From Limnospira fusiformis SAG 85.79 (lineage in GTDB: Bacteria > Cyanobacteriota > Cyanobacteriia > Cyanobacteriales > Microcoleaceae), in contig NZ_CP051185.1 in NCBI RefSeq assembly GCF_012516315.1, positions 4,469,363 through 4,533,362 of the forward strand: a DNA stretch of 64,000 nucleotides, read 5' to 3'. A program made the position numbers and the translations under genes. Under the pieces are notes generated by a model. The model had not been told where the DNA came from. It did no database searches and saw nothing but the letters and a program-made list of their open reading frames with translations. Positions 1-64,000 of the stretch are shown here, piece by piece; within the stretch, counting starts at the first letter, position 1, and every line of letters starts with the position of its first letter.

Positions 1-1
1 T

Positions 2-239
2 ATGACTCAACAAGTTCCCGAACCCAATGCCGAGTTACTATCCGCCGATGATGTTCATCAAGATGTGATGACCCTAACAACGGCATTAGAACAGCGCCAT
101 GCTGAACGCCAAGCCTATCAGATTTTATCCCGACCCGATATCCGTAATTTACGCTCATCGCATCCTATCCAAGGGAATTTGTAGTACAGAAGAGGAAGCC
201 AGAGAACGCGCCCTGAGCATTTTAATCGCTGAAGGTTGA
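2..239 (+). pseudogene. Small helical protein gene, frameshifted (copy 1)
   Basis: Encodes a short acidic protein starting MTQQVPEPNAELL. The first frame stops at about 183, but the next frame continues at once with ICSTEEEARERALSILIAEG and stops at 237-239, so one frameshift separates two halves of one small protein. A near-identical copy lies at 3406-3643 and a degraded C-terminal piece at 7480-7557. In all three places it precedes a hicB gene, so it belongs to the duplicated segment. I do not recognise the family; the C-terminal half looks like a helical antitoxin tail. Confidence 0.45.
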
Positions 240-274
240 GAAAGCGAGTTTCAAATAGCCATTAGAGACAAACC

Positions 275-473
275 ATTAAAATTAAAGCAATCATTTGGCA
301 CGAAAAAGATGTTTGGTGCGGTTCAGTCCCCGCCCTTCCCGGTTGCCACACCTGGGCATCCAGTGAGGAAGAATTGTTAGTTATGCTCGCAGATGCTGTT
401 CAGGGTGGGCTCGAAGTTGCCAGCAAAGAACCAGAAATCACCCCAGAAAAAACTGATTGAATTGTCTTTATGA
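275..473 (+). pseudogene. hicB: HicB-like antitoxin, start and frame lost; hicA reduced to a stub
   Basis: The sequence matches the intact HicB at 3679-3879 almost base for base. Here the ATG start is ATT (275-277), and two A residues are missing near 450, breaking the frame before the C-terminal LIELSL. The following hicA is cut after its first four codons: the ATG at 470 reads MKSI and then runs into a repeat that ends it as MKSIRVRDN (stop by 499). In the intact pair at 7702-8108 hicA continues. This is a dead HicB with a beheaded toxin. Confidence 0.7.
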
Positions 474-479
474 AGTCCA

Positions 480-569
480 TTAGGGTTAGGGATAATTGAG
501 AGATTTGAGGGTTGATGGTAGCTCCTCAATTCTAGCCAATCTGCATCAACGGCGATCGCACCGGGTGAA
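480..569 (+). repeat. Dispersed element preceding WD40 copies
   Basis: A roughly 90-bp segment beginning ATTAGGGTTAGGGATAATTG and ending in two HIP1 octamers around CACCGGGTGAAATG. It recurs with few changes at about 3884-3975 and 5354-5444, and in split form at 42440-42484 plus 43047-43100. Shorter pieces lie at 7447-7478 and 9235-9285. It always leads into a WD40 coding piece, and at copies 1 and 2 it has fused to the start of hicA. Confidence 0.7.
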
Positions 570-1214
570 ATGGCGATCGCACCACGGGAAGCCATGGGAG
601 GACATAGTAACCGGGTAGAAGCAGTAGCGATCGCCCCCGACGGGAAACGAGCGGTCTCGGCATCGTCGGATAAAACCCTGAAACTGTGGGATTTGGAGAC
701 CGGGACGGAACTGGCCACCCTTACTGGGCATAGTTGGTCGGTAAATGCAGTAGCGATCGCCCCCGACGGGTTCCGAGCGGTCTCGGCATCCATGGATAAA
801 ACCCTGAAACTATGGTATTTGGCGACGGGGACGGAACTGGCTACCCTCACCGGGCATAGTCGCGGGGTAAATGCAGTAGCGATCGCCCCCGACGGGAAAC
901 GAGCGGTCTCGGCATCCATGGATAAAACCCTGAAACTGTGGGATTTGGAGAGGGCGACGGAACTGGCCACCCTCAGAGGGCATAGTTGGTCGGTAAATGC
1001 AGTAGCGATCGCCCCCGACGGGAAACGAGCCGTCTCTGCATCGGATGATAAAACCCTGAAACTGTGGGATTTGGAGACGGGGGAAGTGTTAGCCACCTTC
1101 ACCGGGGAAGGTGCGATGGAGTCCTGTGCCATTGCACCGGATGGGGTGACGGTGGTGGCGGGGGATGGGTCGGGGCGGGTGTATTTTCTGCGGTTGGAGG
1201 GGTTGAGCGGTTAA
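570..1214 (+). CDS. WD40 repeat protein, partial propeller
   Basis: A 214-residue protein built from four nearly identical WD40 blades of about 42 residues (pattern GHSxxVNAVAIAPDG, AVSASxDKTLKLWDLETGTE), then a divergent C-terminal blade with CAIAPDGVTVVAGD. WD40 propellers are protein-interaction scaffolds and usually need seven blades, so this is probably the C-terminal remnant of a larger protein or must oligomerise. The VAIA tetrapeptide is encoded across a HIP1 octamer in each blade, and the blades are nearly identical in DNA, implying recent internal duplication. Related pieces at 3976, 5445, 7322 and 43080. The start at 570 lies inside the dispersed repeat, so true expression is uncertain. 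Confidence 0.6.
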   Translation: MAIAPREAMGGHSNRVEAVAIAPDGKRAVSASSDKTLKLWDLETGTELATLTGHSWSVNAVAIAPDGFRAVSASMDKTLKLWYLATGTELATLTGHSRGVNAVAIAPDGKRAVSASMDKTLKLWDLERATELATLRGHSWSVNAVAIAPDGKRAVSASDDKTLKLWDLETGEVLATFTGEGAMESCAIAPDGVTVVAGDGSGRVYFLRLEGLSG

Positions 1215-1273
1215 TATCACTGTGGACTCTCTAATTTTGTGAAAATTACCGAAATATCTCAACTGATTCACTC

Positions 1274-1477
1274 AGGGAAATTGCCAAAGTCTCCGAAACA
1301 GGACAGATTATCATTCCACCAGAAATGCCGAAAATCTCTAGCTTGGAGGTGGGGACAGAAATCATCTTGACTGATACAGGCAAGGGGATTTTAATTCAGC
1401 CCAAACCGCCTTTTCCTCCTACTACTTTAAATGAAGTAGCCCGCTGTTGGAAGTATAACGGTTCACCCAAAACCTGA
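1274..1477 (+). pseudogene. AbrB-type antitoxin, start codon lost
   Basis: Same length (68 codons) and nearly the same sequence as the intact AbrB/MazE-fold gene at 5774-5977, but the ATG has become AGG (1274-1276). The downstream reading frame (IAKVSETGQIIIPPEM) is preserved. It follows the WD40 copy in the same order as at 5445-5977, so the two regions are segmental duplicates. Confidence 0.65.
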
Positions 1478-1523
1478 GAGGATATGGAAGCGGCTATTAG
1501 CCAAGGCATTCAGGAGCCATGGC

Positions 1524-1652
1524 ATGATTGCAGTTGATACCAATATTGTAGTAAGATATTGGGTGGGGTGGGTTAGGCGCGAGACTATTTTCAGCCAAAA
1601 TAGTGATCTCAAATCGCGCCGTAACCCACCGGCACCCTCTGTTTTCCCCTAA
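1524..1652 (+). pseudogene. VapC-type PIN toxin, truncated after its first strand
   Basis: Begins MIAVDTNIVVRY, the standard PIN-domain N-terminus with the first catalytic Asp (VDTN), then runs into the repeat beginning at 1551 and ends at 1650-1652. Only about 12 residues are PIN sequence. It is the toxin partner of the preceding AbrB-type pseudogene. Confidence 0.6.
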
Positions 1653-1932
1653 AATAGCGGTGGGTGCGTCCGCTCTAGTTTTGCTCTAACATCTCGTCAA
1701 AAACCCGCACCCACCCTACGAAGAGTGATTTTTAGCTCAACCGTAAGATATTGGGTAGGGTGGGTTAGGCGCGAGATAATTTTCAGCTAAAACAGTGAAT
1801 CTCAAATCGCGCCGTAACCCACCACCCTCTGTTTTCCTTGACAATAGCGGTGGGTGCGTCCGCTCTAGTTTTGCTCTAACATCTCGTCAAAAACCCGCAC
1901 CCACCCTACGAAGAGTGATTTTTAGCTAATGT
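1551..1932 (+). repeat. Tandem pair of 190-bp palindromic repeats
   Basis: Two consecutive copies (1551-1742 and 1743-1932) with only scattered differences. Each contains two inverted-repeat modules: GTGGGTTAGGCGCGAG pairing with CGCGCCGTAACCCAC, and GGTGGGTGCG pairing with CGCACCCACC. This structure suggests a miniature, non-autonomous mobile element duplicated in tandem. It inserted into the PIN gene at 1524. The stretch holds no gene. Confidence 0.7.
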
Positions 1933-1983
1933 AATGACAATTACATTTTACCCCATTTTGTCTCAAGAGCCATTATTTTCAGT

Positions 1984-2307
1984 TTAATCTGATTGATAAT
2001 GATAACGTGCTTGTAAAAAATAAACCTTATTTCCTGTTACTTTGTAAACTAAACGATGCTCTAAATCAATGCGTCTTGACCAAGTATCTGCGGCAATATA
2101 TTTTAGCGGTTCAGGTTTTCCTAACCCGGTAAACGGTTCACCATCAAGGATATCTGCGACTAAATCTAGGATTTTATCTCCTTTTTTGGGTTCAGTGCGA
2201 TACCACCAAGCTAAATCTGCTTTAAAATCAGGACTAAATACAGGAAAATAACCTGAAATATGATCGTTAGGGGTTTCATTGGCTTGTTTTTTCTTTTTAG
2301 GACTCAA
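1984..2307 (-). CDS. yoeB: YoeB-family mRNA-interferase toxin
   Basis: A 107-residue protein with the Txe/YoeB layout: Lys-rich start, FSPDFKADLAWW helix, KILDLVADIL helix, the GKPEPLKY strand, WSRRIDLEHRLVY with the conserved basic/Glu/His residues, and the C-terminal ARYHY tail. YoeB toxins are ribosome-dependent mRNA endonucleases held inactive by YefM. Its start overlaps the yefM end by 11 bases, the usual antitoxin-first order. The N-terminus is longer than in E. coli YoeB (about 84 residues), so an internal start is possible. Family assignment is firm. Confidence 0.88.
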   Translation of the reverse strand: MSPKKKKQANETPNDHISGYFPVFSPDFKADLAWWYRTEPKKGDKILDLVADILDGEPFTGLGKPEPLKYIAADTWSRRIDLEHRLVYKVTGNKVYFLQARYHYQSD

Positions 2308-2584
2308 TTCCTAACTCCTCTTTTAATTCATCTACCGTTTGAGGAGTTGCGGTGCTATTTTCTGACCATTCTAAAGCACGAAATAAACGTTTTGCATTTT
2401 CGGGCGATCGCAGTAAATAGACACATTCTAATAAACTCTCTAGCTCATCTTCGGCAATTAACGCCACATTTTTCTCATTGGGGCGCTTAATGACCACAAT
2501 CTGACGCTGATCACACACTTCATCCAAAATAGTGGCTAAATTCATTCTCGCTTGAGAATAAGTGGTTTCTTTGCTTAACATCAT
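2297..2584 (-). CDS. yefM: YefM/Phd-family antitoxin
   Basis: A 95-residue protein starting MMLSKETTYSQARMNLATIL, the Phd/YefM DNA-binding fold (TYSQAR...LDEVCDQRQIVVIKRPNEKNVALIAEDELESLLE), followed by an acidic C-terminal tail (TVDELKEELGIES) that would neutralise YoeB. Such antitoxins repress their own operon cooperatively with the toxin. Two start codons are adjacent (2584 and 2581). Operon with yoeB downstream. Confidence 0.88.
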   Translation of the reverse strand: MMLSKETTYSQARMNLATILDEVCDQRQIVVIKRPNEKNVALIAEDELESLLECVYLLRSPENAKRLFRALEWSENSTATPQTVDELKEELGIES

Positions 2585-2734
2585 TTTTGCTAGATAACTT
2601 CTACAACATTATTGTACAATACTAAGGGGTTCTTGATCCACTAATTCTGGTAAACTTCGATACTGATTCAGCCCGGCCATAAAATCACAACTGTCCCATC
2701 TAACCCCCTGTCAAAATCACTCCTTTTTCAATTT

Positions 2735-2947
2735 ATGATGACCCTTACAGAACTACTCCCAGCCATTAAACAACTTTCACCCCTTGACAAAATTAAACTG
2801 ATTCGTTTGTTGGCTGAAGAAATGGAATCACGAGAAAAAATTGCCCCTTTAGAACCCGGTAAAGCCTATAATTTACCAACTCCTTACAATAGTTTTGGTG
2901 CGGGGGCGATTCTGATGCAGGTCATAGAATCCAGTGATGAGGCTTAA
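2735..2947 (+). CDS. Small helical partner of aspartic-protease-like protein
   Basis: A 70-residue protein (MMTLTELLPAIKQLSPLDKI...LIRLLAEEMESREK) with two amphipathic helices and a flexible C-terminus. It resembles the small cyanobacterial antitoxin-like proteins that sit in front of PIN or protease genes. The stop overlaps the start of the next gene (TAATG at 2945-2949), so they are translationally coupled. Function unknown; a regulatory or antitoxin role for its neighbour is inferred from arrangement. Confidence 0.55.
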   Translation: MMTLTELLPAIKQLSPLDKIKLIRLLAEEMESREKIAPLEPGKAYNLPTPYNSFGAGAILMQVIESSDEA

Positions 2948-3360
2948 TGACAATGCGATTTTTTTACTCTACCACTGATTCATCTCAAAATGAATTTGAT
3001 AGCCTGCCGCAAATCCCCATGATTATTCGGCGAGAGGGTCATACGGTTGAAGCCATTGGATTAGTTGATAGTGGTGCAACGGTAAACGTTATGCAATTAG
3101 ATATGGGACAACAATTAGGGGCTGTCTGGGAAGACAACAAGGCAATCATTCAACTGACTGGTAATTTAGGAAAGCAACCCGCGATACCTTTGTTGGCAAT
3201 GGTTTAAATTGGCGATATTCCACCGATTCAGTTGGTGTTTGCTTGGACAAAAAACCTCGATACATCTCTGATTTTAGGACAAACAAACTTTTTTATGGAA
3301 TTTGAGGTGTGTTTTTACCGTTCCCGGATGGAATTTGAGGTTAAACCTAAGTTTCTATAA
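2947..3360 (+). pseudogene. Retropepsin-like aspartic protease, in-frame stop
   Basis: Encodes MIIRREGHTVEAIGLVDSGATVNVM: the D-S-G-A motif is the catalytic signature of single-domain (retroviral-type) aspartic proteases. A TAA at 3205-3207 interrupts the frame after 86 residues. Beyond it the same frame stays open for 50 codons to the next TAA (3358-3360) and reads IGDIPPIQLVFAWTKNLDT and ILGQTNFFMEFEV, the expected C-terminal half of the fold. One C-to-T change (CAA to TAA) would explain the break. Compare the intact gene at 11004-11369. Confidence 0.65.
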
Positions 3361-3405
3361 ACGGTAGGGCGTGCATAATTCCTATCTGAAACCGGAAGGT
3401 AAACT

Positions 3406-3643
3406 ATGACTAAACAAGTTCCCGAACCCAATGCCGAGTTACTATCCGCCGATGATGTTCATCAAGATGTGATGACCCTAACAACGGCATTAGAACAGCG
3501 CCATGCTGAACGCCAAGCCTATCAGATTTTATCCCGACCCGATATCCGTAATTTACGCTCATCGCATCCTAGCCGGGGGAATTTGTAGTACAGAAGAGGA
3601 AGCCAGAGAACGCGCCCTGAGCATTTTAATCGCTGAAGGTTGA
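3406..3643 (+). pseudogene. Small helical protein gene, frameshifted (copy 2)
   Basis: Near-identical to 2-239. The first frame encodes 60 residues ending at 3586-3588; the continuing frame encodes ICSTEEEARERALSILIAEG to the TGA at 3641-3643. The same shift in both copies shows the frameshift predates the duplication, or that the two pieces really are separate. It lies directly before hicB. Confidence 0.45.
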
Positions 3644-3678
3644 GAAAGCGAGTTTCAAATAGCCATTAGAGACAAACC

Positions 3679-3879
3679 ATGAAAATTAAAGCAATCATTT
3701 GGCACGAAAAAGATGTTTGGTGCGGTTCAGTCCCCGCCCTTCCCGGTTGCCACACCTGGGCATCCAGTGAGGAAGAATTGTTAGTTATGCTCGCAGATGC
3801 CGTTCAAGGTGGGCTCGAAGTTGCCAGCGAAGAACCAGAAATCACCCCAGAAAAAAAACTGATTGAATTGTCTTTATGA
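3679..3879 (+). CDS. hicB: HicB-like antitoxin (UPF0150), orphan
   Basis: A 66-residue protein MKIKAIIWHEKDVWCGSVPALPGCHTWASSEEELL...: the short HicB fold with the PALPGCHTWASS signature and a C-terminal LIELSL. HicB antitoxins neutralise the HicA double-stranded-RNA-binding toxin. Here hicA is cut after MKSI (ATG at 3876) by fusion to the WD40-linked repeat, leaving HicB without its toxin. An intact hicBA pair lies at 7702-8108 and a dead copy at 275. Confidence 0.8.
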   Translation: MKIKAIIWHEKDVWCGSVPALPGCHTWASSEEELLVMLADAVQGGLEVASEEPEITPEKKLIELSL

Positions 3880-3975
3880 AGTCCATTAGGGTTAGGGATA
3901 ATTGAGAGATTTGAGGGTTGATGGTAGCTCCTCAATTCTAGCAAATCTGCATCAAGGGCGATCGCACCGGGTGAA

Positions 3976-4242
3976 ATGGCGATCGCACTACGGGAAGCGA
4001 TGGGAGGACAGAATAACGGGGTAGAAGCAGTAGCGATCGCCCTGGACGGTAAATTTGCTATTTCCAGTTCATGGGATAACACTTTAAAAGTATGGAACTT
4101 AGAGACAGGTACAGAAGTAGCTATGTTTCTTGGAGAAGCGGAGATGAGTTCCTGCGCCATTGCACCGGATGGGGTGACGGTGGTGGCGGGGGATGAAGGG
4201 GGGCGCGTGTATTTTCTGCGGTTGGAGGGGTTGAGGGGTTGA
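3976..4242 (+). pseudogene. WD40 fragment (copy 2)
   Basis: Reads 88 residues with about one and a half WD40 blades (VEAVAIALDGKFAISSSWDNTLKVWNLETGTEV in pieces, then CAIAPDGVTVVAGDEGGRVYFLRLEGLRG). N- and C-terminal edges match the 570-1214 protein, so internal blades have been lost. Too short to fold as a propeller; a remnant. Confidence 0.6.
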
Positions 4243-4316
4243 GAAATGGGGTTGCTTAACCCGATTGGGGTGAGGCGGCAAAGGTTAGGGCAGCCACCGG
4301 GTTTCTTTCCCTGCAT
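4241..4316 (+). repeat. AAACCGGGTTTC hairpin-repeat family member
   Basis: Member of a 65-75-bp family whose ends are versions of GAAACCGGGTTTC flanking a GGTGAGGATGCAAAGATTG-like core. Other members: 7404-7446 (part), 7566-7632, 8123-8190, 8927-8992, and a fragment at 6263-6320. The inverted ends would fold into a hairpin; likely a miniature palindromic repeat. Confidence 0.5.
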
Positions 4317-4496
4317 CCGAATCACCAACCCGACCGCTATAATGGCAAAAAGAAACCTCTGGAAAACAGGATGCCAATCACCTTAAACAAAGGACAAGAA
4401 AAATTATCACCCAGTAGGGGCGAAAAATTTTTCGCCCCCAAACCCATCAATTCCATAACCTGATTTCTCAATTAATCTGTATTGAAGTGAGCCACC

Positions 4497-4748
4497 ATGA
4501 GTTTATCCCTTACGCCAGAAACTGAACAACGCATTGCCCATACCCTCAATCAGGGACAATACCGTTCCGCTGATGAAGTGATATTAGCCGCCTTAGAACT
4601 CCTAGAGAAACGAGAACAATATTTAGCCGAACTCCGCCAGCAAATCGAAATCGGGTCAAGCCAAATTCAACAAGGAAAAGTTACCGATGGAGAACTGGTG
4701 TTTAGTCGTCTGCTCAACGGTTTACAGCAACAGATAGAGGATTCCTAA
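4497..4748 (+). CDS. parD: ParD-family antitoxin
   Basis: An 83-residue protein MSLSLTPETEQRIAHTLNQGQYRSADEVILAALELLEKREQYLAELRQQI (in pieces): the ribbon-helix-helix ParD/CopG fold, with the QGQYRSADEV signature and a helical C-terminal toxin-binding tail. It would repress its own promoter and neutralise ParE. Its TAA overlaps the ParE ATG by one base (4748). Confidence 0.9.
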   Translation: MSLSLTPETEQRIAHTLNQGQYRSADEVILAALELLEKREQYLAELRQQIEIGSSQIQQGKVTDGELVFSRLLNGLQQQIEDS

Positions 4749-5038
4749 TGGGGACTTATTCATTCTCTGATGCTGCTCTAGCTGACTTGGAGACCATTTC
4801 TGTATCCCTATCGGAAATAAACCCAGACTTAGCTATTAGATTTTTTGAAAAAGTCCGGGATAAATGCCGTCAGTTTGCTCAATTTCCCAATATGGGCAAA
4901 AACTACAGTCACATCAAGACAAATCTCCGAGGTTTGATTGTGGAAAATCACATCATATTTTACTTCCCTCGACCTGACGGTATCGATATTGTTCGCATCA
5001 TTAATGGTTATCGAGACCTAGAATCATTGAATATCTGA
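4748..5038 (+). CDS. parE: ParE/RelE-superfamily toxin
   Basis: A 96-residue protein (FSDAALADLETISVSLSEI, FFEKVRDKCRQFAQFPNMGK, LRGLIVENHIIFYFPRPDGIDIVRIINGYRDLE) with the ParE order helix-helix-four strands and the conserved FPNMG and RIINGYRDLE segments. ParE toxins poison DNA gyrase; RelE relatives cleave mRNA. Directly coupled to ParD. No obvious damage; probably an active module. Confidence 0.88.
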   Translation: MGTYSFSDAALADLETISVSLSEINPDLAIRFFEKVRDKCRQFAQFPNMGKNYSHIKTNLRGLIVENHIIFYFPRPDGIDIVRIINGYRDLESLNI

Positions 5039-5355
5039 AAATCTACAACCGGGTTTCTCCGATTAGCTTGGAGAAAAACCGGCAACTCCCAGCCACCCGG
5101 GTTCTGGGCTGTGGTGGTCGGTTGGCGATCGCCCTGTTGGGGTTGGGGATGGCGGATAAAGGTTTCATCGTCAATACAGCCATAGTATTGCGCCAGGGAA
5201 TTATCCTCGTTTCCAGAGGTGCTTTCTACTGTGGGTGTTGCTTGTGGAAAAGGCGGCGGAGTTGGCTGTAAAGATTCTACCAAGAGTTTGAGCAATACCC
5301 AGCGATCGCCTGGAGGTAAATCTAAGACTTGTTTTGGCAATTGTTGGAAGGTCAT
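5008..5355 (-). CDS. Cyanobacterial antitoxin-like small protein
   Basis: A 115-residue protein MTFQQLPKQVLDLPPGDRWVLLKLLVESLQ then a Pro-rich linker and LAQYYGCIDDETFIRHPQP. The N-terminal LPxxDRWxLLxxLxESLQ helices and GCIDDETFxR block are typical of small cyanobacterial antitoxin-like proteins; the same GCIDDETFIRH block remains as a relic at 37266-37310. It converges on parE and overlaps its 3' end by 31 bases. No toxin partner follows, so it may be an orphan, and the last ~50 residues may be non-native. Confidence 0.5.
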   Translation of the reverse strand: MTFQQLPKQVLDLPPGDRWVLLKLLVESLQPTPPPFPQATPTVESTSGNEDNSLAQYYGCIDDETFIRHPQPQQGDRQPTTTAQNPGGWELPVFLQANRRNPVVDFQIFNDSRSR

Positions 5356-5444
5356 TAGGGTTAGCGATAATTGAGAGATTTGATGGTTGATGGTAGCTAC
5401 TCAATTCTAGCAACTCTGCATCAAGGGCGATCGCACCGGGTGAA

Positions 5445-5714
5445 ATGGCGATCGCACCACGGGAAGTCATGGGAGGACATAGTAACGGGGTAGAAGCAGT
5501 AGCGATCGCCCCCGACGGGTTCCTAGCGGTCTCGGCATCCTGGGATAACACCCTGAAACTCTTGGATTTGGAGACGGGGGAAGTGTTAGCCACCTTTATC
5601 GGGGAAAGTGGTGCGATGAAGTCCTGTGCGATCGCACCGGATGGGGTGACGGTGGTGGCGGGGGATGGGTCGGGGCGGGTGTATTTGCTGCGGTTGGAGG
5701 GGTTGAGGGGTTAA
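5445..5714 (+). pseudogene. WD40 fragment (copy 3)
   Basis: Reads 89 residues with one complete blade (VEAVAIAPDGFLAVSASW, DNTLKLLDLETGEVLATF) and the same C-terminal blade as at 570-1214. Flanked upstream by the same ~90-bp repeat (5354-5444) and downstream by the AbrB gene, mirroring 480-1477. A remnant of a longer WD40 gene. Confidence 0.6.
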
Positions 5715-5773
5715 TATCACTGTGGACTATCTAATTTTGTTAGAATTACCGAAATATATCAACTGATTCACTC

Positions 5774-5977
5774 ATGGAAATTGCCAAAGTCTCGGAAACA
5801 GGACAGATTATCATTCCACCAGAAATGCGGAAAATCTATAGATTGGACGTGGGGACAGAAATCATCTTGACTGATACAGGCAAAGGAATTTTAATTCAGC
5901 CCAAACCGCCTTTTCCTCCTACTACTTTAAATGAAGTAGCCCGGTGTTGGAAGTATAACGGTTCACCCAAAACCTGA
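5774..5977 (+). CDS. AbrB/MazE-fold antitoxin
   Basis: A 67-residue protein starting MEIAKVSETGQIIIPPEMRK: the SpoVT-AbrB swapped-hairpin DNA-binding domain (AKVSETGQIIIP, IYRLDVGTEIILTDTGKGILIQP). The C-terminal LNEVARCWKYNGSPKT is the toxin-contacting tail typical of VapB partners of PIN toxins. The PIN gene that should follow is only a relic (from 6024). The copy at 1274-1477 has lost its start. Confidence 0.8.
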   Translation: MEIAKVSETGQIIIPPEMRKIYRLDVGTEIILTDTGKGILIQPKPPFPPTTLNEVARCWKYNGSPKT

Positions 5978-6023
5978 GAGGATATGGAAGCGGCTATTAG
6001 CCCAGGCATTCTGGAGTCATGGC

Positions 6024-6195
6024 ATGATTGCAGTTGATACCCAATCTGGGAAAAAGTTACCATTATGTATGGGTAGACTGGCGGGGTTTCCCTTGAGATG
6101 GCTACAGGATTTTGGCTCCGGTCAGAGGAGAAATTGTCGAAATATGGCGAGTTTTACATGGCAGACAAGACCGAGAAGAATGGTTGAGCGATTGA
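6024..6195 (+). pseudogene. Toxin relics: PIN N-terminus joined to a ParE/RelE C-terminus
   Basis: An ATG at 6024 reads MIAVDTQSG, the first PIN strand, then loses PIN similarity. At 6118-6195, in a different frame, the sequence reads VRGEIVEIWRVLHGRQDREE and stops at 6193-6195. That is the C-terminal strand of a ParE/RelE-type toxin (EIWRVLHGRQDR is characteristic). Two unrelated toxin genes have been deleted into each other. Neither can be functional. Confidence 0.5.
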
Positions 6196-6419
6196 TGGCG
6201 AGGAAGGATGAAAATAGCTGCAGCCATTCTAACCCCAGATGCGATCGCTTTGTTAATCAGGTTTGGGTGAGAAGGCAAAGGTTAGGGCAGCCACCGGATT
6301 TCTGGGGTCTAGGTTGCTGGGACGATTTTATCAAAGCTTTAACCTAATGTTGGGAAATTGTCCCCTGATGTTTCCAGAAGGCAAAATAGTAGATACCAGC
6401 CCGAGCCATGACCACAAAC

Positions 6420-6632
6420 TTAGAGTGCTACTGTTTCAAAGGCAATGCGTAGGGGATTATCAGAATGCGGTAAAAAGTTGAGCTTTTCAAACCCAATCAC
6501 TTGCCCCTGTTGGTCCTTCATTAAAATCACCTCATCCCCCGTTTCTTCCGCTTCCACCTCATCTTGAGGATTACCAAACCAGACAACAAGTGTATTGCCG
6601 GTGCGGTCATAGAATACTTTTACTTCTGCCAT
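6420..6632 (-). CDS. DUF2283 family protein
   Basis: A 70-residue protein MAEVKVFYDRTGNTLVVWFG...DEVILMKDQQGQVIGFEKLNFL: the compact beta fold of DUF2283 (YDxxGNTLxVWFG, DexxxxxDxxGxVIGxExLxF). DUF2283 genes commonly follow DUF4258-type genes, and the pair is widely predicted to be a toxin-antitoxin module. Here it overlaps the upstream gene by 13 bases, consistent with coupling. Function unproven. Confidence 0.75.
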   Translation of the reverse strand: MAEVKVFYDRTGNTLVVWFGNPQDEVEAEETGDEVILMKDQQGQVIGFEKLNFLPHSDNPLRIAFETVAL

Positions 6633-6955
6633 AATTGCTCTCCTTCCTTAATAGCACTGGTTCGATAGGCTGTAATTAAAAATCCTTCTCCATTTAAGCG
6701 TCTAGTCACCGCACAAACCCAACGTTTTGTACCATCATTACGGTAGAATAGGTAAACCTGAGCATCAGTGTTACTAAGACGAACTTCGTCTGGGTCGCTT
6801 AATGTATTTTGTACCTCGGTCAAGCGGTTGATCATGATTGGATGCTTAACGGTGACAATAAACTGCCAATACTCGGCAGTTGTGCGAACACAGAAGCCAA
6901 GAGGGGGGACGATTTCAAAGAGGATTTCAGGATTCGATCAGGAATCATCATTCAT
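6620..6955 (-). pseudogene. DUF4258-like partner gene with an early in-frame TGA
   Basis: The best frame starts with an ATG at 6955-6953 (MNDDS), overlapping the upstream gene's stop. It meets TGA at codon 6 (6940-6938), then continues open as SNPEILFEIVPPLGFCVRTT, EYWQFIVTVKHPIMINRLTE and WVCAVTRRLNGEGFLITAYR. The late part (KxHPIM, VQNTLSDPDEVRLS, GEGFLITAYRT) fits the small RNase-like family found beside DUF2283. Translation could restart at 6835 (MINRLTEV), which would lose the N-terminal strand. The TGA alone damages an otherwise intact 111-codon gene. Confidence 0.5.
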
Positions 6956-7274
6956 AAACCGATTCGGCGATCGCCACATTCATCGAAAAATTCGCCCCCA
7001 CATCAAAGGTGGGGTCAATACCAATCAGATCCACCTTCGTCCGCCTCGGCTCATCAATCCCCTCAATCTCCTCCCACACCCACTCCGTCCGGGGCGTAGA
7101 AAGCAGATGCAGGTTATGGGGGTCGTCGGTGGGTTGCTGACTCATAAAAACACCAGAGACCGCACAGCCCATTATAGCCCCTTCCCCAACCCGAACCTGA
7201 CATCCAGCTAAAGCATCGGAATGACTGATAATTTCTTCCCAAGTTCCCTTGATTTCTAGCGGTTTTGCCGTCAT
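6948..7274 (-). CDS. Chimeric antitoxin-like protein
   Basis: A 108-residue protein. Its first 29 residues (LEIKGTWEEIISHSDALAG) match the N-terminus of the VapB-type antitoxin at 14938 (TLEGTWEEILLYAPELAG). The rest is different and ends DLIGIDPTFDVGANFSMNVA. The join suggests a recombinant of an antitoxin start with another coding piece. It lies just upstream of, and overlapping, the DUF4258-like gene. Function unknown. Confidence 0.4.
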   Translation of the reverse strand: MTAKPLEIKGTWEEIISHSDALAGCQVRVGEGAIMGCAVSGVFMSQQPTDDPHNLHLLSTPRTEWVWEEIEGIDEPRRTKVDLIGIDPTFDVGANFSMNVAIAESVYE

Positions 7275-7321
7275 AGAATATCTCGCTCAATACTAGGATT
7301 GAATTGATTATAGACTGCTTC

Positions 7322-7405
7322 TAACGATCAGACCCTGGAACTGTGGTGGAACTTAGCAACAGGTAAACCATTAGCCACCTTTACCGGGAAAGCGTTGAGG
7401 GGTTG
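7322..7405 (+). pseudogene. WD40 C-terminal scrap
   Basis: Reads SDQTLELWWNLATGKPLATF then GKALRG and a stop, i.e. the last blade of the WD40 element. Followed by hairpin-repeat sequence and by a 30-bp piece of the WD40-linked repeat (7447-7478). Nothing functional. Confidence 0.5.
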
Positions 7406-7479
7406 AGAAACGGGGTTGCTTAACCCGATTGGGGTGAGGCGGCAGATGGAGCGATCGCACCGGGTGAAATGGCGATCGT

Positions 7480-7557
7480 ATCCTAGCCAGGGGAATTTGT
7501 AGCACAGAAGAGGAGGCCATAGAACGCGCCCTGACCATTCTGATAACTCAAAGTTGA
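7480..7557 (+). pseudogene. C-terminal piece of the pre-hicB small protein
   Basis: Reads ILARGICSTEEEAIERALTI and a short tail before TGA, matching the second halves of the genes at 2 and 3406. It joins directly onto a fragment of the WD40-linked repeat, so its N-terminal half has been replaced. Confidence 0.45.
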
Positions 7558-7565
7558 GTGGAGAA

Positions 7566-7632
7566 AAGAAACCGGGTTTCTTAATCAGATTTGGGTGAGG
7601 ATGCAGAGATTGTCGCAGAAACCCGGTTTCTG
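7566..7632 (+). repeat. AAACCGGGTTTC hairpin repeat
   Basis: Best-preserved copy of the family: GAAACCGGGTTTCTT at the left and GCAGAAACCCGGTTTCTG at the right, with a GGTGAGGATGCAGAGATTG core between. The ends are inverted copies and can pair into a stem of about 14 bp. Confidence 0.6.
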
Positions 7633-7701
7633 GGATGATCGGTGGGTGATACGTTAATGGATGGGCTAAAATCTTGATTAGATAGCCATTAGAGACAAAC
7701 C

Positions 7702-7902
7702 ATGAAAATGAAGGCAATGATTTGGCAAGAAGATGATGTTTGGTGCGGTTCAGTTCCTGCCCTTCCGGGTTGTCACACCTGGGCATCGAGTTATGAAGAG
7801 TTGTTAGAAATGCTTGCTGATGCGGTTCAGGGTTGGCTAGAAGTAGCCAGTGAACAACAAGAAGTCACCCCAGAAAAACAGTTAATTGAGTTGTCTTTAT
7901 GA
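7702..7902 (+). CDS. hicB: HicB-like antitoxin
   Basis: A 66-residue protein MKMKAMIWQEDDVWCGSVPA...GCHTWASSYEELLEMLADAV, the short HicB fold (UPF0150). Its end overlaps the hicA start by four bases (ATGA at 7899-7902), so this is the only complete hicBA unit of the three in the first 8 kb. HicB should neutralise HicA. The order hicB-hicA is reversed from the classical E. coli hicAB but common in cyanobacteria. Confidence 0.85.
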   Translation: MKMKAMIWQEDDVWCGSVPALPGCHTWASSYEELLEMLADAVQGWLEVASEQQEVTPEKQLIELSL

Positions 7903-8108
7903 AATCGATTTCGGGGAAAGCACTCTGCAAAATTGTGGAGCAACAGGGTTGGCAACTCAAACGAATCACAGGTAGCCATCATATTTATGCCAAAGAGGGT
8001 GTGGCAGTTATTCTGTCGATTCCAGTTGATAGCGATCGAGATTTACCGACTGGAACATTAAAAGGTATTCTCAAAGATGCTGGGATGACAGAGGACGACC
8101 TGCAATAA
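7899..8108 (+). CDS. hicA: HicA mRNA-interferase toxin
   Basis: A 69-residue protein MKSISGKALCKIVEQQGWQL followed by KRITGSHHIYAKEG and LPTGTLKGILKDAGMTEDDL. It has the double-stranded-RNA-binding-like HicA fold with the active-site His in GSHHIY and the typical C-terminal GTLKGILKDAG helix. HicA blocks translation by mRNA cleavage. Complete and apparently functional. Confidence 0.9.
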   Translation: MKSISGKALCKIVEQQGWQLKRITGSHHIYAKEGVAVILSIPVDSDRDLPTGTLKGILKDAGMTEDDLQ

Positions 8109-8122
8109 ACCTCGGTGGGGTT

Positions 8123-8190
8123 GAGAAACCGGGTTGCTTAATCAGATTTCGGTGAGGATGCAAAGATTGTCCGAGAAACTCGATTTCTTT
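8123..8190 (+). repeat. AAACCGGG hairpin repeat
   Basis: GAGAAACCGGGTTGCTTAAT, the GGTGAGGATGCAAAGATTG core, then GAGAAACTCGATTTCTTT. A more diverged member of the family at 7566-7632, lying just after hicA where it could act as a transcript-end hairpin. Confidence 0.5.
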
Positions 8191-8269
8191 CTGCAATAGT
8201 CGGTGGGTTGTCGGTGGGTGTGGGAGTGTGATAAAATATATTCGAGGGATAAATTGAGGAAAATCACCG

Positions 8270-8512
8270 ATGCAAATTACCATAGACCTACCGCCCGACC
8301 TTGAACAAGACCTCATTCGTAAAGCCACACAATCTAATATTCCCCTGCCTACTTTAATTCTGCAAGTTTTACGCCATCAAATGCAAACGCCACCGATTTC
8401 AAATTCTCAATGGTCAGAGGCGATTTTGTCTGATCAAGGAGTCCCTGATTTCCCCGCTTTCGAGTCCTATCGGGATGAATTGCTTCCCCCTCGCGAAGAG
8501 AAACTATTTTGA
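8270..8512 (+). CDS. VapB-type antitoxin
   Basis: An 80-residue protein MQITIDLPPDLEQDLIRKAT...QSNIPLPTLILQVLRHQMQT, a ribbon-helix-helix-like start (xITIDLPPDLExxLxxxA) followed by an acidic linker. Immediately followed, with overlapping TGATG, by a PIN toxin gene. It should bind operator DNA and block the toxin. Confidence 0.78.
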   Translation: MQITIDLPPDLEQDLIRKATQSNIPLPTLILQVLRHQMQTPPISNSQWSEAILSDQGVPDFPAFESYRDELLPPREEKLF

Positions 8513-8916
8513 TGCAATACCTCCTCGATACCTGTGTCATCAGTGACTTCATCAAAGGCGAACCGGGTACTCAAGGCAGAATCCAGCAAACCGCCCCAGT
8601 TAACATTGCTGTTTCCTCAATTACAGTGATGGAACTCAACTATGGTTTAATCCTCAATCCACAGCGGGCAGAAAAAATCAAACCGATTATTCTCAGTTTT
8701 CTGTCTTCTGTGACGATTCTCCCTTTCACAACCGCTGAAGCTGAAAAAGCGGCTGAAATTCGTGCCATACTCAAATCTCAAAGACAGCCAATTGGGGCTT
8801 ATGATGTCTTGATAGCCGCCACTGCACTGCAACATCAACTGATAATGATTACCGCCAACCAACGAGAATTTAATCGCGTTGTGGGTCTTAAAACTGAGAA
8901 TTGGCGACAGACCTAG
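8512..8916 (+). CDS. vapC: VapC-type PIN ribonuclease toxin
   Basis: Starts MQYLLDTCVISDFIKGEPGT at the ATG at 8512 (the upstream TTG at 8509 would add one residue). The PIN acidic residues are present: D in LLDTCVISD, E in VMELNYGL, D in GAYDVLIAATAL, and the final ITANQREF segment. This layout is the FitB/VapC subgroup, which cleaves specific RNAs such as tRNA. Coupled to the antitoxin by a TGATG overlap. Confidence 0.88.
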   Translation: MQYLLDTCVISDFIKGEPGTQGRIQQTAPVNIAVSSITVMELNYGLILNPQRAEKIKPIILSFLSSVTILPFTTAEAEKAAEIRAILKSQRQPIGAYDVLIAATALQHQLIMITANQREFNRVVGLKTENWRQT

Positions 8917-8926
8917 ATGGGGGTTA

Positions 8927-8992
8927 GAAACCGGGTTTATTAATCGAATTTCGGTGAGGATGCAAAGATTGTCATAGAAACCGAGTTTCTGT
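8927..8992 (+). repeat. AAACCGGGTTT hairpin repeat
   Basis: GAAACCGGGTTTATTAATCG, the GGTGAGGATGCAAAGATTG core, then GAAACCGAGTTTCTG. Lies directly after the vapC stop. Confidence 0.5.
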
Positions 8993-9033
8993 GGTCTAAG
9001 TGGCTGGGATGATTTGCTCAAAGCCTTAACCTG

Positions 9034-9183
9034 ATGATCGGCGATCGCCCTCTGGCGTTTCCAGAAGGTAAAAGAGTAGATACAGCACCCCAGGAGCTAG
9101 ATATGACACTCAACGAACTCTGGTGCTCAGGGATTCATCAACTCAACCCCCCCACCACCAGACCCAGAACTCCAACCCGCTAA
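9034..9183 (+). other. Unrecognised short ORF, partly repeated at 6347
   Basis: A 49-codon frame starting MIGDRPLAFPEGKRVDTAPQ. The segment around FPEGKxVDT recurs in DNA at about 6350-6410, joined in both cases to a WDDxxKALT coding piece just upstream. It is therefore a relic of a repeated gene rather than chance, but I do not recognise it, and the rest of 9184-9286 is a mix of repeat scraps. Confidence 0.25.
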
Positions 9184-9286
9184 CTTTCCCAACGAGGGCT
9201 ATTGGCTGGTTGCGGTCTTTGATCGACACTTCAGGGCGATCGCACCGGGTGAAATGGCGATCGCACTACGGTAAGCCATGGGAGGA

Positions 9287-9452
9287 CGAGGCGCGGACTT
9301 CTGGCGTTCCCATCTGTCTGGGGTGGCGTTTTTGGTGAAACAAGATGAAGTCTTGGATGTAATCGAGATAGGAGTTCTCGGTTTTGCGACTGAGATGCCG
9401 GGATGGCTTGGCGGAGGCGATCGAGAAGTTGGGACGGTTGAGACACTTCCAT
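9287..9452 (-). pseudogene. intI: Integron integrase remnant (N-terminal 50 codons, frameshifted)
   Basis: Starts MEVSQPSQLLDRLRQAI at 9452. In a second frame it continues as [18 protein letters not shown] and [17 protein letters not shown], matching residues 1-50 of the full integrases at 16738 and 21783. Everything beyond is missing; the break point (GCGCGGACTTCTG) is the same as in the remnant at 12863-13029. It marks the left-most integron platform. Confidence 0.75.
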
Positions 9453-9482
9453 GGCAAACTTGCGCTAAAAGGCGACGAAAAG

Positions 9483-9514
9483 GGGTGTTATCCCGCACCG
9501 GCGCGATAATACCC
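9483..9514. promoter_or_regulatory. Palindrome upstream of intI (decayed copy)
   Basis: Decayed version of the 32-bp palindrome that sits 31 bp upstream of the intI start codon in each platform. The left arm is GGGTGTTATCCCGCAC; several right-arm positions have changed. See the perfect copy at 13061-13092. Confidence 0.5.
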
Positions 9515-9541
9515 ATAATATCGGAGTTAGACCGCCAATGC

Positions 9542-9600
9542 TTGACAACACCCTCCAGAGGCGAGTTATCCTGCAATTGCGGTCTAGTAAATAGTTAGCC
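9542..9600 (+). promoter_or_regulatory. attI: attI-like site with putative cassette promoter
   Basis: TTGACA at 9542-9547, then CGAGTTATCC, and the conserved tail CTAGTAAATAGTT. The four platforms are nearly identical up to AGTT and diverge immediately afterwards, as expected if cassettes were joined at G^TT (here 9594/9595). The TTGACA and a weak -10-like AGTTAT 16 bp later point into the cassettes and may be the cassette promoter. Confidence 0.6.
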
Positions 9601-9693
9601 GGCAATGAATCCCTCGAAAGCAGTTTTTGGGGACAGATTACCTAGTTTGATACAATTCATTTAGGATTGAGCCTTCTACGAGGGATTGGGATT

Positions 9694-9924
9694 ATGCGGT
9701 CAATTGAGCAACTGACTGAGGAAATATTGTCTCTGCCTAGCGAATCAAGAGCACTTCTGGCAGACAAGTTAGTAGAAAGCTTGGAGTTCGACACTGATTC
9801 AGCAATCCAGACATTTTGGGTAACTGAAGCCAAGCGCCGGAGAGATGAGGTAAGAGATGGCTCTGTTCAACCAATTTCAGGCGAAGATGCTTTAGCGCAA
9901 GTTAGACGGCTGATTGAGCCATGA
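9694..9924 (+). CDS. RelB/Phd-like antitoxin in an integron cassette
   Basis: A 76-residue protein MRSIEQLTEEILSLPSESRA...LLADKLVESLEF, the helical addiction-module antitoxin type (LPxxxRxxLxxxLxESL) that accompanies RelE/ParE toxins. The chosen ATG (9694) matches the family start; an upstream TTG would add nine residues. Its TGA overlaps the toxin ATG (ATGA at 9921-9924). First gene after the attI at 9594, so cassette-borne. Confidence 0.8.
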   Translation: MRSIEQLTEEILSLPSESRALLADKLVESLEFDTDSAIQTFWVTEAKRRRDEVRDGSVQPISGEDALAQVRRLIEP

Positions 9925-10211
9925 GGTATGTATTTCATCCTCAAGCGCTGAATGAATACGCTGAGGCGGTTCAATACTACACAGAGCAGCGAGTTGAGGC
10001 GGCTCAAGCGTTCATAAACGCAATTGAGGATACAGTTTATCGGATCGGGGAGTCTCCAACCCGTTATGCTGCAATTGATGAAGATGTTCGGCGGTGTATG
10101 GCGCGTAAGTTTCCTTATGGTATTCTCTACACAATTGAGCAAGACTACATTCTGATTTTGGCGGTCATGCATTGCAGTCGTGAGCCTGGATACTGGAAAA
10201 GCCGCAAATAA
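9921..10211 (+). CDS. RelE/ParE-superfamily toxin in an integron cassette
   Basis: A 96-residue protein MRYVFHPQALNEYAEAVQYY, then FINAIEDTVYRIGESPTRYA, MARKFPYGILYTIEQDYILI and LAVMHCSREPGYWKSRK. The FPYGILY strand and AVMHCSREPGYW end are hallmarks of cassette-type RelE/ParE toxins. Such pairs stabilise integron cassettes by post-segregational killing. The stop lies 15 bases before the attC R'' box. Confidence 0.88.
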   Translation: MRYVFHPQALNEYAEAVQYYTEQRVEAAQAFINAIEDTVYRIGESPTRYAAIDEDVRRCMARKFPYGILYTIEQDYILILAVMHCSREPGYWKSRK

Positions 10212-10226
10212 TTGAAGTTGTCATCT

Positions 10227-10312
10227 GCCTAACACTGCACTGCAACGGACGGAATGGAGATCCTGGTTTAGTCCCAAAGGTTATCTGCCGCCGTTGAGCT
10301 TCACCGTTAAAT
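10227..10312 (+). repeat. attC: attC site 1
   Basis: R'' GCCTAAC (10227-10233) and R' GTTAAAT (10306-10312). The inner boxes GCAACGGACGG and CCGCCGTTGAGC pair with an extra unpaired base, as in canonical attC. The cassette that ends here begins at 9595 with TTAGCC; its reconstituted R' GTTAGCC complements the R'' at six of seven positions. Confidence 0.85.
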
Positions 10313-10540
10313 CTTATTAAGCTGGGAATGTGATGTTTTTGGAGACAATGCCTACTTTTTAACAACATTGGCAGAATCAGGGAAGTATACCCGCTTTCCA
10401 AGAGCGCGATCGCACTATGCTCAATCTACCTGAGAGCCGCGATCATCGATAGAATGGGGATAAAGTTCTGGGTAGAGTGGCAATGACTGAGTTGCTGGAT
10501 CGTGCGATCGCCTTTGTTACAAGCCTTACCTGAAAGTGAG
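10307..10540 (+). repeat. Common leader repeat (copy 1)
   Basis: Starts TTAAATCTTATTAAG exactly at the attC crossover. It carries a small relic frame (MFLETMPTF then QHW..., with PAFQERDR and MLNLPES) around a HIP1 octamer, and ends in a relic of an antitoxin start (MTELL...). The same leader follows almost every attC here (11476, 14577, 15633, 20298, 26391, 31462), with pieces at 41093 and 43282. It probably belongs to the duplicated platform unit rather than to individual cassettes. Confidence 0.75.
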
Positions 10541-10554
10541 CAGAATGCGATCAT

Positions 10555-10681
10555 CGTTGGGAACCAGCGATACTGCCCAAGGAGGGAGTGTAAGGCCTGC
10601 ATCGGGGGCGTAAGTCATCCGTAGAGGCATCTGCCGTTGAGTTGGGAAGCCCCGTCCCCTTATGGGCGGAGTAGTTCACTT
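10555..10681 (+). mobile_element. IS200/IS605-type right-end scrap
   Basis: Contains GTTGGGAAGCCCCGTCCCC then TTATGGGCGGAGTAGTTCAC, a GC-rich hairpin followed by GTAGTTCAC. This is typical of the 3' end of tnpB elements and their omega-RNA scaffold in cyanobacteria. No tnpB coding sequence is left here. Assignment is from pattern only. Confidence 0.4.
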
Positions 10682-10734
10682 GTAAGATATTATGAAGGGG
10701 AACAAAGAGATGCCTAGCGATTAGGAGCCAGTGT

Positions 10735-11007
10735 ATGCAAGCAATTCTGTTAAGCCGCGAGCAGGTTGGGCATCGAGCAAAGCAACTGTACGAGGGTGGA
10801 ATCCGTCAAAAGGTCGAAATTGACGAGAATATTGGCAAGATGGTCATCATCGACATTGAGACAGGTGACTATGAGGTCGATAAGACTGGCTTGCAGGCCT
10901 CTCGCAATCTGAGTAAGAAACATCCAAATGCTAGACTCTTTGGCATTCGGATTGGATACAATGTTGCCGTCTCCTTTGGTGGTGTCATGGAGCGTGTTTA
11001 CAAGTGA
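10735..11007 (+). CDS. Small partner protein of an aspartic protease
   Basis: A 90-residue protein MQAILLSREQVGHRAKQLYE, then KVEIDENIGKMVIIDIETGD and ARLFGIRIGYNVAVSFGG. It has an alpha-beta layout with a C-terminal hydrophobic strand pair. Its TGA overlaps the GTG start of the next gene, a retropepsin-like protein, by three bases. The same two-gene arrangement (unrelated small protein plus protease) is at 2735-3360. Function unknown; protease partner or antitoxin-like role inferred from coupling. Confidence 0.7.
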   Translation: MQAILLSREQVGHRAKQLYEGGIRQKVEIDENIGKMVIIDIETGDYEVDKTGLQASRNLSKKHPNARLFGIRIGYNVAVSFGGVMERVYK

Positions 11008-11369
11008 TTTCTGGGATTTTAACAGATACACACGCAACGGTCGCTCTAACGTTCTTATTACCAAATGGCTCAACTGTTTCTATCGAATTTGTCATCGATA
11101 CAGGATTCACAGGAGAATTGTGCCTTCCGCTAGAAGCAGTTTCACTGATGGGTTTAACCTTTAGACACGATACTTTTGCAAATTTAGCAGATAACAGCGA
11201 AGTATCACTCCCCCTTTACGAAGCGGTTGTCCTTTGGGATGGTACGGAGCGGGATGTTTTGGTCATTGCGACAGGAAGGCGACCTCTGCTTGGAACCGCT
11301 TTGTTAGATGAACAAGAGTTGGTGATTCAGTTTATAGAGGGTGGATTGGTGACGATTGACGAGTTGTAA
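11004..11369 (+). CDS. Clan AA aspartic protease (retropepsin-like)
   Basis: A 121-residue protein with FVIDTGFTGELCLPLEAV: the D-T-G catalytic motif, followed by the hydrophobic RRPLLGTALLDEQELVI segment that completes a single-domain retropepsin fold. Such proteins must dimerise to build the active site. The start is GTG at 11004, overlapping the previous gene. An attC site follows 25 bases after the stop, so the pair is in cassette position. Substrate unknown. Confidence 0.82.
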   Translation: MISGILTDTHATVALTFLLPNGSTVSIEFVIDTGFTGELCLPLEAVSLMGLTFRHDTFANLADNSEVSLPLYEAVVLWDGTERDVLVIATGRRPLLGTALLDEQELVIQFIEGGLVTIDEL

Positions 11370-11394
11370 GGGCTTGTCGGTGCGTGACAGTGCA

Positions 11395-11481
11395 GGCTAA
11401 CAATTCAAATGCAGCGGACGGACAAAAGCTGCTGGTGCTAAGTTTGAGGTTGTCTGCCGCCGTTGAGCTTCACCGTTAAAT
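11395..11481 (+). repeat. attC: attC site 2
   Basis: R'' GGCTAAC (11395-11401), inner boxes GCAGCGGACGG and CCGCCGTTGAGC, R' GTTAAAT (11475-11481). The right half is identical to attC site 1, the left differs, as expected for sites sharing a downstream leader. Confidence 0.82.
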
Positions 11482-11679
11482 CTTATTAAGGTGGGGATGT
11501 GATGTTTTTCGAGACAATGCCTACTTTTTAACAACATTGGCAGAATCAGGGAAGTATACCCGCTTTCCAAGAGCGCGATCGCACTATGCTCAATCTACCT
11601 GAGAGCCGCGATCATCGATAGAATGGGGATAAAGTTCTGGGTAGAGTGGCAATGACTGAGTTGCTGGAGCGTGCGATTT
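11476..11679 (+). repeat. Common leader repeat (copy 2)
   Basis: Begins TTAAATCTTATTAAGG at the attC crossover and ends in the antitoxin-start relic MTELLERAI, then joins a PIN relic. Same element as 10307-10540. Confidence 0.75.
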
Positions 11680-11847
11680 GCATCAAGATTGGGTCATCAA
11701 GCGATGCGTCGTTTTGTATCCAACATGACACCTAATACGGTTCAAGTTGAGCCTCTCATTCCAGAGGACTTAGTACGGGTGCATGAAATTTTGGAACAGT
11801 ATGCTGATAACCAGCTTGATTTTACCCCCTTGCTTACTAAAAAATAG
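11680..11847 (+). pseudogene. PIN toxin C-terminal relic
   Basis: A 55-codon frame ASRLGHQAMRRFVSNMTPNT, then VRVHEILEQYADNQLDF and a shifted tail to TAG. The EILEQYADNQLDF segment is the helix before the third acidic residue of VapC toxins (normally followed by DASIVA), but the sequence stops there. Identical copies lie at 20502-20669 and 26676-26843, so it is a fixed part of the duplicated platform unit. Confidence 0.55.
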
Positions 11848-11856
11848 AGGATTAAA

Positions 11857-12111
11857 ATGATTGTCACACTAGATCTGCCAGCAGAATTAGAAGATGAACT
11901 GTCTCTTGAGGCATCCCAGTTAAAGCTACCTATCACAGAGTATATTTTGCGTGTCCTATCGTTTCGCCCGTTTCTTCAAAATCCGCCAAAAACAGGTGCA
12001 GAACTTGTTACTTACTGGGAAAATAGCGGAATTATCAACTCTCGTCCTGATATTACCGATAGTCAAGAATATGCTCGCAGATTACGTCGTGAAGCCGAAA
12101 CCCGTGAGTGA
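11857..12111 (+). CDS. VapB-type antitoxin (platform copy 1)
   Basis: An 84-residue protein MIVTLDLPAELEDELSLEAS with a C-terminal toxin-binding tail (NSRPDITDSQEYARRLRREA). The start is preceded by AGAGGATTAAA. Identical genes lie at 20679 and 26853. Pairs with the PIN gene that follows; the frames overlap if the GTG at 12108 is the toxin start. Confidence 0.8.
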   Translation: MIVTLDLPAELEDELSLEASQLKLPITEYILRVLSFRPFLQNPPKTGAELVTYWENSGIINSRPDITDSQEYARRLRREAETRE

Positions 12112-12125
12112 TTCTAGGTAGCTCC

Positions 12126-12506
12126 ATGTATTTACTTGATACCGATATTTTTATTGACATTCAAAGAGGCTTTACACCTGCTTTAAGTTGGTTTGTCTCT
12201 CTCCAAGAACTGCCCAGTATCCCTGGCTTCGTTGTTATGGAGTTGATTCAGGACGCACAAAATAAGCAACAAGTTCGTAAAGCCTTGCAACTTGTTGCAC
12301 CACTACCTGTAGTCTGGCCTACTGAAATTGACTGTGCGCGTGCGCTCTCAGATTTCACGGCTTACCATTTATCACATAAAGTGGGATTAATTGATGCTTT
12401 GATAGCTGCCTGTGCTGTAGGTCAGGGCTTTACCCTTTGCACCTTCAATACTAAGCATTATCGAGTCATTCCAGGACTAAAAATAGAGCAACCGTATAAC
12501 CGCTAG
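12126..12506 (+). CDS. vapC: VapC-type PIN toxin (platform copy 1)
   Basis: MYLLDTDIFIDIQRGFTPAL start, E in GFVVMELIQDA, D in VGLIDALIAACAVGQGFTL, and FNTKHYRVIPGLKIEQP at the end: a complete PIN toxin of about 126 residues. The ATG at 12126 gives the family-typical start; an overlapping GTG at 12108 would add six residues. Copies at 20948 (one Pro-to-Leu change) and 27122. Its stop is six bases before a collapsed attC. Confidence 0.87.
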   Translation: MYLLDTDIFIDIQRGFTPALSWFVSLQELPSIPGFVVMELIQDAQNKQQVRKALQLVAPLPVVWPTEIDCARALSDFTAYHLSHKVGLIDALIAACAVGQGFTLCTFNTKHYRVIPGLKIEQPYNR

Positions 12507-12511
12507 GCGCG

Positions 12512-12531
12512 GGCTAACTTCACCGTTAAAT
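12512..12531 (+). repeat. Collapsed attC (20 bp)
   Basis: R'' GGCTAAC is followed after six bases (TTCACC) by R' GTTAAAT. The TTCACCGTTAAAT right end equals full attC sites, so the central stem has been deleted. The same structure occurs at 15619 (TTAACC spacer), 21334 and 27508. Confidence 0.6.
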
Positions 12532-12565
12532 TCTATCAAGGTGGGGATGTGCTGTTTTTGTAGCA

Positions 12566-12862
12566 ATGACTGAGTTGCTTGAGCGGGCAATACAGATCCT
12601 GCGGGCGAAGCTCTACGATATTAAACTCCAAGAGCGGCAGGAGAAGGTGACTTCGTTGCGGCGATCGCAGGTGGGGACGGGGGCGCGATCGGAGAAGATC
12701 CGCACCTACAATTACAAGGACAACCGGATCACGGATCACCGTTTGGGGCAAAATTTCACGCTGGCAAATATCCTCGATGGGGATATTGATCAGGTGATGG
12801 AGGCTTGTATCTCTCAGGATCAGCAGGAGCGGCTGGAGCAGTTGGCCAATGCAACGGAGTAG
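12566..12862 (+). pseudogene. Chimera: antitoxin start fused to the C-terminus of release factor 1
   Basis: A 98-residue frame. MTELLERAI matches small antitoxins (compare 41903). From about residue 13 it is RF-1: [70 protein letters not shown]. This is the part of PrfA after its GGQ domain, so it cannot catalyse peptide release. Copies at 21388 and 27562, and a truncated one at 15809. It always lies tail-to-tail with an intI copy, suggesting that an ancestral intI sat beside prfA or captured its end. Confidence 0.8.
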
Positions 12863-13029
12863 ACGCGGACTTCTGTGACTCCCATCTCTCTGGGGTGGCG
12901 TTTTTGGTGAAACAAGATGAAGTCTTGGATGTAATAGAGATAGGACTTCTCGGTTTTGCGACTGAGATGCCGGAAGCGGATGGCTTGGCGCACGCGATCA
13001 AGAAGTTTAGGCGATTGAGGCACTTCCAT
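12863..13029 (-). pseudogene. intI: Integron integrase remnant (N-terminal ~50 codons)
   Basis: Starts [20 protein letters not shown] and reads [20 protein letters not shown] with [10 protein letters not shown], then ends where the RF-1 chimera begins. The catalytic domain is gone. The promoter, palindrome and attI to its right are intact, so cassettes can still be inserted here by an integrase supplied in trans. Confidence 0.8.
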
Positions 13030-13060
13030 GACAGGACTTGCGCTAAAAGACGACGAAAAG

Positions 13061-13092
13061 GGGTGTTATCCCGCACGTGCGGGATAACACCC
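13061..13092. promoter_or_regulatory. Perfect 32-bp palindrome upstream of intI
   Basis: Left arm GGGTGTTATCCCGCAC and right arm GTGCGGGATAACACCC are exact reverse complements with no loop. It is centred about 47 bp upstream of the intI start codon, between intI and attI. Related, less perfect copies at 9483, 17750 and 22794. It could be an operator for a repressor of intI or a transcription-stop hairpin; the sequence alone does not decide. Confidence 0.65.
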
Positions 13093-13119
13093 ATAATATC
13101 GGAGTTAGACCGCCAATGC

Positions 13120-13178
13120 TTGACAACACTCTCCAGAAGTGAGTTATCCTGCAATTGCGGTCTAATATATAGTTGTAC
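13120..13178 (+). promoter_or_regulatory. attI: attI-like site with putative cassette promoter
   Basis: TTGACA at 13120-13125, GAGTTATCC, then CTAATATATAGTT; crossover G^TT at 13172/13173. The first cassette to the right encodes the C11 peptidase. Confidence 0.62.
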
Positions 13179-13274
13179 CGCTCAATTCTTGGTAGGGGCA
13201 GTACCGAAACGTTACCTGTTGGTATCTAAATGCTAATTTAGTTTCCAATAACCACAAAGCTCAAACTCATCATT

Positions 13275-14471
13275 ATGAAGCGAAGAAGTTTCTGCCAATA
13301 TGTTGCAATGGGGTCAGCGTCTTTTGCTGGGATTGTGGGCAGAGATTTGACCTTTGCCATGAGTTCTGCGTCTTCTCAAGTCAAGTCACGCCACAAATGG
13401 GTCGTTTTGTACTGGATGCCTTATGACAATGACCTTGCACGTTTTGGCGAGCCAATCGTTGAAATGTTAACCAATGGTACACAAAACTCTGAAATAGCCG
13501 TAGTTGTTCAATCAGACTATTGGGGTGATCCCCAAATGCGCCGTCGCCAGCTTATTAATGGCACTATCACTGAAGTTGATGTATCAGGAGAAGATAGTAG
13601 CGATGCATCTGCTTTTACAGCGTATCTTGATTGGGCAAATCAGACTTTTGAAGCAGAGCATTGGGCAGTCATTGTTATGGGTCACGGAGGAAAGATTAAT
13701 GAAGTTAGTCCCGACGATCACGGAATAAATCGTCAAACCCGCACATGGATGAGAGTTGACCAGTTTGCAGATGCAGTTAGCACCTTCAATCAATCCGTGC
13801 ATGGGCGGGTTGAACTGCTCTTCTTTCAAAACTGTAATAAAGCCACGCTAGAAGTCGTATACGAAGCGAGGAATTGTGCTAAGTACACTCTTGCCTCCCA
13901 GCTTACTCTTGGTGATCCTAATTACTACTACGAAGGCTTTCTAAATCACCTTGCATCGTCGGCTGATGGGCGTGAAGCAGCCATAGCTATCATGGATTCT
14001 GAAAGGGCTGATATGTTTCACACGCTAACTTTAGTGGACAATCAAGCGGTTGAGCGCATTCCAGAGAAGCTCTCAAGATTGCTTCAGCCGATTCTTAACA
14101 ATCGTTTACTAGCAATTAGCCAATCAGACCTCCCAACCTATCACTACTTTGGTGATCAACATTGTGATGTGCTTGTTCTACTTGGTTATCTCTCAAGGGT
14201 TAGTAATCAGGAGCAAAATGAGTTTGCTGAGTTTGCTGAGTTCCTAAGTTCATCAGTTATTGCATCTTACAAAACAGGAGGAGAACTTTATGGCAGTCGT
14301 CCCTATAGCAACACTAATTCAGAGGAGTTGTGTGGTTTAAGTTTATATCTTCCAGAAACTAGACAAGATATTTCTCGCTATAGTTCTCTTGCCTTATATC
14401 AAGGAGTTGATTTAGTAAGTTTATACAGTAAGTTTATACAGAGGGATAGTTACCACTTGATAAGCGAGTGA
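13275..14471 (+). CDS. Clostripain-type (C11) cysteine peptidase, exported; cassette-borne
   Basis: A 398-residue protein. The N-terminus MKRRSFCQYVAMGSASFAGI has a twin-arginine-like pair and a hydrophobic stretch, suggesting export. The body has the clan CD peptidase layout: KWVVLYWMPYDNDLA strand, catalytic His137 in VMGHGGK, catalytic Cys187 in LFFQNCNKATLE (the clostripain FxxCxM position). C11 peptidases cleave after basic residues and often self-activate. It is the single gene of a cassette bounded by attI 13172 and attC 14486. HIP1 octamers are absent, unlike the surroundings. Target unknown; defence, cell-death or peptide maturation are all possible. Confidence 0.85.
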   Translation: MKRRSFCQYVAMGSASFAGIVGRDLTFAMSSASSQVKSRHKWVVLYWMPYDNDLARFGEPIVEMLTNGTQNSEIAVVVQSDYWGDPQMRRRQLINGTITEVDVSGEDSSDASAFTAYLDWANQTFEAEHWAVIVMGHGGKINEVSPDDHGINRQTRTWMRVDQFADAVSTFNQSVHGRVELLFFQNCNKATLEVVYEARNCAKYTLASQLTLGDPNYYYEGFLNHLASSADGREAAIAIMDSERADMFHTLTLVDNQAVERIPEKLSRLLQPILNNRLLAISQSDLPTYHYFGDQHCDVLVLLGYLSRVSNQEQNEFAEFAEFLSSSVIASYKTGGELYGSRPYSNTNSEELCGLSLYLPETRQDISRYSSLALYQGVDLVSLYSKFIQRDSYHLISE

Positions 14472-14485
14472 AGTATGGTAGAGCG

Positions 14486-14582
14486 ATACAACAATTCTGG
14501 TGCAGCGGACTAACAAAGTTGGTTGGTGTTGCGGCAGAGGTTATTGACAGCCGCTGACCAGAACCGTTAAATCCTATCAAGG
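14486..14582 (+). repeat. attC: attC site 3
   Basis: R'' ATACAAC (14486-14492), inner boxes GGTGCAGCGGACT and AGCCGCTGACC, R' GTTAAAT (14576-14582). The cassette starts TTGTAC at 13173, so its own R' GTTGTAC complements R'' at six of seven positions. Confidence 0.85.
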
Positions 14583-14860
14583 TGGGGATGTGCTGTTTTT
14601 GAAGACAATACCTACCTTTCAACAACATTGGCAGGTTCAGGGAAGTATACCCCCTTTCCAAGAGCGCGATCGCACTATGCTCAATCTGCCTGAGAGCTGC
14701 GATAATGGATAGAATGGGTACAAAGTTCTGGGTGAAGGGGCAATGACTGAGTTGCTTGAGGGGGCGATCGCCTAATTGAAAACTTTGCCTGCTGATGAGC
14801 AAGATGACGGCACTGTTGCCTAAAGGGGTGATCAACGATGAAACCGGTACCCAGTGGAGC
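14577..14860 (+). repeat. Common leader repeat (copy 3) with antitoxin relic
   Basis: Starts TTAAATCCTATCAAGG. The small internal frame is uninterrupted here apart from its start (CTG), reading PTFQQHWQVQG and PPFQERDRTMLNLPES. It is followed by an antitoxin relic [10 protein letters not shown] with an early stop. No complete gene until 14938. Confidence 0.65.
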
Positions 14861-14937
14861 TTGATTCCCCCCATCACCCGTTAACCGTTCAGTGTCAATC
14901 CTGCCATAATGCAAGATATGCACCTGGAGGTGAGATG

Positions 14938-15192
14938 ATGGAACAACGAACTCTTGAAGGAACCTGGGAAGAGATTCTACTTTACGCGCCTGAACTGGCT
15001 GGACGGCGGGTAAAGCTGACTGTACTATCCTCTGACGATTCTAACTCCCAACACCCAGTTACTCTAGATCAGATCTTGAGAGGGAGGGTAGGACGGATTC
15101 GGTTTCAACCATCTAGCTTATCCGCACGTACCAAAGCAGCCTTTGCAGACATTCTGGCGGATAAATACAAGTTACCGAGATTAGACCAGTGA
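14938..15192 (+). CDS. VapB-type antitoxin
   Basis: An 84-residue protein MEQRTLEGTWEEILLYAPEL followed by AGRRVKLTVL and a helical tail (FADILADKYKLPRLDQ). The TLEGTWEEI start recurs in the chimera at 6948-7274. GGAGGTGAG just upstream is a strong ribosome-binding site serving ATG 14935 or 14938. Its TGA overlaps the GTG start of the PIN toxin. Confidence 0.75.
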   Translation: MEQRTLEGTWEEILLYAPELAGRRVKLTVLSSDDSNSQHPVTLDQILRGRVGRIRFQPSSLSARTKAAFADILADKYKLPRLDQ

Positions 15193-15596
15193 CACTCTGT
15201 GATGCTTCTGCGCTGATTGCTCTGATTAATCAGGATGATGACAACCATGATCGCTGTGTTAGTGTTCTGCCATCTCTTCCAGCACCTCTAGTCACCACTT
15301 GGTCATGTTTTACCGAAGCCATGTATTTATTAGGTCGGTATGGTGAGTGGCCAGCACAGATGGAGTTATGGGGCTACATCGCTGACCAAATCCTTGTGTT
15401 TCATTTCTCTGATAAGCCAGAACAGATGCGAATGCAGGCATTGATGGAACAGTATCGGGATATCCCGATGGATCTAGCAGATGCATCTCTAGTGGCTACT
15501 GCTGAATCCCTTAATCAGAAACAAATCTTTACTCTTGACAGGGATTTTTATATTTATCGTCTTCCAGGAAATCAACCTTTTGATGTTGTCCCCTGA
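15189..15596 (+). CDS. vapC: VapC-type PIN toxin
   Basis: A 135-residue protein from a GTG start: MTLCDASALIALINQDDDNH, TWSCFTEAMYLLGRYGEWPA, MDLADASLVATAESLNQKQI, TLDRDFYIYRLPG. The first Asp (CDAS), central Glu, DLADASLV and TLDRDF acidic residues are all present. Complete, coupled with its antitoxin, and followed 22 bases later by a collapsed attC. Confidence 0.87.
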   Translation: MTLCDASALIALINQDDDNHDRCVSVLPSLPAPLVTTWSCFTEAMYLLGRYGEWPAQMELWGYIADQILVFHFSDKPEQMRMQALMEQYRDIPMDLADASLVATAESLNQKQIFTLDRDFYIYRLPGNQPFDVVP

Positions 15597-15618
15597 AATG
15601 GCGATGGAATATGCCGAG

Positions 15619-15638
15619 GGCTAACTTAACCGTTAAAT
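15619..15638 (+). repeat. Collapsed attC (20 bp)
   Basis: R'' GGCTAAC, six bases TTAACC, R' GTTAAAT. See 12512. Confidence 0.55.
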
Positions 15639-15808
15639 CTTATCAAGGTGGTGATGTGATGTTTTTGGAGACAATGCCTACTTTTCAACAACATTGGCAG
15701 GAGCAGGGAAGTCTACCCGCTTTCCAAGAGCGCGATCGCACTATGCTCAATCTACCTGAGAGCCGCGATAATTGATAAAATGGGGATAAAATTCTGGGTG
15801 AAGGGGCA
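15633..15808 (+). repeat. Common leader repeat (copy 4), small ORF intact
   Basis: This copy keeps the leader's small frame open: an ATG at 15659 gives 38 residues (MFLETMPTFQQHWQEQGSLP, AFQERDRTMLNLPESRDN) to the TGA at 15773-15775. Most other copies have a stop after PTF. Whether the peptide is made is unknown. Confidence 0.6.
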
Positions 15809-15952
15809 ATGACTGAGTTGCTTGAGGGGGCAATGCAGATCCTGCGGGCGAAGCTCTACGATATTAAACTCCAGGAGCGGCAGGAGGAGGTGACTTCGTT
15901 GCGGCGATCGCAGGTGGGGACGGGGGCGCGATCAGAATCGTTTTTAATATAA
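15809..15952 (+). pseudogene. Truncated antitoxin/RF-1 chimera
   Basis: [20 protein letters not shown], then [14 protein letters not shown], then a junction to SFLI and stop. It is the chimera of 12566-12862 cut after about 43 codons, and the VapBC pair at 15982-16637 has taken the place of its 3' half. Confidence 0.7.
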
Positions 15953-15981
15953 TCTAGACTATCTGCACTAGAGGGCGATCT

Positions 15982-16212
15982 ATGTTACTGCAAAACCTCA
16001 AGGAAGAAGCGGTCAAGTTATCACCGAGCGATCGACTTGCGTTGGTCAGTGCCATCATTGAGTCCTTGCAGAATACCCCAAGTCCAAAGCCTGATCGTTC
16101 TGGTGCAATTCGACGGATGCGCGGCTTACTCAAAACAGACCAGCCTGCACCCACTGACGAAGAAGTAGCTGCGATGCTAGAAGAGCGTCGGGTGGAGAAT
16201 TACCTTCAGTGA
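15982..16212 (+). CDS. VapB-type antitoxin
   Basis: A 76-residue protein MLLQNLKEEAVKLSPSDRLA, then LVSAIIESLQN and AAMLEERRVENYLQ. The xLSPSDRLALVSAIIESL pattern is the helical cyanobacterial antitoxin type. The stop overlaps the GTG of the PIN toxin. Confidence 0.78.
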   Translation: MLLQNLKEEAVKLSPSDRLALVSAIIESLQNTPSPKPDRSGAIRRMRGLLKTDQPAPTDEEVAAMLEERRVENYLQ

Positions 16213-16637
16213 GAGTTTTAATCGATACCAATATTCTCCTAGATTTTCTATTGCAGAGAGAGCCATTTTTCCACGATGCAGAACGAATGTTCCAGGCGAT
16301 CGATTCTGGTCAGATCGTTGGGTATGCCACCGCTACAACGCTCACAGATATTTTCTACATTGCTCGAAGGCACACAGGCAGCATCGAACAAGCACGGCAA
16401 GCAGTTTTAGAGACATTGACAGTGATGGAGATCTGCCCTGTGAACCGGGAGGTTTTAGAGGTAGCGTTTAGCTCAGGTTTGGCTGACTACGAGGATGCCA
16501 TTCAGGTTGCTTGTGCTGTAGCTCAGGGGCTTGATGCCATCTTGACCCGCGATAGTCAAGTTTTTTTAAATTCATCTGTACCTGTGTTATCGGTTCAGGA
16601 GTGCTTGCATCGCTTGGAAGAACCCAATAACGATTAG
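16209..16637 (+). CDS. vapC: VapC-type PIN toxin
   Basis: A 142-residue protein from GTG: MRVLIDTNILLDFLLQREPF, TATTLTDIFYIARRHTGSIE, LADYEDAIQVACAVAQGLDA, ILTRDSQVF. All four PIN acidic positions are visible (IDTN, TD in TTLTD, YEDAI, TRDS). It is a paralogue of the gene at 38520. It lies tail-to-tail with intI, 100 bases away. Confidence 0.88.
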   Translation: MRVLIDTNILLDFLLQREPFFHDAERMFQAIDSGQIVGYATATTLTDIFYIARRHTGSIEQARQAVLETLTVMEICPVNREVLEVAFSSGLADYEDAIQVACAVAQGLDAILTRDSQVFLNSSVPVLSVQECLHRLEEPNND

Positions 16638-16737
16638 GGGTTTGGGAGGCGAAGATTGCAAGCCTGCCCATTGTCAACAGTTGGGTGGTGGATTTTGTCA
16701 ACCTCCGGAATGTGGGTTTAAGTCTGTTTCTGAACGC

Positions 16738-17718
16738 TCACTCACCCAGTTCATCCAAAGGACTGCGAACCCCTCGGCCACCGCGATTAAGAACGTGGGT
16801 GTAAATCCTGGTGGTTTTCACATCTTTGTGGCCTAACAGTTCTTGCACTGTGCGAATGTCATAGCCATCCTCAAGCAAGTGGGTGGCAAAGCTATGGCGG
16901 AGGGTGTGGCAACTCCCGTGTTTGGTGATACTGGCTTCTTGTTTGGCTTGCTTCATCCTGCGTTGAATGCGATCTTCAGAGAGATGATGACGGCGAACGG
17001 CTCCGGAACGGGGGTCACGAGAACGATGAGCGGCTGGAAATACATACTGCCAGCCCCATTCTCGTTGGGCATTGGGATATTTGCGGGCGAGGGCATCGGG
17101 TAGCTCAACTTCGCCGTACCCGTCGAGGAGTTCGCGATCGTGGGCGAGTTTGGTGCGGGCAATGTGTTGTTGAAGGGGGAGGATGAGCGATCGGGGCAAC
17201 ATGGTGATGCGATCCTTTTTGCCTTTGCTGTTACGGATGAGGATTTGGCCATGGTCAAAGTCCACGTCGTTAACTCGCAGTCGTAGGCATTCAGTCAACC
17301 GCATCCCAGTCCCGTAGAGTAGGCGGATGACTAAGGCCTCCGGGTCATCCCCAACCTTAGCCAGGATTGCCAGGACTTCCGGGCGCGAGAACACAGTGGG
17401 CAACCGTTTGGGGTGCTGGGGCCGCTCAATGCCATCAAGGTCTGGCAAGGGAGGGTCAAGAACTTGGCGGTAGAGAAAGAGCAAGGCACTGAGGGCAACG
17501 TTTTGGGTGGAGGCAGCCATTTTTTTATCGACCGCGAGGTGGGATAGGTAGGCGCGGACTTCTGGTACGCCCATCTCTCTGGGGTGGCGTTTTTGGTGAA
17601 AGAGGATGAAGTCTTGGATGTAATAGAGATAGGACTTCTCGGTTTTGCGACTGAGATGCCGGAAGCGGATGGCTTGGCGCACGCGCTCAAGAAGTTTGGG
17701 CGATTGAGGCACTTCCAT
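16738..17718 (-). CDS. intI: Integron integrase (IntI), full length
   Basis: A 326-residue tyrosine recombinase. Residues 1-100 are the SAM-like N-terminal arm-binding domain ([19 protein letters not shown]). The catalytic residues are present: Arg in [17 protein letters not shown], Lys in [25 protein letters not shown], and the final [19 protein letters not shown] with Tyr. Between them is the extra segment specific to IntI ([20 protein letters not shown], then [14 protein letters not shown]). IntI recombines attC with attI. It points left, with palindrome, promoter and attI at its 5' side, the standard integron layout. The copy at 21783 is nearly identical. Confidence 0.95.
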
Positions 17719-17749
17719 GACAGGACTTGCGCTAAAAGACGACGAAAAG

Positions 17750-17781
17750 GGGTGTTAGACCGCACGTGCGCGATAATAACC
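17750..17781. promoter_or_regulatory. Palindrome upstream of intI (diverged copy)
   Basis: Same position relative to intI as the perfect palindrome at 13061-13092. The core CCGCACGTGCG is kept but the outer arms (GGGTGTTAGA versus CGATAATAACC) have diverged. Confidence 0.45.
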
Positions 17782-17808
17782 ATAATATCGGAGTTAGACC
17801 GCCAGTGC

Positions 17809-17867
17809 TTGACAACATCCTCCAGGGGTGAGTTATCCTGTAATTGCGGTCTAATAAATAGTTGTAC
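17809..17867 (+). promoter_or_regulatory. attI: attI-like site with putative cassette promoter
   Basis: TTGACA at 17809-17814, GAGTTATCC, then CTAATAAATAGTT; crossover G^TT at 17861/17862. It feeds the ORF-less cassette and then the NotI-type restriction cassette. Confidence 0.65.
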
Positions 17868-18002
17868 TGCCTGCGTAGTACGGGACTTGACATACTATGC
17901 TACCATCTAAGAAGCGCAGTCACCACAACACTTCGTTGGAGCCGACAAACACCGTTAGCCCGACGACGCTGGCTAAGCGTCGTTCGCGGCTCAACTCCGC
18001 CG
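17862..18002 (+). other. ORF-less integron cassette
   Basis: A 141-bp cassette between the attI crossover (17861/17862) and the attC crossover (18002/18003). Apart from its attC it has only about 60 bp, with a TTGACATACTATGCTACCAT stretch that could act as a promoter pointing into the next cassette. It encodes no recognisable protein. ORF-less cassettes can carry promoters or small RNAs. Confidence 0.6.
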
Positions 18003-18008
18003 TTAGCT
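17923..18008 (+). repeat. attC: attC site 4
   Basis: R'' CCACAAC (17923-17929), inner boxes CGTTGGAGCCGAC and GCGGCTCAACTCCG, R' GTTAGCT (18002-18008). The inner boxes and spacers closely resemble classical mobile-integron attC sites. R'' complements its cassette's R' (GTTGTAC) at five of seven positions. Confidence 0.88.
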
Positions 18009-18228
18009 AGACCGGTAGCGAAGGGTAAACCCCCTCCCCCTGATTTATGAATGCCCCGTAGATGGGACTACAAGTGCTGTTGCTGAGTGGTTGCAACTTT
18101 GGGGTTGAGTGTAGCTTGACTTTGATGCTGCCCTAGACTAATACATTAGCTCTATCTACTGTATAATCCCCTAAAGGTTTAAAGACCTGTAGAAACACCA
18201 GTACTGCTTGAAAGTTCAAGGCTCAAAA

Positions 18229-19356
18229 ATGCGAATAGAGGATGATGCTCCATCACAACCACCAGAGAACCTTCGATTACCACTATTTGGTGATTGTGTC
18301 ATAGCCAATCAAGACTTTCAAAAGAAATTTGAAAATTATCAAGTCAATGAAAGCATCGCCCCTTTGCTTATGTTGGGAGATGTTCTTGAAGTTATGAAAG
18401 AGCTACCCAGTGATTCTTTCGATTGTTGTATGACTAGTCCACCCTATTGGGGAAAAAGAGAATATGACGCAGGCGGAATCGGATTAGAGCCGGATTTCAA
18501 TACTTATATAGATAACTTATGCTTAGTTTTCTCTGAGGTTCATAGAGTTCTGAAGAAAACAGGCTCTTTTTGGCTCAATATTGGTGATTCTTACTACAAC
18601 AAAAACTTACTCGGCTTACCGTGGCGTATTGCCTTGAACTTGACAGATAATCAAGGCTGGATTCTAAGGAATAGCGTTATTTGGAACAAAGTAAAAGGAG
18701 GACCAGACAATTCAAAGGATAGATTGAGAAATATACATGAAAATGTGTTTCACTTCGTGAAGTCATCAAGATATTACTACGATATAGATTCTATTCGTTC
18801 TTCACCCAGAAAGACGAAAGTAGTGAATGGTTCTGTTGTTTCTGCGACGGGTGTCACTGGGGTTCGCTATAAACGAAAAATCGAGCTATCCACTGACCTA
18901 TCTGAAAATGAAAAACACAATGCTTATCAGGCATTGGAAGAAATTCTCCGTCAAGTTTCTGATGGCATCATTTCTGATTTCAGGATGATTATTCGAGGAC
19001 AACAAAGAACCACACATTCTGATTCTGAGAAAGTTTCTGGTCGAGCCAAAGAACTCAAGGAAAAAGGATTTTACTTTCTGAAATATCATCCTAAAGGATC
19101 TAAACCAAGTGATGTTTGGGAAATTCTTCCAGAAGATGCTCAAAAACGAGAACTTCACTTTGCGCCCTATCCCGTCGATCTTTGTAAAATCCCAATATCT
19201 TCCACGTGTCCACCTAACGGGATTATTCTAGATCCTTTTTGTGGTACTGGAACTACGATGCTTGTAGCCCAGCTACTTGGCAGAAAGTCCTGCGGGATAG
19301 ATCTTTCCCCTCAGTACTTAGAGATAGCGAAAGAAAGAAGCGAAACAATTTTATGA
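18229..19356 (+). CDS. Site-specific DNA methyltransferase (beta class, probably N4-cytosine)
   Basis: From the ATG at 18229 (a TTG at 18208 would add seven residues) the protein has motif IV TSPPYWGKREY near residue 70, the SPPYW form typical of N4-cytosine methylases, and the AdoMet motif DPFCGTGTTMLVAQ near the C-terminus. IV-before-I is the beta arrangement. Between them lies the target-recognition region. Its stop overlaps the restriction gene start (ATGA at 19353-19356). It protects DNA from the partner NotI-type nuclease. It lies in one cassette with that gene. Confidence 0.9.
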   Translation: MRIEDDAPSQPPENLRLPLFGDCVIANQDFQKKFENYQVNESIAPLLMLGDVLEVMKELPSDSFDCCMTSPPYWGKREYDAGGIGLEPDFNTYIDNLCLVFSEVHRVLKKTGSFWLNIGDSYYNKNLLGLPWRIALNLTDNQGWILRNSVIWNKVKGGPDNSKDRLRNIHENVFHFVKSSRYYYDIDSIRSSPRKTKVVNGSVVSATGVTGVRYKRKIELSTDLSENEKHNAYQALEEILRQVSDGIISDFRMIIRGQQRTTHSDSEKVSGRAKELKEKGFYFLKYHPKGSKPSDVWEILPEDAQKRELHFAPYPVDLCKIPISSTCPPNGIILDPFCGTGTTMLVAQLLGRKSCGIDLSPQYLEIAKERSETIL

Positions 19357-20207
19357 GCAAAATAATTGAGATTTTTGGATATTCAAGAAATCAACCCGAA
19401 CATATAGATTTGGCCAGTCTTATTCAAGGGCAACATTGTCCATATTTAAAAAGACGTTGTATAAAAGTCCGCAAAAGCCAACCTGATATATCTATAGGCA
19501 CCTGCTCAGTAGTCTATGGCAAAAATTCTATTCCGGTCATTATTTGTCCTCATAGGTTACTAGAGAGAAAACAGATCTTTATAGACTGCTTACACTTGCT
19601 CACCAACCATGAACCTGGAAATGAATTGCATGTTGTTTCAGAAATTTCAATTCCAGGAGGCAATGTAGATTATTTTCTCGTATCTGCCTTAAATAATAAG
19701 GTGAAGGATTTCGTTGGCATTGAACTCCAAACACTGGATACAACTGGCACTGTTTGGCCGGAACGCCAACGGTTACTTGAAGAACTTGGAGTTCCTACAG
19801 AAGATAACCAAAGTCAATCTAAAAAGACCTTCGGTATGAACTGGAAAATGACAGCAAAAACAATCCTTATACAGCTACATCATAAGATTGAGACTTTTGA
19901 GCACATCAATAAAAAGCTTGTTCTTGTAATTCAAGATTGTTTTCTAGATTATATACAGCGTGAATTTAGCTTTTCACATGTTAGTCATCAAGCTCAATTA
20001 GGAGATTCTATGCATATTCATGCATATCAGATGACGGAGCAACCAGACCATTCTTTCAGGTTAGCGTTGGGTTGTCGTTTAAGTACAGATGTGGAGGGTA
20101 TTGCTAGATGCCTTGGTCTTCAAGCAGAGGCGAATATTGAACTTGAGCAAATTGTTAAAGCCTTAGAGTCGAAGTTGTCGGTGAACACCCTTTTTACTCC
20201 TATATAA
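19353..20207 (+). CDS. NotI-family type II restriction endonuclease
   Basis: A 284-residue protein starting MSKIIEIFGYSRNQP. Four cysteines at about 29, 36, 51 and 65 (HCPYLKRRCIKVRK, IGTCSVVYG, IICPHRLLER) match the iron-binding Cys4 site of NotI. A PD-ExQ-type active site follows (GGNVDYFLV ... VGIELQTLDTTGTVWP). NotI itself cuts GCGGCCGC; this enzyme's site is not predictable from sequence. The start at 19353 overlaps the methylase stop, so the two are co-translated. No HIP1 octamer in the cassette, consistent with outside origin. Confidence 0.88.
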   Translation: MSKIIEIFGYSRNQPEHIDLASLIQGQHCPYLKRRCIKVRKSQPDISIGTCSVVYGKNSIPVIICPHRLLERKQIFIDCLHLLTNHEPGNELHVVSEISIPGGNVDYFLVSALNNKVKDFVGIELQTLDTTGTVWPERQRLLEELGVPTEDNQSQSKKTFGMNWKMTAKTILIQLHHKIETFEHINKKLVLVIQDCFLDYIQREFSFSHVSHQAQLGDSMHIHAYQMTEQPDHSFRLALGCRLSTDVEGIARCLGLQAEANIELEQIVKALESKLSVNTLFTPI

Positions 20208-20217
20208 CCTCTTGACT

Positions 20218-20303
20218 AGCTAACACTGCGTTGGTGCGGACGGAACAGAGGTTATCGATGGGAGTCCGATATTATCTGCCGCCGCACAACTTCACCGTTA
20301 AAT
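20218..20303 (+). repeat. attC: attC site 5
   Basis: R'' AGCTAAC (20218-20224) and R' GTTAAAT (20297-20303), inner boxes GGTGCGGACGG and CCGCCGCACAACTTC. R'' is the exact complement of GTTAGCT at 18002, defining the restriction-modification cassette as 18003-20297. Confidence 0.9.
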
Positions 20304-20501
20304 TTTATCAAGGTGGGAATGTGATGTTTTTCGAGACAATGCCTACTTTTTAACAACATTGGTAGGATCAGGGAGGTCTACCCCCTTTCCAAGAGTGCGA
20401 TCGCACTATGCTCAATCTACCTGAGAGCCGCGATCATCGATAGAATGGGGATAAAGTTCTGGGTAGAGTGGCAATGACTGAGTTGCTGGAGCGTGCGATT
20501 T
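20298..20501 (+). repeat. Common leader repeat (copy 5)
   Basis: Same element as 10307 and 11476, starting TTAAATTTTATCAAGG and carrying the stop-interrupted small frame and the antitoxin-start relic. Confidence 0.75.
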
Positions 20502-20669
20502 GCATCAAGATTGGGTCATCAAGCGATGCGTCGTTTTGTATCCAACATGACACCTAATACGGTTCAAGTTGAGCCTCTCATTCCAGAGGACTTAGTACGG
20601 GTGCATGAAATTTTGGAACAGTATGCTGATAACCAGCTTGATTTTACCCCCTTGCTTACTAAAAAATAG
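20502..20669 (+). pseudogene. PIN toxin C-terminal relic (copy 2)
   Basis: Identical to 11680-11847; part of the duplicated platform unit. Confidence 0.55.
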
Positions 20670-20678
20670 AGGATTAAA

Positions 20679-20933
20679 ATGATTGTCACACTAGATCTGC
20701 CAGCAGAATTAGAAGATGAACTGTCTCTTGAGGCATCCCAGTTAAAGCTACCTATCACAGAGTATATTTTGCGTGTCCTATCGTTTCGCCCGTTTCTTCA
20801 AAATCCGCCAAAAACAGGTGCAGAACTTGTTACTTACTGGGAAAATAGCGGAATTATCAACTCTCGTCCTGATATTACCGATAGTCAAGAATATGCTCGC
20901 AGATTACGTCGTGAAGCTGAAACCCGTGAGTGA
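20679..20933 (+). CDS. VapB-type antitoxin (platform copy 2)
   Basis: Protein identical to that at 11857-12111 (MIVTLDLPAELEDELSLEAS). Precedes its PIN toxin within the second intact platform unit. Three identical VapB copies can cross-neutralise all three VapC copies. Confidence 0.8.
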   Translation: MIVTLDLPAELEDELSLEASQLKLPITEYILRVLSFRPFLQNPPKTGAELVTYWENSGIINSRPDITDSQEYARRLRREAETRE

Positions 20934-20947
20934 TTCTAGGTAGCTCC

Positions 20948-21328
20948 ATGTATTTACTTGATACCGATATTTTTATTGACATTCAAAGAGGCTTTACACC
21001 TGCTTTAAGTTGGTTTGTCTCTCTCCAAGAACTGCCCAGTATCCCTGGCTTCGTTGTTATGGAGTTGATTCAGGACGCACAAAATAAGCAACAAGTTCGT
21101 AAAGCCTTGCAACTTGTTGCACCACTACCTGTAGTCTGGCTTACTGAAATTGACTGTGCGCGTGCGCTCTCAGATTTCACGGCTTACCATTTATCACATA
21201 AAGTGGGATTAATTGATGCTTTGATAGCTGCCTGTGCTGTAGGTCAGGGCTTTACCCTTTGCACCTTCAATACTAAGCATTATCGAGTCATTCCAGGACT
21301 AAAAATAGAGCAACCGTATAACCGCTAG
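20948..21328 (+). CDS. vapC: VapC-type PIN toxin (platform copy 2)
   Basis: Same protein as 12126-12506 except one substitution (VVWL instead of VVWP near the middle). All PIN acidic residues kept. The GTG at 20930 is an alternative start. Confidence 0.87.
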   Translation: MYLLDTDIFIDIQRGFTPALSWFVSLQELPSIPGFVVMELIQDAQNKQQVRKALQLVAPLPVVWLTEIDCARALSDFTAYHLSHKVGLIDALIAACAVGQGFTLCTFNTKHYRVIPGLKIEQPYNR

Positions 21329-21333
21329 GCGCG

Positions 21334-21353
21334 GGCTAACTTCACCGTTAAAT
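21334..21353 (+). repeat. Collapsed attC (20 bp)
   Basis: GGCTAAC TTCACC GTTAAAT, identical to the one at 12512. Confidence 0.6.
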
Positions 21354-21387
21354 TCTATCAAGGTGGGGATGTGCTGTTTTTGTAGCA

Positions 21388-21684
21388 ATGACTGAGTTGC
21401 TTGAGCGGGCAATACAGATCCTGCGGGCGAAGCTCTACGATATTAAACTCCAAGAGCGGCAGGAGAAGGTGACTTCGTTGCGGCGATCGCAGGTGGGGAC
21501 GGGGGCGCGATCGGAGAAGATCCGCACCTACAATTACAAGGACAACCGGATCACGGATCACCGTTTGGGGCAAAATTTCACGCTGGCAAATATCCTCGAT
21601 GGGGATATTGATCAGGTGATGGAGGCTTGTATTTCTCAGGATCAGCAGGAGCGGCTGGAGCAGTTGGCGAATGCAACGGAGTGA
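21388..21684 (+). pseudogene. Antitoxin/RF-1 chimera (copy 2)
   Basis: Identical in protein to 12566-12862: a MTELLERAI start fused to the C-terminal part of release factor 1 ([20 protein letters not shown]), without the GGQ domain. Ends about 100 bp from the 3' end of the convergent intI. Confidence 0.8.
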
Positions 21685-21782
21685 GGTGTGGGGTGTGCCC
21701 ACCGACCTTTTTGTTTAATCAACGGTTGGGTGGTGGATTTTGTCAACCTCCGGAATGTGGGTTTAAGTCTGTTTCTGAACGC

Positions 21783-22763
21783 TCACTCACCCAGTTCATC
21801 CAAAGGACTGCGAACCCCTCGGCCACCGCGATTAAGAACGTGGGTGTAAATCCTGGTGGTTTTCACATCTTTGTGGCCTAACAGTTCTTGCACTGTGCGA
21901 ATGTCATAGCCATCCTCAAGCAAGTGGGTGGCAAAGCTATGGCGGAGGGTGTGGCAACTCCCGTGTTTGGTGATACTGGCTTCTTGTTTGGCTGGCTTCA
22001 TCCTGCGTTGAATGCGATCTTCAGAGAGATGATGACGGCGAACGGCTCCGGAACGGGGATCACGAGAACGATGAGCGGCTGGAAATACATACTGCCAGCC
22101 CCATTCTCGTTGGGCATTGGGATATTTGCGGGCGAGGGCATCGGGTAGCTCAACTTCGCCGTACCCGTCGAGGAGTTCGCGATCGTGGGCGAGTTTGGTG
22201 CGGGCAATGTGTTGTTGAAGGGGGAGGATGAGCGATCGGGGCAACATGGTGATGCGATCCTTTTTGCCTTTGCTGTTACGGATGAGGATTTGGCCATGGT
22301 CAAAGTCCACGTCGTTAACTCGCAGTCGTAGGCATTCAGTCAACCGCATCCCAGTCCCGTAGAGTAGGCGGATGACTAAGGCCTCTGCGTCATCCCCAAC
22401 CTTAGCCAGGATTGCCAGGACTTCCGGGCGCGAGAACACAGTGGGCAACCGTTTGGGGTGCTGGGGCCGCTCAATGCCATCAAGGTCTGGCAAGGGAGGG
22501 TCAAGAACTTGGCGGTAGAGAAAGAGCAAGGCACTGAGGGCAACGTTTTGGGTGGAGGCAGCAGTTTTTTTATCGACTGCGAGGTGAGATAGGTAGGCGC
22601 GGACTTCTGGTACGCCCATCTCTCTGGGGTGGCGTTTTTGGTGAAAGAGGATGAAGTCTTGGATGTAATAGAGATAGGAGTTTTCGGTTTTGCGGCTGAG
22701 ATGCCGGAAGCGGATGGCTTGGCGCACATGATCGAGAAGTTGAGACGGTTGAGGCACTTCCAT
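21783..22763 (-). CDS. intI: Integron integrase (IntI), full length (second copy)
   Basis: A 326-residue protein nearly identical to 16738-17718; the differences lie mainly in the first 70 residues ([20 protein letters not shown]) and in a few later positions (DDAEA, RMKPA). All tyrosine-recombinase residues and the IntI-specific insertion are present. It faces left with its palindrome and attI to the right, feeding the peptide-ligase-polyamine cassette. Confidence 0.95.
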
Positions 22764-22793
22764 AGCAAACTTGCGCTAAAAGACGACGAAAAG

Positions 22794-22825
22794 GGGTGTT
22801 ATCCTGCACGTGCGGGATAATACCC
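22794..22825. promoter_or_regulatory. Palindrome upstream of intI (near-perfect copy)
   Basis: Left arm GGGTGTTATCCTGCAC and right arm GTGCGGGATAATACCC; two mismatched pairs compared with the perfect copy at 13061. Confidence 0.6.
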
Positions 22826-22852
22826 ATAATATCGGAGTTAGACCGCCAGTGC

Positions 22853-22911
22853 TTGACAACACCCTCCAGTGGTGAGCTATCCTGCAGTTACGATCTAATA
22901 AATAGTTATCC
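22853..22911 (+). promoter_or_regulatory. attI: attI-like site with putative cassette promoter
   Basis: TTGACA at 22853-22858, GAGCTATCC, then CTAATAAATAGTT; crossover G^TT at 22905/22906. The first ORF downstream is the 53-residue peptide at 22970, 59 bp from the TT. Confidence 0.65.
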
Positions 22912-22969
22912 TGTTTGGTTGTTGTTAATGTTAGATCGAGGAATAAATTCGCAAACTTGAGGTAACGCT

Positions 22970-23131
22970 ATGGCTAAGAAAGATAAACCTGGAGATGGTA
23001 CACATGGCAAAGGTGAAAAAGGAATTATGTACGGTGCTGGTTGTCTTACACGACTAGATCCCGTGTCTCGTCCAAGCACCTTTCACTCTTTTCTTGAGCT
23101 TCGTAGCATCTTACGTCAGGTTCAAGCTTAA
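22970..23131 (+). CDS. 53-residue peptide, candidate RiPP-type precursor
   Basis: ATG at 22970 preceded by TTGAGGTAACGCT (good ribosome-binding site). The peptide reads MAKKDKPGDGTHGKGEKGIM, YGAGCLTRLDPVSRPSTFHS, FLELRSILRQVQA. The N-terminal third is Lys/Gly/Asp-rich, with a single Cys25, and the C-terminus is an amphipathic helix. It is the first gene after attI, followed by a strong hairpin and then an asparagine-synthetase-like ligase and a polyamine synthase homologue. That order (short peptide, hairpin, tailoring enzymes) resembles ribosomally made, modified peptides. No known precursor family is recognised, so substrate status is inference. Confidence 0.6.
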   Translation: MAKKDKPGDGTHGKGEKGIMYGAGCLTRLDPVSRPSTFHSFLELRSILRQVQA

Positions 23132-23133
23132 AT

Positions 23134-23175
23134 AAAGAATAGGAGTGGGAAGTATGTACTTCACTCCTGTTCTTT
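23134..23175 (+). terminator. Long hairpin between peptide gene and synthetase genes
   Basis: Left arm AAAGAATAGGAGTG pairs with CACTCCTGTTCTTT (one G-T pair), and the loop itself contains AAGTA-TG-TACTT, giving a nearly continuous stem of about 19 bp. There is no long T run after it, so it may attenuate rather than end transcription, or stabilise the peptide mRNA and lower expression of the enzymes downstream. Confidence 0.65.
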
Positions 23176-23204
23176 GAATAGGACTATCAAACATACATAA
23201 AGAA

Positions 23205-24518
23205 ATGGGCATTGAAATGAGTGACTCTAGCAAAAAGAATGGAAAGCTTATATCTTTACGTTCTCTTTCACTTTTGTTTTCATCAGCATCTCTTTCAGAG
23301 GCTTTTATTCCTCAGTCTCTTTTAGTTGGCGAACAAAAGCACTGGCAATGCCCTAAGCCAACTTTTTCAGGTGCTTCAATTGAGGATCTTCAGATTGCGT
23401 TTCGAGATTCTATTGCTAGAGCGGTGGGTGACAACCAAAAGGTTGCAGTTGCTGTCTCTGGAGGTATAGATAGCTGCGCTGTTCTCAAAGAAGTGTCCAA
23501 ATTGTGTAGTAACGAGAAACAATGTTTTGCGATAGTTGGTAACTTGCGTGATGATGCTAATGTCGACTGTTTAGACGTTGCATCTCAACTAATCAAGAAC
23601 CTCAACATAAAATGTACTATAGTGTCGGTTGAGGAACACGAAGCTTCTAGGGAAGTGATGTGGCATCCAAGTGGACCTAATCTCTGCGCAATACCCCTCA
23701 TGACGAGGGCAATAGCTGAACGGGCGATCGATTGTGGTGCAGAAATTTTACTAACTGGTGAAGGAGCAGATGGTCTTTTCGGTGCGCCTAAATACCTTCT
23801 TCCAATCACGCTGGGTAAACTGAAGCTTCGCAAATCTGGAACTCTTTTTCGTGATATTTATTCTGTTGGGTGGAAACCCCTTGCCTTAGAACTTCTCTCA
23901 GGTATCAGTCTTCTTCTACCAAAGAAGTTACAAACTCAAATCTATTGGTCTACTAACTTACCAGAATCGTGTTCTGTTTACGTCCCTGAAATCATAAATC
24001 CCAAACTACACCCTTACATTCAAGATTGGACATCTCGATGGATTGCAGAGCGAGTTAACTTTCACTTGGGAAATACCTCCAATTGGGCAGCAGCAGATGC
24101 AATAGATGCAATTTTTCCTGATGAACCTTATCCACCTTCGGGTAGTATCGCTGAATACAATCCTTTTCAAGATGCTCATGTCTTTGAGGTGGCAATGAGT
24201 CTTCCTTTGGAAGAAAGATATAACGAATCTTTTCAAAAAGCCTATCACCGTCAAAAAGCTATGGTAGTTGAACTTCTTGGTAGAGAGGCGGTATCTATTT
24301 TACCTCCTGGGAAGCAGTTTTTTCGTAAAGCATTTAATAGAATGGAAGATAGTCGACCTGTAGATTCTACAATCTGCGAAAAGGTTGGTCTTTTTGTTAC
24401 TAAGCCAAATATCCCTTATGATGAAAGCTGTGCATCTATACTTATCCGTCATCATATACGTGCAGTGGAGACATGGCTTAAGGGCGCTATTGACAGGGGA
24501 TACTCTGTGGTAGGGTGA
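23205..24518 (+). CDS. Asparagine-synthetase-like amide ligase lacking the glutaminase domain
   Basis: A 437-residue protein. The ATP-pyrophosphatase loop SGGIDS (85-90) and the second AsnB signature GEGADGLFG (185-193) are present, with a C-terminal EYNPFQDAHVFEVAMSLP matching the AsnB substrate region. AsnB normally starts with a Cys-dependent glutaminase domain; this protein has only about 60 other residues before the synthetase domain. It must use free ammonia or another amine. Stand-alone AsnB-type domains occur as amide-forming enzymes in peptide biosynthesis (lasso-peptide macrolactam synthetases). Next to a polyamine synthase, an amine-to-carboxylate ligation is an attractive inference. 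Second start at 23217. Confidence 0.82.
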   Translation: MGIEMSDSSKKNGKLISLRSLSLLFSSASLSEAFIPQSLLVGEQKHWQCPKPTFSGASIEDLQIAFRDSIARAVGDNQKVAVAVSGGIDSCAVLKEVSKLCSNEKQCFAIVGNLRDDANVDCLDVASQLIKNLNIKCTIVSVEEHEASREVMWHPSGPNLCAIPLMTRAIAERAIDCGAEILLTGEGADGLFGAPKYLLPITLGKLKLRKSGTLFRDIYSVGWKPLALELLSGISLLLPKKLQTQIYWSTNLPESCSVYVPEIINPKLHPYIQDWTSRWIAERVNFHLGNTSNWAAADAIDAIFPDEPYPPSGSIAEYNPFQDAHVFEVAMSLPLEERYNESFQKAYHRQKAMVVELLGREAVSILPPGKQFFRKAFNRMEDSRPVDSTICEKVGLFVTKPNIPYDESCASILIRHHIRAVETWLKGAIDRGYSVVG

Positions 24519-24564
24519 GTTTTACCTTATGTTAGAGAAGATGTAATTAAAAAATGACCAAAAA

Positions 24565-26295
24565 ATGTCAAACTACTTAATTAAAGCAAGGCTTGAGTTG
24601 TCATCGAGATGGGGAACTGAGTTTAAGCGTATTCGTGCCCTCATATCATGCCTTACTGAAAGGCAGTGGTGTTCAGTTGAGCAACTCATTCAGGAATCTG
24701 CTTTATCCCACAAAACTGTGACTAGTCTGTTACGAGACCTAGAGCCTTGGATTGATAAAAATGGGAACTATATACGCTTTAAAGAGCAATTCACAGATGA
24801 TGCACGATCTGTTTTTGATTGCGAGTCGTTGTTTGTGAAAAAAATTCAAGATCCTTACGATGCCTTAATCATTGAAAATCAGACTCTACTCGACAGCATT
24901 ACGGATATTGTTCGGGAAATGCCACTGTCTGACTTGAATCTTGATCATGTATCGGCAACTCCTGAAACCTGTATTAAACGTGCGTTGTTCTTATCCTACA
25001 CATATGAGATTGCTGATAAAAGAATTTTGTGCCTTGGTGATCATGATCTTACATCAATAGCACTTTCACTTATCTATCCAGATTTGGACATAACCGTAGT
25101 TGATATTGATGAGCGTATACTTGACTATATCTATAATGTTTCTCAGCAGCATGGATGGTCTATAAAAACTGCCTTTGCTGACTTTCGGGTTGAACTTCCA
25201 AGAAGTTGTTTAGCGAGCTTTGATCTGGTTTTTACTGATCCGCCATATACTTCATCTGGAATCGATTGTTTCCTAAGACGTGGACTTGCGGCCCTCAAGC
25301 AAGATAAGTTTTCACGTCTGCTGTTTTGCTATGGATTTGGTGAACAGCACCCTGCAATAGGTCTTAAAGTGCAATCTGTTCTGCCTCAACTTAGGTTAGT
25401 ATTAGAGGCTTTACTACCTAAATTTAATCGATATTTTGGTGCTCAAGCAATAGGTAGTAGTAGTGATTTATATATCTGCCGACCTACCAAAGAGACGTGG
25501 ATGACTATCACTAAGTTGCCTAACTCAAGTTCACAAATTTATACACATGGAAGTAGTTCTGAGGAAACGACTTCTGCAGTACTGCCAAAAGAAATTTTAG
25601 AAGAAACGTTAAAGATTAGCTTTGACTTAAAACTTACAGATATTACTCTTGTTGGTGAAGGATTGAAAAGCTTACCTTTTGATTTAAATTCTTATCAAGT
25701 AGAATTCTTATCTCTAGGTAAATATTTTCAAAGTATGTACTTTAAAAAAGGCAAACCTCCTTTTACAAGAGAACCTCATTCTAACTTAGTTATTGTAAGT
25801 CTTTATCCAAGCTATTGGTCAAGTTTGATTCGCTTTTTTCTTATCTCTGTCGCGGAGCGCCTTGTAATTGTCGGTAAATATTCTGATTTTCATGAAACTA
25901 CACTTGCGAACCAATTTCTAAGAAAGATAGTAGAGAGTAAATATGAATGTAACATTCACAAGATGAATGCTAAGGGTCACAAAAACTTGAGTATTTTAGT
26001 TGCAGATAAGATAGAATTATCTAAAACAGATGCATTAAGCTATATCTTACGATATGTCATCGATCATCGATATGCAAAATTAAGAAATTCTTGGAGAGAA
26101 GCTTTAATATCTTGGTTTAGTCTTAAAAATATTGAAGTGACAAAGAATCAAGCTCGACAAATAGTAGATAAGTATTTATCTTCTCAACAATGCCCAGGCT
26201 ATCTATCGGAGTTTCCAATGTTTTTGCTTACAACTCTTATTGCCAATATTAAAGCGTCCATTTCTGAGTTATATTCAACACACATTGTAGACTAG
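24565..26295 (+). CDS. BpsA-like (DUF43) aminopropyltransferase with extra C-terminal domain
   Basis: A 576-residue protein. Residues 15-75 resemble a winged helix. Residues 150-300 match branched-chain polyamine synthase (N4-bis-aminopropylspermidine synthase): ILCLGDHDLTSIALSL, TVVDIDERILDYIY, and FTDPPYTSSGIDCFLRRGL. BpsA transfers aminopropyl groups from decarboxylated AdoMet to polyamines. Standard BpsA ends near 350 residues; about 230 additional residues follow that I do not recognise. It is third in the cassette operon and ends 15 bases before attC. A polyamine or peptide aminopropylation role is inferred from family and neighbours. AT-rich, no HIP1. Confidence 0.8.
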   Translation: MSNYLIKARLELSSRWGTEFKRIRALISCLTERQWCSVEQLIQESALSHKTVTSLLRDLEPWIDKNGNYIRFKEQFTDDARSVFDCESLFVKKIQDPYDALIIENQTLLDSITDIVREMPLSDLNLDHVSATPETCIKRALFLSYTYEIADKRILCLGDHDLTSIALSLIYPDLDITVVDIDERILDYIYNVSQQHGWSIKTAFADFRVELPRSCLASFDLVFTDPPYTSSGIDCFLRRGLAALKQDKFSRLLFCYGFGEQHPAIGLKVQSVLPQLRLVLEALLPKFNRYFGAQAIGSSSDLYICRPTKETWMTITKLPNSSSQIYTHGSSSEETTSAVLPKEILEETLKISFDLKLTDITLVGEGLKSLPFDLNSYQVEFLSLGKYFQSMYFKKGKPPFTREPHSNLVIVSLYPSYWSSLIRFFLISVAERLVIVGKYSDFHETTLANQFLRKIVESKYECNIHKMNAKGHKNLSILVADKIELSKTDALSYILRYVIDHRYAKLRNSWREALISWFSLKNIEVTKNQARQIVDKYLSSQQCPGYLSEFPMFLLTTLIANIKASISELYSTHIVD

Positions 26296-26310
26296 GTTGT
26301 GAGTCATGTA

Positions 26311-26396
26311 GGCTAACACAACGTTGAAGCTGACCCAGCAAGAGTAATCTTTAAAAGTCAAAGTTTGACTGAGGCGGCTCAACTAGACCGTTAAAT
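26311..26396 (+). repeat. attC: attC site 6
   Basis: R'' GGCTAAC (26311-26317), inner boxes GTTGAAGCTGACC and GGCGGCTCAACT, R' GTTAAAT (26390-26396). The cassette starts TTATCC at 22906; R' GTTATCC and R'' complement at six of seven positions, bounding a single three-gene cassette of about 3.5 kb. Confidence 0.85.
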
Positions 26397-26675
26397 CTTA
26401 TCAAGGTGGGGATGTGATGTTTTTTGGAGACAATACCTATATCAATCCGCCATGATTTGTGAAAATTTTGACTCCCCTCCCCCAAGTAGGGGCTGGGTCT
26501 CCCTGCCATAGCTACTATACCTTTCAACAACATTGGCAGGTTTAGGAAAGTCTACCCCCTTTCCAAGAGCGCGATCGCGCTATGCTCAATCTACCTGAGA
26601 GCCGCGATCATCGATAGAATGGGGATAAAGTTCTGGGTAGAGTGGCAATGACTGAGTTGCTGGAGCGTGCGATTT
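26391..26675 (+). repeat. Common leader repeat (copy 6) with insertion
   Basis: Same leader, but about 80 bp are inserted near 26437-26518, containing CCCCTCCCCCAAGTAGGGGC. The antitoxin-start relic and PIN relic follow as in other copies. Confidence 0.7.
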
Positions 26676-26843
26676 GCATCAAGATTGGGTCATCAAGCGA
26701 TGCGTCGTTTTGTATCCAACATGACACCTAATACGGTTCAAGTTGAGCCTCTCATTCCAGAGGACTTAGTACGGGTGCATGAAATTTTGGAACAGTATGC
26801 TGATAACCAGCTTGATTTTACCCCCTTGCTTACTAAAAAATAG
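26676..26843 (+). pseudogene. PIN toxin C-terminal relic (copy 3)
   Basis: Identical to 11680-11847 and 20502-20669. Confidence 0.55.
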
Positions 26844-26852
26844 AGGATTAAA

Positions 26853-27107
26853 ATGATTGTCACACTAGATCTGCCAGCAGAATTAGAAGATGAACTGTCT
26901 CTTGAGGCATCCCAGTTAAAGCTACCTATCACAGAGTATATTTTGCGTGTCCTATCGTTTCGCCCGTTTCTTCAAAATCCGCCAAAAACAGGTGCAGAAC
27001 TTGTTACTTACTGGGAAAATAGCGGAATTATCAACTCTCGTCCTGATATTACCGATAGTCAAGAATATGCTCGCAGATTACGTCGTGAAGCTGAAACCCG
27101 TGAGTGA
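26853..27107 (+). CDS. VapB-type antitoxin (platform copy 3)
   Basis: Protein identical to the copies at 11857 and 20679. Intact, followed by its PIN toxin. Confidence 0.8.
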   Translation: MIVTLDLPAELEDELSLEASQLKLPITEYILRVLSFRPFLQNPPKTGAELVTYWENSGIINSRPDITDSQEYARRLRREAETRE

Positions 27108-27121
27108 TTCTAGGTGGCTCC

Positions 27122-27502
27122 ATGTATTTACTTGATACCGATATTTTTATTGACATTCAAAGAGGCTTTACACCTGCTTTAAGTTGGTTTGTCTCTCTCC
27201 AAGAACTGCCCAGTATCCCTGGCTTCGTTGTTATGGAGTTGATTCAGGACGCACAAAATAAGCAACAAGTTCGTAAAGCCTTGCAACTTGTTGCACCACT
27301 ACCTGTAGTCTGGCCTACTGAAATTGACTGTGCGCGTGCGCTCTCAGATTTCACGGCTTACCATTTATCACATAAAGTGGGATTAATTGATGCTTTGATA
27401 GCTGCCTGTGCTGTAGGTCAGGGCTTTACCCTTTGCACCTTCAATACTAAGCATTATCGAGTCATTCCAGGACTAAAAATAGAGCAACCGTATAACCGCT
27501 AG
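27122..27502 (+). CDS. vapC: VapC-type PIN toxin (platform copy 3)
   Basis: Protein identical to 12126-12506. Catalytic residues intact. The alternative GTG start at 27104 gives MILGGS before MYLLDTD. Confidence 0.87.
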   Translation: MYLLDTDIFIDIQRGFTPALSWFVSLQELPSIPGFVVMELIQDAQNKQQVRKALQLVAPLPVVWPTEIDCARALSDFTAYHLSHKVGLIDALIAACAVGQGFTLCTFNTKHYRVIPGLKIEQPYNR

Positions 27503-27507
27503 GCGCG

Positions 27508-27527
27508 GGCTAACTTCACCGTTAAAT
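27508..27527 (+). repeat. Collapsed attC (20 bp)
   Basis: GGCTAAC TTCACC GTTAAAT, as at 12512 and 21334. Confidence 0.6.
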
Positions 27528-27561
27528 TCTATCAAGGTGGGGATGTGCTGTTTTTGTAGCA

Positions 27562-27858
27562 ATGACTGAGTTGCTTGAGCGGGCAATACAGATCCTGCGG
27601 GCGAAGCTCTACGATATTAAACTCCAAGAGCGGCAGGAGAAGGTGACTTCGTTGCGGCGATCGCAGGTGGGGACGGGGGCGCGATCGGAGAAGATCCGCA
27701 CCTACAATTACAAGGACAACCGGATCACGGATCACCGTTTGGGGCAAAATTTCACGCTGGCAAATATCCTCGATGGGGATATTGATCAGGTGATGGAGGC
27801 TTGTATTTCTCAGGATCAGCAGGAGCGGCTGGAGCAGTTGGCCAATGCAACGGAGTAA
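27562..27858 (+). pseudogene. Antitoxin/RF-1 chimera (copy 3)
   Basis: Third copy of the 98-residue chimera (see 12566), same protein sequence, ending at the 3' side of the integrase pseudogene. Confidence 0.8.
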
Positions 27859-27956
27859 GGTGTGGGGTGTGCCCACCGACCTTTGTGTTTAATCAACAGT
27901 TGGGTGGTGGATTTTGTCAACCTCCGGAATGTGGGTTTAAGTCTGTTTCTGAACGC

Positions 27957-28932
27957 TCACTCACCCAGTTCATCCAAAGGACTGCGAACCCCTCAGCCAC
28001 CGCGATTAAGAACGTGGGTGTAAATCCTGGTGGTTTTCACATCTTTGTGGCCTAACAGTTCTTGCACTGTGCGAATGTCATAGCCATCCTCAAGCAAGTG
28101 GGTGGCAAAGCTATGGCGGAGGGTGTGGCAACTCCCGTGTTTGGTGATACTGGCTTGTTGTTTGGCTGGCTTCATCCTGCGTTGAATGCGATCTTCAGAG
28201 AGATGATGACGGCGAACGGCTCCGGAACGGGGGTCACGAGAACGATGAGCGGCTGGAAATACATACTGCCAGCCCCATTCTCGTTGGGCATTGGGATATT
28301 TGCGGGCGAGGGCATCGGGTAGCTCCACTTCGCCGTAGCCGTCGAGGAGTTCGCGATCGTGGGCGAGTTTGGTGCGGGCAATGTGTTGTTGAAGGGGGAG
28401 AATGAGCGATCGGGGCAACATGGTGATGCGATCCTTTTTGCCTTTGCTGTTACGGATGAGGATTTGGCCATGGTCAAAGTCCACGTCCTTAACTCGCAGT
28501 CGTAGGCATTCAGTCAACCGCATCCCAGTCCCGTAGAGTAGGCGGATGACCAAGGCCTCTGGGTCATCCCCAACCTTAGCCAGGATTGCCAGCACTTCCG
28601 GGCGCGAGAACACAGTGGGCAACCGCTTGGGGCACTGGGGCCGCTCAAGGACATCAAGGTCTGGCAAGGGAAGGTCAAGAACTTAGCGGTAGAGAACGAG
28701 CAAGGCACTGGGGGCAACGTTTTGGGTGGAGGCAGCCATTTTTTTATCGACCGCGAGGTAGTAAGAGGCGCGGAGTTCTGGTACTCCCATCTCTCTGGGG
28801 TGGCGTTTTTGTTGAAACAAGATGAAGTCTCGGATATAGTAGAGTATGGAACTTCTCGGTTTTGCGACTGAGATGCCTAAAGCGGATGGCTTGGCGCACG
28901 CGATCAAGAAGTTTGGGCGGTTGAGGCACTGA
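27957..28932 (-). pseudogene. intI: Integron integrase pseudogene (third platform)
   Basis: Matches the full integrases but is broken. CGA has become TGA at 27995-27993, cutting the last 12 residues (after VLNRGG); the N-terminal third carries stops and frameshifts around 28680-28860. The central region reads [20 protein letters not shown] to THVLNRGG. The 5' side ends at GAGGCACT (about 28930) and the palindrome, promoter and attI are gone, replaced directly by a toxin-antitoxin pair. Confidence 0.85.
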
Positions 28933-28958
28933 TGAGTGGTCATAAGGAGAAAATTATC

Positions 28959-29222
28959 ATGCAGATTACGATTGAACTTCCCGACGACATAGCCAATCAA
29001 TTACAACCCGTCAATGTTTCCCGCCGAGTTCTAGAACTTATCGCTGCCGATCACTATCGTCAAGGTCGTATTGGAGCCGCCGAAGTGCGACAAATACTTA
29101 ACTTTTCCTCTCGTTGGGAAACCTACAAATTTCTTAAGCGTGAGAAAGCTTATTTGCCCTATACTGAAGACGATTTAGAGCAGGATGTCCAAGCGATTCG
29201 CAATCTGTTGGCTACGGAATGA
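28959..29222 (+). CDS. UPF0175-type antitoxin
   Basis: An 87-residue protein MQITIELPDDIANQLQPVNV with SRRVLELIAADHYRQGRIGA and EVRQILNFSSRWETYKFLKR: the UPF0175 fold, a predicted DNA-binding antitoxin usually paired with DUF3368 PIN toxins. AAGGAG eight bases upstream supports the ATG at 28959. Its TGA overlaps the toxin ATG. Confidence 0.85.
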   Translation: MQITIELPDDIANQLQPVNVSRRVLELIAADHYRQGRIGAAEVRQILNFSSRWETYKFLKREKAYLPYTEDDLEQDVQAIRNLLATE

Positions 29223-29698
29223 TTATTGTTTCCAATACCTCCCCAATCAACTACCTGATTCTGATTGGGCAGATCGACTTACTACCTGAATTGTTCCGGC
29301 AGGTCATCATTCCCCAAGCAGTTTATAGCGAACTATCTGATACGGAAGCTCCAAACCTTGTCCGAACTTGGATAACAACTCCACCCAATTGGCTCAAAAT
29401 TCAACCTCAACCTGTCAGCCAAGCTTCGGATACAATCATTAATTTGCTTGATCCTGGAGAACGTGCAGCTATCCTTCTAGCCCAAGAACTGAAAGCTAAC
29501 TTACTTTTGCTAGATGACATGAAAGCGCGACGCACTGCGATAGACAGAGGTTTGAGCATTACAGGTATCCTCGGAATTTTGGATCAGGCAGCAACCCTAA
29601 AGCTCATCGACCTACCTCTTGCCGTTCAAAGCCTTCAAGCTACATCTTTTTGGGCATCTGACAGTTTGTTTCAAAGGTTATTAGACAAGCACACTTAA
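29219..29698 (+). CDS. DUF3368 PIN-domain toxin
   Basis: A 159-residue protein MIIVSNTSPINYLILIGQID: the NTSPxxxL start, VYSELSD, DPGERAAILLAQEL and LLLDDMKARRTA are the DUF3368 signatures, with acidic PIN residues at E in YSEL, DPGE and LLDD. A predicted ribonuclease toxin coupled to the preceding UPF0175 antitoxin. The attC 60 bases downstream shows it is the body of a cassette whose left border was lost with the attI. Confidence 0.86.
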   Translation: MIIVSNTSPINYLILIGQIDLLPELFRQVIIPQAVYSELSDTEAPNLVRTWITTPPNWLKIQPQPVSQASDTIINLLDPGERAAILLAQELKANLLLLDDMKARRTAIDRGLSITGILGILDQAATLKLIDLPLAVQSLQATSFWASDSLFQRLLDKHT

Positions 29699-29757
29699 AG
29701 CCTCACTACGTAGACTAAAGTACACCGCTCAACTTGAATCTACATCCTCTGAGATCG

Positions 29758-29843
29758 GGCTAACAAATCGATGGAGCCGACCGTATCAAGATTATCTGTG
29801 GGAAACCGAGGTTATCTGCGGCGGCTCATCTCAACGGTTAGAC
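29758..29843 (+). repeat. attC: attC site 7
   Basis: R'' GGCTAAC (29758-29764), inner boxes GATGGAGCCGACCG and GCGGCTCATCTC, R' GTTAGAC (29837-29843). Confidence 0.87.
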
Positions 29844-29910
29844 GCTTCGTTATTTACAAAAGTATGCTGATTAAGTTTGGGCCAGATAATCTTAGAAGAT
29901 CGGGGGAATT

Positions 29911-31341
29911 ATGGCTTTAGGTATCGCTGTTGTATCATTACTTCTGTTATGTTATTTATATCTCAAATTGAGGGCTGCGGATTGCGCTTTTGTGGAAATG
30001 AACCAACGCGATTGGCACATCCATCTCTTGCCGAAACCGTCGTTATTTGCCCGTCTTTTTAATATCATCATTGATAAACGCGGCGCTTCACTTTTGATCA
30101 CGCTCTTAGAGAAAACAGCCATCGCATCAGCTTTGAAGAAGTCTGTTCGGCAAATGGAAGAGGCCGAAGCCAGTGGACGTGTCCCTGCTATTCTATGTGA
30201 TGCCGCCGCACGTCAAGCTATGCGGTCGCGATTGGCAAACTACGCGGATGATATGCGCGCCTCTGTCACCCTCAACGCGCTTGCCAAAGTATCCAACTAC
30301 GCCGGAGCATTGCACTATTTTTCTAATCATGCGGGTTTACTCAAATTAGGTGCAGAAGCGCATAATGAAGTTGTGCGTCAACCCGTCTTCATCGTGTCTA
30401 TGCCGCGTACGGCTACTACCATTCTCCACCGCACGCTGGCTACAGATACTTCGCGTTGGCGAGCCTTCGACTTGGCGGATATGATTATGCCCTTGCCGCC
30501 TATCCCCCGTTCAGACCGCGCGCGCCGTGATCAGTTGGCCGAGAAAGTGCAAAAGAATTTTATCGAGCCACTTAAACGAATTTATCCGGGTTGGTATGAG
30601 TGCTTGGAGACAATGCATGCGATGAAACCTAACCAAGTGGATGAAGACTTGGGTATCTATGATTCTGGACTTGGCTTTGGCTACCAAGATACGCTAATGC
30701 TTCTTTATCCAGAGCAGCGGGCCCGTGGAATGCCTCTTGAAAGTGCTGAACTGGCTGCCTATCGTTATGCTTGGCTCGATATGGTTATGCGCATTCATCA
30801 AACTTTGGAGCCCGATAGCGACAAGACGTGGCTGATGAAAGACCCTAACCACACGGCCTTCCTGCCGCAACTCCGGCAGCAATTTCCGGATGCCCGCTTC
30901 ATTTTTACCCATCGCCCTCCCCGTGAGATTTTACCCAGTATGGCAAAGTTGTTCGTGGTTTTTACATGTATCTTTGTTGAACCCGGCGCACCGGGAACCA
31001 CTTCAGCAGAGTGGGGACAGTATGCTTTGGAAAAGACTAACTTTTTCTTGAGCGGGATTGTTGATTACACTAAGGCAAATCCGCCGGATGAAGACCACCG
31101 TATCGATTTCTTGTTCTCGGAGTTGGCACCGAATATGGTTGAGTGTATCGGGCGAATCTACGAGATGTGTTTTGATGAAAAACCAACCGCAGAGGCGAAG
31201 GCGGCTATGCAGGCTTACCTTGACGATCATAAGCGTGATAAAAAGGGGAATCAACCCCGTTCCTTGCAAGATTTTCACTTGACGGAGGCCAAAATCGCCT
31301 TTGAGGAATATAGCAATATGTTCTTAAGAGATAGCGTCTAA
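29911..31341 (+). CDS. Sulfotransferase-family protein, membrane-anchored; cassette-borne
   Basis: A 476-residue protein. N-terminal MALGIAVVSLLLLCYLYLKL is a membrane anchor. The PAPS 5'-phosphosulfate loop is VFIVSMPRTATTILHRTL (around 155-175) and the 3'-phosphate motif RFIFTHRPPREILPS lies near 330, matching the large bacterial Sulfotransfer_3 family. It would sulfate a lipid, glycan or other hydroxyl acceptor; the substrate is not visible. It is the only gene of cassette 29838-31461. It has a more GC-rich coding style than the neighbouring AT-rich cassettes, suggesting a different donor. Its TAA lies inside the R'' box. Confidence 0.82.
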   Translation: MALGIAVVSLLLLCYLYLKLRAADCAFVEMNQRDWHIHLLPKPSLFARLFNIIIDKRGASLLITLLEKTAIASALKKSVRQMEEAEASGRVPAILCDAAARQAMRSRLANYADDMRASVTLNALAKVSNYAGALHYFSNHAGLLKLGAEAHNEVVRQPVFIVSMPRTATTILHRTLATDTSRWRAFDLADMIMPLPPIPRSDRARRDQLAEKVQKNFIEPLKRIYPGWYECLETMHAMKPNQVDEDLGIYDSGLGFGYQDTLMLLYPEQRARGMPLESAELAAYRYAWLDMVMRIHQTLEPDSDKTWLMKDPNHTAFLPQLRQQFPDARFIFTHRPPREILPSMAKLFVVFTCIFVEPGAPGTTSAEWGQYALEKTNFFLSGIVDYTKANPPDEDHRIDFLFSELAPNMVECIGRIYEMCFDEKPTAEAKAAMQAYLDDHKRDKKGNQPRSLQDFHLTEAKIAFEEYSNMFLRDSV

Positions 31342-31467
31342 CAACTCGCTGCACCCGACACGCGCTGCGCGCGTGGTGGCGGCGGAGAGCCGCGCCTTGA
31401 AGCTAGTTGACTGGCGGTGGTGCTGGCACCGCACCCGCGCGTGCGGGTGAGCTCGAGGTCGTTAAAT
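31336..31467 (+). repeat. attC: attC site 8 (long)
   Basis: R'' GTCTAAC (31336-31342), R' GTTAAAT (31461-31467), 132 bp in all. Inner boxes CTCGCTGCACCC and GGGTGAGCTCGAG pair. R'' is the exact complement of GTTAGAC at 29837, so the cassette 29838-31461 is defined by a 7/7 match. The central region is rich in GCGC hairpins. Confidence 0.88.
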
Positions 31468-31860
31468 CTTATTAAGGTGGGGATGTGATGTTTTTCGAGA
31501 CAATGCCTACTTTTTAACAACATTGGCAGAATCAGGGAAGTATACCGGCTTTCCAACAGCGCGATCGCACTATGCTCAATCTACCTGAGAGCTGCGATAA
31601 TCGATAGAATGGGTACAAAGTTCTGGGTAGAGTGGCAATGACTGAGTTGCTTGAGGGTGCGATCGCCTTTGTTACCAGCCTTACCTGAAAGTGAGCAGAA
31701 TGCGATCGCTTCGCGCTCTGGGATAACTCATGCTCCCGGTCTCCCGATATTCTTGCCAAACTGGCAGATACAGAGATATCGCAGTCGCCAAAGCGATTAA
31801 GACATTGCCAATCTTGAGGATCTGTAGGGTGGGCATTGCTCACCTGGCTAGTCGTTAGTG
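31462..31860 (+). repeat. Common leader repeat (copy 7) and antitoxin relics
   Basis: Leader from TTAAATCTTATTAAGG to the antitoxin-start relic ([10 protein letters not shown], about 31637), then a scrambled antitoxin body; the RSPDILAKLADTEI-type tail is better seen at 43480-43573. No intact gene between 31342 and 31937. It is the last leader before the type I restriction genes. Confidence 0.6.
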
Positions 31861-31936
31861 TATATTACGTCCTAATCATCTTGACTATGGCTGTAGTATT
31901 ATTGTTTGCTTTCATAATATCACATTAAAATAAAGT

Positions 31937-34900
31937 ATGTCAGGGGAATCAGCCAATTTTGAATTTTTGCGATCGCATGACCTTCAGTTAGTACGTCTTG
32001 GGGCTTTAGCTGAACGCTATTTCCGAGATGACCCCGGTACTTGCCTGATTAAGTTACGGCAGTTTGCTGAAGTGCTGGCACAATTGACCGCCGCCAAAAC
32101 AGGTCAGTTTGTTTCTACCGAGGAAGCCCAGGCAGATTTATTGAAACGGTTGAAGTTTCAACGGGTGATATCGCCCGAAGTCGCTGATCTGTTCCATCAG
32201 ATCAGAATTGCAGGCAATAGGGCAACCCATGAATATATTGGCGATCATAGGTCAGCCCTGACCATGTTAAAGATGGCCAGACAACTGGCTATCTGGTTTC
32301 ATCGAACATTCAGTGGCAATACCAGCTTTAGGGCGGGTGCTTTTGTGCCGCCGCCGAACCCAACAGATGTAACAGCCGAACTGGCAGCCGAACTTGAACG
32401 CTTGCGGATTGCCCTTGAAGAGACCCGCAGCGAGGCAGAAAGGGCAAGGCTGGCAGCCGAAGAACAGGCTAGGGCGGTGCTGAGTGCCGAGGAGAAAGCC
32501 CGTCAGGAAGCTGAAAACCGTTCATTATGGGAGCAGCTTGCGGTCGAGTCGGAACAGGCAAGATCAGCCCTTGAAGTTCAGTTAGCCACCCTTCAGGCAG
32601 CATCGAAGCAGTTACCCGCCCAACAGACCGCCGCTATTATTTCTCTGGCTGATCGGGCGGCGACCGTGATTGATCTCGATGAAGATGAAACACGGGCAAT
32701 TATTGATCAGCAATTGCAGGATGCAGGCTGGTTAGCTGATACCCAAAACTTGCGTCATGACAAGGGCGTAAGACCCGTTAAGGGGAAGAATATGGCGATC
32801 GCCGAATGGCCAACGGCTAACGGTATTGCTGACTATGCCCTGTTTGTGGGTACAAGCTGTATCGGCTTCATTGAAGCCAAGCGCAGGCGCAAGAATGTTT
32901 CTGCTGCCATTGATCAGGCCGAGCGATACGCCAGAGGGTTTCAGGCGGGTGATGGTTTTGCTCCTATTGATGGTAGCCCATGGGGTGAGTTCCAGTTTCC
33001 TTTTGTGTTTGCCACCAATGGGCGACCTTATCTCAAACAGATTGAGACCGAAAGCGGGATCTGGTTTCGGGATGTGCGCCAGCCCACCAATCGCCGCCGT
33101 GCCTTAGTAGGCTGGTACACCCCGGAAGGCTTGGCAGCGCTGCTAGGGATGGATCGTGAAACTGCCCATGCTCACCTGAAAACCCAGCCCTATCGGTTTG
33201 GTTTTCCGTTGCGTCCTTATCAACAACGAGCGATCGCAGCGGTGGAAATGGCCCTAGAGTCCGATCGCCGTGAGATGTTGGTGGCAATGGCCACCGGAAC
33301 GGGTAAGACAAAACTGGCGATCGCCCTGCTCTACCGACTCTTAACCGCCAAACGGTTTCGCCGGGTTTGTTTTGTCGTCGATCGCAGTGCTTTAGGCAGT
33401 CAGGCAGCCGGTGAGTTTCGGACGACCAAGGTTGTCACCGCTAAAGCCTTTGGGGATATTTTCGGGTTACAGGGGTTAGGAGATATTACCCCAGAGTCAG
33501 AAACCAAGGTGCATATCTGCACCATTCAGGGGCTAGTGAAGCGGGTGCTGTATGCCAGCGAACCCCGAACAGTTCCCCCCATTGACCAATATGATCTGCT
33601 GTTGATTGATGAATGTCACCGAGGCTATCTGCTGGATCGGGAAATGTCCGATGCCGAGCTAAGTTTTCGCAGTCAGGATGATTATATCTCTAAGTATCGT
33701 CGAGTTTTAGAGCATTTTGATGCGGTCAAGATCGGATTGACAGCCACGCCAGCCCTGCATACCGTGCAGATTTTTGGTGAACCCGTGTTTACCTACGCTT
33801 ACCGGGAGGCTGTGATCGATGGGTTTCTGATTGACCATGAACCACCCGTGCAGATTACCACTACCTTGAGTCGGAGTGGGATTCAGTTTCGGGCGGGGGA
33901 AGCACTCGATGCGATCTACTCTCCCACCGGGCATCTACAGCGCATTTACGCCCCAGACGATCTCAATTTCGAGGTAGAGGAGTTCAATAAGAAGGTGATC
34001 ACGATTCCTTTCAATAAGGCAGTTGCCAAGGAACTAGCCAAACATATCGATCCGAACTTGCCCGGTAAGACCTTGATTTTTGCCGTGAATGATGCCCATG
34101 CGGATATTGTGGTCGATCAGGTGAAGCAGGCAATGGCTGATTATTACGGCGAGATCGAGGATGCCGCCGTTCGCAAGATTACAGGCAGTGTGGACAAGGT
34201 AGGGGATTTGATCCGTTCTTACCGTAATGATGCCATGCCTCAGATCGCGGTCACGGTTGACCTCTTGACCACCGGCATTGATGTTCCGAAGATTACCAAT
34301 CTGGTGTTTTTGCGGCGGGTGAATAGCCGGATTCTTTATGAGCAGATGTTGGGACGGGCAACCCGCCAATGCCCTGAGATTGATAAAGAAACGTTCCGTA
34401 TTTTTGATGCGGTTGATTTATATGCCAAGTTACAGACTTTGACCGAGATGAAACCCGTTGTGGTCAATCCTGCCATCAGCCTTGAGCAGTTATTTGATGA
34501 GTTTGCTCAGGTTACCGAGGCGGATCACCGTGCTGTCATCCGGGATCAGATCGTGGTTAAACTGCGGCGGAAGTTGGGGCGGTTGGCGGATCAAGCCAGA
34601 GATCGCTATGAGGCCGATATCGGGGAAACCCCAGAAGAGACGCTCGAGCGGTTCAGGACTTCCCCGCTGCCCGAGTTGGCGGGCTGGGTGAGCGATCGCC
34701 CCGGTATCGGGCGGATTTTGGATTGGAATCCAGAAGGGGGTGAGGGGAGCTTGCTGCCGATTTCTCATCACCCTGATGAGGTTGTTGCCGTGACCCGTGG
34801 TTATGGATCGGGGCAAAAACCTGATGATTTTCTCGATAGCTTTACCGCCTATGTGCGGGATAACGTCAATCAGTTGGCTGCTTTAACCGTGGTATTGCAA

Positions 34901-35323
34901 AGGCCCAGGGAGCTAACCCGCGCCCAGCTTCGTGAATTGCGCCTAGAGCTTGATAAGATGGGCTATTCAGAAACCAATTTGCGCCAAGCGTGGCAGGAAG
35001 CCAAGAATGAGGATATTGCCGCCTCGATCATTGACTTTATCCGTCAAGCGGCGCTGGGCGATCCGCTGATTCCCTATGATGAGCGGGTCAAAGCAGCCAT
35101 GAAACGCATCCTGGCAAAACGAGCCTGGACAGACCCGCAGCGCAAATGGTTAAAGCGGATTGGGGAACAGGTCGCCCGTGAGTTTATTGTTGATCGCGCT
35201 GCCCTGGATCAGGAGCCTTTCGGAAATGACGGGGGGTTTAATCGCCTCAACCGTATTTTTGAGGGACAACTGGAAGCTATTTTAGGAGATATAAACGAGG
35301 AGTTATGGCGAAGGACAGCTTGA
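31937..35323 (+). CDS. hsdR: Type I restriction enzyme, R (motor/nuclease) subunit
   Basis: A 1128-residue protein. Residues 1-110 (SANFEFLRSHDLQLVRLGAL) are a DUF4145-type N-terminal domain, followed by a Glu/Ala-rich coiled coil (about 150-220). The nuclease core has ADYALFV and FIEAKRRRK (D...ExK) near 300-315. The helicase has Walker A VAMATGTGKTKLAI (about 450), DECHRGYLL (about 557), LTATPA, and the ATRQCPEID C-terminal motor segment. HsdR translocates and cleaves unmethylated DNA with HsdM and HsdS. hsdM follows after the tandem repeat array. Confidence 0.95.
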   Translation: MSGESANFEFLRSHDLQLVRLGALAERYFRDDPGTCLIKLRQFAEVLAQLTAAKTGQFVSTEEAQADLLKRLKFQRVISPEVADLFHQIRIAGNRATHEYIGDHRSALTMLKMARQLAIWFHRTFSGNTSFRAGAFVPPPNPTDVTAELAAELERLRIALEETRSEAERARLAAEEQARAVLSAEEKARQEAENRSLWEQLAVESEQARSALEVQLATLQAASKQLPAQQTAAIISLADRAATVIDLDEDETRAIIDQQLQDAGWLADTQNLRHDKGVRPVKGKNMAIAEWPTANGIADYALFVGTSCIGFIEAKRRRKNVSAAIDQAERYARGFQAGDGFAPIDGSPWGEFQFPFVFATNGRPYLKQIETESGIWFRDVRQPTNRRRALVGWYTPEGLAALLGMDRETAHAHLKTQPYRFGFPLRPYQQRAIAAVEMALESDRREMLVAMATGTGKTKLAIALLYRLLTAKRFRRVCFVVDRSALGSQAAGEFRTTKVVTAKAFGDIFGLQGLGDITPESETKVHICTIQGLVKRVLYASEPRTVPPIDQYDLLLIDECHRGYLLDREMSDAELSFRSQDDYISKYRRVLEHFDAVKIGLTATPALHTVQIFGEPVFTYAYREAVIDGFLIDHEPPVQITTTLSRSGIQFRAGEALDAIYSPTGHLQRIYAPDDLNFEVEEFNKKVITIPFNKAVAKELAKHIDPNLPGKTLIFAVNDAHADIVVDQVKQAMADYYGEIEDAAVRKITGSVDKVGDLIRSYRNDAMPQIAVTVDLLTTGIDVPKITNLVFLRRVNSRILYEQMLGRATRQCPEIDKETFRIFDAVDLYAKLQTLTEMKPVVVNPAISLEQLFDEFAQVTEADHRAVIRDQIVVKLRRKLGRLADQARDRYEADIGETPEETLERFRTSPLPELAGWVSDRPGIGRILDWNPEGGEGSLLPISHHPDEVVAVTRGYGSGQKPDDFLDSFTAYVRDNVNQLAALTVVLQRPRELTRAQLRELRLELDKMGYSETNLRQAWQEAKNEDIAASIIDFIRQAALGDPLIPYDERVKAAMKRILAKRAWTDPQRKWLKRIGEQVAREFIVDRAALDQEPFGNDGGFNRLNRIFEGQLEAILGDINEELWRRTA

Positions 35324-35347
35324 TTGCCCTCATCCCCCAGCCCCTTC

Positions 35348-35758
35348 TGCCAAGCAGGGAGAAGGGGAGCCAATCCCCCAGCTCATTTTCTGCCAAGCAG
35401 GGAGAAGGGGAGCCAATCCCCCAGCTCATTTTCTGCCAAGCAGGGAGAAGGGGAGCCAATCCCCCAGCTCATTTTCTGCCAAGCAGGGAGAAGGGGAGCC
35501 AATCCCCCAGCTCATTTTCTGCCAAGCAGGGAGAAGGGGAGCCAATCCCCCAGCTCATTCTGCCAAGCAGGGAGAAGGGGAGCCAATCCCCCAGCTCATT
35601 CTGCCAAGCAGGGAGAAGGGGAGCCAATCCCCCAGCTCATTTTCTGCCAAGCAGGGAGAAGGGGAGCCAATCCCCCAGCTCATTTTCTGCCAAGCAGGGA
35701 GAAGGGGAGCCAATCCCCCAGCTCATTTTCTGCCAAGCAGGGAGAAGGGGAGCCAATC
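35348..35758 (+). repeat. Tandem repeat array, ten 43-bp units
   Basis: Ten copies of TGCCAAGCAGGGAGAAGGGG followed by AGCCAATCCCCCAGCTCATT and TTC. The spacing is 43 bp, except the fifth and sixth copies, which are 41 bp. The unit length is not a multiple of three, so all frames cycle through the same peptide pieces, and the long open frames here are not real genes. The array lies between hsdR and hsdM, 25 bp after the hsdR stop. A hairpin (CCCTCTCCC / GGGAGAGGG) follows at about 35762-35785. Confidence 0.9.
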
Positions 35759-35807
35759 AAAGTCCCTCTCCCTCTTTGGGAGAGGGATTTAGGGTGAGGG
35801 AGAGTCA

Positions 35808-37265
35808 ATGAGTACCAGTAACGTAACCCGTGATATTGTCGCGAAACTTTGGAATTTGTGTCATATCCTGCGAGATGATGGCATTACCTATAACGAATAT
35901 GTCACCGAATTAACCTATTTGTTATTTCTCAAGATGCTGGCGGAGACGGGGCGGGAAGATTGTTTACCGCAGGAGTATCGCTGGAGCGCATTGGATAGCC
36001 GCGAAGGGTTGGAGCAGTTGGAGTTTTATCGCCAGCTTCTGCTTGATTTGGGGAATCAGAAGAAGGTTGCTGACCCCGTGATTCTGGCTATTTTTACCGA
36101 TGCTCAAACCAGACTGAGAAAGCCCACCAATTTGAAATCGCTCACGGATGCTATTGATCGGCTGGACTGGTTTTCGGCACGAGAAGAAGGCTTAGGCAAC
36201 CTTTATGAAGGGTTGTTGGAGAAGAACGCCGCCGAGAAGAAATCCGGGGCAGGGCAATACTTCACACCGCGCCCCTTGATTGATTGCATTGTCAGGCTGG
36301 TGCAGCCCCAGGCGGGCGAGGTTATCCAAGACCCGGCAGCGGGGACGGGGGGCTTTCTGGTAGCGGCGGATCAGTATGTCAAAAACCAGACGGATGACTT
36401 GTACACCCTGACCCAGGAGCAGGGGCGTTTCCAGCGTAATGAGGCTTATCGAGGGTTGGAGTTAGTACCCGATACGCACCGTCTTTGCCTGATGAATTTG
36501 ATGTTGCATGGCATTGAAAGCGTGGTGATGTGTGGGGATAGCCTGTCACCGGATGGGGAGAGTTTGGGCAAGGCTGATGTGATTCTCACCAATCCACCCT
36601 TCGGAACCAAGAAGGGGGGCGGACGACCTACCCGATCGGATTTTTCGGTGACCGCAGAAACCTCTAACAAGCAGTTGGCGTTTGTGGAGCATATTTACCG
36701 CGCTCTGAAACCAGGGGGCAGGGCGGCGGTGGTGTTGCCGGATAATGTGTTGTTTGAGGATAATACGGGGCGCAAGCTGAGGCAGCAGCTTATGGATTTG
36801 TGCGATCTGCATACCATTTTGCGCTTGCCGACCGGGATTTTCTATGCTCAGGGGGTGAAAACTAATGTGCTGTTTTTCACGCGGGGCAAGACGGACAGGG
36901 GCAACACGAAGGCAGTGTGGGTGTATGACCTGCGGGCAAATATGATCAGTTTTGGTAAGACGAGACTGCTGACGGTGGCGGATTTTGCCGAGTTTGAAGC
37001 GGCTTTTGGGGATGACCCGTTGGGGAAAGCGCCGCGCACTGACCAGGGGGAGGAAGGGCGATTCCGCTGCTTCACCCGTGAGGAGATTGCTGCCCGCAAT
37101 GATAACCTAGACATTAGCTGGTTGCGGGATACCAGCGATGACCCAGAGGATGACCTAACCGAGCCGGAGGAAATTGCGGAGGCGATCGCTACCCATTTAG
37201 GCAACGCCCTGCGGGAAATTGAGATTATGATGGAGGAGTTTAGCAACGGAGCAGATAGCCGATGA
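35808..37265 (+). CDS. hsdM: Type I restriction enzyme, M (methyltransferase) subunit
   Basis: A 485-residue protein. N-terminal HsdM helical domain (MSTSNVTRDIVAKLWNLCHI, LRDDGITYNEYVTELTYLLF), then GAGQYFTPRPLIDCIVRL, AdoMet motif DPAAGTGGFLVAA (about 174) and catalytic NPPFGTKKGG (about 261), the N6-adenine methylase signature. The C-terminal acidic helix contacts HsdS. It methylates the asymmetric target chosen by HsdS. Confidence 0.95.
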   Translation: MSTSNVTRDIVAKLWNLCHILRDDGITYNEYVTELTYLLFLKMLAETGREDCLPQEYRWSALDSREGLEQLEFYRQLLLDLGNQKKVADPVILAIFTDAQTRLRKPTNLKSLTDAIDRLDWFSAREEGLGNLYEGLLEKNAAEKKSGAGQYFTPRPLIDCIVRLVQPQAGEVIQDPAAGTGGFLVAADQYVKNQTDDLYTLTQEQGRFQRNEAYRGLELVPDTHRLCLMNLMLHGIESVVMCGDSLSPDGESLGKADVILTNPPFGTKKGGGRPTRSDFSVTAETSNKQLAFVEHIYRALKPGGRAAVVLPDNVLFEDNTGRKLRQQLMDLCDLHTILRLPTGIFYAQGVKTNVLFFTRGKTDRGNTKAVWVYDLRANMISFGKTRLLTVADFAEFEAAFGDDPLGKAPRTDQGEEGRFRCFTREEIAARNDNLDISWLRDTSDDPEDDLTEPEEIAEAIATHLGNALREIEIMMEEFSNGADSR

Positions 37266-37310
37266 CTTTACGGCTGCATTGACGATGAAACGTTTATTCG
37301 TCATCAATAA
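37266..37310 (+). pseudogene. C-terminal relic of an antitoxin-like gene
   Basis: LYGCIDDETFIRHQ and a stop, the same block as in the protein at 5008-5355. It follows directly on the hsdM stop (37263-37265), so the rest of its gene has been deleted. Confidence 0.45.
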
Positions 37311-37332
37311 ATTTACACCCAATGAAGATGAT

Positions 37333-37590
37333 ATGGAAACAGATCTGAGTATGCACACAATTCAATTAAGGTCTTATGTGGGCAGTGATGGATTATTACA
37401 TATTTCGTTGCCTGACTTACAGGATACGGAGGTTGATATTATTTTGGTATATCAGCCAGCAAAACCATTAGTAAAAACATCGTCAAAACGACAATGGTCT
37501 CCCGATTTTTTAAGTGTATTTGGAGCTTGGGAAGGTGAGCCACTTGTGAGGGCTGTTCAAGAGGAGGCATCCGAGCGGGAGTCGTTTTAA
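37333..37590 (+). CDS. VapB-type antitoxin
   Basis: METDLSMHTIQLRSYVGSDG, then LLHISLPDLQDTEVDIILVY and a linker with WSPDFLSVFGAWEGEP. The LRSYVGxDGxLxIxLP beta-hairpin plus AWEGEPL tail is typical of antitoxins paired with cyanobacterial PIN toxins. MHTIQL at 37351 is an alternative start. The TAA overlaps the next ATG by one base. Confidence 0.72.
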   Translation: METDLSMHTIQLRSYVGSDGLLHISLPDLQDTEVDIILVYQPAKPLVKTSSKRQWSPDFLSVFGAWEGEPLVRAVQEEASERESF

Positions 37591-37724
37591 TGTCTTATTT
37601 GCTGGATACTAATACCTGCATCAATTATATTAATCGGCGTAGCATGAGCGTTTATCAACACCTCATGGCATTATCTCCCGACGATGTGTATATTTGCGAA
37701 GATTGGGAGGCCGAAAATCCATGA
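37590..37724 (+). pseudogene. VapC-type PIN toxin, truncated
   Basis: MSYLLDTNTCINYINRRSMS, then VYQHLMALSPDDVYICE and a non-PIN end after 44 residues. The first acidic residue (LLDTN) is present, but about 90 residues of the domain are gone. The antitoxin in front is therefore probably an orphan. Confidence 0.65.
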
Positions 37725-37807
37725 AAACCCAAGCTGAGGTGATTTATCTATGAATACAACTCAAGAAGCAATTATTCATTGTTTACGACAACAGAGGAGT
37801 TTGATTT

Positions 37808-38050
37808 ATGTCTAAGCGGGGCGATCGCGAGCCTTTAGCCGATCGCCTACTCAAACAACTCGCAACTCTAGCCCCAGATGACCTTGATTTAGTCATTGAT
37901 TTTGTCAGTTTACTACACCAGAGAAAGCATAGCTCTTTGGGCAAACGCCTACGAGACCTATTTCGAGAAACCCAAGCATTACCCGGTGTAAGCCAGATTA
38001 CTGAGGAAGATATTGCGGCTGAAATTGAGGCATATCGTAGAGGCGAGTGA
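37808..38050 (+). CDS. VapB-type antitoxin
   Basis: An 80-residue protein MSKRGDREPLADRLLKQLAT, then LAPDDLDLVIDFVSLLHQRK and a tail with LPGVSQITEEDIAAEIEAYR. The LxxLxxDDLDxVIDFVxxL helix and EEDIAAEIEAYR tail are standard for this antitoxin type. Overlaps the next gene by four bases (GTGA at 38047-38050). Confidence 0.72.
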   Translation: MSKRGDREPLADRLLKQLATLAPDDLDLVIDFVSLLHQRKHSSLGKRLRDLFRETQALPGVSQITEEDIAAEIEAYRRGE

Positions 38051-38520
38051 AAATTTTAATCGATACAAATGTTTTAGTTTCTGCTGTTTTACGGGATCGT
38101 ATTCCAGAACAAGTTGTGCTTTATGTTAAAGACATATCGGGCGATCTCAAAACTCGATTTTCAAAAATTCCTGATCAGGAGACTGGTTTATGTCTATCAC
38201 CAACTTTGCCCCCAAATACACCAACCATTGGAGCGATCGCCATGATGACTAAGATTCAACAAACGAATAAACTGCTAGAGCAGCTAGAAACACTAACTCC
38301 TGAAGAGATAAATATGGTAATCGCTTTTGCTGATTTCTTGCACTATAAAAAAAGCCTTCAGTCACCAAAGCAAGTCATTCAGAAGCACCCAGGATCTACC
38401 ACTCACTTCAGTCCCAAAAACTTGTCTAAACTCCGAGGGATTGCTAAACCTGTATCGGTTTTAGAACAGTCTGATCCTCAGACAGACTATGTTGATTATC
38501 TAACGAACAAATACACATAA
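38047..38520 (+). CDS. In-frame chimera: PIN toxin start plus a complete antitoxin
   Basis: Residues 1-29 (MKILIDTNVLVSAVLRDRIP, EQVVLYVKD) are the start of a PIN toxin and the partner of the preceding antitoxin. From residue 66 (ATG at 38242) the frame is a separate antitoxin, MMTKIQQTNKLLEQLETLTP with EEINMVIAFADFLHYKKSLQ. The two are joined without a frame break by about 36 linker residues. The functional product may be the antitoxin from 38242, which pairs with the toxin at 38520. Confidence 0.6.
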   Translation: MKILIDTNVLVSAVLRDRIPEQVVLYVKDISGDLKTRFSKIPDQETGLCLSPTLPPNTPTIGAIAMMTKIQQTNKLLEQLETLTPEEINMVIAFADFLHYKKSLQSPKQVIQKHPGSTTHFSPKNLSKLRGIAKPVSVLEQSDPQTDYVDYLTNKYT

Positions 38521-38954
38521 TGCGAGTTTTAATCGATACCAATGTGGTGCTTGACTTTCTACAAGAGCGGGAACCTTTTGTAGAGAATGCAGCGAGAATT
38601 TTTCAGCAGATTGATGCTGGGGAAATTGAAGGAGTGATTACCGCTACCACAATCACTAATATTTATTATATTATTCGGAAGTTCGCCGGAGATGGAGTTG
38701 CTCGAGACGCGATCGCCCAAATTCTGATCGATCTCACGATCGCCCCTGTGAATCGAGATGTTTTAGAAGGAGCGATCGCTCTACAATTCGCTGATTTTGA
38801 GGATGCTGTACAGTATGTATGTGGTATTAGCCATCCTGTAGATGTCATTGTTACTCGTGATGTTACTGGGTTTAGCGCGGCAACCATTCCAGTGGTGCTA
38901 CCGGAAAACTTTGATGATTTCAAGCTAAGATTGCGGCTGGACGATCCCAGATGA
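38520..38954 (+). CDS. vapC: VapC-type PIN toxin
   Basis: A 144-residue protein MRVLIDTNVVLDFLQEREPF, ITATTITNIYYIIRKFAGDG, LQFADFEDAVQYVCGISHPV, DVIVTRDVTGF. All PIN acidic positions are visible (IDTN, TATTIT-N region, FEDAV, TRD). A paralogue of 16209-16637. Starts on the last base of the preceding antitoxin stop (TAATG). Confidence 0.88.
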   Translation: MRVLIDTNVVLDFLQEREPFVENAARIFQQIDAGEIEGVITATTITNIYYIIRKFAGDGVARDAIAQILIDLTIAPVNRDVLEGAIALQFADFEDAVQYVCGISHPVDVIVTRDVTGFSAATIPVVLPENFDDFKLRLRLDDPR

Positions 38955-38999
38955 TGTTGGCAGAGCGATCGCATTATCGCGGCTAAAGGAAACAACCCC

Positions 39000-39140
39000 A
39001 TGAGACAATTACCAATGGAGTTCGAGATTAACCAAAATCGCGCGATCGCCCCTAATCATTTGCGAAATGCTCTGGCAGAAATTGGGGCATATAGTGAGAA
39101 GATGGAAGGCGATGAACCGCAAGAGGAGAGAGCAGCGTGA
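39000..39140 (+). CDS. Small conserved-looking protein upstream of hsdS
   Basis: A 46-residue protein MRQLPMEFEINQNRAIAPNH, LRNALAEIGAYSEKMEGDEP, QEERAA. Its TGA overlaps the GTG start of hsdS (GTGA at 39137-39140), so it is translationally coupled to it. I do not recognise the family. A short companion could adjust HsdS expression, but no function is visible. Confidence 0.5.
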   Translation: MRQLPMEFEINQNRAIAPNHLRNALAEIGAYSEKMEGDEPQEERAA

Positions 39141-40594
39141 GTGAATTGCCGAAGGGGTGGGTTTTTAGTTCTCTTCTGGGTATTGTCAATCTTCACGACA
39201 GTCAGCGTATTCCCTTGAACCAGAAGCAACGTGCTGAACGTCAGGGTGCATATCCATACTATGGAGCTAATGGACAGGTAGATTCGATAGATGGTTTTAT
39301 TTTTGATGGCAATTACATTCTCTTAGCTGAAGATGGTGGTTATTTTGATCACCCATTTAAAGGCGTGGCCTATGAAGTCTCTGGGCGATTTTGGGTCAAT
39401 AATCATGCTCATATTCTTTCTCCTTGTAGTGAAATTCCAATAAGGTTTTTATTCTATGTTCTTAATTCACTTGATTGGATGCCTTATGTAGGAGGTTCTA
39501 CAAGATTAAAATTAACCCAAGAATCAATGCGTAGGGTATTAATCCCCCTTCCCCCACTCAACGAACAACGGCGGATTGTTGCCAAGCTCGATCGCCTCTT
39601 TGCCCGTAGTCGTTGTGCCCGTGAGGAGTTGGGGCGGGTGTCTGGGTTAGTTCAGCGCTACAAACAAGCCGTCCTAGCCGCCGCCTTCCGTGGCGATCTC
39701 ACAGCAGATTGGCGGGCAGAGAATCCTGATGTAGAGCCAGCATCAGAACTTTTAAAGCAAATTCAACTAAATCGAGAACAACAAGTTAATTTATATCGTC
39801 GAAATAAAAAATCGAAGAAATCGATAGATTTGTTTGATGCTACTACTGTTCTATATAGTGAAAATAAACATCCAAAAGATATACCAAATACATGGATTAG
39901 ATGCCATATTGGTGACATTGCAAATGTCTGTAATGGCAGCACGCCATCTAGAAAATCTTCTGAGTATTGGAATGGAAATATCAGTTGGGTGAGTTCAGGC
40001 GAAGTCCGTAACAATGTCATTTTGAGGACAAAAGAGGCTATAACTCAACAGGGTTATGATAATTCTTCTGTCCGTATTTTGCCAGTGGGTACAGTTCTAC
40101 TTGCTATGATTGGCGAAGGAAAAACAAGAGGGCAAACAGCAATTTTAAGAATTGACGCAACAATCAATCAGAATATAGCTGGTGTGATTACTGATCATGG
40201 CTTAATCTTATCTGAATATTTGTGGTATTGGTTTCAGTATCAGTATGAATCGACTAGGGAGCAAGGGAGTGGATCCGGGCCTCAGGCATTGAATTGTCAA
40301 CGTGTCAGAGAGTTACCATTCATAGTTTCTCCTCTTATAGAACAAAAAGAGATTGTTAAGCGGGTTGAAAAGCTGTTCAAAGTGATAGATATCATCGAGC
40401 AGGAACATCAAAAAGCCAGCAAACTCCTCGATCGCCTAGAGAAAGCCACCCTATCCAAAGCCTTTCGGGGCGAACTCGTACCCCAAGACCCCAACGACGA
40501 ACCCGCCGCAGTCTTGTTAGAACGCATCCAAGCCCAACGGCAGACGCAACCCAAACGCAAAGCAAAATCGACCCGCAAACCCAAAGCGAATTGA
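39137..40594 (+). CDS. hsdS: Type I restriction enzyme, S (specificity) subunit
   Basis: A 485-residue protein with two target-recognition domains. TRD1 begins LPKGWVFSSLLGIV and ends with LIPLPPLNEQRRIVAKLDRLF plus a helical spacer; TRD2 begins IPNTWIRCHIGDIANVCNGS and ends IVSPLIEQKEIVKRVEKLF plus the second spacer (LEKATLSKAFRGELVPQDPN). It selects the bipartite target for HsdM/HsdR. The GTG start at 39137 overlaps the small upstream gene. Confidence 0.93.
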   Translation: MSELPKGWVFSSLLGIVNLHDSQRIPLNQKQRAERQGAYPYYGANGQVDSIDGFIFDGNYILLAEDGGYFDHPFKGVAYEVSGRFWVNNHAHILSPCSEIPIRFLFYVLNSLDWMPYVGGSTRLKLTQESMRRVLIPLPPLNEQRRIVAKLDRLFARSRCAREELGRVSGLVQRYKQAVLAAAFRGDLTADWRAENPDVEPASELLKQIQLNREQQVNLYRRNKKSKKSIDLFDATTVLYSENKHPKDIPNTWIRCHIGDIANVCNGSTPSRKSSEYWNGNISWVSSGEVRNNVILRTKEAITQQGYDNSSVRILPVGTVLLAMIGEGKTRGQTAILRIDATINQNIAGVITDHGLILSEYLWYWFQYQYESTREQGSGSGPQALNCQRVRELPFIVSPLIEQKEIVKRVEKLFKVIDIIEQEHQKASKLLDRLEKATLSKAFRGELVPQDPNDEPAAVLLERIQAQRQTQPKRKAKSTRKPKAN

Positions 40595-40763
40595 GGGGGT
40601 GCGATCGAGGCTAACACTGCTCAACAGGATGTTTCAGAGCGGGATGAGGATATCCTGGTTAATGAGATTGACCCTGTGTATGGGTGGAGTTCCCAGCCAA
40701 GTCATTTGGCATGACGGCAATACTTGACACCAGTTTTTTGTTGAGTTGTTGCCCTAAAACGCC

Positions 40764-40850
40764 AGCTAACAACCCCTTGGCAGCGGACGCTTGAGATATC
40801 TTGATGGGGATCCAAAGGTTATCTGTCGCCGCTTATCTTGGTGGTTGGGT
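40764..40850 (+). repeat. attC: attC site 9
   Basis: R'' AGCTAAC (40764-40770), inner boxes GGCAGCGGACGC and CGCCGCTTATC, R' GTTGGGT (40844-40850). It interrupts a PIN-toxin start (MTAILDTSFLLSCC) at about 40711. The upstream stretch 40620-40710 is the C-terminal part of the antitoxin seen complete at 41342. A lone R''-like GGCTAACACTGC at 40611 marks the deletion junction. Confidence 0.8.
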
Positions 40851-41290
40851 AGCCATACTTTTGGATGCCACACTAAAACGAGGTGCTGGATTTTCGTAAG
40901 TAGGTAGACTCAATAGCTGCGAAACCGCCCCAAAAAAAGCACAGCCTTGGGTAAAATAAAGAAGCGATGTGATTTTGTCGTGTTAACTGCTTCTGAAAAA
41001 TGACAAAACTACTTCAACAGGCGATCGCCCAAATCCAACAACTCCCACCGGACCAACAAGATGCGATCGCCGCTCGATTTTTGGCAGAGGACAACATTGG
41101 CAGGCTCAGGGAAGTCTACCCGCTTTCCAAGAGCGCGATCGGGCTATGCTCAATCTGCCTGAGAGCCGCGATAATGGATAGAATGAGTACAAAGTTCTGG
41201 GTGAAGTGGCAATGACTGAGTTGCTTGAGGGTGCGATCGCCTAATTGAAAAGCCTGCTGATGAGCAAGATGCGATCGCTCCTCGTTTACT
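40851..41290 (+). pseudogene. Antitoxin truncated and joined to the common leader
   Basis: The ATG at 41000 gives MTKLLQQAIAQIQQLPPDQQ and DAIAARFLAED, the start of the antitoxin complete at 41903, then fuses to the leader-repeat interior (DNIGRLREVYPLSKSAIG). The 40851-40999 segment is the same 5' region as before 41903, so the block is a damaged duplicate. A second antitoxin relic is at 41212-41300. Confidence 0.6.
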
Positions 41291-41341
41291 TACTCAGATG
41301 CTAGAATAGGGCAGCAACGCGGTTTCATTAGCAATATAGCC

Positions 41342-41617
41342 ATGTCTAAAACAATAGTCGAGCGGCAAGATCTTGTTGAGGTAGTAAATGCTCTGCCTGA
41401 TGAGGTTTTGGTAGAGTTGGCAAATTTTCTTGACTACTTGCGCTATAAAACGTCTCAGGATAAGAAACCTGATCTTTGTCAACAAAACTTTTTGCTCTCT
41501 GTTGCCGGCTTAGGTAAGTCTGCTCAACAGGATGTTTCAGAGCGGGATGAGGATATCCTCCTTAATGAGATTGACCCTGTGTATGGGTGGAGTTCCCAGC
41601 CAAGTAATTTGGCATGA
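41342..41617 (+). CDS. VapB-type antitoxin
   Basis: A 91-residue protein MSKTIVERQDLVEVVNALPD, then EVLVELANFLDYLRYKTSQ and an acidic tail (VSERDEDILLNEIDPVYGWS). The ALPDEVLVELANFLDYLRYK helix is the family hallmark. The stop overlaps the PIN start (ATGA at 41614-41617). The PIN itself is cut by attC, leaving an orphan antitoxin. Confidence 0.78.
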   Translation: MSKTIVERQDLVEVVNALPDEVLVELANFLDYLRYKTSQDKKPDLCQQNFLLSVAGLGKSAQQDVSERDEDILLNEIDPVYGWSSQPSNLA

Positions 41618-41697
41618 CGGCAATACTTGACACCAGTTTTTTGTTGAGTTGTTGCCCTAAAACCCCAGCTAACAACCCCTTGGCAGCGGACGCTTGA
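41614..41697 (+). pseudogene. PIN toxin start cut by attC
   Basis: MTAILDTSFLLSCCPKTPAN then frame through the attC to TGA at 41695-41697. Only the first beta strand and first Asp (LDTS) remain. The join to attC occurs within 20 codons of the start. Confidence 0.65.
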
Positions 41698-41753
41698 GAT
41701 ATCTTGATCGGGATCCAAAGGTTATCTGCCGCCGCTTATCTTGGTGGTTGGGT
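41667..41753 (+). repeat. attC: attC site 10
   Basis: R'' AGCTAAC (41667-41673), R' GTTGGGT (41747-41753). Nearly identical to attC site 9, and the ~150 bp on each side are also shared, showing a tandem duplication of this cassette region. Confidence 0.8.
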
Positions 41754-41902
41754 AGCCATACTTTTGGATGCAACACTCAAACGAGGTGCTGGATTTTCGT
41801 AAGTAGGTAGACTCAATAGCTGCGAAACCGCCCCAAAAAAAGCACAGCCTTGGGTAAAATAAAGAAGCGATGTGATTTGGTGGTGTTAACTGCTTCTGAA
41901 AA

Positions 41903-42133
41903 ATGACAAAACTACTTCAACAGGCGATCGCCCAAATCCAACAACTCCCACCCGACCAACAAGATGCGATCGCCGCTCGATTGTTGGCAGAGTTGCAGGA
42001 CGAGCAAAAATGGGAAACCAGTTTTGCTACCACGACAGACGAGCAATGGGATCAGATGGCCGCAATGGTACGGCAGGAAATCGCAGCAGGAGAAACTCTT
42101 GCCCTTGATGAGGTATTCCCAACACAAAAATGA
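41903..42133 (+). CDS. Antitoxin of a RelE-type pair
   Basis: A 76-residue protein MTKLLQQAIAQIQQLPPDQQ, DAIAARLLAELQDEQKWETS, MVRQEIAAGETLALDEVF. A helical antitoxin whose N-terminus (MTxLLxxAIA) also appears as relics throughout the integron leaders. TGA overlaps the toxin ATG (42130-42133). Confidence 0.8.
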   Translation: MTKLLQQAIAQIQQLPPDQQDAIAARLLAELQDEQKWETSFATTTDEQWDQMAAMVRQEIAAGETLALDEVFPTQK

Positions 42134-42399
42134 AATCAAGCGTCACAAAGTCATTTCGCCAGCGGCTAGGTGATTTGCCTGCATCAGTTCAAGAACAAGC
42201 CCATAAAGCTTACGCCCTTTGGCAAGAAGATCCTTATCATCCGAGCCTTCAGTTCAAGCGAGTCAGTCAGAAGCAACGGATTTATTCTGCTCGTGTCAGT
42301 CTCAATTATCGTGTTTTAGGTTTACTCGAAGGCGACGATATTTACTGGTATTGGATTGGCACACACGATGATTACGATGAATTGCTAAAACGGATTTAG
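42130..42399 (+). CDS. RelE/HigB-like toxin
   Basis: An 89-residue protein MKSSVTKSFRQRLGDLPASV, QEQAHKAYALWQEDPYHPSL, IYSARVSLNYRVLGLLEGDD, WYWIGTHDDYDELLKRI. The SARVSLNYRVLG strands and WIGTHDDYDELL end fit the RelE superfamily subgroup that follows such antitoxins. Intact pair. Confidence 0.85.
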   Translation: MKSSVTKSFRQRLGDLPASVQEQAHKAYALWQEDPYHPSLQFKRVSQKQRIYSARVSLNYRVLGLLEGDDIYWYWIGTHDDYDELLKRI

Positions 42400-42484
42400 T
42401 CAGTAGGATTAGGGTGCGTTAGACGGGATCGATAAGGTGATTAGGGTTAGGGATAATTGAGAGATTTGATGGGTGATGGTAGCT

Positions 42485-43024
42485 GATACATTTACGCGAC
42501 ATTTTTCCGGTTGTTCCCGGACAATGCAACGATAGCACTATTACCCGTTAAGGTAACAGAGGCGGTATCCCGCAAAGCTTTTAGAAAGATTCCAAAAGCA
42601 CCGTTCCAGTCCCTGGGTAGAGTGAACCCGCACTCAGGACATCGGAACACTTTTGAGCCACCTAGCTGGGAATGGACATGACCACAGTGAGTACAGGTTT
42701 TGCTGGTGTATTCTTCGGTCACATCTACAACTGTTCAGTTATTTCCGCGCTTATGTCTCAGGGTTAGTTTGAATCGATAATGCGCCCATGTCAGCATGGC
42801 GCGGGCAGTCTTAGACCTGATTAGACGCTTCACCTTGGCAACCATATTGGAAGTCTCGAAGGGGGGCCAAAAAATCAGGCTGTGTTATGGGATGGCCAGG
42901 GATGCGACCCAATCAACCAGGGGGTTGAAGTCCTCACCGGGTAGTCCCCACGCCCATTTCAGCTCGATTTCATACCCGAAGGTCTCGCACCATACTTGGT
43001 ATTATACCGTATTGCCGTAAAATG
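42485..43024 (-). mobile_element. Chimeric insertion: group II intron 5' end joined to a TnpB 3' end
   Basis: On the minus strand, from about 43000 downwards: a group II intron 5' segment (GTGCGAGACCTTCGGGTATG, then the D1 strands), directly followed by the end of an IS200/IS605 TnpB. The TnpB part reads VAKVKRLIRSKTARAMLTWA, then after a frame change TSKTCTHCGHVHSQLGGSKV and CPECGFTLPRDWNGAFGIF (42492-42722), i.e. the TnpB zinc ribbon and last RuvC Asp. The block splits a WD40-linked repeat (42484 | 43047). The same chimera lies on the plus strand at 54373-54890. Confidence 0.75.
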
Positions 43025-43053
43025 TTAACCTAATTTGAGATTAAATCATGCTC
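43025..43053 (+). repeat. Left 29-bp inverted repeat
   Basis: TTAACCTAATTTGAGATTAA followed by ATCATGCTC; its exact reverse complement is at 44048-44076. The two flank about 1 kb with a WD40 scrap, antitoxin relics, an AbrB-type antitoxin and a cut PIN gene. Confidence 0.8.
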
Positions 43054-43580
43054 CTCAATTCTAGCAAATCTGCATCAACGGCGATCGCACCGGGTGAAAT
43101 GGCGATCGCACCACGGGAAGCCATGGGAGGACATAGTAACCGGGTAGAAGCAGTAGCGATAAGCCCGTTGGGCATAGCTTCGCTTACCGACCCCGACGGG
43201 AAACCATCTTCAACAGGCGATCGCCCAAATCCAACAACTCCCACCCGACCAACAAGATGCGATCGCGGCTCGATTTTTGGCAGAGGACAACATTGGCAGG
43301 CTCAGGGAAGTCTACCCGCTTTCCAAGAGCGCGATCGGGCTATGCTCAATCTGCCTGAGAGCGGCGATAATGGATAGAATGAGTACAAAGTTCTGGGTGA
43401 AGTGGCAATGACTGAGTTGCTTGAGGGTGCGATCGCCTAATTGAAAACTTTGCCTGCTGATGAGCAAGATGCGATCGCTTCGCGCTCTGGGATAATTCAT
43501 TCTCCCGGTCTCCCGATATTCTTGCCAAACTAGCAGATACAGAGATAGATTTTCACCGATTTTCTGACAGTTGAAACAAC
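43054..43580 (+). other. Mosaic of repeat and antitoxin relics, no intact gene
   Basis: In order: WD40-linked repeat and start of the WD40 frame (43060-43205, with a ~30-bp insertion inside the HIP1-containing blade); a piece of the MTKLLQQAIA antitoxin (IQQLPPDQQDAIAARFLAE, 43205-43283); leader-repeat interior (PAFQERDRAMLNLPES); and a second antitoxin relic ending SRSPDILAKLADTEIDFHRF with a stop at about 43573. Every junction joins a different gene family. Confidence 0.6.
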
Positions 43581-43593
43581 AAAGAGGTCACTT

Positions 43594-43833
43594 ATGCAAA
43601 ACTCTCGTCATGTTTCCTTACTAACAAATGGACAAGATCAAGTCCTAACCATTCCCCATGAACTTGCCCTATCGGGTACAGAAGTTTTGTTACGCAAAGC
43701 AGGTCATCGCTTAATCATTGAACCCATTCCTGCTAATTCTCTCCTTTCTTTGCTAACTACGTTGCCAGACATTACGGATGATTTCCCTAATATAGATGAG
43801 GGGTTACTTCCCCTTGATGACATCACACTTTAG
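43594..43833 (+). CDS. VapB-type (AbrB-fold) antitoxin
   Basis: A 79-residue protein MQNSRHVSLLTNGQDQVLTI followed by PHELALSGTEVLLRKAGHRL and IIEPIPANS. An AbrB-like swapped hairpin with the LTIPHELAL signature. It precedes a truncated PIN toxin by nine bases and may be an orphan. Confidence 0.75.
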   Translation: MQNSRHVSLLTNGQDQVLTIPHELALSGTEVLLRKAGHRLIIEPIPANSLLSLLTTLPDITDDFPNIDEGLLPLDDITL

Positions 43834-43842
43834 TACCACCCA

Positions 43843-43983
43843 ATGACCTATCAATACCTCCTTGATACAAATATCCTGTCAGATTTGGTCAGACATCCTC
43901 AAGGTCGGATTTTCCAGCATATTGTAGATGTCTGGGAAGACAGCGTTTGTACTAGCATCATTGTGGCGTGTGAACTACGATGA
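43843..43983 (+). pseudogene. VapC-type PIN toxin, truncated
   Basis: MTYQYLLDTNILSDLVRHPQ, GRIFQHIVDVWEDSVCTSII, VACELR and a stop: the first 46 residues of a FitB-type PIN domain with LLDTN and the E of ACELR. The following sequence does not continue the domain and the right inverted repeat lies 64 bases on. Confidence 0.65.
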
Positions 43984-44047
43984 AGTTAGATAATTGGTTG
44001 CTTTGAAAATACAAGATTTGGCATAGGATGTCTTTGGTTTAAGCGAA

Positions 44048-44076
44048 GAGCATGATTTAATCTCAAATTAGGTTAA
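44048..44076 (-). repeat. Right 29-bp inverted repeat
   Basis: Exact reverse complement of 43025-43053. Confidence 0.8.
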
Positions 44077-44148
44077 TTCCTACTGTCTAAGATGGAGTTG
44101 GTTGAGGCTATAAACTTAACACTTTAAAGACGACAGATAGTAGTAGAC

Positions 44149-44198
44149 ACCCGGTTTCCGAGGTGGCAGGCGAGCCAGGTGCAGAAACCGGGTTTTTT
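44149..44198 (+). terminator. Rho-independent-type hairpin
   Basis: ACCCGGTTTC (44149-44158) pairs with GAAACCGGGT (44184-44193), followed by a T run to 44198. The stem belongs to the AAACCGGGTTT repeat family. The T run places it on the plus strand, just before the convergent gene ending at 44216. Confidence 0.65.
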
Positions 44199-44215
44199 AA
44201 CTATTCTGGATGAAT

Positions 44216-44866
44216 TTAGCGGAAAAGTACATCTGATCGCATTGTCAGGGTCAGATCTTGTTCTGGGTTAATCACAACGACATCCACCTGACCGCGACCA
44301 ATGAAGACTCCCGCCAGAGCCCCTAGTCCCGCGCCGCCGAGAACTTCCTCAGTGGCGATCGCTTTATCTCCGAGTACCCCCGCCAAAGCCGCCGCCGCCG
44401 CCGCACCCACAGCAGCACCTTTAAGGATATTACCAGCAGAAGGACCACGACGGACGGTTTCCGTGCGGGTGACAACGTTAGAATTAGCATCAAGACGATA
44501 TCGGCGATTGTTGCTGATAATCACCTCATTAGCCACAAACTGAGAACCACCAGAAGCGGGTCGCAATTCCCCAACAATTTCCGCCCCTGCGGGTATCCAA
44601 ACCCGTCCTTGGTTAGTACGGATATCTTGGGCGACTACCATAGTCAGAGCGGTCGTTTCTGTGGGGGTGAGAACGATTCTATCAGCTTCTGGGTATTCCA
44701 CGGGGATAGTTGTTCCGGCGGAAATTCTTTCCCGTTGTAGAGAACCCGGTAATTGTTGGGCGCGCGCTACGGTTTGATGCAGCAATAGAGGGGCTGCTAG
44801 TCCAGTAGTTAAACCGAGGGTGAGGAAGATAGATGTAGCAGAACGGTAGAGTTTTTGGTGGAACAT
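44216..44866 (-). CDS. Secreted glycine-zipper protein
   Basis: A 216-residue protein with a signal peptide (SIFLTLGLTTGLAAPLLLHQ, cleavage near ARA-QQ). The body has RVWIPAGAEIVGELRPASGG and FVANEVIISNNRRYRL, like cell-envelope proteins of the TrbI/VirB10 region. Then come a Gly/Ala-rich zipper (ILKGAAVGAAAAAALAGVLG) and a final strand. Probably periplasmic or outer-membrane associated. Exact role unknown. Starts from ATG at 44866, upstream region 44867-45113 is non-coding. Confidence 0.7.
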   Translation of the reverse strand: MFHQKLYRSATSIFLTLGLTTGLAAPLLLHQTVARAQQLPGSLQRERISAGTTIPVEYPEADRIVLTPTETTALTMVVAQDIRTNQGRVWIPAGAEIVGELRPASGGSQFVANEVIISNNRRYRLDANSNVVTRTETVRRGPSAGNILKGAAVGAAAAAALAGVLGDKAIATEEVLGGAGLGALAGVFIGRGQVDVVVINPEQDLTLTMRSDVLFR

Positions 44867-45113
44867 AGTTTACATTATCCTCGGGTGTAAATTAATTGAT
44901 TTGTCTCTATTGACGTGGGTTGTTTGAATTTAGTTCACAATTTCTGGAGAAATTTGTTTAACCCGGACAGTTAAAGTTGGCAAAAAGCTGACGGAAACGG
45001 CGATCGCTTAGTTGAGCGACAGGGTAGGTTAATTAGGCTGTACTGGCGGTATTTAGCACATCAGCGCTCACCCTGTCTCTATAGTCTATCTGGGTTAAAT
45101 ATTAACCGAGATT

Positions 45114-46127
45114 TTAGGGAACAGGCACAGAATATTCTCTTTCTCGGACGGCGGGACCTCTGACCACAATGCGGAAGCGACGAGACGGGGGGAGGTTGGC
45201 GATTAAATCGAATTTACCTTCAGAATCCGTGACGATCGCCCGATTATCAATATCAACTATATCCATCGGATCAACTTGTCCTACAATTCTAGCTCTCCTA
45301 GGGCTAAGTCGCGTTACCTGAAACACTTGTAAATCAGACAAAGGTGGAGTTAGATCAGGAGCAGTGGGAGGTAGGTTAAGGTTAACTACGGAGGATTTTT
45401 CTCTGTTAATTTGGGTTTCTTGTCCCTCTGCGGAAGCGCCCACAATACCTTCAACGGTGCTAATACCCGTTTTACCATCTGGTCCAACATCGACCCCAAA
45501 GGAAGTTCCCCTAACTCCGGCGACAGTTACAGGGGTTTCTACTCGAAAAGGGGAGGTTTCCACAGACTCTTCAGAGTTTTGGGAGTCTTGGCTAAATATT
45601 CCTTCCCAGTTTAGGGCGGCGATTTCCTGGGGGGGGTGAGAAGCGGTAGAATTACGGAATGGGGCGCTAACAAAACGGGCGATGGAAGACCTAACCCGAC
45701 CTTTGGAAATAAAAACAACGGTTTCTTGGTTAGGGTCGAGTCCTGGTTGTCCTGATAGGCTTCTAATTTCCAGGGTGGTGTTTTCTGCTAATTCCAAAAC
45801 ACCGATATTGCTATCTACTCGTAAAATAGCGATCGCACGTCTTCCGGTTGTGATCACGTCTCCCACCCCTAAGCGATCGCCAAATTGGGCTGGTCTACCA
45901 TTAATGGTAACTCTCCCCTGGAGTTCCTCTACCATCAAACTGCGGGTGGCGGTCCGGTCAACCTGGGATAATGGGGAGGTATTAGCGATCGCCGGTTTAA
46001 TAGCCCCGAAGATACCTAATTCCATCATGGTAATGGCGATCGCCGTCATTCCCGGTATCAGAAAGAAGGCATACTTGAAAAAGTTGTCACCGTTGGGCTT
46101 TAGCCAACTCGTCCCTGTTGTTACCAT
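45114..46127 (-). CDS. FecR-domain protein, membrane-anchored
   Basis: A 337-residue protein. A hydrophobic segment (FFLIPGMTAIAITMMELGIF) near residue 20-40 is followed by a FecR domain: VTINGRPAQFGDRLGVGDVI, AILRVDSNIGVLELAENTTL, VTVAGVRGTSFGVDVGPDGK and STVEGIVGASA. A C-terminal Ig-like part (DNRAIVTDSEGKFDLIANLP) follows. FecR domains in cyanobacteria usually accompany secreted TPR-CHAT proteins, as here: the next gene diverges with starts only 16 bases apart. The role in signalling or envelope assembly is inferred. Confidence 0.82.
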   Translation of the reverse strand: MVTTGTSWLKPNGDNFFKYAFFLIPGMTAIAITMMELGIFGAIKPAIANTSPLSQVDRTATRSLMVEELQGRVTINGRPAQFGDRLGVGDVITTGRRAIAILRVDSNIGVLELAENTTLEIRSLSGQPGLDPNQETVVFISKGRVRSSIARFVSAPFRNSTASHPPQEIAALNWEGIFSQDSQNSEESVETSPFRVETPVTVAGVRGTSFGVDVGPDGKTGISTVEGIVGASAEGQETQINREKSSVVNLNLPPTAPDLTPPLSDLQVFQVTRLSPRRARIVGQVDPMDIVDIDNRAIVTDSEGKFDLIANLPPSRRFRIVVRGPAVREREYSVPVP

Positions 46128-46143
46128 TTTCCTAATTAAATCT

Positions 46144-48948
46144 ATGCTGTCGCTTCAGTTTACGCAATTTACCCGCCGGGTTATCCCCTTAGTTGCTGTG
46201 GTCTCCTTAGCTTTAGTCGGATTTACTCCGATTTTAGTTGCCATAGGTGAGGAGGTTACTACCCCAGATCCACGTCTGACAGAGGCTGATACCGCTTTTG
46301 CTGCGGGGGTAAAATTAGTACAAGAGGGATCTCCAGAATCTCTACAACAAGCCCTGGTTGAGCTTAACCAAGCCCTAATATTGTATCAACAACTGGGTTT
46401 AGGGTCTCAGGCGGCTGAGACTTTCCTGGGTTTGGGATTAGTTTATAAGACCTTGGGGGACTTGCGAGCCAGTTTAGAGGCTTATCAGGAGGCTTTGAGT
46501 TATTATCAGAGTAGCGATCGCATTTTGGATGCTGCCTATAGCCTCAACCAAATTGGCAAAATTCACTATGAGTTAGGGAATTATCAGAAAGCAGTTGAAG
46601 TCTATCAACAGGCGATTATTTTTTATACTCAAGGGGGAGATCTCCGGGGGAAAGCCTACGCTTTAAATAATTTGGGGGCGGTTTATGAACCTTTAGGGAA
46701 GTTTCAAGAAGCCCTGGAAGCCTACACCCAAGCCTTAGAATTACACGAACGGGCTAATAATAGGGTAGGATTGGCTAGTAGTCTGAATAATTTGGGTTTG
46801 CTTTATGATGCTTTGGGAAATTTTGAACTGAGTTTAGATTATTATAAGCGATCGCTTAGTTTGTGGCAAGAGTTAAATGATGTCCGTGGCGAAGCTAGTA
46901 CCCTCAATAATATAGGGTTATATCATGAGTCTCAGGATGATTTCCAGCCGGCTTTACAAAGTTTTCAACAGGCTTTAGGACGATATCAGGAAATTGGCGA
47001 TCTTCGCGGAGAGGCTACTACTCTTAATAATATTGGCTTTACCTATACTAGGTTGGAAAACTGGAATGCTGCACAACAGTCTTATCAGCAAGCCTTACCT
47101 TTATGGGAGGAAATTGGCAACCGTAGCGGACTGGGAAGCACTTTAAATAATATCGGTGTGGTTTCTGCTGCACTGGGAGAGTTTGACCGGGCTTTAGAAT
47201 TTTATCAGCAGGCTTTAGTTATACGCCAAGAAATTGGCGATCGCTCTCGGGAAGCCCTATCTTTATATCGAATAGCGATCGCCCAGAGGGAATTAGGTAA
47301 TCAAGATGATTCTTTAATGGCTATTCAAGCCGCTATTGAGATTATAGAAGACTTGCGGACTAATGTAGTTAGCCAAGATTTAAGAACCTCATTTTTTGCA
47401 TCCAAACAAGAATATTATGAGTTTTATATTGACTTGTTAATGGACTTCCATCAACAAAATCCGGGACAAGGATATGATGGTTTAGCCTTAGCAGTTAGTG
47501 AACGAGCAAAAGCGCGATCGCTTTTAGATTTACTAGCCGAAATTTCCGGAGAAGTTCAAGGAGGTATTGACCCGCAAATACTAGCTGAAAAACAACAAAT
47601 TCAGCAACAATTAGCCGCTGCAGAAGAACGTCGCATTCAACTACTCAGTCAACAACATACAGACTCTCAAAAAACCGCCATTGATAATGAATTAGAACAG
47701 CTACTAATTAAATACCGCAGTATTTTCGGTCAAATTCGCGCTACCAGTCCCCGCTATGCCGCCCTAACTCAACCAGAACCCTTAAATTTAGCCGAAATTC
47801 AAGAAAGCGTTATCGACAAAGACAGTGTATTGTTGGCTTATTTTGTTGGAGAAAAACGGAGTTTTCTCTGGATAGTTACTCACAACTATATTAGTAGTTA
47901 TGAACTCCCAGGTCGAGAAGTTTTAGAAGCCGAAACCAAGAGGTTTAGGGATAGTTTCATTTTTGGCAATCTCAGAATTAGACGAACTTTAGCAGAAAAT
48001 GCTGGTAAAAACTTGGGTCAAATTCTCCTCGAACCCTTATCTAATTATACTGATAAAAGTCGGGTTTTAATAGTACCTTATGGAGTCTTAAACTTTGTTC
48101 CTTTTGTCGCCCTCGCTTATCAATCCAGTGATGAAGAATATCGACCATTAATTATTACCAGAGAAGTCGTAACTCTCCCATCTGCTTCCGCTTTAGCGGT
48201 TCTGAGAAATGAACTTTTTGGCCGGCAACCAGCAGAAAGATACTTAGCAATTTTGGCAGATCCGGTGTTTGGCACTAATGATGAAAGATTGCATAATAAT
48301 AATGAGATTACTTCAACTTCTTTGCCTCCTGATTTAGAGCAATCGGCGCGAGAGTCCGGCATCTTATTTGACCGCCTACCTTTTACACAGACGGAAGCCG
48401 AACAAATTGTATCTTTATTTCCCGCAGAATCTTTTAGCAAAGAATATGGTTTTGCGGCTACCCGCGAGGTGGCTATCAGTGATAAAATGAGTCAGTATAG
48501 AATTATTCATTATGCTACTCATGGGATACTCAACAGCCAAAATCCTGAACTGTCTGGCTTGGTGCTTTCCTTGGTTAATCCTGACGGTCAGCCTGTCAAT
48601 GGTTTTGTGAGACTACATGATATTTTTAACCTAAATTTACCCGCTGATTTGGTGGTTTTAAGTGCCTGCGAAACGGGTTTAGGGCAACAGGTTAGGGGAG
48701 AAGGTTTGGTGGGACTTACGAGGGGATTTATGTATGCTGGCGCGGCGCGTGTGGTGGTGAGTTTATGGAGTGTAGATGACCAAGCTACAGCAGAATTAAT
48801 GGTGTTATTCTATCGTTATATGCTCGACAATGGTCTCTCCCCCGCCGCCGCACTTCGTCAAGCACAAATTGAAATCTGGCAAAACTCTCAATGGCATTCT
48901 CCCTATTATTGGGCGGGTTTTACTATTCAGGGAGAATGGCAAAATTAG
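46144..48948 (+). CDS. Secreted TPR-CHAT protein
   Basis: A 934-residue protein. ATG at 46144 gives a signal peptide (RRVIPLVAVVSLALVGFTPI). About ten tetratricopeptide repeats follow (residues 50-400, e.g. AYALNNLGAVYEPLGKFQEA), then a linker helix region and a C-terminal CHAT domain with catalytic His in IIHYATHGILNS (about 790) and Cys in VVLSACETGLGQQVRG (about 839), the caspase-like peptidase layout. Such proteins sit in the periplasm and pair with FecR proteins. Some CHAT proteases act in cell-death or defence systems; that is inference here. Confidence 0.88.
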   Translation: MLSLQFTQFTRRVIPLVAVVSLALVGFTPILVAIGEEVTTPDPRLTEADTAFAAGVKLVQEGSPESLQQALVELNQALILYQQLGLGSQAAETFLGLGLVYKTLGDLRASLEAYQEALSYYQSSDRILDAAYSLNQIGKIHYELGNYQKAVEVYQQAIIFYTQGGDLRGKAYALNNLGAVYEPLGKFQEALEAYTQALELHERANNRVGLASSLNNLGLLYDALGNFELSLDYYKRSLSLWQELNDVRGEASTLNNIGLYHESQDDFQPALQSFQQALGRYQEIGDLRGEATTLNNIGFTYTRLENWNAAQQSYQQALPLWEEIGNRSGLGSTLNNIGVVSAALGEFDRALEFYQQALVIRQEIGDRSREALSLYRIAIAQRELGNQDDSLMAIQAAIEIIEDLRTNVVSQDLRTSFFASKQEYYEFYIDLLMDFHQQNPGQGYDGLALAVSERAKARSLLDLLAEISGEVQGGIDPQILAEKQQIQQQLAAAEERRIQLLSQQHTDSQKTAIDNELEQLLIKYRSIFGQIRATSPRYAALTQPEPLNLAEIQESVIDKDSVLLAYFVGEKRSFLWIVTHNYISSYELPGREVLEAETKRFRDSFIFGNLRIRRTLAENAGKNLGQILLEPLSNYTDKSRVLIVPYGVLNFVPFVALAYQSSDEEYRPLIITREVVTLPSASALAVLRNELFGRQPAERYLAILADPVFGTNDERLHNNNEITSTSLPPDLEQSARESGILFDRLPFTQTEAEQIVSLFPAESFSKEYGFAATREVAISDKMSQYRIIHYATHGILNSQNPELSGLVLSLVNPDGQPVNGFVRLHDIFNLNLPADLVVLSACETGLGQQVRGEGLVGLTRGFMYAGAARVVVSLWSVDDQATAELMVLFYRYMLDNGLSPAAALRQAQIEIWQNSQWHSPYYWAGFTIQGEWQN

Positions 48949-48959
48949 CGAGATGGTGG

Positions 48960-49168
48960 GTACGCGATCGCTTCATAATCACCAACCCAGGAAGTGATGA
49001 ACCGCGTATTATATTAAGGATTGATGAACTGGTAGCGTCAGACCCTTGTATAATAAGTGTTATGGGAATGAATGAACCTGACGCACCAGATAGTCAATTA
49101 TGGAATTGTACGCGATCGCTTGCTCATCAAAGACCTAGGAAGTGATGAACTGCGTACCTGATTAAGGA
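48960..49168 (+). repeat. Pair of degenerate 62-65-bp direct repeats
   Basis: GTACGCGATCGCTT ... AGGAAGTGATGAACCGCGTA ... TTAAGGATTGA at 48960-49022 and a second copy at 49107-49168 (AGGAAGTGATGAACTGCGTA). A ~85-bp unrelated stretch separates them. No gene; between the CHAT gene and the glutaminase. Confidence 0.6.
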
Positions 49169-49169
49169 T

Positions 49170-50090
49170 TCAATTAAAAATACTCAGATTAAGCGATCGC
49201 ACTATTTCTTCAATTAAAAATAAACCGGCTACTGAATTTCCGGTATCATCAAGAGGAGGACTATAACAAGCGATCGCCCCCCAACCGGGAATCACCGATA
49301 AAACCACCCCACTGACTCCCGACTTAGTAGGGACTCCCACCCGGACCGCAAATCGACTAGAGGCTTCATATAACCCACAGGTCATCATCAATGCTTTCAC
49401 CTGTCTACAGGGTTCTATCCAAGTCGGTTGAGGAGGCTGCAATAATAACATCCCCAATTTAGCCAGATCTTCCACTGTGGCAGACAAACAACAAATATGA
49501 TTGTAAGCATCAATAGCAGTGATCGCATCAGAAATAGTCCCCCGGTGATATAATTCCGTAGTGATGGCATCATTACGAGAATTGGGGGCCGAACGCACAG
49601 AATTGAGCGTATCGTGATCCAATTGCAGACAACAGCCGCCCCAATGATTTAACCAATCACATAATACTTGGCATCGTGTTTGTCCATCAGGGCCAGGAAG
49701 CAACGCCGATAAAGCGATCGCACCACTATTAATCATAGGATTACGGGGCCAGCCACCATCAGCCTGCAATTGTTCCAGAGAATTGAACGGGTAATCAGAA
49801 GGTTCCATTCCCACCTGTGCAAATATGCGATCGCCCCCCAACTCTACCAACATATACAACAACAGAAATGGCTTAACCACACTCATCAGGGAAAATCTCA
49901 GATCACCATTGCCTAATAAATAACAGTTCCCCTGGGAATCTAAAACTTGAACTGCGAATGCCTTGGGACAGGCTATGGCTAACTGAGGAATATAGGTCGG
50001 TAAACTGCCTTCATCGCTGCGAGACTTAGCAGCTTCAACCCATGTCTCTAGTTGCACCAGGTTTAAACTCAATCTTGCCCGACTATTCAT
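49170..50090 (-). CDS. glsA: Glutaminase
   Basis: A 306-residue protein of the serine-dependent beta-lactamase-like glutaminase family: FSLMSVVKPFLLLYMLVELG has the SxxK active-site motif, with NPMINSGAIALSAL, RNDAITTELYHRGTISD and VGVPTKSGVSGVVLSVIPGW. It hydrolyses glutamine to glutamate and ammonia in the cytosol. Length and motifs fit the bacterial GlsA family. Divergent from the cyclophilin gene. Confidence 0.92.
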   Translation of the reverse strand: MNSRARLSLNLVQLETWVEAAKSRSDEGSLPTYIPQLAIACPKAFAVQVLDSQGNCYLLGNGDLRFSLMSVVKPFLLLYMLVELGGDRIFAQVGMEPSDYPFNSLEQLQADGGWPRNPMINSGAIALSALLPGPDGQTRCQVLCDWLNHWGGCCLQLDHDTLNSVRSAPNSRNDAITTELYHRGTISDAITAIDAYNHICCLSATVEDLAKLGMLLLQPPQPTWIEPCRQVKALMMTCGLYEASSRFAVRVGVPTKSGVSGVVLSVIPGWGAIACYSPPLDDTGNSVAGLFLIEEIVRSLNLSIFN

Positions 50091-50248
50091 AGGCTTATAG
50101 ATTAACCAAAACTCTATTATCTATTTTGACTCCGATTTGGGAGAGTTATATAAACCACCAGATTGAGTTTGTTATCTGTTGGCTGCTATAGTTTCTCTGA
50201 ACTGCGCCGGAATATGGCAAGATGGGTTAGGGAAAAAAATAATAATTT

Positions 50249-51394
50249 ATGCTGAATTTGTCCAAGTCCATAATGAATACCTGTAAACGCTGGCTGAAAA
50301 CTGGCCTGATTGCCCTATTGCTGTGTGTTCTTTCCGTCGGTCTGAGCGCCGCTTGGTGGGATGGCGGCAATAGTACGCCAAAACGGGAAAGTGTCTTACC
50401 TGCTGGTAATGCTATTACTGATGGTAAGGCTCTCCTGCGCTATGCTCTCCCTATTGACAATGAGCCGATTCGCAAATTTCAGGGTAGCCTTGAAGAGATT
50501 GCTGATCGCATTAGGGGTAAACGCTGGAGTCCTATTAAGGGAGATATTACCACTGCTGCTAGGATTCTATCTATCAATGAAGGGGATATTTTGGCTAGTA
50601 TCCCCGACGCGCGCCAAGCTGAAGCTAAGGCTATTATTGAGGAACTCAGAGCCGAAATTGAGCGAATGCGATCGGCTTTGGATGTTAAAGATGGTGAAAC
50701 ACTTCTAGAAACCCGCGCCTCTATGTTGTCTCAGGTGACTCAGCTTCAGGAAATGATGGTTGGAGAATTTCCTTTTGAGGTCCCCGCAGAATATGCCAAT
50801 ATCCCCCAACTCAAAGGCCGTGCTACCGTCAAGATGACTACCTCTGAAGGCGATATTACCCTCGTCGTCGATGGTTATAGCGCTCCGGTAACGGCCGGTA
50901 ATTTTGTGGATTTGGTGCAACGTGGGTTTTATGATGGGTTGGAGTTTATCCGCTCCGAAGAGTCCTATGTTTTGCAAGTCGGAGATCCACCCGGTCCAGA
51001 GGAGGGATTTATTGACCCCGACACAGGCGAATATAGGGCTGTTCCTCTGGAAATTTTGGTGCGTGGGGACGATGAGCCTACTTATGGGATTACCCTAGAG
51101 GCGGCGGGTCGTTATCGTGATCAGCCAGTTTTGCCCTTTTCTGCTTATGGAACTGTCGCTATGGCTCGTCCTGAAAGTGACCCGGACGGCGGCTCTTCTC
51201 AGTTTTTCTTCTTCTTGTTTGAACCAGAACTGACTCCGGCGGGACTTAATTTGCTTGATGGTCGCTATTCTGTGTTTGGATATGTGACCGAAGGTAAGGA
51301 AGTTTTGCGGAATTTGACACAGGGTGATGCGATCGCATCTGCTAAGGTCATTCAAGGGTTAGAAAATTTGGTTCAACCTAAGAAGTCCGCTTAA
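50249..51394 (+). CDS. CYP38/TLP40-like cyclophilin-type peptidyl-prolyl isomerase
   Basis: A 381-residue protein. Signal peptide (GLIALLLCVLSVGLSAAWW). Residues 60-180 form the helical N-terminal domain (ADRIRGKRWSPIKGDITTAA) typical of thylakoid-lumen cyclophilins, and 190-370 a cyclophilin domain (VTAGNFVDLVQRGFYDGLEF, SSQFFFFLFEPELTPAGLNL). Plant CYP38 (TLP40) aids photosystem II assembly. ATG at 50273 is an alternative start. Confidence 0.85.
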   Translation: MLNLSKSIMNTCKRWLKTGLIALLLCVLSVGLSAAWWDGGNSTPKRESVLPAGNAITDGKALLRYALPIDNEPIRKFQGSLEEIADRIRGKRWSPIKGDITTAARILSINEGDILASIPDARQAEAKAIIEELRAEIERMRSALDVKDGETLLETRASMLSQVTQLQEMMVGEFPFEVPAEYANIPQLKGRATVKMTTSEGDITLVVDGYSAPVTAGNFVDLVQRGFYDGLEFIRSEESYVLQVGDPPGPEEGFIDPDTGEYRAVPLEILVRGDDEPTYGITLEAAGRYRDQPVLPFSAYGTVAMARPESDPDGGSSQFFFFLFEPELTPAGLNLLDGRYSVFGYVTEGKEVLRNLTQGDAIASAKVIQGLENLVQPKKSA

Positions 51395-51479
51395 CCAAGC
51401 CTTGAAAGTGGCAATTAATAAATTGCCACTACCCACTATTATCGATGATTGTACTCTCTCATCATTTGTGCCAGCTATT

Positions 51480-51809
51480 ATGGCTATTTTAGAATTAGTA
51501 TCTGTGGCTGCTTTGGGTGTTCTCGTGGGATTATTCCTGTTTAATATCAATTCTAAACGGGAAGAACAACGCCAGCTTGATCATGCTTTTTATCAATTAA
51601 TTGAATCCCAAGATGGCGAAATTTCTTTAATTCAATTAGCCGCTTTGGCGCGGGTTAGTGCTGATGTCGCTCAAGAATATTTAGACCGACAAGCCGGGGT
51701 ATTTGCTGCTATTCCTGAGTTTGATCAAGATGGTAATACCTTCTATCGATTTCCCCGCCTACGGCTTCCTAAGCAGTTTCCAGAGCGATCGCCTAATCAG
51801 GATTGGTAA
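51480..51809 (+). CDS. Small membrane-anchored protein
   Basis: A 109-residue protein from ATG 51480: one transmembrane helix (LELVSVAALGVLVGLFLFNI) and a soluble helical domain (AFYQLIESQDGEISLIQLAA, LARVSADVAQEYLDRQ) resembling a winged-helix-like fold. A TTG at 51402 would extend it by 26 unconvincing residues. Not recognised; widespread-looking cyanobacterial type. Confidence 0.6.
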   Translation: MAILELVSVAALGVLVGLFLFNINSKREEQRQLDHAFYQLIESQDGEISLIQLAALARVSADVAQEYLDRQAGVFAAIPEFDQDGNTFYRFPRLRLPKQFPERSPNQDW

Positions 51810-51995
51810 AACCCCCACCATAAAATCAGTATATCTATAACCTGGTAATTACCGGAAAACTCAGGAAAATTTATACAAATAGCCATCTCTCCTAAAAACA
51901 GGTTTCAAATCTATTGGCTTCACTGAAAACTGAGTTTGGTCAGGTTTGGTTAAAACAAAACTGCCACGACTCGACGGGGTGATTCTACCGATTCC

Positions 51996-53135
51996 TTATG
52001 TCTTATGCTTGGCTATATCCCCGGTAAGCCATCCCTTAATTGGTTTTAATGGGTTATGGCGAATCGGAAGCCTCTTGTTAGGAGCCGCTTTTTGACGACC
52101 ACCGCGCCCAAAACAAGTAATTAGTAGTGGCTGGTGAGTTTTAATTTTCAACCGGGTCGGGGTGCTTTTCCCAACACAAGCCGCATCTAGCCAATGGGTT
52201 TTCGGTAATCCTTGAACCGTCCGATTATATTTTGTTAAACCTCCAGTGCCAATTTCAATGGGTAATCCAGTTAGCTTCAGGCCGTTAAACAATGCCCATC
52301 GGGTAGAGTTGACGGCCGCCGCATTTTTCAGGGGGGCCTTGGCCTGAACTAGCAACAGCTTCAAGATTTCGGGTTTGGTATCCAGAAACTCACGGGCCGA
52401 CTGAGAACCTTTTTTCTGATGGCATTTATGGCAAGCAATAGCCAGATTGCTAACTCGGTCGGAACCACCCTGGCTTTTTGGCTGAATGTGTTCGATTTCT
52501 AAAGGGATATTTTTGGCACCACAGTAGGCACACTGGTGTTGCCATTTCGTCAAGAGATATTCTCTCAACTCGTATCCAAACAACACCCCTTGCTGGTATT
52601 CAACTCCAGATATTTCCGGGTTGAGCAGCTTTTGGGTGTCAAACCGTACCAACTCCATTGATATGTCCGTTATCGGACATGAGGAAATCAGTCGATTTAC
52701 CCAGGTCAAGGTGGTTTCAACTCGATGTTTGAGGCTGGGAGCCAACCATCCATCTGGGCGCTTTCTGTTATTGAATCTGGCTTGACGGTAACGAGTTTTT
52801 CGGCAACGACGGTGGCGGCGAACCAGGCGACGTGCAGCTAACTTGGCTCGGATTCTATCTCCTCTATGAGCCAATTCAGCCCCCCAGATAACTGTACCTG
52901 TCTTCTGACTGACTAAGGCAATACCCGTCACTGATGCCCCTGGGTCTAACTTGACCCGTAATGGTTCATTGCCCGGGTTCTCAACGGTTTTCTTGAGGAT
53001 AATTGTAAATGGATAAGTCCTAAAGACTGCGGCTAAACCCTGCTTCAAAGGCTTTCTGGCTCTAGCCGGATGAGTGGGACTTAACGGTTGCCCCAGTGTG
53101 TCAACCACAAAAACGTAATTTTGGTAATTTGGCAT
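51996..53135 (-). CDS. iscB: IscB RNA-guided nuclease (OMEGA system)
   Basis: A 379-residue protein. RuvC-I Asp64 in VKLDPGASVTGIAL, Arg-rich bridge helix RRLVRRHRRCRKTRYRQARF, RuvC-II Glu161 in ITDISMELVRFD, HNH domain CAYCGAKNIPLEIEHIQPKS with SNLAIACHKCHQKKG, RuvC-III THWLDAACVG (Asp317). The N-terminus YVFVVDTLGQPLSPTHPARA is the PLMP domain. All catalytic residues are present, so the nuclease looks intact. IscB is the ancestor of Cas9 and uses an omega-RNA encoded upstream. No insertion-sequence transposase (TnpA) is visible beside it. Confidence 0.93.
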   Translation of the reverse strand: MPNYQNYVFVVDTLGQPLSPTHPARARKPLKQGLAAVFRTYPFTIILKKTVENPGNEPLRVKLDPGASVTGIALVSQKTGTVIWGAELAHRGDRIRAKLAARRLVRRHRRCRKTRYRQARFNNRKRPDGWLAPSLKHRVETTLTWVNRLISSCPITDISMELVRFDTQKLLNPEISGVEYQQGVLFGYELREYLLTKWQHQCAYCGAKNIPLEIEHIQPKSQGGSDRVSNLAIACHKCHQKKGSQSAREFLDTKPEILKLLLVQAKAPLKNAAAVNSTRWALFNGLKLTGLPIEIGTGGLTKYNRTVQGLPKTHWLDAACVGKSTPTRLKIKTHQPLLITCFGRGGRQKAAPNKRLPIRHNPLKPIKGWLTGDIAKHKT

Positions 53136-53372
53136 TTAAGCCATCTCCCATATGGGGTAATGTTTGCCTCGGTCATGTTAAAGGGGCTTTTTACGTCTAG
53201 CTCACTCGAGATTGCCAATCCACTCATCTCATTCCTTAAAGATAGACGACAGAGCAACAGGCTGGCGTTCACCTGTGGGTGTCATCACCCCCTTAACGTA
53301 GGTCTAATCCTAGACCTGCATCTTGCAGACTCTGTGAGGAGTAATTTCCGGCAGGAGCCGGAAATTACCGGA
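53136..53372 (-). ncRNA. Putative IscB omega-RNA region
   Basis: The 235 bases upstream of iscB (minus strand) have the size and place of an omega-RNA. They contain several hairpins, e.g. GGTCTAGGATTAGACC and GGGGGTGATGACACCC, and begin with an inverted repeat GTAATTTCCGG / CCGGAAATTAC (53341-53368) that may mark the element's left end. The guide would be read from sequence beyond about 53370. No gene in this stretch. Boundaries are approximate. Confidence 0.6.
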
Positions 53373-53467
53373 TTTTATGCAAGAGTTAATAGCTGGTGGT
53401 CAACTGTTCGTTTTTTTTGATAAGTACAACGTTTGGGAAGAAAAAAATGTTATCATGGATACGAAAG

Positions 53468-54371
53468 GTGCGAAACGTTCGGGCATGAAATAGGGTTGAG
53501 ATACCTGAAATAACCGCCCGGTAGGGACTTAAACCCCTCGGTTGAATATAAGGAGCGCACTCCTGAACATCCCTATAACTGTTTATATGTCCCGACGATT
53601 TGTATCATACGATACCAAATCAAGGCAGGGAACCCAGGGTCAAGGCACATTGTAACAAATCGTAATAATTCTTAACATAATGAGAAAGTTATGATAAAGG
53701 TGCTAAGGGTAAAAGCGATAGCCACCCCCAGTTTTGGGACTCACAATCCTAGGACTGAAGCGGGGAACGGAAGGCTCCGAGGTGTAACCTAACACCAGAA
53801 TCGAGACCACTGCCAACCATCCATGATTAGGGAAACCGAATGTCTGGCTTGAACCATCGTCATTATTGAGTAGCGTAATAGGTTGCCACGCTGCGCTCAA
53901 AAGAGCAAGGGGAAAAGTAGGGTTTTCCATACAACACCTACACAGACCTTTTTAAGTACCCCGGTGGAAAGGACAAGTCTAAAGATGGAATGCCCATATA
54001 AACGGAACGTTTAAACCCCTTTTTTTTTTAGGCTCTCGGCAGGTACATCTTGTTGAGTAGTGAAAGTGTAATCGTATGCCTTTAAGGGGAAGGGATGTGA
54101 CTGAAAGCCAATGCCTAATTGTAATGGTTAGGATATGCCCACTAGTCACGGTGTAGATATAGTTACTGCAATCAACAGGAGTTTAACGGCGAAAGCGAGT
54201 TTAAACACTACGATGTTGTATTTAGCTCCAAAAGTTGAAGTACAAAAGCAGGGGTTGGTAACCCTGTTCCCGTTGCCAAGGGGTATCTACATCAGGAGCC
54301 GTGTGATGCGAAAGTATCAAGCACGGTTTTGAATAGGAGTGGGGGAAGGCGACTTCCCTCTCGACCCCTAC
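53468..54371 (+). mobile_element. Group II intron, ORF-less
   Basis: 5' boundary GTGCGAAACGTTCGGGCATG (53468), a standard bacterial group II start, followed by a D1-like sequence (CCCCTCGGTTGAATATAAGG). Domain V lies at 54296-54330 (GAGCCGTGTGATGCGAAAGT ... GCACGG), and the 3' end CTCGACCCCTAC is at 54371. No reverse transcriptase lies inside, so splicing would need one in trans. A second intron begins two bases later. Confidence 0.85.
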
Positions 54372-54492
54372 CTGCGAGACCTTCGGGTATGAAATAGAGC
54401 TGAAATGGGCGTGGGGACTACCCGGTGAGGACTTCAACCCCTTGGTTGATTGGGTCGCATCCCTGACCATCCCATAACACAGCCGGATTTTT

Positions 54493-54871
54493 GGGCCCAC
54501 CTTCGAGACTTCCAATATGGTTGCCAAGGTGAAGCGTCTAATCAGGTCTAAGACTGCCCGAGCCATGCTGACATGGGCGCATTATCGATTCAAACTAACC
54601 CTGAGACATCAAGCGCGGAAATAACTGAACAGTTGTAGATGTGACCGAAGAATACACCAGCAAAACCTGTACTCACTGTGGTCATGTCCATTCCCAGCTA
54701 GGTGGCTCAAAAGTGTTCCGATGTCCTGAGTGCGGGTTCACTCTACCACGGGACTGGAACGGTGCTTTTGGAATCTTTCTAAAAGCTTTGCGGGATACCG
54801 CCTCTGTTACCTTAACGGGTAATAGTGCTATCGTCGCATTGTCCGGGAACAACCGGAAAAATGTCGCGTAA
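54493..54871 (+). pseudogene. tnpB: TnpB (IS200/IS605) C-terminal fragment, frameshifted
   Basis: GPTFETSNMVAKVKRLIRSK then TARAMLTWAHYRFKLTLRHQ in one frame; after a break, VTEEYTSKTCTHCGHVHSQL, KVFRCPECGFTLPRDWNGAF in another. These are the last RuvC motif and zinc ribbon of TnpB. The copy on the minus strand at 42492-42870 has the same break, so the two share an ancestor. Confidence 0.85.
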
Positions 54872-55190
54872 ATGTATCAGACGGTAAAGGATTCGGGAAA
54901 CCGAATCTTACTAAGATGTGCGTTTGTTTGGAGAGGTATCAACTGGGCTAAAGTTCAGCGGTACGTCTTTAAGCTCCAAAAGAGGATATACCAAGCAGCT
55001 AAATCGGGACAAGATGCAAAGGTTAGAAAGTTGCAACGTCTACTGGTGAAATCATATTATGCCCGGCTCTTAGCAGTGCGGCTGTAGGGGCGGGTTCCAC
55101 GGTCAGCCATGCTTCCCAACAGTCAGCCTAATAAACCCGCCCCTCAAGCGGGTCAAGGCAAAAAGACGGCTGGAGTAGATGGGGTGATAG
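54872..55190 (+). pseudogene. Group II intron reverse transcriptase, N-terminal part
   Basis: MYQTVKDSGNRILLRCAFVW, RGINWAKVQRYVFKLQKRIY, QAAKSGQDAKVRKLQRLLVK: the RVT_N domain of group II intron-encoded proteins. After a short frame change the sequence reads QGKKTAGVDGVIA and is cut by the next intron at 55192. Confidence 0.85.
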
Positions 55191-55191
55191 C

Positions 55192-56087
55192 GTGCGAGAC
55201 GTTTAGGAATGAAATAGGGCTGCAATGCCTGAAATAACCTCCTAGTGGTACTTCCACCCCTTGGTGGAATATAAGGGATTCGCACCCCTGACCATCCCAT
55301 AACTATCTATGTGTCTCAACATCTGGCTTCGACAACCAGATAAGGCAGAGAGACTCAAGGTCAAGACTGAGCGAAAAAAAAGAGGGAAGTTGTGAACCCC
55401 TTGAGTATAACGTAAGGTTGAGAGTAACGGCGGTAGCCACCCCCAATTTGAGGATTCACACTCCTAGGGTTGAAGCGGGGAACGGAAGGCGTAATAGAGG
55501 AACCTACCTCTCACTCGACCACTGCCAACCATCCATGATTAGGGAAACCGAATGTCCGGCTTGAACCATTGTAATGCGTCAGTAGCGAAATAGGTTGATA
55601 CGCTGCGCTCAAAAGGGCGAGGGAAAAAAAGTAGGAGGCTGCTATAACTACCTACACAGACCTTTAAAAGTACCCCGGTGGATAGGACAAATCTAAAGAT
55701 GGAATGCCCGCATAGATGGAACGTTTAAACCCCTCATTGGCTCTCAAGTGGCGGGATGTACCCGTGGAGTAGTGAAAAAGTGTAAGCGTATGCCTTTAAG
55801 GGGAAAGGATGTGATGGAAAGCTAATGCCTAACTGTAATGGTTAGGATATGCCCACTAATCACGGTGTGGATATAGAGACCGCGATAAGTAAGAGTTTAA
55901 TGGCGAAAGCGAGTTTAAAGACTAACGCAAGCATATAGCTTTGAAAGTTGAGGTCATAAAGCAGGGGGTTGTAACCCTGTTCCCAGTGACAAAAGGGGTA
56001 TCTACATCAGGAGCCGTGTGCTGGGAAACTTTCACGTATGGTTCTGAATGGGAGGGGATGGTGGTGACTCCATTCTCGACCCCTAAC
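55192..56087 (+). mobile_element. Group II intron inserted in the reverse transcriptase gene, ORF-less
   Basis: 5' boundary GTGCGAGACGTTTAGGAATG directly after the TAGVDGVI codons of the host RT. Domain V lies at about 56011-56046 (GAGCCGTGTGCTGGG ... CACG), and the 3' end is at CGACCCCTAAC. It has the same architecture as 53468-54371 and likewise lacks an ORF. After it the RT resumes at a later domain, so about 100 RT codons are missing. Confidence 0.82.
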
Positions 56088-56101
56088 AAAATGCTCTTAC
56101 C

Positions 56102-57291
56102 GTGAACCATGATTACTTACTGTCCAAAATTCATTGTCCCAGCATAATCAAACGCAACCTGAAACAATGGTTAAAAGCGGGAGTGCTAGACAACGGTGTA
56201 TTCAAGGATACAGAAGCAGGGACACCACAAGGAGGGGTGATTAGCCCACTCCTAGCCAACATTGCACTGGATGGGATGGCTAGGTTAATTGAAACAATGT
56301 ATCCCAAGAAAAAGGGAGTAATACAAGCAACCACAATAAGATACGCCGATGATTTCGTAGTAATATCACCTTCACTCGATATCATTGAACAGTGCAAAAC
56401 TGCAATTTCCAAATGGTTAAAACCTGTAGGACTAGAAATCAAACCTGAAAAGAAAAGAGTGTGTCATACACTAAACCCCATACAATACGAGGGTAAAACT
56501 GAAGAGCCAGGATTCGATTTCTTAGGATTTAATATCAGACAATACCCAGTTGGAAAATACAAATCTGGAAAAACAGGTGGAATGGCAAGCCGACTCATCG
56601 GACATAAAACCTGCATAAAACCCAGCAGAAAAGCAGTTAAAGCCCACACAGAAGTGATTAAGGGTGTAATAAAAAACATAAAATAGCACCCCAGTCAACC
56701 TTGATAAGTAGACTTAACCCGATAATACGGGGATGGTCAAATTACTACTCAGGGGCAGTTTCAACCGAAACCTTCAGTAAACTAGACCACATAGTCTGGC
56801 AAATGTTAAGGGCATGGACAGCTTCAAGATGCGGAAAGGCAAACCACGATAAGTTAGGAAACTACTTCAAACGTGGAAAAATTAAACTTAGCAATGGAAA
56901 AGAAAGACAGGAAACTTGGTTATTTCAAACCAGAGATGGACTCACATTATGGCAACATGATTGGACTCCATTGGTCAGACACACGCTAGTTCGCCCGGAC
57001 GCGACGCCATACGACGGAAATTGGACTTACTGGGCAACCAGAAAAGGACAAGCAATCGATACACCGACAAGAGTAGCCAAACTACTCAAAAAGCAAAAAG
57101 GTAAGTGTGCCTGGTGTGGGCAATACTTCACCCCATCAGATTTAGTTGAGGTAGACCACATTGTACCTCGAAGCCAGGGTGGTAAAGATGAGTACAAGAA
57201 CCTTCAGCTATTACACCGCCACACCCGCGATGACAAAACAGCCCTAGATGAGGCTGATGCTGTGTCCTTAACAGAGGAGCAATCAAACTAG
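56102..57291 (+). pseudogene. Group II intron reverse transcriptase, RT core, maturase and HNH parts
   Basis: The first frame (56102-56686) has EAGTPQGGVISPLLANIALD and the catalytic RYADDFVVIS motif (YADD). A frameshift follows near 56690, then the maturase/X domain (ISRLNPIIRGWSNYYSGAVS) and a C-terminal HNH endonuclease (CAWCGQYFTPSDLVEVDHIV, PRSQGGKDEYKNLQLLH) end at 57291. RT domains 1-3 are missing, so the protein is dead. Confidence 0.88.
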
Positions 57292-57593
57292 GAGCCGTGT
57301 GAAGGGAAACTTTCACGCACACCTTTTAAATTGGAGGGGTAGGTCTATCTCGACCCCTAATTGAATTGAAAATCGGTTATTTTTCCTGCCTCTGTAGGGT
57401 TGTTATAGGGTGTACCCGTCTAGTGTTTTCCCCAAGACTTAGTTTCAGAAATCTTATAGATGATGAGTAACGGAGTCGGGTGTGAGATTCCTGTTAAATT
57501 GCTTCAGGAAGACGAAAGAGGGAAACAATGAGCCAGAACCCTTGAGCGATAGCCCTTGAGAAGTAGGGTATCAATATCAAAGGGAGTTGAATC

Positions 57594-58070
57594 ATGGCAT
57601 ATCATAGGATTTTAGTAGCGCTAGATAGATCGAATCATAGCGAACTGGTTTTAGAGCAGGCGATGGAACTAGCGCAAAACAACTCAGCGGAACTAATGAT
57701 TTTTCACCGCCTGGAGGTGAGCGAACCGGACCCCTATGGTTTTAGCGATCTTCATGCGACTAATATTGCTCGTTACTCGCGAATTATGCAGGATCGGCTA
57801 GAGAGTGAACTGGACCAGATCCGCAGTTGGCTAACAAGTTGTACTCGTCGTGCTACGGACCAGAATATCACTGCTGACTGGAATTGGAAAATGGGGGATG
57901 CGGGGCGGTGCATTTGTCAAATAGCCAAAGACTGGAATGCGGATCTAATCGTGGTAGGACGCAGGGGATACGAGGGGGTAATTGAGGCGTTGCTGGGAAG
58001 TGTGAGCAACTTTGTGGTTCATCGCGCCCCCTGTTCGGTTTTAGTAGTACAGAGTAGCGATCGCCATTAA
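57594..58070 (+). CDS. Universal stress protein (UspA family)
   Basis: A 158-residue protein YHRILVALDRSNHSELVLEQ with the ATP-binding end LIVVGRRGYEGVIEALLGSV then SNFVVHRAPCSVLVVQ (G2xG9xGS-type loop). One USP domain, cytosolic. About 230 bp before it contain only intron-end sequence and a few unassigned hairpins. Confidence 0.9.
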   Translation: MAYHRILVALDRSNHSELVLEQAMELAQNNSAELMIFHRLEVSEPDPYGFSDLHATNIARYSRIMQDRLESELDQIRSWLTSCTRRATDQNITADWNWKMGDAGRCICQIAKDWNADLIVVGRRGYEGVIEALLGSVSNFVVHRAPCSVLVVQSSDRH

Positions 58071-58145
58071 GAAAACATTAAGATCAAACGAAATCAAATA
58101 GCGATCGCCCAAATGGGAACAGAGTCCCGGTAAGTTTAAACGGAT

Positions 58146-58445
58146 CTATTTAGGTTTAGTTCTAACACTTACCGGGCCATTAACAGTAGTTTGACAAGCC
58201 AAGCGGTAGGTATCAGGTTTTTTCTTGAGCATTCGTTCTTCCACCGGAGTTTTAGGGGAGAGATTTTCCATACCCTCAACCACTTCCACAATACAAGTAC
58301 CACATTGACCGTAGCCGCCACAGTTGAGGAGTTTTCCCTTTAAGGTATACAAATCAATCTGATTTTCCATCGCTTTGAGTCGGAGATTTGCGCCATCAGC
58401 GGCAATAACTTCGCGGTTTTCGTTGACAAAATTGATGTTAGCCAT
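58146..58445 (-). CDS. Plant-type [2Fe-2S] ferredoxin-like protein
   Basis: A 99-residue protein with the cluster motif [20 protein letters not shown] and the last ligand in [12 protein letters not shown]: CxxxxCxxC plus Cys. The preceding strand [20 protein letters not shown] is a standard ferredoxin beta-grasp start. An electron carrier of the adrenodoxin/cyanobacterial-Fd type; its redox partner is not visible. Confidence 0.88.
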
Positions 58446-58589
58446 GATGAATTTTTGAATCTAGGAAGGTTAGGTTGACAGAGATTTTGTTGTTATCAGA
58501 CAAGGCTTTGAGGAAAGGAAGTTTCCCAAAGTGTCTACCAAATAATCCGTTTTTGGGGAAACCGACATCCTTGGACAAGTGAATTGCGG

Positions 58590-60683
58590 TTAAGGTTGAT
58601 CTTGAAGGATATTATCGGGGAGATTGCTAACAAATCGCCTCAATTGAGCCAGAGCGCGGTTATAACCAATAATTGCTCTGAGTAACTGGTTTTGGGCGCG
58701 AGTGAGGCTAGTTTCTTGGTTAATGACATCAGTTTGAGTACCGACACCAGCTTGGAAACGGAGTCTAGCCAATCGGAGAGCTTCTGTAGCCTCCTCAACG
58801 CCTAAGTTAGCAACTCCAATGTTCTCAAAACTAGCTTGTAGGTTAAAGAAGGCCTCTTCAATTTCTCGGCGGATCTGGTTGCGGGTTTGGGAAAAGCGTT
58901 CTTCAGCGATCGCTATACCAAGTTCCTGTTGTCTAGCCCTAGACCTAGCCGCACCCCCATCAAAGAAATTCCAACGTAGCTGTAGTTGAACATTATAACC
59001 ATCAGCCCAACCCTGAGCCGCAAAGCGATTAGCGTCATCAGAAAGCTGTCCAAGAACGTTATAACTAGCGGAACCAGTTAAATTAGGTCGAGTTGCAGAT
59101 AAAGCCTGTCTGCGTCTTTCTGCAGCTAGATTACGGTTAACTAACTGTGTTTCCAACTCGGGGCGATTCCTATAGGCGAGGATGATAGTTTCATTGAGGG
59201 TAAATTCCCAAGTTCCCGCCAAGGATATCGGGTCTGCTGCGACTAAATTGACATTTTGACTGACATTTAATAGGCTAGCGAGATTGCGCCGAGATGTTCT
59301 TTGGGTGCTAATAGCGCTAGTCAAATCCTGCTGGGTGCTGGCGAGGGTAACACGAGCCTGTAAAACCTCAAACCGAGTACCCACCCCAGCGCGTTCGAGG
59401 GCTTCTGCATCCTCCAAACTTTTTTGAGCATTGCGAACAGCGGCGCGCTGAATTTCGACTTCCGCATCGGAGGCTTGTAGGTTATAGTAGGTTTGGGCGA
59501 CGCTAAGATAACTTTCTTCAATCACCCGTTCGAGTTCTAACTCTGCGGCTCGCAGTTGCTGTTCGGCTTCTCTAATTCGCGATCCTCTGGCTCCACTTAA
59601 ACCAAAATCATATTGAATTTGCAGGGAGTTATCAAAGCTGGTAGATCCAAAGGGGATCTGAAAGGAGGTTGTGTCAACTTCACCTCTAGCGGCGGCTTGA
59701 CGGCGTTGATTGCGAATCCGACGATTTTGGGCGCGGGTGGATATGGTGGCTCCTGCTGTTTCGGAACGGGTCAAGCTGGAGGTGAATGATAGGGAAGGGA
59801 ACAGTTCTGCTTGAGCAACTCGCAACCCCGCGAGATTTTGCTCAACCTGGAGTTGTAGAACTTGGATTTCTGGGCTGTTGCGCCGCACCAAATCAAATGC
59901 TTGTTCTAGGGTAATCGGAACGGTTTCTTCGATTTCTACTTCCCCAGGTTGACTGGGAAAATGCAGGGGGTTAGTGCTGGGTAAAACTATTGAAGGTGGT
60001 TCAGTGCGTAAGGTTCCATCTGGATACCTTTGGGGGTATGGCTCGGTAGGGGGTGTCAAGTCAGGGATTTGAATTTCTGGTGTATCTACTTGGGACAGTT
60101 GTACTGGTGCTGTCAGATTATTTGCGATCGCAGATTGACCATGAGAATTGTTACTGATAGCCACTTCTTGTGAGGGGCTTTCGGAAGATACCTCTGTGGC
60201 GGAGTTTACATCAGTTGAGGGGGCGATCGCATCATGGTTAGGAGACTTAGCCTGATATTTTCCCGGCAAGTCTACTGATTCTAAGGCTAACCCATCATGG
60301 TTAGGAGACTTAGCCTCATATTTTCCCAGCAGGTTGGGGGGGGTTTCCATGAACCCGTCGTTACTCAAGGTTTCTCCAATGGTGTCATGGGAAGACAATT
60401 CTGGAGTCTGTGGGTCAATTTGACCAGCTACAAGGCTAGTGTCGTTAGGTTCATGGTCAGTAATGGGGGTTTGAGCAGTTGGTGAGGCTACAAATTTGGT
60501 TGGTTTTTGCTTGAGAGTTGATTCTTGAGTTAGAGGATGGTCAGATAAGCTATCCTGGGACTCAACAGGCGAAGGCACTGCTTCTCCCTGCCCAACATTG
60601 AACAACACAATTGCTCCACTCACTCCCACAGCCATCAAATAGCGAAGAACAGGCATAATTTTTTCAATATAGTCAGTCTGCAA
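58590..60683 (-). CDS. TolC-family outer-membrane protein
   Basis: A 697-residue protein. Signal peptide (LRYLMAVGVSGAIVLFNVGQ; MPVLRY at 60656 may be the true start), then a long low-complexity Ser/Thr/Pro/Asn linker (50-220) with duplicated GKYxAKSPNHD units. Two OEP repeats follow: VPITLEQAFDLVRRNSPEIQ, YLSVAQTYYNLQASDAEVEI, and later FNLQASFENIGVANLGVEEA, RLARLRFQAGVGTQTDVINQ. It forms the outer-membrane exit of tripartite efflux or type I secretion systems. The linker is much longer than in E. coli TolC. Confidence 0.88.
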   Translation of the reverse strand: MQTDYIEKIMPVLRYLMAVGVSGAIVLFNVGQGEAVPSPVESQDSLSDHPLTQESTLKQKPTKFVASPTAQTPITDHEPNDTSLVAGQIDPQTPELSSHDTIGETLSNDGFMETPPNLLGKYEAKSPNHDGLALESVDLPGKYQAKSPNHDAIAPSTDVNSATEVSSESPSQEVAISNNSHGQSAIANNLTAPVQLSQVDTPEIQIPDLTPPTEPYPQRYPDGTLRTEPPSIVLPSTNPLHFPSQPGEVEIEETVPITLEQAFDLVRRNSPEIQVLQLQVEQNLAGLRVAQAELFPSLSFTSSLTRSETAGATISTRAQNRRIRNQRRQAAARGEVDTTSFQIPFGSTSFDNSLQIQYDFGLSGARGSRIREAEQQLRAAELELERVIEESYLSVAQTYYNLQASDAEVEIQRAAVRNAQKSLEDAEALERAGVGTRFEVLQARVTLASTQQDLTSAISTQRTSRRNLASLLNVSQNVNLVAADPISLAGTWEFTLNETIILAYRNRPELETQLVNRNLAAERRRQALSATRPNLTGSASYNVLGQLSDDANRFAAQGWADGYNVQLQLRWNFFDGGAARSRARQQELGIAIAEERFSQTRNQIRREIEEAFFNLQASFENIGVANLGVEEATEALRLARLRFQAGVGTQTDVINQETSLTRAQNQLLRAIIGYNRALAQLRRFVSNLPDNILQDQP

Positions 60684-61014
60684 GTCCAGAACTCATTTTA
60701 AAGCAAGGTTGAAGTATTACTCGAAAATGCCCAATATTAATCGCCATTTTCGGGAATGATGGTAATTTTCACAGGCCTGGGGGCGTTGTCAGATGGGGCA
60801 TTGAGGGGTGTTTTCATTAATGCGATCGCTTTTGCCAATCAAAATCTCCGTATTTTTACGGACATTTTAGCAGTGATTGGTGTTCACAATTCAAGAAATG
60901 TCCGAGAAATTACTGTTGGTGTTTCTGGGAATTTATCTTAACCTGAATATAGGGGCTGCCAATTAGTTAGCTGTCAGCCTGACTATTACAAAATTGCTCC
61001 ATCCCACACCTGCT

Positions 61015-61467
61015 ATGATGATGAAACCGATATCGTTCTCCGAAAAAAATTTACAGGATATCCCCCAACTGCTTCGTCAACTCCGGGGAGATTTAGAGTT
61101 GTCCCAAGCTGAACTGGCGGAATTTCTGGGTGTATCTGCACAAACTATTAACCGCTGGGAAAATGGACATTCTCAGCCTTCCGCCATCTCGATTAATTTG
61201 ATGCAACATAAGTTAAGTTCTTTGGATTCTCTCAAAGATGTCAAAACTGTTAAGGCTAATTTATCACAGCCTAGTAATAGTCTACGACAGGCTGATGTAG
61301 CCCGCATTCTTAATGTTTCGTTTCAGCGAGTGCAGACTATTAGGAAGCGACATTACATAGAATTTACCTGGGATAATACTATTGATGCTTGGGTGACATC
61401 TCGGGAAGAAGTACAGCGCTATATTGACAATAAAGGGAAGCGTCGGAAACGAACAATTGATAATTAA
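61015..61467 (+). CDS. Helix-turn-helix (XRE-type) regulator
   Basis: A 150-residue protein from MMMKPISFSEKNLQDIPQLL (ATG 61015; a TTG at 60994 would add seven residues). It carries an HTH QLRGDLELSQAELAEFLGVS with QTINRWENGHSQPS, and a second DNA-binding-like segment RQADVARILNVSFQRVQTIR. Two HTH units in tandem suggest a transcription factor. Targets unknown. Confidence 0.78.
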   Translation: MMMKPISFSEKNLQDIPQLLRQLRGDLELSQAELAEFLGVSAQTINRWENGHSQPSAISINLMQHKLSSLDSLKDVKTVKANLSQPSNSLRQADVARILNVSFQRVQTIRKRHYIEFTWDNTIDAWVTSREEVQRYIDNKGKRRKRTIDN

Positions 61468-61537
61468 TGAATTGAGCACAGCCCTGGAGCCAAGGCCTAC
61501 TTGGTCTCTAGTATTACCTGATAATATTCGAGGGGGG

Positions 61538-62176
61538 CTATGTTTGCGATTCGATTAAGCCTTGGGGAGGGGTGATTTCCAAACGGCGATTCTCTAAATC
61601 CACAACGGGGACGATATCCTTAACAAAGGGAATTAATACGGTTTTGGGTTGCTTTGCTTTGGTTTGGAAATGGCGCTTGCGACGTTTATTTTGGGGAATT
61701 TTCTCTAGTTTAGCTTGTCGTTCTGTATCGGTGGCGAGGTCTTCCTCGGTGGGGGTAAAATTTAACTGGACCTCTAACAAGTCATTTCCGGCGGGGATGA
61801 CATCAATAACTGTACCGATCATGTCTTGGGTGTCTTGATTAAAGACTTCTAAGCCAATCAGGTCTAATACATAAAACTCATTATCGTCTAAATGGGGGCG
61901 CGCGCCATATTGAATGAATAGGCGACTATCCCGCAAGGCTTCCGCTTGTTCGCGGGTTTCCACCCCTACCATTTCAATAGCATAGAGTCCTTTTCCAGGA
62001 ATAAACCTCCCCCCCAGAAGTTCTACGGGTGATGGTTCATTTTGTCCGGGTTTTTGTAGCCAGCGGGTTCCGGGTTCGATAAATCTTTCCGGGAAGTCAG
62101 AATTTGGATATACCCGCATCTCGCCATCTAAACCCTGAGCAGCTACAATTTTACCAATTTCGATCCAATCAGACAT
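61538..62176 (-). CDS. rimM: 16S rRNA processing factor RimM
   Basis: A 212-residue protein: SDWIEIGKIVAAQGLDGEMR, VYPNSDFPERFIEPG, ETREQAEALRDSRLFI, EFYVLDLIGLEVF, VIPAGNDLLEVQL and the C-terminal LIPFVKDIVPVVDLENRRLE are all RimM signatures. RimM matures the 30S head by binding S19. The mid-region insertion (KIPQNKRRKRHFQTKAKQPK) is the cyanobacterial type. Confidence 0.95.
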   Translation of the reverse strand: MSDWIEIGKIVAAQGLDGEMRVYPNSDFPERFIEPGTRWLQKPGQNEPSPVELLGGRFIPGKGLYAIEMVGVETREQAEALRDSRLFIQYGARPHLDDNEFYVLDLIGLEVFNQDTQDMIGTVIDVIPAGNDLLEVQLNFTPTEEDLATDTERQAKLEKIPQNKRRKRHFQTKAKQPKTVLIPFVKDIVPVVDLENRRLEITPPQGLIESQT

Positions 62177-62251
62177 CTAGCCAGTCTCCTGAACCCCGAC
62201 ACAACACATGATAAGATTTCAGCATTTTAACCAGCATTGGCTTAGTAACTT

Positions 62252-63547
62252 ATGACGCGGAGTTCTCGACAAGTTCCCATTTTCTCCCTACCGGGGGGAA
62301 CTATCAAGCATCGTATCCCACAACAACAAGCTAGTTTAGCTGTGATTCCTATTCTACTATCTTTGGGTACGACTACAATTTTTGTGGAACCTCTACAGTG
62401 GGACGGGTCTAGGTCGAGTTCCCACATTGTAGCTCAGGCGGTAACTGAGTCGGACTGGGAATTGCGCGATCGTGTTCAAACTGAGGTAGATAGTTCTTTT
62501 CGCCGCACTCTGGCTTTATTGAATTTAGTGCTAGTGTTCCTATTTTTGCTCCCAACTATCGCGGGGGTGGGAGTCTGGTTTTTGCTGTCTAAGTTGACGG
62601 ATCAAGTATTTATTGTTCAGCAAGAAATTGAGAGCCTGAAAGCTGATGCTATTGGTCAAATTGAACAGAGTATTAATGAGGCGAGAAATACTCTCTATCA
62701 ATTGGAACAAAATACTACTAAGGCTGATGAAGCTATCGAGAGTCTCAAGGTGCAAACTATGATTCAAGTCCCTGAGTCGGAGACTGATGATTCCCTAGTC
62801 TCGCCAGTCTCGGAGACTACCCAAAACGCGATCGCTAATAATTCCGCTGGGATATCTGATGATTCTAATTCTCAGACTCCTGAGACGGCTGAGACTTCTG
62901 AGGATAAGGAAAAAGAACCGGAAACCCCTAGTCGTGATCGCATCATAGCTGAGGCTCATGAGCTGGCTAAACAGGCAGAAAAGTTATTTTTGTCAAATCA
63001 ATTAGAATCGGCAGTAGATGCTTATAATCAGGCGTTAAAACTTGAGCCTAATTTGGCGGAAGTTTGGAATAATCGAGGGGTGGTGTTAACCAAACTCAAG
63101 CGCTATCAAGAGGCGATCGCTTCCTATGAAAAAGCCATCCAAATTCGCACAGATTATCCTGATGCTTGGAGTAATCGTGGGGTGGCTTTAGGGAAACTTA
63201 ATTATTATCAAGCCGCGATTTTTTCCTATGACCGGGCGCTCGCTTTAAAACCTGATTATTTAGATGCTTGGAATAATCGCGGTCAAGCCTTGATGAATTT
63301 GGAACAGTATGACGAGGCGATCGCTTCTTATAATCAGGCTGCTAAAATTCGTCCTAATTTTTATAAAATCTGGTACAATAAGGCTCGTTGCTATGCCCTC
63401 ACGGGGAATCGAGAATTGGCGATCGAAAACCTTAAACGCGCCCTGCGGATTAACCCAGATGCCGTGCAAAAGTTTGCTCAACAAGAACCTGATTTTGCCG
63501 GCATTTGTCAGGAACAAAGATTTCAACAATTGCTGAAAACTAAATAA
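62252..63547 (+). CDS. Membrane-anchored TPR protein
   Basis: A 431-residue protein. A hydrophobic segment near 95-125 (LLNLVLVFLFLLPTIAGVGV) follows a first possible signal region (SLAVIPILLSLGTTTIFVEP). Next come a coiled coil (EIESLKADAIGQIEQSINEA), an acidic linker, and about five TPRs (e.g. DAWNNRGQALMNLEQYDEAI, VWNNRGVVLTKLKRYQEAIA). TPRs mediate protein assembly. The next gene, starting 32 bases after its stop, has a similar membrane/coiled-coil layout. Confidence 0.8.
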   Translation: MTRSSRQVPIFSLPGGTIKHRIPQQQASLAVIPILLSLGTTTIFVEPLQWDGSRSSSHIVAQAVTESDWELRDRVQTEVDSSFRRTLALLNLVLVFLFLLPTIAGVGVWFLLSKLTDQVFIVQQEIESLKADAIGQIEQSINEARNTLYQLEQNTTKADEAIESLKVQTMIQVPESETDDSLVSPVSETTQNAIANNSAGISDDSNSQTPETAETSEDKEKEPETPSRDRIIAEAHELAKQAEKLFLSNQLESAVDAYNQALKLEPNLAEVWNNRGVVLTKLKRYQEAIASYEKAIQIRTDYPDAWSNRGVALGKLNYYQAAIFSYDRALALKPDYLDAWNNRGQALMNLEQYDEAIASYNQAAKIRPNFYKIWYNKARCYALTGNRELAIENLKRALRINPDAVQKFAQQEPDFAGICQEQRFQQLLKTK

Positions 63548-63578
63548 TTAAAGTTAGGTATTGGGAGATTGACTAAAT

Positions 63579-64000
63579 ATGATAAATTTGACTAAAACCT
63601 ATCTCTATATGGTGGCAGGATGGCTGTTATTGATGGGTTGTTCGGGGGTATCATCCGCAGCTATACCGTCAGAAATTCAGGAATTAAACCCGACAGATAT
63701 CTGGGCGCAAAATCCCTCTTTTATTAACCGTAACTCCGCGAGTCAACGCTTTTTAATTCAGAAAGAAGTTAACCATACCAGGAAACGGTTAAATCCTTTT
63801 TTGAATACATGGATATTGATAGCCGTGTTAATTCCTAGTACCATATCAATCACAATTTTAGTCTGGTTTTTCCGACAAGCACAACAGGTTAAAGCCTGTT
63901 GCCAAAACCTAGAAGCCTATAAAGAAGAAATCCTGGAACAGATTAGATATATGACCGAAAATGCTCAGGATATTATTGATGAACTTGATGCTACTGTCAA
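63579..64000 (+). CDS. Lipoprotein-like membrane/coiled-coil protein (3' partial)
   Basis: From ATG 63579: MINLTKTYLYMVAGWLLLMG followed by CSGVSS, a lipobox-like LLLMGC, then a second hydrophobic helix (WILIAVLIPSTISITILVWF) and a coiled coil (ACCQNLEAYKEEILEQIRYM). The frame is open to the window end. Likely related in build to the preceding TPR protein, and may continue into TPRs beyond the window. Confidence 0.6.
   Translation, partial: MINLTKTYLYMVAGWLLLMGCSGVSSAAIPSEIQELNPTDIWAQNPSFINRNSASQRFLIQKEVNHTRKRLNPFLNTWILIAVLIPSTISITILVWFFRQAQQVKACCQNLEAYKEEILEQIRYMTENAQDIIDELDATV

Follow-up and report, generated by a model that had tools for sequence, protein, structure and literature searches.

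A restriction-modification pair with a NotI-fold nuclease as a single integron cassette in Limnospira fusiformis, with CGTACG as predicted target

What do the two genes beside an integron integrase in the chromosome of Limnospira fusiformis SAG 85.79 encode, do they form one mobile unit, and which DNA sequence would their products recognize? The window, i.e. the whole stretch of 64,000 nucleotides analysed here, corresponds to positions 4469363–4533362 of a genome assembled as a single contig of 6.42 Mb. On one side of the two genes lies an intact integron integrase gene (16738–17718, minus strand), on the other a repeated stretch that contains a PIN-domain toxin gene. We regard it as quite probable that they constitute a type II restriction-modification (R-M) system and together make up a single integron cassette in the Arthrospira (Limnospira) chromosome, with CGTACG as predicted target. 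This reading builds on the computed cassette boundaries, both protein families, the NotI fold of the nuclease, the linkage of the two genes, purifying selection and the avoidance of CGTACG in carriers.

The left boundary of the unit is an R'' core, GTTAGCT, at 18002–18008 (plus strand, cut G^TT). Its attC (20218–20303, minus strand) extends from R' AGCTAAC at 20218–20224 to the next R'', GTTAAAT, at 20297–20303. GTTAGCT and AGCTAAC are complementary at 7/7 positions, as claimed in an earlier note on this DNA, and when the flanks of the cassette were shuffled 500 times, with bases permuted within 30-nt blocks, such a 7/7 closure plus an additional CGTT appeared in 1.4% of the trials. The three core positions therefore define an excisable unit of 18003–20297, exactly the extent that had been proposed. 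A stricter cassette scan, which required the textbook core GTTRRRY, missed the window cassette because GTTAGCT does not fit RRRY. The bottom strand of the attC folds into an interrupted hairpin (−18.3 kcal/mol, z −4.10; equalled by none of 200 shuffles), the top strand folds less well (z −2.39), and the remaining attC sites folded gave z values of −0.2 to −2.5. A covariance model (R1) was trained on seven attC sites, and these account for its matches in a Calothrix metagenome-assembled genome (MAG; L008), in another cyanobacterium (G237, locus L056) and at five positions of the window. Non-training matches in the window were strong at 29758 (E 1e-16) and weaker at 40764, 41667, 17923 and 31336. 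Genome-wide, the model gave 11 matches at E ≤0.001, eight of them in the window and two not more than 12 kb before it. One of the weak attC-like sites (17923–18007, minus strand, E 5.4e-4) ends in the first core of the cassette and a gene-less mini-cassette may therefore precede the R-M cassette. By closure, attC and adjacent integrase, the R-M unit is an integron gene cassette.

The integrase gene encodes 326 amino acids and scores 453.7 bits against TIGR02249 (cut-off 265). Between this gene and the cassette, at 17857–17863 on the plus strand, lies the motif GGTCTAATAAATAGTT, which also precedes the first cassette at 9590 and occurs in variant forms in Arthrospira PCC 9108 (L010) and in L056; by its motif and recurrence it is assigned as the putative attI insertion point. 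The adjacent integrase would excise the cassette by recombination at G^TT of the attC and attI-like sites, whereby both genes would move as one unit. On the minus strand between 9278 and 28932, the window contains five complete or remnant integrase sequences: two are intact, a third is interrupted by two in-frame stops, and the other two are short fragments. Behind each come a cassette of its own and, downstream, a nearly identical repeat that contains PIN-domain toxin genes. As far as this arrangement can be read from the sequence, the region is a tandem array of integron units. Other cargo includes two genes, asparagine-synthase-like (PF00733) and BpsA_C-like (PF01861), at 23205–26295 ahead of an attC at 26311, and a clostripain-family peptidase (PF03415) at 13275–14471 ahead of an attC at 14486. 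A type I restriction subunit R (31937–35323; PADLOC REase_I, E 3e-250) adjoins the array. Hypothetically, the R-M cassette could stabilise the array by addiction.

The first gene of the cassette (18229–19356, plus strand) encodes an amino DNA methyltransferase of 375 amino acids (PF01555, E 8.1e-49); an upstream TTG at 18208 would extend it by 7 residues. It contains TSPPYW at residues 69–74, where the earlier note had read this motif, as well as DPFCGTGTT, and TSPPY is invariant in all 18 aligned methylases. We take this motif order with TSPPYW to be that of the beta class. TSPPYW is associated with m4C, and m4C as the methylase product would be a guess from this motif. Elsewhere, a 65% methylase relative (L085, G129) has no nuclease match nearby and is possibly an orphan.

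The second gene (19353–20207, plus strand) overlaps the first by ATGA and encodes a nuclease of 284 amino acids. Its match to PF12183 (NotI) is above the cut-off of 22 bits (26.1 bits, E 6.5e-6; 26.2 bits when refound from the DNA). Residues C29, C36, C51, C65, P101, D106, E124 and Q126 are invariant in 37/37 nuclease sequences; this alignment includes 33 of the 46 related loci plus L054, L055 and L056, and lacks 13 partial, frameshifted or otherwise excluded loci. Searched against PDB sequences, the single nuclease sequence gave no NotI match, and the alignment profile found NotI (3bvq_A) as its sole match, which was weak (E 0.42) but ran colinear through the cysteine region as well as through the EIQTMD core. 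Thus the four cysteines and the PD-ExQ core align with NotI, as the earlier note had demanded of a NotI-like enzyme. With the sequence searches weak or empty, the relation was settled by a fold search. The AlphaFold2 model of the nuclease, built with 35 sequences (mean pLDDT 88.5, pTM 0.88), matched crystal NotI with a Foldseek E of 5.1e-8 and with a VIA Z of 18.8 (rmsd 3.3, 241 aligned residues); the next entry had a Z of 6.5. By score, conserved residues and modelled fold the nuclease is thus a member of the NotI family.

NotI (PDB 3bvq, 3c25; PF12183) shares with the cassette nuclease the fold, the four-cysteine site and the D..ExQ core, and its four-base 5' ends are likewise expected of the cassette enzyme. 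It differs in length (383 versus 284 residues), in sequence (19–20% identity in the structural alignment) and in target, which is GCGGCCGC for NotI and the predicted CGTACG for the cassette nuclease. The latter is probably not a NotI isoschizomer. The Cys4 site would bind a metal, and the R-M pair is presumably active. Among the related loci, two cyanobacterial ones (L002, L003) have nucleases closer to the NotI profile (>200 bits) and an adjoining methylase which by eye contains DPPY, not TSPPYW. We found no paper that combines 'NotI family' with 'restriction endonuclease'.

The pair is a widespread one. According to their titles, the 46 related loci belong to Cyanobacteria, Proteobacteria, Bacteroidales, Chloroflexi, Bacillota and others, and the methylase adjoins the nuclease in 44 of them, the exceptions being one locus whose contig begins at the nuclease and one in which the gene is partial. 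Together with the ATGA overlap in the window, this shows methylase and endonuclease encoded together, as in type II R-M systems. The proposal of a complete NotI-family R-M system in one cassette is hence supported by family, fold, catalytic residues, linkage and closure. Near-complete nuclease relatives of about 60% identity occur on six plasmid records (two of Klebsiella, two of Acinetobacter, one each of Enterobacter and Serratia). In the pairs on pBspH9 of Acinetobacter sp. NEB 394 and on the Klebsiella, Enterobacter and Serratia plasmids, the order of the two genes is as in the cassette. Unlike the cassette, the pBspH9-type pairs are plasmid-borne, and model R1 finds no attC in L054 and L055; the literature found, available in part, did not give their recognition specificity. 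Of 50,697 phage records, one had a match, with 30% identity.

In Arthrospira PCC 9108, homology starts at 18002, which is the cassette boundary, after an attI-like TAATTAATAGTT there. Homology to the Calothrix MAG extends just beyond the GTTAAAT core and the attC is common to both; the Calothrix locus has a clear attC, yet it fails the 7/7 test, and this attC folds poorly (z −0.5). The cyanobacterium G237 carries a 64%-identical pair (L056) with its own closure, GTTATGC/GCATAAC. A shared boundary, a shared attC and an independent closure are what cassette movement would be expected to leave in these sequences. Of 39 pairs tested, 4 combine a 7/7 closure with an additional core, namely those of the window, L056, L042 and L017; for most relatives there is no indication of an integron location. 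The L017 closure may be due to chance. In L042, a Bacteroidales MAG, a 7/7 closure (GTTAGGC/GCCTAAC) encloses the R-M pair at 2398–4500, and the attC-like repeats there have a different shape; the attC model had no match in L017 or L042. A tblastn search with the integrase gave no match in the flanks of L001–L053 (E 1e-5) or in L042, L056, L084 and L085 (E 1e-3). R-M systems as cassettes are known from Vibrio chromosomal integrons, where a complete R-M system forms a cassette as it does here, with other enzymes and in other hosts.

For prediction of the target we assumed a single target across the branch, because the methylase alignment shows conservation over most of its length, and searched for a site avoided by carriers. 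All 64 palindromic hexamers were ranked by avoidance, these being the only motifs ranked in full. In samples of the first four carriers CGTACG was low throughout and was the lowest of 64 in Pseudomonas marginalis; by mean ratio it ranked fifth, behind CCGCGG, GTCGAC, TTCGAA and ACGCGT. Observed/expected counts were 6/59.6 in P. marginalis and 4/43.0 in Duganella (rank 1 in both). Over whole genomes, P. marginalis has 79 CGTACG sites compared with 325–1140 in 20 other Pseudomonas, and the Duganella carrier has 47 compared with 265–1673 in 20 congeners. The reversed control pattern lay within the range of the relatives in both cases (P. marginalis 2668 versus 2062–3297; Duganella 3978 versus 2828–5203). 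The 40 congeners contain no close nuclease relative, only one weak match of 79 residues. Pooled non-carriers (10 of the 20 per genus) gave a ratio of 0.57 and rank 8 in Pseudomonas, and 0.64 and rank 13 in Duganella.

The analysis was extended to 12 carriers beyond the first four, comprising ten named genomes, which were selected with their counts still unseen, plus G237 and G039; PCC 9108 (broken copy) and G129 (methylase match only) were left out. Five with low counts were sampled first, and the other five named genomes, G237 and G039 later; all are included. CGTACG had the lowest combined rank (individual ranks 1, 2, 1, 9, 1, 35, 13, 5, 8, 3, 15 and 5), with a p of 2e-5 compared with 0.0058 for the next palindrome. 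This p assumes that palindromes are exchangeable; the assumption holds only approximately, because non-carriers also show mild avoidance of CGTACG. No avoidance signal was seen in the 12 carriers for GGTACC, TGTACA, CGGCCG, CGATCG or TCATGA. In total, 14 of the 46 loci are represented by a CGTACG count of their genome. Avoidance is lacking in Spirosoma (2023 sites genome-wide, 46/62.2, rank 35) and slight in Ramlibacter (4/8.5 in only 19.7 kb, rank 13), the pattern to be expected after a recent gain of the system; some other carriers, too, show little of it. Within cyanobacteria the test has little power, because most palindromes are avoided there and carriers do not stand out (7–10 CGTACG sites in G000, G039 and G237; 2–59 in eight family members without a nuclease match). 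In any given genome, another R-M system could also be behind the avoidance of CGTACG. The host itself, in a 444 kb sample, strongly avoids many palindromes (GGCC 0.28, TTCGAA 2/107.6, GCTAGC 2/125.5, CAGCTG 6/147.1), which points to many R-M systems, past or present.

Could the cassette encode an enzyme with a different target? An integron-borne NotI- or EagI-type system that cuts GCGGCCGC or CGGCCG would agree with the fold and family of the nuclease. It would also agree with the low CGGCCG counts in two of the first four carriers (Paraprochloron 0/10.5 and C. jejuense 0/1.7, both rank 4) and with rank 6 in Bacterium D16-50. In the other 11 of the 12 carriers, however, CGGCCG ranks 24th–60th (over all 12, combined p 0.83, pooled 2302/2749), the host genome contains 23 NotI octamers, and the nuclease has low sequence similarity to NotI itself. 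We therefore consider this alternative very unlikely; neither the NotI octamer nor, more generally, the GC-rich octamer suggested before is supported by the counts. Slightly easier to entertain, but still unlikely, is an R-M cassette directed against some other sequence, such as TCATGA, the site associated with the BspHI strain, or a degenerate or non-palindromic motif. The 60%-identical pair on pBspH9 comes from the strain behind the BspH names, and the full ranking covered palindromic hexamers only. Against it, TCATGA was unavoided in any set (combined p 0.95 in the 12 carriers; ranks 40, 41, 63 and 52 in the first four) and was rejected. HIP1 (GCGATCGC), which had also been put forward for comparison, was dropped as well, with a host count at Markov expectation (1120 versus 1145 expected in the 444 kb sample, both strands).

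A decaying or silent cassette without present function is likewise improbable. It would fit the frameshifting deletions in both genes of the PCC 9108 copy, the single sister copy analysed, from which it follows that the system can be lost, the truncated or interrupted integrase copies nearby, and the lack of a consensus promoter on the plus strand in 17850–20420, as searched with a sigma-70 consensus that may miss cyanobacterial promoters. On the other hand, both frames are intact in the window, and differences from the Calothrix pair at codon positions 1/2/3 number 31/15/117 in the methylase and 17/12/74 in the nuclease. This excess at third positions indicates that both genes have been under purifying selection. 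In the preferred reading, a functional R-M cassette directed against CGTACG, the methylase would mark this palindrome and the NotI-fold endonuclease would cut it, so that unmarked incoming DNA would be cut and defence would be the likely benefit of the cassette.

CGTACG is the site of SplI, named for Spirulina platensis, and BsiWI, Pfl23II and PspLI are isoschizomers at this site. A paper from 1986 reportedly described a new endonuclease from Spirulina platensis; the literature found, available in part, does not state the specificity of SplI. Host group and predicted target agree between SplI and the cassette, and SplI is the likely named counterpart of the cassette system; the two proteins may be identical. 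Except for the two central pairs, CGTACG has the same sequence as CGGCCG, which forms the core of the NotI site. NotI and the CGTACG enzyme both leave four-base 5' ends. These two points make a NotI-fold enzyme for CGTACG plausible in structure. We give about even odds to the wider proposal that the cassette or a close allele encodes SplI, that the NotI fold was retuned from CGGCCG-type to CGTACG-type recognition via the two central pairs, and that integrons spread the pair among cyanobacteria. The host group has a further R-M system, AplI of Arthrospira platensis NIES-39, whose target is CTGCAG and not CGTACG, according to the part of the source available (PMC5741684). No title on integrons of Arthrospira was among those found.

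R-M systems in integrons are known; this one is set apart by its NotI-fold nuclease, its place in a cyanobacterial integron and its predicted six-base target. The analysis predicts the target of a widespread NotI-fold branch and offers, with NotI, a natural pair for the study of how a rare-cutting fold changes central base recognition. It also provides an example, from cyanobacteria, of an R-M system that travels whole, as one integron cassette, and it names one possible barrier to the transformation of spirulina.
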